NCBI GenBank assembly: GCA_027062325.1
Contig: JAMOTN010000043.1
Span: 1 to 6,733, forward strand
Length of the DNA: 6,733 nucleotides
Source of the DNA: a bacterium
GTDB taxonomy: Bacteria; JAMOTN01
Direction of reading: 5' to 3'
The stretch's first letter is position 1. Each line of letters begins with the position of its first letter. The notes under the pieces are model-generated. The model saw nothing but the letters and a program-made list of their open reading frames with translations. It searched no databases and was not told the origin of the DNA. Shown piece after piece: positions 1 to 6,733 of this stretch. The translations under genes were made by a program, and so were the position numbers.

Positions 1-32
1 AATTGGCGTGGAATGAGTTGCTGAAAGCGTGA
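1..32 (+). CDS. C-terminal end of a paralogous P-loop ATPase (partial)
   Basis: Only the last codons are in the window: positions 3-29 read LAWNELLKA, followed by a TGA stop at 30-32. The complete ATPase immediately downstream ends in LAWNELLK before its own stop, and the DNA is also very similar (GCGTGGAATGA followed by G or A). The simplest reading is that the truncated upstream gene is a tandem paralogue of the archaeal-type ATPase at 95-1048. Its function is therefore presumed the same (P-loop NTPase of unknown cellular role), but no catalytic motif is visible here. The gap to the next gene is 62 nt on the same strand, so the two may be cotranscribed. Confidence 0.7.
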   Translation, partial: LAWNELLKA

Positions 33-36
33 GGAA

Positions 37-46
37 AAGGAGGTGA
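37..46 (+). promoter_or_regulatory. Orphan perfect Shine-Dalgarno sequence
   Basis: AAGGAGGTGA is a full match to the anti-Shine-Dalgarno sequence, but no ATG, GTG or TTG lies 4-12 nt downstream. The ATPase start at 95 is instead served by a second, weaker site at 82-88. The site may be a relic of an earlier gene start displaced by the C-rich segment between the two. Confidence 0.4.
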
Positions 47-90
47 AACCGGCCATCCCCTTCATCACTCCTGCTGTTTGTGAGGTGAAA
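40..90 (+). repeat. 9-bp direct repeat flanking a C-rich spacer
   Basis: GAGGTGAAA occurs at 40-48 and again at 82-90, enclosing 33 nt of noticeably C-rich sequence (GGCCATCCCC and following). The second copy is the ribosome binding site used by the ATPase gene. The pattern fits a small insertion or a recombination scar between tandem paralogues, but chance repetition of a Shine-Dalgarno motif is also possible. Confidence 0.35.
82..88 (+). promoter_or_regulatory. Ribosome binding site of the ATPase gene
   Basis: GAGGTGA ends 6 nt before the ATG at 95. An in-frame TGA at 86-88 closes the frame upstream, so 95 is the first possible ATG, which fixes the start. Confidence 0.75.
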
Positions 91-94
91 ATTA

Positions 95-1048
95 ATGGTG
101 TTTATAGGACGCGAGCGCGAGATAGGCTGGATGAGGCTGTATTTGGAGCACGAGGCGAATAAGATCCTAGCAGTGACGGGCAAGGCGAACTGCGGCAAGA
201 CTGCGCTTATGCAAGAAGTTATGAAGCGCCTAGCTAAGACGCACACGTTTTACTACGTTGATTTGAGATTTTATCACATTCTTCATGCACAGGATTTGGC
301 GCTTGTGTTGTATAAGATGTTTTATCCCGAAAAACTTTACGAAGAGGTGGCGGTGAAGATTGGTCCATTTGAGATAAAGCTTGAAGAGAAGGTAAATGCG
401 GTAGAGATAGCGAACTTTTTAAATGCGTTGTTTGATGAAATAACGGTGAATTTGAAGAAGGTGAAGAATCCTGTTTTAGTGGTTGATGAGCTGCAGGTGT
501 TGAAAGAGCTGTATGTGAATGGGGATAAAAAGCTTATTGACCGTCTGCTAGAGTTTTTTATTTCGCTCACGAAGCACCAACATTTAGCGCACGTCATTGT
601 CCTTACCTCAGACAGCACGTTTTATGCGGAGCTTTATTCAAAATCGGGGATGCATGAGAGGATGAAGTTTTACTTGCTGGATGAGCTGGATCGTCCAGAA
701 GCGCTTGATCTTATCCGCTACTACTGCGAAGAATACGAGGTGGATATTAAGCCGGAGCGGATTTATCGCTACACGGGAGGGAATCCTGCGCTGATAGAGA
801 CGGTGGTATCAGAGGCAGCGCGTCTTGGTTTTAGGAAAGCGGTTGAGTTGAAGAAAGGATATTTGAAGGATTACATAGCGACGTATGCGGAGGAGAAGAA
901 GCTTGAGTTGAAGGAGTTGGAGAAGCTGAGGAAGGAGGAAGGGCAAGCGTGGGTAGATGCGAATGTTTTGTTTTACAATGTAGAGACTGCGAAGTTTGAG
1001 TTTCAGCACCGGATGATGGAGCTAGCGTGGAATGAACTGTTGAAATAA
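95..1048 (+). CDS. Archaeal-type P-loop ATPase (ATPase_2 / COG1672-like)
   Basis: A 317-residue soluble protein with the order typical of the archaeal ATPase family within the STAND/AAA+ P-loop NTPases. It opens with FIGRERE (3-9), then has a Walker A motif GKANCGKT (29-36), a Walker B motif VLVVDE (127-132), a sensor-like strand VIVLTSDS (167-174) and the GGNP turn (228-231) of the lid region. A charged, helix-prone stretch rich in E, K and L follows near residues 265-290. It should bind and hydrolyse ATP, but the cellular role of this family is poorly defined. It lacks the C-terminal nuclease-like DUF234 domain found in some relatives. Twenty of its 24 alanine codons are GCG, unlike the genes downstream, and a second copy ends just upstream, suggesting a transferred and duplicated gene. 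No membrane segment or signal peptide is seen. The fold is clear; the function is not. Confidence 0.88.
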   Translation: MVFIGREREIGWMRLYLEHEANKILAVTGKANCGKTALMQEVMKRLAKTHTFYYVDLRFYHILHAQDLALVLYKMFYPEKLYEEVAVKIGPFEIKLEEKVNAVEIANFLNALFDEITVNLKKVKNPVLVVDELQVLKELYVNGDKKLIDRLLEFFISLTKHQHLAHVIVLTSDSTFYAELYSKSGMHERMKFYLLDELDRPEALDLIRYYCEEYEVDIKPERIYRYTGGNPALIETVVSEAARLGFRKAVELKKGYLKDYIATYAEEKKLELKELEKLRKEEGQAWVDANVLFYNVETAKFEFQHRMMELAWNELLK

Positions 1049-1079
1049 TATTTCTTGGAGTGGCTGTTTTTAAGCTATA

Positions 1080-1107
1080 TTGACTTGAGTGTAGAGTGGA
1101 TTATAGG
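1080..1107 (+). promoter_or_regulatory. Possible sigma70-type promoter for the epimerase gene
   Basis: TTGACT (1080-1085, 5 of 6 matches to TTGACA) is followed after 16 nt by TATAGG (1102-1107, 4 of 6 to TATAAT). This lies in the 112-nt spacer upstream of the epimerase gene, just before the tandem direct repeat. In AT-rich sequence such matches arise easily, so this is tentative. Confidence 0.35.
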
Positions 1108-1112
1108 TTGTT

Positions 1113-1147
1113 TTAATTTTATACTTGTTAATTAATTTTATACTTGT
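1113..1147 (+). repeat. Tandem 16-bp direct repeat, 19-bp period
   Basis: TTAATTTTATACTTGT is present exactly twice, at 1113-1128 and 1132-1147, separated by TAA. Each copy contains TATACT, a 5-of-6 match to a -10 hexamer. The second copy ends directly before the GGGAGTGA ribosome binding site (1148-1155) of the epimerase gene. It could be a duplicated regulator site, doubled -10 elements or a slippage duplication. A related TTAATTTTAT string recurs at 3343-3352 before the pseudopilin gene. Confidence 0.75.
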
Positions 1148-1160
1148 GGGAGTGATGGGA

Positions 1161-2276
1161 ATGTCTAGAAAGGCTAAAAAGGTTTTGGTTACAGGAGCAG
1201 GAGGTTATGTGGGAAGTTTACTTGTTCCCAAGTTATTGAAAGCTGGCTATGACGTTGTAGCTGTAGATAGGTATTTTTTTAGGAAATATCCGGGTATTAA
1301 CGCAGAAAATGAGATTTCTACTTCAACTTTTGATTTGCCACGTCTTGAGGTATTAAAAGAAGATGTTAGATTTCTTTCAGAAAAAGTTTTTGAAGATATA
1401 TATGCTGTAATAGATTTAGTTGCTATTTCAAATGATCCATCAAGCGAATATTTTAAGGAAGCAACTATCCAAATAAATTATCTCTCACGTGCTCGTACAG
1501 CTCGTCTTGCTAAGAAAAAGGGAGTTAAAAGGTATATATTGCCGTCAAGTTGCAGTATTTATGGATTTCAGAAAGATATTGTGGATGAAAACTCTGAAAT
1601 TAACCCACTTACTACTTATGCGAAGGCTAATCGAATGGCTGAAGAAGCGGTGTTGCCTTTGGCAGATGATGATTTTGTAGTTGTTGTCATGAGACAAGCT
1701 ACTCTTTTTGGATATAGTCCTCGAATGAGATTTGATCTTGCTATTAATGGGATGACTTATGGTGCATGGAAAATGGGTTCCCTTCCTCTTATGAGAGATG
1801 GAACACAATATCGTCCAATGCTTCATGTTGAGGATACAACTGATGTGATGTTATTACTTCTTGAGGCTGATAAATCTTTAATAAACGGAGAAATATTTAA
1901 CGTTGGAGGAGACGAGCTGAATTACCAGATAAAAGATGTGGGGGAGACTGTGAAAAAAATTGTGGAAGAACTCACTGGGAAAAGAGTTGATATTGAGTGG
2001 TATGGTGATCCTGACAAGAGAAGTTATCGAGTTTCTTTTGCAAAAATAAAGAAAGTATTGGGATGGAGCCCCAAACGGGATGCAGCTTATGGGGTAAGGC
2101 AAATTGTAGAAAAATTGGAGTCAGGCGAGCTTGATAAGACTACGGAAACAATAACTCTTGAATGGTATAAAGAACTTGAAAAATGGTATCAAATAATAAA
2201 AGAACTAGAGATGTATGGCGGGATAATTAATATAAAAATAGATGAAGAGCAATTGAGGAGTGAAGCTCTTAGTTAG
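1161..2276 (+). CDS. NAD-dependent nucleotide-sugar epimerase/dehydratase (extended SDR)
   Basis: A 371-residue cytoplasmic extended short-chain dehydrogenase. The N-terminal Rossmann nucleotide-binding motif is GAGGYVG (12-18), preceded by the strand KKVLVT. The active-site strand reads PSSCSIYG (128-135). The usual YxxxK is replaced by Y153-AKA-N157, with a lysine at 155 instead. Further family signatures are RQATLFGYSPRMRFDLAING and the substrate-domain RPMLHVEDT; the C-terminal half has GEIFNVGG and KKVLGWSP, typical of NDP-sugar epimerases and dehydratases. The substrate cannot be read from sequence; a dTDP- or CDP-linked 6-deoxysugar is plausible given the RmlD-type gene next door. I chose ATG 1161 because GGGAGTGA (1148-1155) sits 5 nt upstream; ATG 1155 overlaps that site, and a TTG at 1125 would put the direct repeat inside the gene. 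The last 30 or so residues form a charged tail beyond the usual fold. Confidence 0.85.
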   Translation: MSRKAKKVLVTGAGGYVGSLLVPKLLKAGYDVVAVDRYFFRKYPGINAENEISTSTFDLPRLEVLKEDVRFLSEKVFEDIYAVIDLVAISNDPSSEYFKEATIQINYLSRARTARLAKKKGVKRYILPSSCSIYGFQKDIVDENSEINPLTTYAKANRMAEEAVLPLADDDFVVVVMRQATLFGYSPRMRFDLAINGMTYGAWKMGSLPLMRDGTQYRPMLHVEDTTDVMLLLLEADKSLINGEIFNVGGDELNYQIKDVGETVKKIVEELTGKRVDIEWYGDPDKRSYRVSFAKIKKVLGWSPKRDAAYGVRQIVEKLESGELDKTTETITLEWYKELEKWYQIIKELEMYGGIINIKIDEEQLRSEALS

Positions 2277-2281
2277 GTCAG

Positions 2282-2295
2282 AGTTTTATAAAACT
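2282..2295. repeat. Perfect 14-bp palindrome
   Basis: AGTTTTATAAAACT is identical to its own reverse complement and lies 5 nt after the epimerase stop. It has no spacer loop and no GC-rich stem, so it is a poor intrinsic terminator; a dimeric protein-binding site is the more natural reading. A shorter inverted pair, ACTG-GA-CAGT, follows at 2308-2317. Confidence 0.5.
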
Positions 2296-2357
2296 GCTTT
2301 GAATTTGACTGGACAGTTGTTAGTTAAAAATATATGTTAGTTGGAAGGTGATTATTT

Positions 2358-3257
2358 ATGTCAGAGAGGGAAAAGGTTCCATTAAAAGTTGCTCTTATAG
2401 GAGCAAATGGCCAACTTGCTTTTGATTTGAGTAGAACGAAGCCTGCAATTGTAGAAATAATTCCACTTACGCGCGACGATTTTGATTTGAGAGATCAGCA
2501 TCTTATGAAAAAATTTTTGCTAGATATTAAGCCAGATATTATCATCAATACTGCTGCTGTTCATAAAGTGGATATTTTAGAAGAGGATAAGTCGGTGGCT
2601 TTTGAGGTGAATACAATAGCTGTAGCAAACTTGGCGCATATTTGCAGTTTATTAGGAGCAAAATTAGTTCACATTAGTACTGATTATGTATTTTCAGGGG
2701 AAAAATTTTATAAAAAAGAGCCGTATTATGAATTTGATCAGCCTTCACCAATTAATATCTATGGTTTGTCAAAGTATGCAGGAGAACTTGCTATAAAAGC
2801 TTATACATCTAATTTTATAATTGCTAGAGTATCTAGTTTGTTTGGAGTAGCAGGGGCAAGTGGTAAAGGTGGGAATTTTGTATATACAATTTTAAATAAA
2901 GCAAAAGAGTTTGAAAAAAGTGGTGAGAGTTTAAAGGTAGTGGCGGATGTATTTATGACGCCAACTTACACTAAGGATGCTGCAGTAGTTATTTGGAAGT
3001 TATTGATAAATGATGAGCGTGGAATTTTCCATGTTTCAAATTCAGGAATTTGTAGCTGGTGGGAGTTTGCAGTTGAGATTGTAAAATTAGCAGGTATTGA
3101 TGTGAATGTTGATCGGCTTTCAAGTGGTGAGTATCCATCTAAAGCGAGACGTCCTGTGTGGAGCCCACTAGCTTCTGCGCGGGGAGTTAAGATGAGACAC
3201 TGGAAAGAGGCCTTAGTGGATTTTTTAGATGAGGTATATAAAATGAAAAAGTTTTAA
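2358..3257 (+). CDS. rfbD: dTDP-4-dehydrorhamnose reductase (RmlD/RfbD family)
   Basis: A 299-residue SDR-superfamily protein of normal RmlD length. RmlD reduces dTDP-4-dehydro-L-rhamnose to dTDP-L-rhamnose with NAD(P)H, the last step of dTDP-rhamnose synthesis in the cytoplasm. The sequence shows the nucleotide-binding GANGQL (15-20), the family block TAAVHKVD followed by a conserved VN, the catalytic strand ISTDYVFSG (106-114, with T108, D109 and Y110), YGLSK (Y135 and K139 of YxxxK), and the C-terminal ARRPVWSPL (263-271) that matches the family's ARRPxxSxL pattern. The start ATG 2358 has AAGGTGA (2345-2351) 6 nt upstream. It lies 81 nt after the epimerase gene on the same strand. The partners RmlA, RmlB and RmlC are not in the window, so a related deoxysugar reductase activity cannot be excluded. 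A surface polysaccharide or glycan role is likely. Confidence 0.88.
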   Translation: MSEREKVPLKVALIGANGQLAFDLSRTKPAIVEIIPLTRDDFDLRDQHLMKKFLLDIKPDIIINTAAVHKVDILEEDKSVAFEVNTIAVANLAHICSLLGAKLVHISTDYVFSGEKFYKKEPYYEFDQPSPINIYGLSKYAGELAIKAYTSNFIIARVSSLFGVAGASGKGGNFVYTILNKAKEFEKSGESLKVVADVFMTPTYTKDAAVVIWKLLINDERGIFHVSNSGICSWWEFAVEIVKLAGIDVNVDRLSSGEYPSKARRPVWSPLASARGVKMRHWKEALVDFLDEVYKMKKF

Positions 3258-3298
3258 AAGTGTGAGAAGGAAAAGGAGTAAGAAAGATTTTGCTTTTG

Positions 3299-3323
3299 TT
3301 TAACATTTTTGTAAAAAGTTAAA
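3299..3323. repeat. AT-rich inverted repeat abutting a -35-like element
   Basis: TTTAAC (3299-3304) and TTTTT (3306-3310) pair with AAAAA (3313-3317) and GTTAAA (3318-3323), leaving only A3305 unpaired and a 2-nt centre. The right arm ends exactly where TTGACA begins at 3324. With no GC stem it is not a convincing terminator; its position suits an operator for a dimeric repressor or activator of the pseudopilin gene. Confidence 0.5.
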
Positions 3324-3352
3324 TTGACATTTTACCTTCTTGTTAATTTTAT
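3324..3352 (+). promoter_or_regulatory. Candidate promoter of the pseudopilin/lectin operon
   Basis: A perfect TTGACA -35 hexamer (3324-3329) is followed after 17 nt by TTTTAT (3347-3352, 4 of 6 matches to TATAAT). It lies in the largest spacer of the window (226 nt), right after an inverted repeat, which supports a separate transcription unit for the two genes that follow. The implied 5' leader is about 125 nt; I could not recognise a riboswitch in it. A second weaker pair, TTGATT (3376-3381) and TATAAA (3397-3402) with a 15-nt gap, is an alternative. Confidence 0.45.
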
Positions 3353-3483
3353 TCTTTTATGGGCTTTCAGATCTATTGATTAATCTTGTACTTTGATATA
3401 AATTGCGTAGGCATACTTTTTGCAAAATATCTAAATGGAAGTTAGGAGTTAATAGGTATATGCCTCTTAAGGCGGTGAAAATT

Positions 3484-4029
3484 ATGAAGTGTATAAATAC
3501 TCGAGCGTTCACTTTGGTGGAGTTGATGATAACCATCACCATTATGGGGTTGCTTGCTGGAACTGCTGCTATTCATTATCAAAAAGCTATGGAGACTTCT
3601 CGAATTACTACGGCTAAAGAGCAACTGCAGGCCATAGTTTTTGCGATAGAGCAGTATGAACGTAACGAGGGAAAACCTTTTTGGAAAGTGCGCAACTTAT
3701 CTAAGTTGAAAAAATATCTATCCCGAAAAAAACTAACAGATCCTTGGGGACACAAATTTTATGTGGATGGAACATTTGTATATTCAGCAGGTCCTGATGG
3801 AGTTGTTGGGGGGCGTTATTCATCAGATGATATAAGAATGCGCTATAGGCGGGATCCGTTGATTAATAATCCTACTTTCCGCTCTAGGAATCGTGGTGTT
3901 ACCAGAGAAGCAGTTGGTTGGATTTTTAACCCACCTTATCAAGAGGGGGCAGAGTTGCAGGATAGAGATGTTGTTTATGTGGATCCTTTTATTGCTTATC
4001 AACAGCCAAATTCTCTTTGTGTTAAGTAG
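3484..4029 (+). CDS. GspG-like type II secretion/type IV pseudopilin with C-terminal extension
   Basis: A 181-residue prepilin-like protein. The short basic leader MKCINTRA is followed by FTLVELMITITIMGLLAG, giving a type IV prepilin peptidase site between A8 and F9, with Glu at mature position 5 (E13) and a hydrophobic N-terminal helix for membrane insertion and fibre assembly. DPWG (86-89) and SAGPDGVVGG plus DDI (101-117) match the C-terminal loop of the major pseudopilin GspG, where calcium binds. Ala rather than Gly precedes the cleavage site. GspG normally ends soon after this loop; here about 62 further residues follow, rich in R, N and P, with no match I recognise. ATG 3484 was chosen for its short leader and an AAGGCGGTGA site (3469-3478); ATG 3460 would give a 16-residue leader. 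No other secretion gene is visible. The gene downstream starts 45 nt later, so the two are probably one operon. Confidence 0.85.
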   Translation: MKCINTRAFTLVELMITITIMGLLAGTAAIHYQKAMETSRITTAKEQLQAIVFAIEQYERNEGKPFWKVRNLSKLKKYLSRKKLTDPWGHKFYVDGTFVYSAGPDGVVGGRYSSDDIRMRYRRDPLINNPTFRSRNRGVTREAVGWIFNPPYQEGAELQDRDVVYVDPFIAYQQPNSLCVK

Positions 4030-4061
4030 GAGATGGGAGTTGGTAGTTTCTGGAATAAATT

Positions 4062-4068
4062 GGGAGGG
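4062..4068 (+). promoter_or_regulatory. Ribosome binding site of the lectin/DUF2341 gene
   Basis: GGGAGGG ends 6 nt before ATG 4075, the start of a frame that stays open to the end of the window. This spacing matches other genes here and supports 4075 as the start. Confidence 0.65.
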
Positions 4069-4074
4069 ATTTAT

Positions 4075-6733
4075 ATGTGGTTGAGGCAGCTAAAAGTTAG
4101 TTTTGAATCTGGTAGGAGGAAAAACTATGGTAAATATGAGACAAGGCGTAGCGAAAAGGCACGAATTCGCCTTTGGATAGCGGCATTGGTATTGATTCCG
4201 TATTTTGTTTTGTTTACGATTCCAGTTTTTGCAAATCTTTTGGATCCATGGTTAAAAGAGAGGGGAAAACCCGTTCACGGGATTCGTACAGCTGCCTCAA
4301 CTGTTCACTTTATAACTGTTGGAGCTGCTTATCAAGATGGGGATAAGAAGTATGTTATTACACCTGATCAATGGAGTATTTCAGGTGCTATATGGTCAAC
4401 TTCTAGAATTGATACTAGAAAACCGTTTACCATTGAAGGAAAAATTTATTTGGGAAGGTACGATACTCAGGGGCATCGTGACATAAATGGTCGGTGGTGT
4501 TTTACAGGAGCAGATGGTGTGGCTTTTAACTTTTATGGAGGTTTAGATAGAGATGTCTCCACTGGTGGAAGTTTAGGTATAGGAGGTATGAGACCTGCTG
4601 TACATGTGGAGTTTGATACTTACTGTAATACTAGCGTTGATCCATGTTCGTATTATCAAACTTCTGCTGATCACTTGGGGATTGATGTAAATGGCAGTTT
4701 GCGCAGTTTAACAACACGGTCAGTTGGCAACATAGAAGATGGACGTGAACACTACTTTAAGATTTCCTATGATCCTTCGGCAAAAAGATTGAGGGTATGG
4801 TGGAATAATTCTGCTAATAAGATTTTTGATTACAGCATTGATTTAACTTCTCGGGTTGGCCGCTACTGCTGGATTGGTTTCTCGGGTGCAACAGGAGGAG
4901 GTTGTAATACTCAATACGTTGTCATAGACAAGATTGAGGCGACGTGGGAACCACTCAATACACAATTTGGTGTAAATTACGTGAAGATGTTTATTGATCC
5001 TGATAAACCAGAATTTGCTGAGATTTATCGTCAGGGATTTGGAAAGAGTCTAGCAGAGATTTCGAAAGTGCGACTTGCGGCTTCTAATGCTACACCGGCG
5101 CAAGAACAGAATGTGTATCAATGTGCGGATAATGTACCTGAGTGTATAGTAACTGATTGGTGGGATAATCGATGGCGTTACAGACGAAGGATAATAATTG
5201 ATAATCGGGAAGGAAGAGTAATGAGGGATGTTCAAGTAGTTGTGAGGTTAACTAGTTCCCAAATGGCGCACATAAGAACTGATATATATGGAAAAGGTGT
5301 TCGTTTTGTGGATAAAGACGGAAATATTCTTTATGCGTATCGTGCCATATTTGTGCCGGGAAACAGAGCTCTTTACGTTGTTCAAATACCAAGATTGAAT
5401 CCTGGGGAGAACTACATATGGATGTACTATGGAGTAGAGGGTAGCGCTTGGCAGAGTGGTTTAAATCAATATGCCCTTAATACAAATGTATTTGGTTCTC
5501 CTCGTGATGGACGTCGCACCCCGCTGAAATATTTCATAGTAAGAACTTGTGCAAGTTGTGTTGATGAAGGGGGTTATTGGGGTGCTTGGTGTGCGTACTG
5601 GGACGATGGATATAGAAGTTACGGAATGGGAGCAACTTTTCCTTTTGCAAACTTTACTACAAGCACTCTTTATGTTTCCCAAAACGGTGTCGTTGGTTTT
5701 TATGGATTTTGGTGGTGGGGACTTTGGTGGTGGTGGTGGTATTCAGGTGTATATCCAGCTCGTGTTGAGGTTATGGGAACGGATTTACACTGTGGAAATA
5801 CTTGTGTTTGGAGGAAAGGTGGTAATTGGCGAGTTATATGGGCAAGGGCGCACTGCTGTTGTTGGGGTTGGAGTGATTCACGTATTTACCTTAAAACAAA
5901 TGGAATTATAAAGGTGAGAATTGATTATAACAACATCGGGGGAGCCCAAGAGATTGCAAGTGGCTCAGGTGGTGTTGGAATTGATGCAGAGCAAGATCTT
6001 GGCCAATCTGGTGGTTGGTGGTCTTACTCCTATGGTTCTTCTCATGGGCACTTGTGGTTTAGAAATCGTGCTTACGATATAAACACTGGAAATGTAGCTT
6101 CAACTTCAATTCCTGCAGGTTATATATTCTACCCAATAGTTGTAAGAAATTGGAGAGTTAAAGTTGAAAATGAGGAAACAGGCAGTACTTGTTTCTCAAT
6201 CTATGGAGCTGACACTGGAGAGAATGGAGTTTGGTTTGATTCTCAATTTAAGTATCGTAAAAAGATAACTGTTAATATGCCTCAGTCTGCTAATAATGTT
6301 GTCATAGGGATACTTATGGATTCATCAGATGGATCAGACTTTTGGGGAAATGTCAGAAGTGATGGGTCCGATGTAGTTGTGACTAACAATAGTGGTCAGA
6401 TTTTAAGTGGTTATATGTGGTATTGGAATTATGGTGGGAGAAGAATGATCTTATTTGTGAAAGTGCCCAAAATGCAGTCAGGTGAAAACATACTTTACAT
6501 TTATTGGAAGGGGCCAAGCTCCTATTTTTCTCAAGCTCAGCGCAGTATCAATATATTTGGGGTTACCTATGATGGAACTAATAAGAGGATATGTTATGTT
6601 CCAGAAGGTCGTTATTGGAGTGAGAGAGTTAGCCCGTGGCTTACGTCTAGTTGGCCATACTATTCGGCGTATGAAATGTATTGGGGCTGGCGCGACGATA
6701 GGTGGTGGGGATGGAAATACATAAACCGGCGAT
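4075..6733 (+). CDS. Large exported L-type lectin / DUF2341 surface protein (3' end outside window)
   Basis: At least 886 residues without a stop. A basic N-terminal region (1-32) precedes one hydrophobic segment (33-53) ending VFA-N, a possible signal peptidase I site after A53; otherwise it is a membrane anchor. Residues about 70-292 form a legume/L-type lectin-like domain: ADGVAF (146-151), VEFDTYCN (178-185), DHLGIDVN (199-206) and GFSGATGG (268-275) match the carbohydrate- and metal-site blocks, with D147, E179, D181, N185 and H200 as likely ligands. After a linker (293-361) comes a DUF2341 domain from WWDNRWRYRRRI (362-373) to NVFG (471-474). An aromatic beta region follows (about 475-700) with YVSQNG (533-538), resembling nidogen-like surface domains. 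A second DUF2341 spans FKYRKKI (725-731) to NIFG (826-829), then another aromatic-rich segment. Cysteines are plentiful. It is probably a sugar-binding cell-surface protein or adhesin; its ligand is unknown. Confidence 0.82.
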   Translation, partial: MWLRQLKVSFESGRRKNYGKYETRRSEKARIRLWIAALVLIPYFVLFTIPVFANLLDPWLKERGKPVHGIRTAASTVHFITVGAAYQDGDKKYVITPDQWSISGAIWSTSRIDTRKPFTIEGKIYLGRYDTQGHRDINGRWCFTGADGVAFNFYGGLDRDVSTGGSLGIGGMRPAVHVEFDTYCNTSVDPCSYYQTSADHLGIDVNGSLRSLTTRSVGNIEDGREHYFKISYDPSAKRLRVWWNNSANKIFDYSIDLTSRVGRYCWIGFSGATGGGCNTQYVVIDKIEATWEPLNTQFGVNYVKMFIDPDKPEFAEIYRQGFGKSLAEISKVRLAASNATPAQEQNVYQCADNVPECIVTDWWDNRWRYRRRIIIDNREGRVMRDVQVVVRLTSSQMAHIRTDIYGKGVRFVDKDGNILYAYRAIFVPGNRALYVVQIPRLNPGENYIWMYYGVEGSAWQSGLNQYALNTNVFGSPRDGRRTPLKYFIVRTCASCVDEGGYWGAWCAYWDDGYRSYGMGATFPFANFTTSTLYVSQNGVVGFYGFWWWGLWWWWWYSGVYPARVEVMGTDLHCGNTCVWRKGGNWRVIWARAHCCCWGWSDSRIYLKTNGIIKVRIDYNNIGGAQEIASGSGGVGIDAEQDLGQSGGWWSYSYGSSHGHLWFRNRAYDINTGNVASTSIPAGYIFYPIVVRNWRVKVENEETGSTCFSIYGADTGENGVWFDSQFKYRKKITVNMPQSANNVVIGILMDSSDGSDFWGNVRSDGSDVVVTNNSGQILSGYMWYWNYGGRRMILFVKVPKMQSGENILYIYWKGPSSYFSQAQRSINIFGVTYDGTNKRICYVPEGRYWSERVSPWLTSSWPYYSAYEMYWGWRDDRWWGWKYINRR
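4114..4180 (+). other. Internal Shine-Dalgarno and 17-codon overlapping frame
   Basis: Inside the start of the lectin gene, AGGAGG (4114-4119) lies 7 nt before an out-of-frame ATG (4127) that opens a 17-codon reading frame (MVNMRQGVAKRHEFAFG) ending at TAG 4178-4180. The initiation signal is better than that of many real genes, but the same bases encode the basic GRRKN stretch of the large protein, so chance is likely. It could be a decoy or leader peptide, or a trace of a frame change near the start. Confidence 0.15.
5710..5739 (+). repeat. TGG triplet repeat encoding poly-tryptophan
   Basis: In the frame of the large surface protein there are three TGG codons (5710-5718), then GGA CTT, then five TGG codons (5725-5739). 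These give the residue run WWWGLWWWWW (546-555). Because the unit is a triplet, slippage would change tryptophan number without breaking the frame. Confidence 0.9.

Follow-up and report, generated by a model that had tools for sequence, protein, structure and literature searches.

Homorepeats of tryptophan are the rarest of all: a survey covering 1.45 million proteins counted 380,853 homorepeats of at least five residues, of which 49 were Trp (PMC6219797). DUF2341 proteins encoded in archaeal type IV pilus loci have been proposed, on the model of PilY, to be tip adhesins (PMC4858521); a screen of Methanococcus maripaludis for transformation defects yielded insertions in a DUF2341 gene (PMC10133366). 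The locus described here would bring these two subjects together, in that a run of Trp probably forms a genuine, in-frame loop of a divergent nidogen-like (NIDO-type) beta-sandwich within an exported multidomain lectin that also carries DUF2341 domains.

The window analysed, 6,733 nucleotides, is the entire contig C43 of a draft bacterial genome (1.65 Mb, 81 contigs, 83.9% complete), for which the RpoC relatives among the matches listed are scattered over phyla at about 41–58% identity. The last open reading frame of the contig, at 4075–6733 on the forward strand (as are the domains and the pseudopilin gene given below), runs off the contig end, so that the 3' end of this gene for a lectin/DUF2341/NIDO-like surface protein, with Pfam matches for the lectin and DUF2341 parts, is missing and at least 886 amino acids are encoded. 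When the missing end was sought, the end of the window showed no exact overlap of 15 or more bases with the other contigs (the first 20 kb in the case of long contigs). As the start, the ATG at 4075 is the better candidate, since GGGAGGG lies six bases upstream; the ATG at 4033 has AGGAG without the spacing. The ATG at 4075 follows, after 45 bp, the end of a gene for a type II secretion/type IV pseudopilin of the GspG-like kind (3484–4029; PF07963, E = 4.7e-6; PF08334, E = 2.6e-5), which also matches TIGR01710 with E = 2.5e-10, under the cut-off of that model. At the other end of the contig, bases 1–32 encode LAWNELLKA followed by a stop codon, which is nearly how the ATPase_2 gene at 95–1048 finishes (LAWNELLK and stop at 1021–1048); immediately before the latter gene, the contig apparently preserves the last codons of a tandem paralogue of this archaeal-type ATPase.

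The order of domains in the protein is L-type lectin, DUF2341, divergent NIDO-like beta-domain, second DUF2341 and a truncated end. After a basic N-terminus, a transmembrane segment, IAALVLIPYFVLFTIPVFA, is predicted at 4177–4233, the 19-residue stretch of highest hydropathy (2.43). The L-type (legume) lectin domain at 4306–4929 is predicted to bind sugar and matches PF18483 (E = 3.2e-34), PF00139 (E = 5.7e-14) and PDB 7elv (E = 8.6e-22); with 119 bits against a curated cut-off of 78.3, over profile positions 9–214 of 215, it belongs to PF18483. The protein as a whole matches PF10102 (DUF2341) with E = 5.4e-10 and 40 bits over two stretches, against a cut-off of 23.4, and is thus a member of that family too. 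The first copy (5155–5502) corresponds to the second of these stretches, with the match at 5290–5445 and with homologues in other genomes aligning here, and taken by itself scores 22 bits, slightly under the cut-off; the second copy (6265–6525) contains the best stretch (777–830) and a match within the same genome at 6361–6525. The region of about 250 residues between the two copies, which holds the Trp run, matched no family in Pfam, NCBIfam or PHROGs. From these features, the protein is predicted to be a membrane-anchored or exported multidomain lectin, in which DUF2341 domains would alternate with NIDO-like domains behind the N-terminal membrane segment and the lectin. Trp-rich sequence recurs at 6583–6733, with 8 Trp among the final 50 residues before the contig breaks off, and the pair of DUF2341 and Trp-rich domain may repeat beyond this point. 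Cysteine, too, is abundant in the Trp-run domain (CASC, HCGNTC and HCCCW at 5524–5880), which suggests disulphides or metal binding in an exported part. Elsewhere, the 2052-residue open reading frame at 1–6156 of contig L092, open at the contig start, resembles by eye a string of carboxypeptidase-regulatory-like repeats and would be another large surface protein of the lineage.

The sequence WWWGLWWWWW is encoded at 5710–5739 and comprises residues 546–555 when counted from ATG 4075 (560–569 from ATG 4033). The translation bears out the preliminary description in its counts of eight Trp among these ten residues and 13 Trp within residues 546–599, with the tract inside 5701–5757, and its view of the run as highly unusual is upheld by shuffling, by the open reading frames of the genome and by the published survey. 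At the protein's own Trp content of 5.4%, eight Trp in ten residues would arise by chance about 3e-6 times per protein, and among 20,000 shuffles of the protein the maximum was six. A Trp run longer than WW occurs in no other of the 963 open reading frames taken from 1.12 Mb of the genome, and the protein is the richest in Trp among them (5.4% vs. a mean of 1.34%), with other Trp clusters elsewhere along its length. The encoding by pure TGG repeats, to which attention had been drawn, is real but uninformative, TGG being the sole codon for Trp; the G-quadruplex potential of the GG repeats likewise follows from this codon. A leader for attenuation through Trp codons was considered and rejected because the run sits at codon 546 of a long open reading frame.

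The region around the run shows the pattern FPF, YVSxNGxxxF, a loop, strands and an NG turn, which recalls bacterial nidogen-like domains. A family set was assembled by searching 290 genomes with a generic consensus, which yielded clear members in 68; among the members chosen, 10 of 11 matched Pfam NIDO, and their profile matched RemA (PDB 8gl6) with E = 9.8e-17. Plain HMMER with this family profile found no more than weak collinear pieces on the window protein, and PF06119 gave no match up to E = 1 with the whole protein or E = 10 with the region by itself; the domain is described here as NIDO-like. In profile–profile comparison of the putative domain (5614–6000) with 41 bacterial NIDO-like domains (hhalign), 110 collinear columns aligned over residues 535–653 (counted from ATG 4033) with a score of 23.4, compared to 20.1 for the best of 100 shuffles. 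When the Trp run was masked, the score rose to 30.7 and the probability from 15% to 62%; this score was reached by none of 500 shuffles and none of 500 pieces of the genome's other proteins. Because masking lifts this moderate match above all controls, we take the region to be, in all likelihood, a NIDO-type domain of divergent sequence, to which the Trp run would be the foreign part. In the relatives, the equivalent loop has about 21–25 residues, is rich in Ser, Thr and Asn and contains 0–1 Trp; here it has 20 residues, which supports the view that the run replaces the normal loop at unchanged length. Two runs of AlphaFold2 without an alignment had mean pLDDT values of 33 and 46 and gave no usable model, so that the surface exposure of the Trp loop is deduced from the family alignment. 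The scan of viral contigs found no NIDO relatives usable for structure alignment.

Exact-peptide seeds found no homologue of the whole protein or of the Trp region in the genome contigs of 84,980 species, and none was found in viral contigs, phages or plasmids. A search of 386 genomes with the protein returned DUF2341 matches only, together with one spurious match, and among DUF2341 proteins gathered by family none had a relative of residues 500–740.

The preliminary description had raised the possibility of a local double frameshift, with poly-Gly in the +2 frame. The frame was misassigned: poly-Gly (GGT) arises in the +1 frame and poly-Val in the +2 frame. The concern itself was reasonable because, among 139 (TGG)5 or longer tracts in viral contigs, 109 read as Gly and one as Trp. 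(One viral contig, L266, carries (TGG)14 at 1930–1971, whose longest open frame, of 157 codons, reads as Trp; it could be a longer poly-Trp, or else a repeat that does not code for protein.) According to this explanation, the loop is or was poly-Gly, DFGGGDFGGGGG, and two opposite indels near the tract, whether assembly errors or real compensated changes, shifted it to Trp. The +1 frame is indeed open for 120 codons (5549–5911), and in total codon usage it scores about as high as frame 0; total scores fail to separate the frames because amino-acid composition is mixed in and rare residues lower frame 0. Scores limited to synonymous choice, in contrast, give +16.5 for frame 0 over 5549–5911 (true frames of the genome, 8.6 ± 4.6) and +0.2 for the +1 frame (shadow frames, −8.3 ± 5.7), and the preference holds both before the tract (+6.5 vs. 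+0.2) and after it (+8.7 vs. −2.0). Since synonymous codon use favours the Trp frame on both sides, a double frameshift at the tract is unlikely. The NIDO-like pattern also argues against it, because the flanks carry this pattern in frame 0, where the length of the loop and its flanking strands fit; Trp clusters elsewhere in the protein arise without any frameshift; and two opposite indels within tens of bases, outside homopolymers, would be improbable in a short-read assembly, which makes an error of this kind unlikely as well. Taken together, we consider a local double frameshift very improbable, although an old compensated pair of indels near the tract might have occurred.

The Trp-rich loop, GFWWWGLWWWWW, is encoded at 5704–5739 by a 15-bp unit, GGA[T/C]TTTGGTGGTGG, present twice and followed by TGGTGG. 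The two copies, GGATTTTGGTGGTGG and GGACTTTGGTGGTGG, are identical in 14 of 15 bases, and the whole reads GFWWW-GLWWW-WW. An in-frame tandem duplication of this unit (GFWWW/GLWWW) with TGG expansion would be the simplest origin, and it is put forward with some caution because Trp and Gly codons force much of the DNA identity. The earlier suggestion of a slippage-variable tract thus gains support as far as past slippage is concerned. The same tandem structure, (G[F/L]WWW)2WW, is what would be expected if the run were a nearly neutral product of slippage in a tolerant loop of an aromatic-rich protein, with no specific role; the Trp content of the protein throughout, its other Trp clusters and the variability of the loop sequence within the NIDO family are consistent with this reading. 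Against it, eight clustered, exposed Trp residues would be costly and prone to aggregation, hence selected against unless useful; the general rarity of poly-Trp (PMC6219797) points the same way, and slippage does not appear rampant in this genome because no other tract of (TGG)4 or longer was found in it. A neutral run therefore seems to us rather doubtful, although it is the foremost competitor of a functional loop. Cost also weighs against the functional reading, because the genome seems to be without trpA and trpC, which would make such use of Trp expensive: TrpA (PF00290) and IGPS/trpC (PF00218) were not found in this 84%-complete genome, compared to detection of both families in 14 of 14 control genomes. 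Auxotrophy for Trp is only a hint, given the incompleteness of the genome and the tendency of trp genes to lie together.

The role of the loop most compatible with these observations is that of an exposed aromatic patch that would add contact with a polysaccharide or an envelope. Stacking on an insoluble polysaccharide or on the envelope of another cell, the patch would sit beside the lectin's own sugar site, and we regard such a role in an adhesin as having about an even chance of being correct. The adhesin with a surface aromatic patch that had been envisaged beforehand fits the L-type lectin, the DUF2341 and NIDO-like domains and the pseudopilin neighbour; the overall plan of the protein (lectin, DUF2341, NIDO-like) is a familiar adhesin type. 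Several T2SSE-type ATPases are encoded in the genome, on other contigs, and no pilus assembly genes were found on this contig. An exported lectin-domain adhesin is the best frame for the protein because of the pseudopilin upstream, these ATPases and the DUF2341 precedents, and it may be exported or displayed with type IV pilus/type II secretion machinery, in the manner of pilus-associated DUF2341 adhesins. Insertion of the loop into a membrane interface, of a partner cell or of the cell itself, instead of stacking on sugar, has in its favour that the run contains no charged residue. Trp and Tyr prefer membrane interfaces, and other Trp-rich loops that bind membranes exist. However, the remainder of the protein is lectin- and adhesin-like, the Pfam search found no pore-forming or membrane-binding domain, and loop exposure is itself a deduction from the alignment, so we consider membrane insertion improbable. 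A more far-reaching version of the adhesin reading, in which a selected poly-Trp loop would constitute a new aromatic docking surface that binds crystalline polysaccharide or a partner membrane, would require import of Trp, as the organism appears to be without trpA and trpC; we would accord this version only a slim chance.

Known proteins hardly ever contain five or more Trp in a row, and the present run is a secure case in the loop of a recognisable domain. Its apparent duplication origin and its domain setting make it a test object for what a contiguous Trp surface does, whether it stacks on sugar, inserts into membranes or aggregates. The case also illustrates how synonymous codon choice allows an attractive frameshift explanation to be assessed when homologues are lacking.

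Compared to the Trp homorepeats of the published length class (PMC6219797), with which it shares a run of five Trp, the tract described here is longer and compound, with eight Trp in ten residues, and occupies a loop of a domain that can be recognised. With the DUF2341 (PF10102) proteins of type IV pilus loci, the protein shares two copies of the domain, its large size and predicted export, and an adjoining pilin-like gene; it differs from them in the added N-terminal L-type lectin domain, in its bacterial host and in that the neighbour is a pseudopilin of the type II secretion kind. The likeness to L-type (legume) lectins (PF18483/PF00139) is a complete domain match, whereas here the lectin is one domain among several and the Trp run lies outside it, about 250 residues downstream. 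The likeness to NIDO-type adhesin domains related to PF06119, such as that of RemA of Flavobacterium johnsoniae, consists of the 110 collinear columns, a similar loop length and a common order, namely FxF...YVSxNGxxxF, the loop, a segment in the place of IAPFWDDL and strands with an NG turn. In contrast to those domains, the region in the window lies under Pfam detection, the signature IAPFWDDL has eroded in it to RVEVMGTDL, and the Ser/Thr/Asn loop of the family is replaced by poly-Trp.
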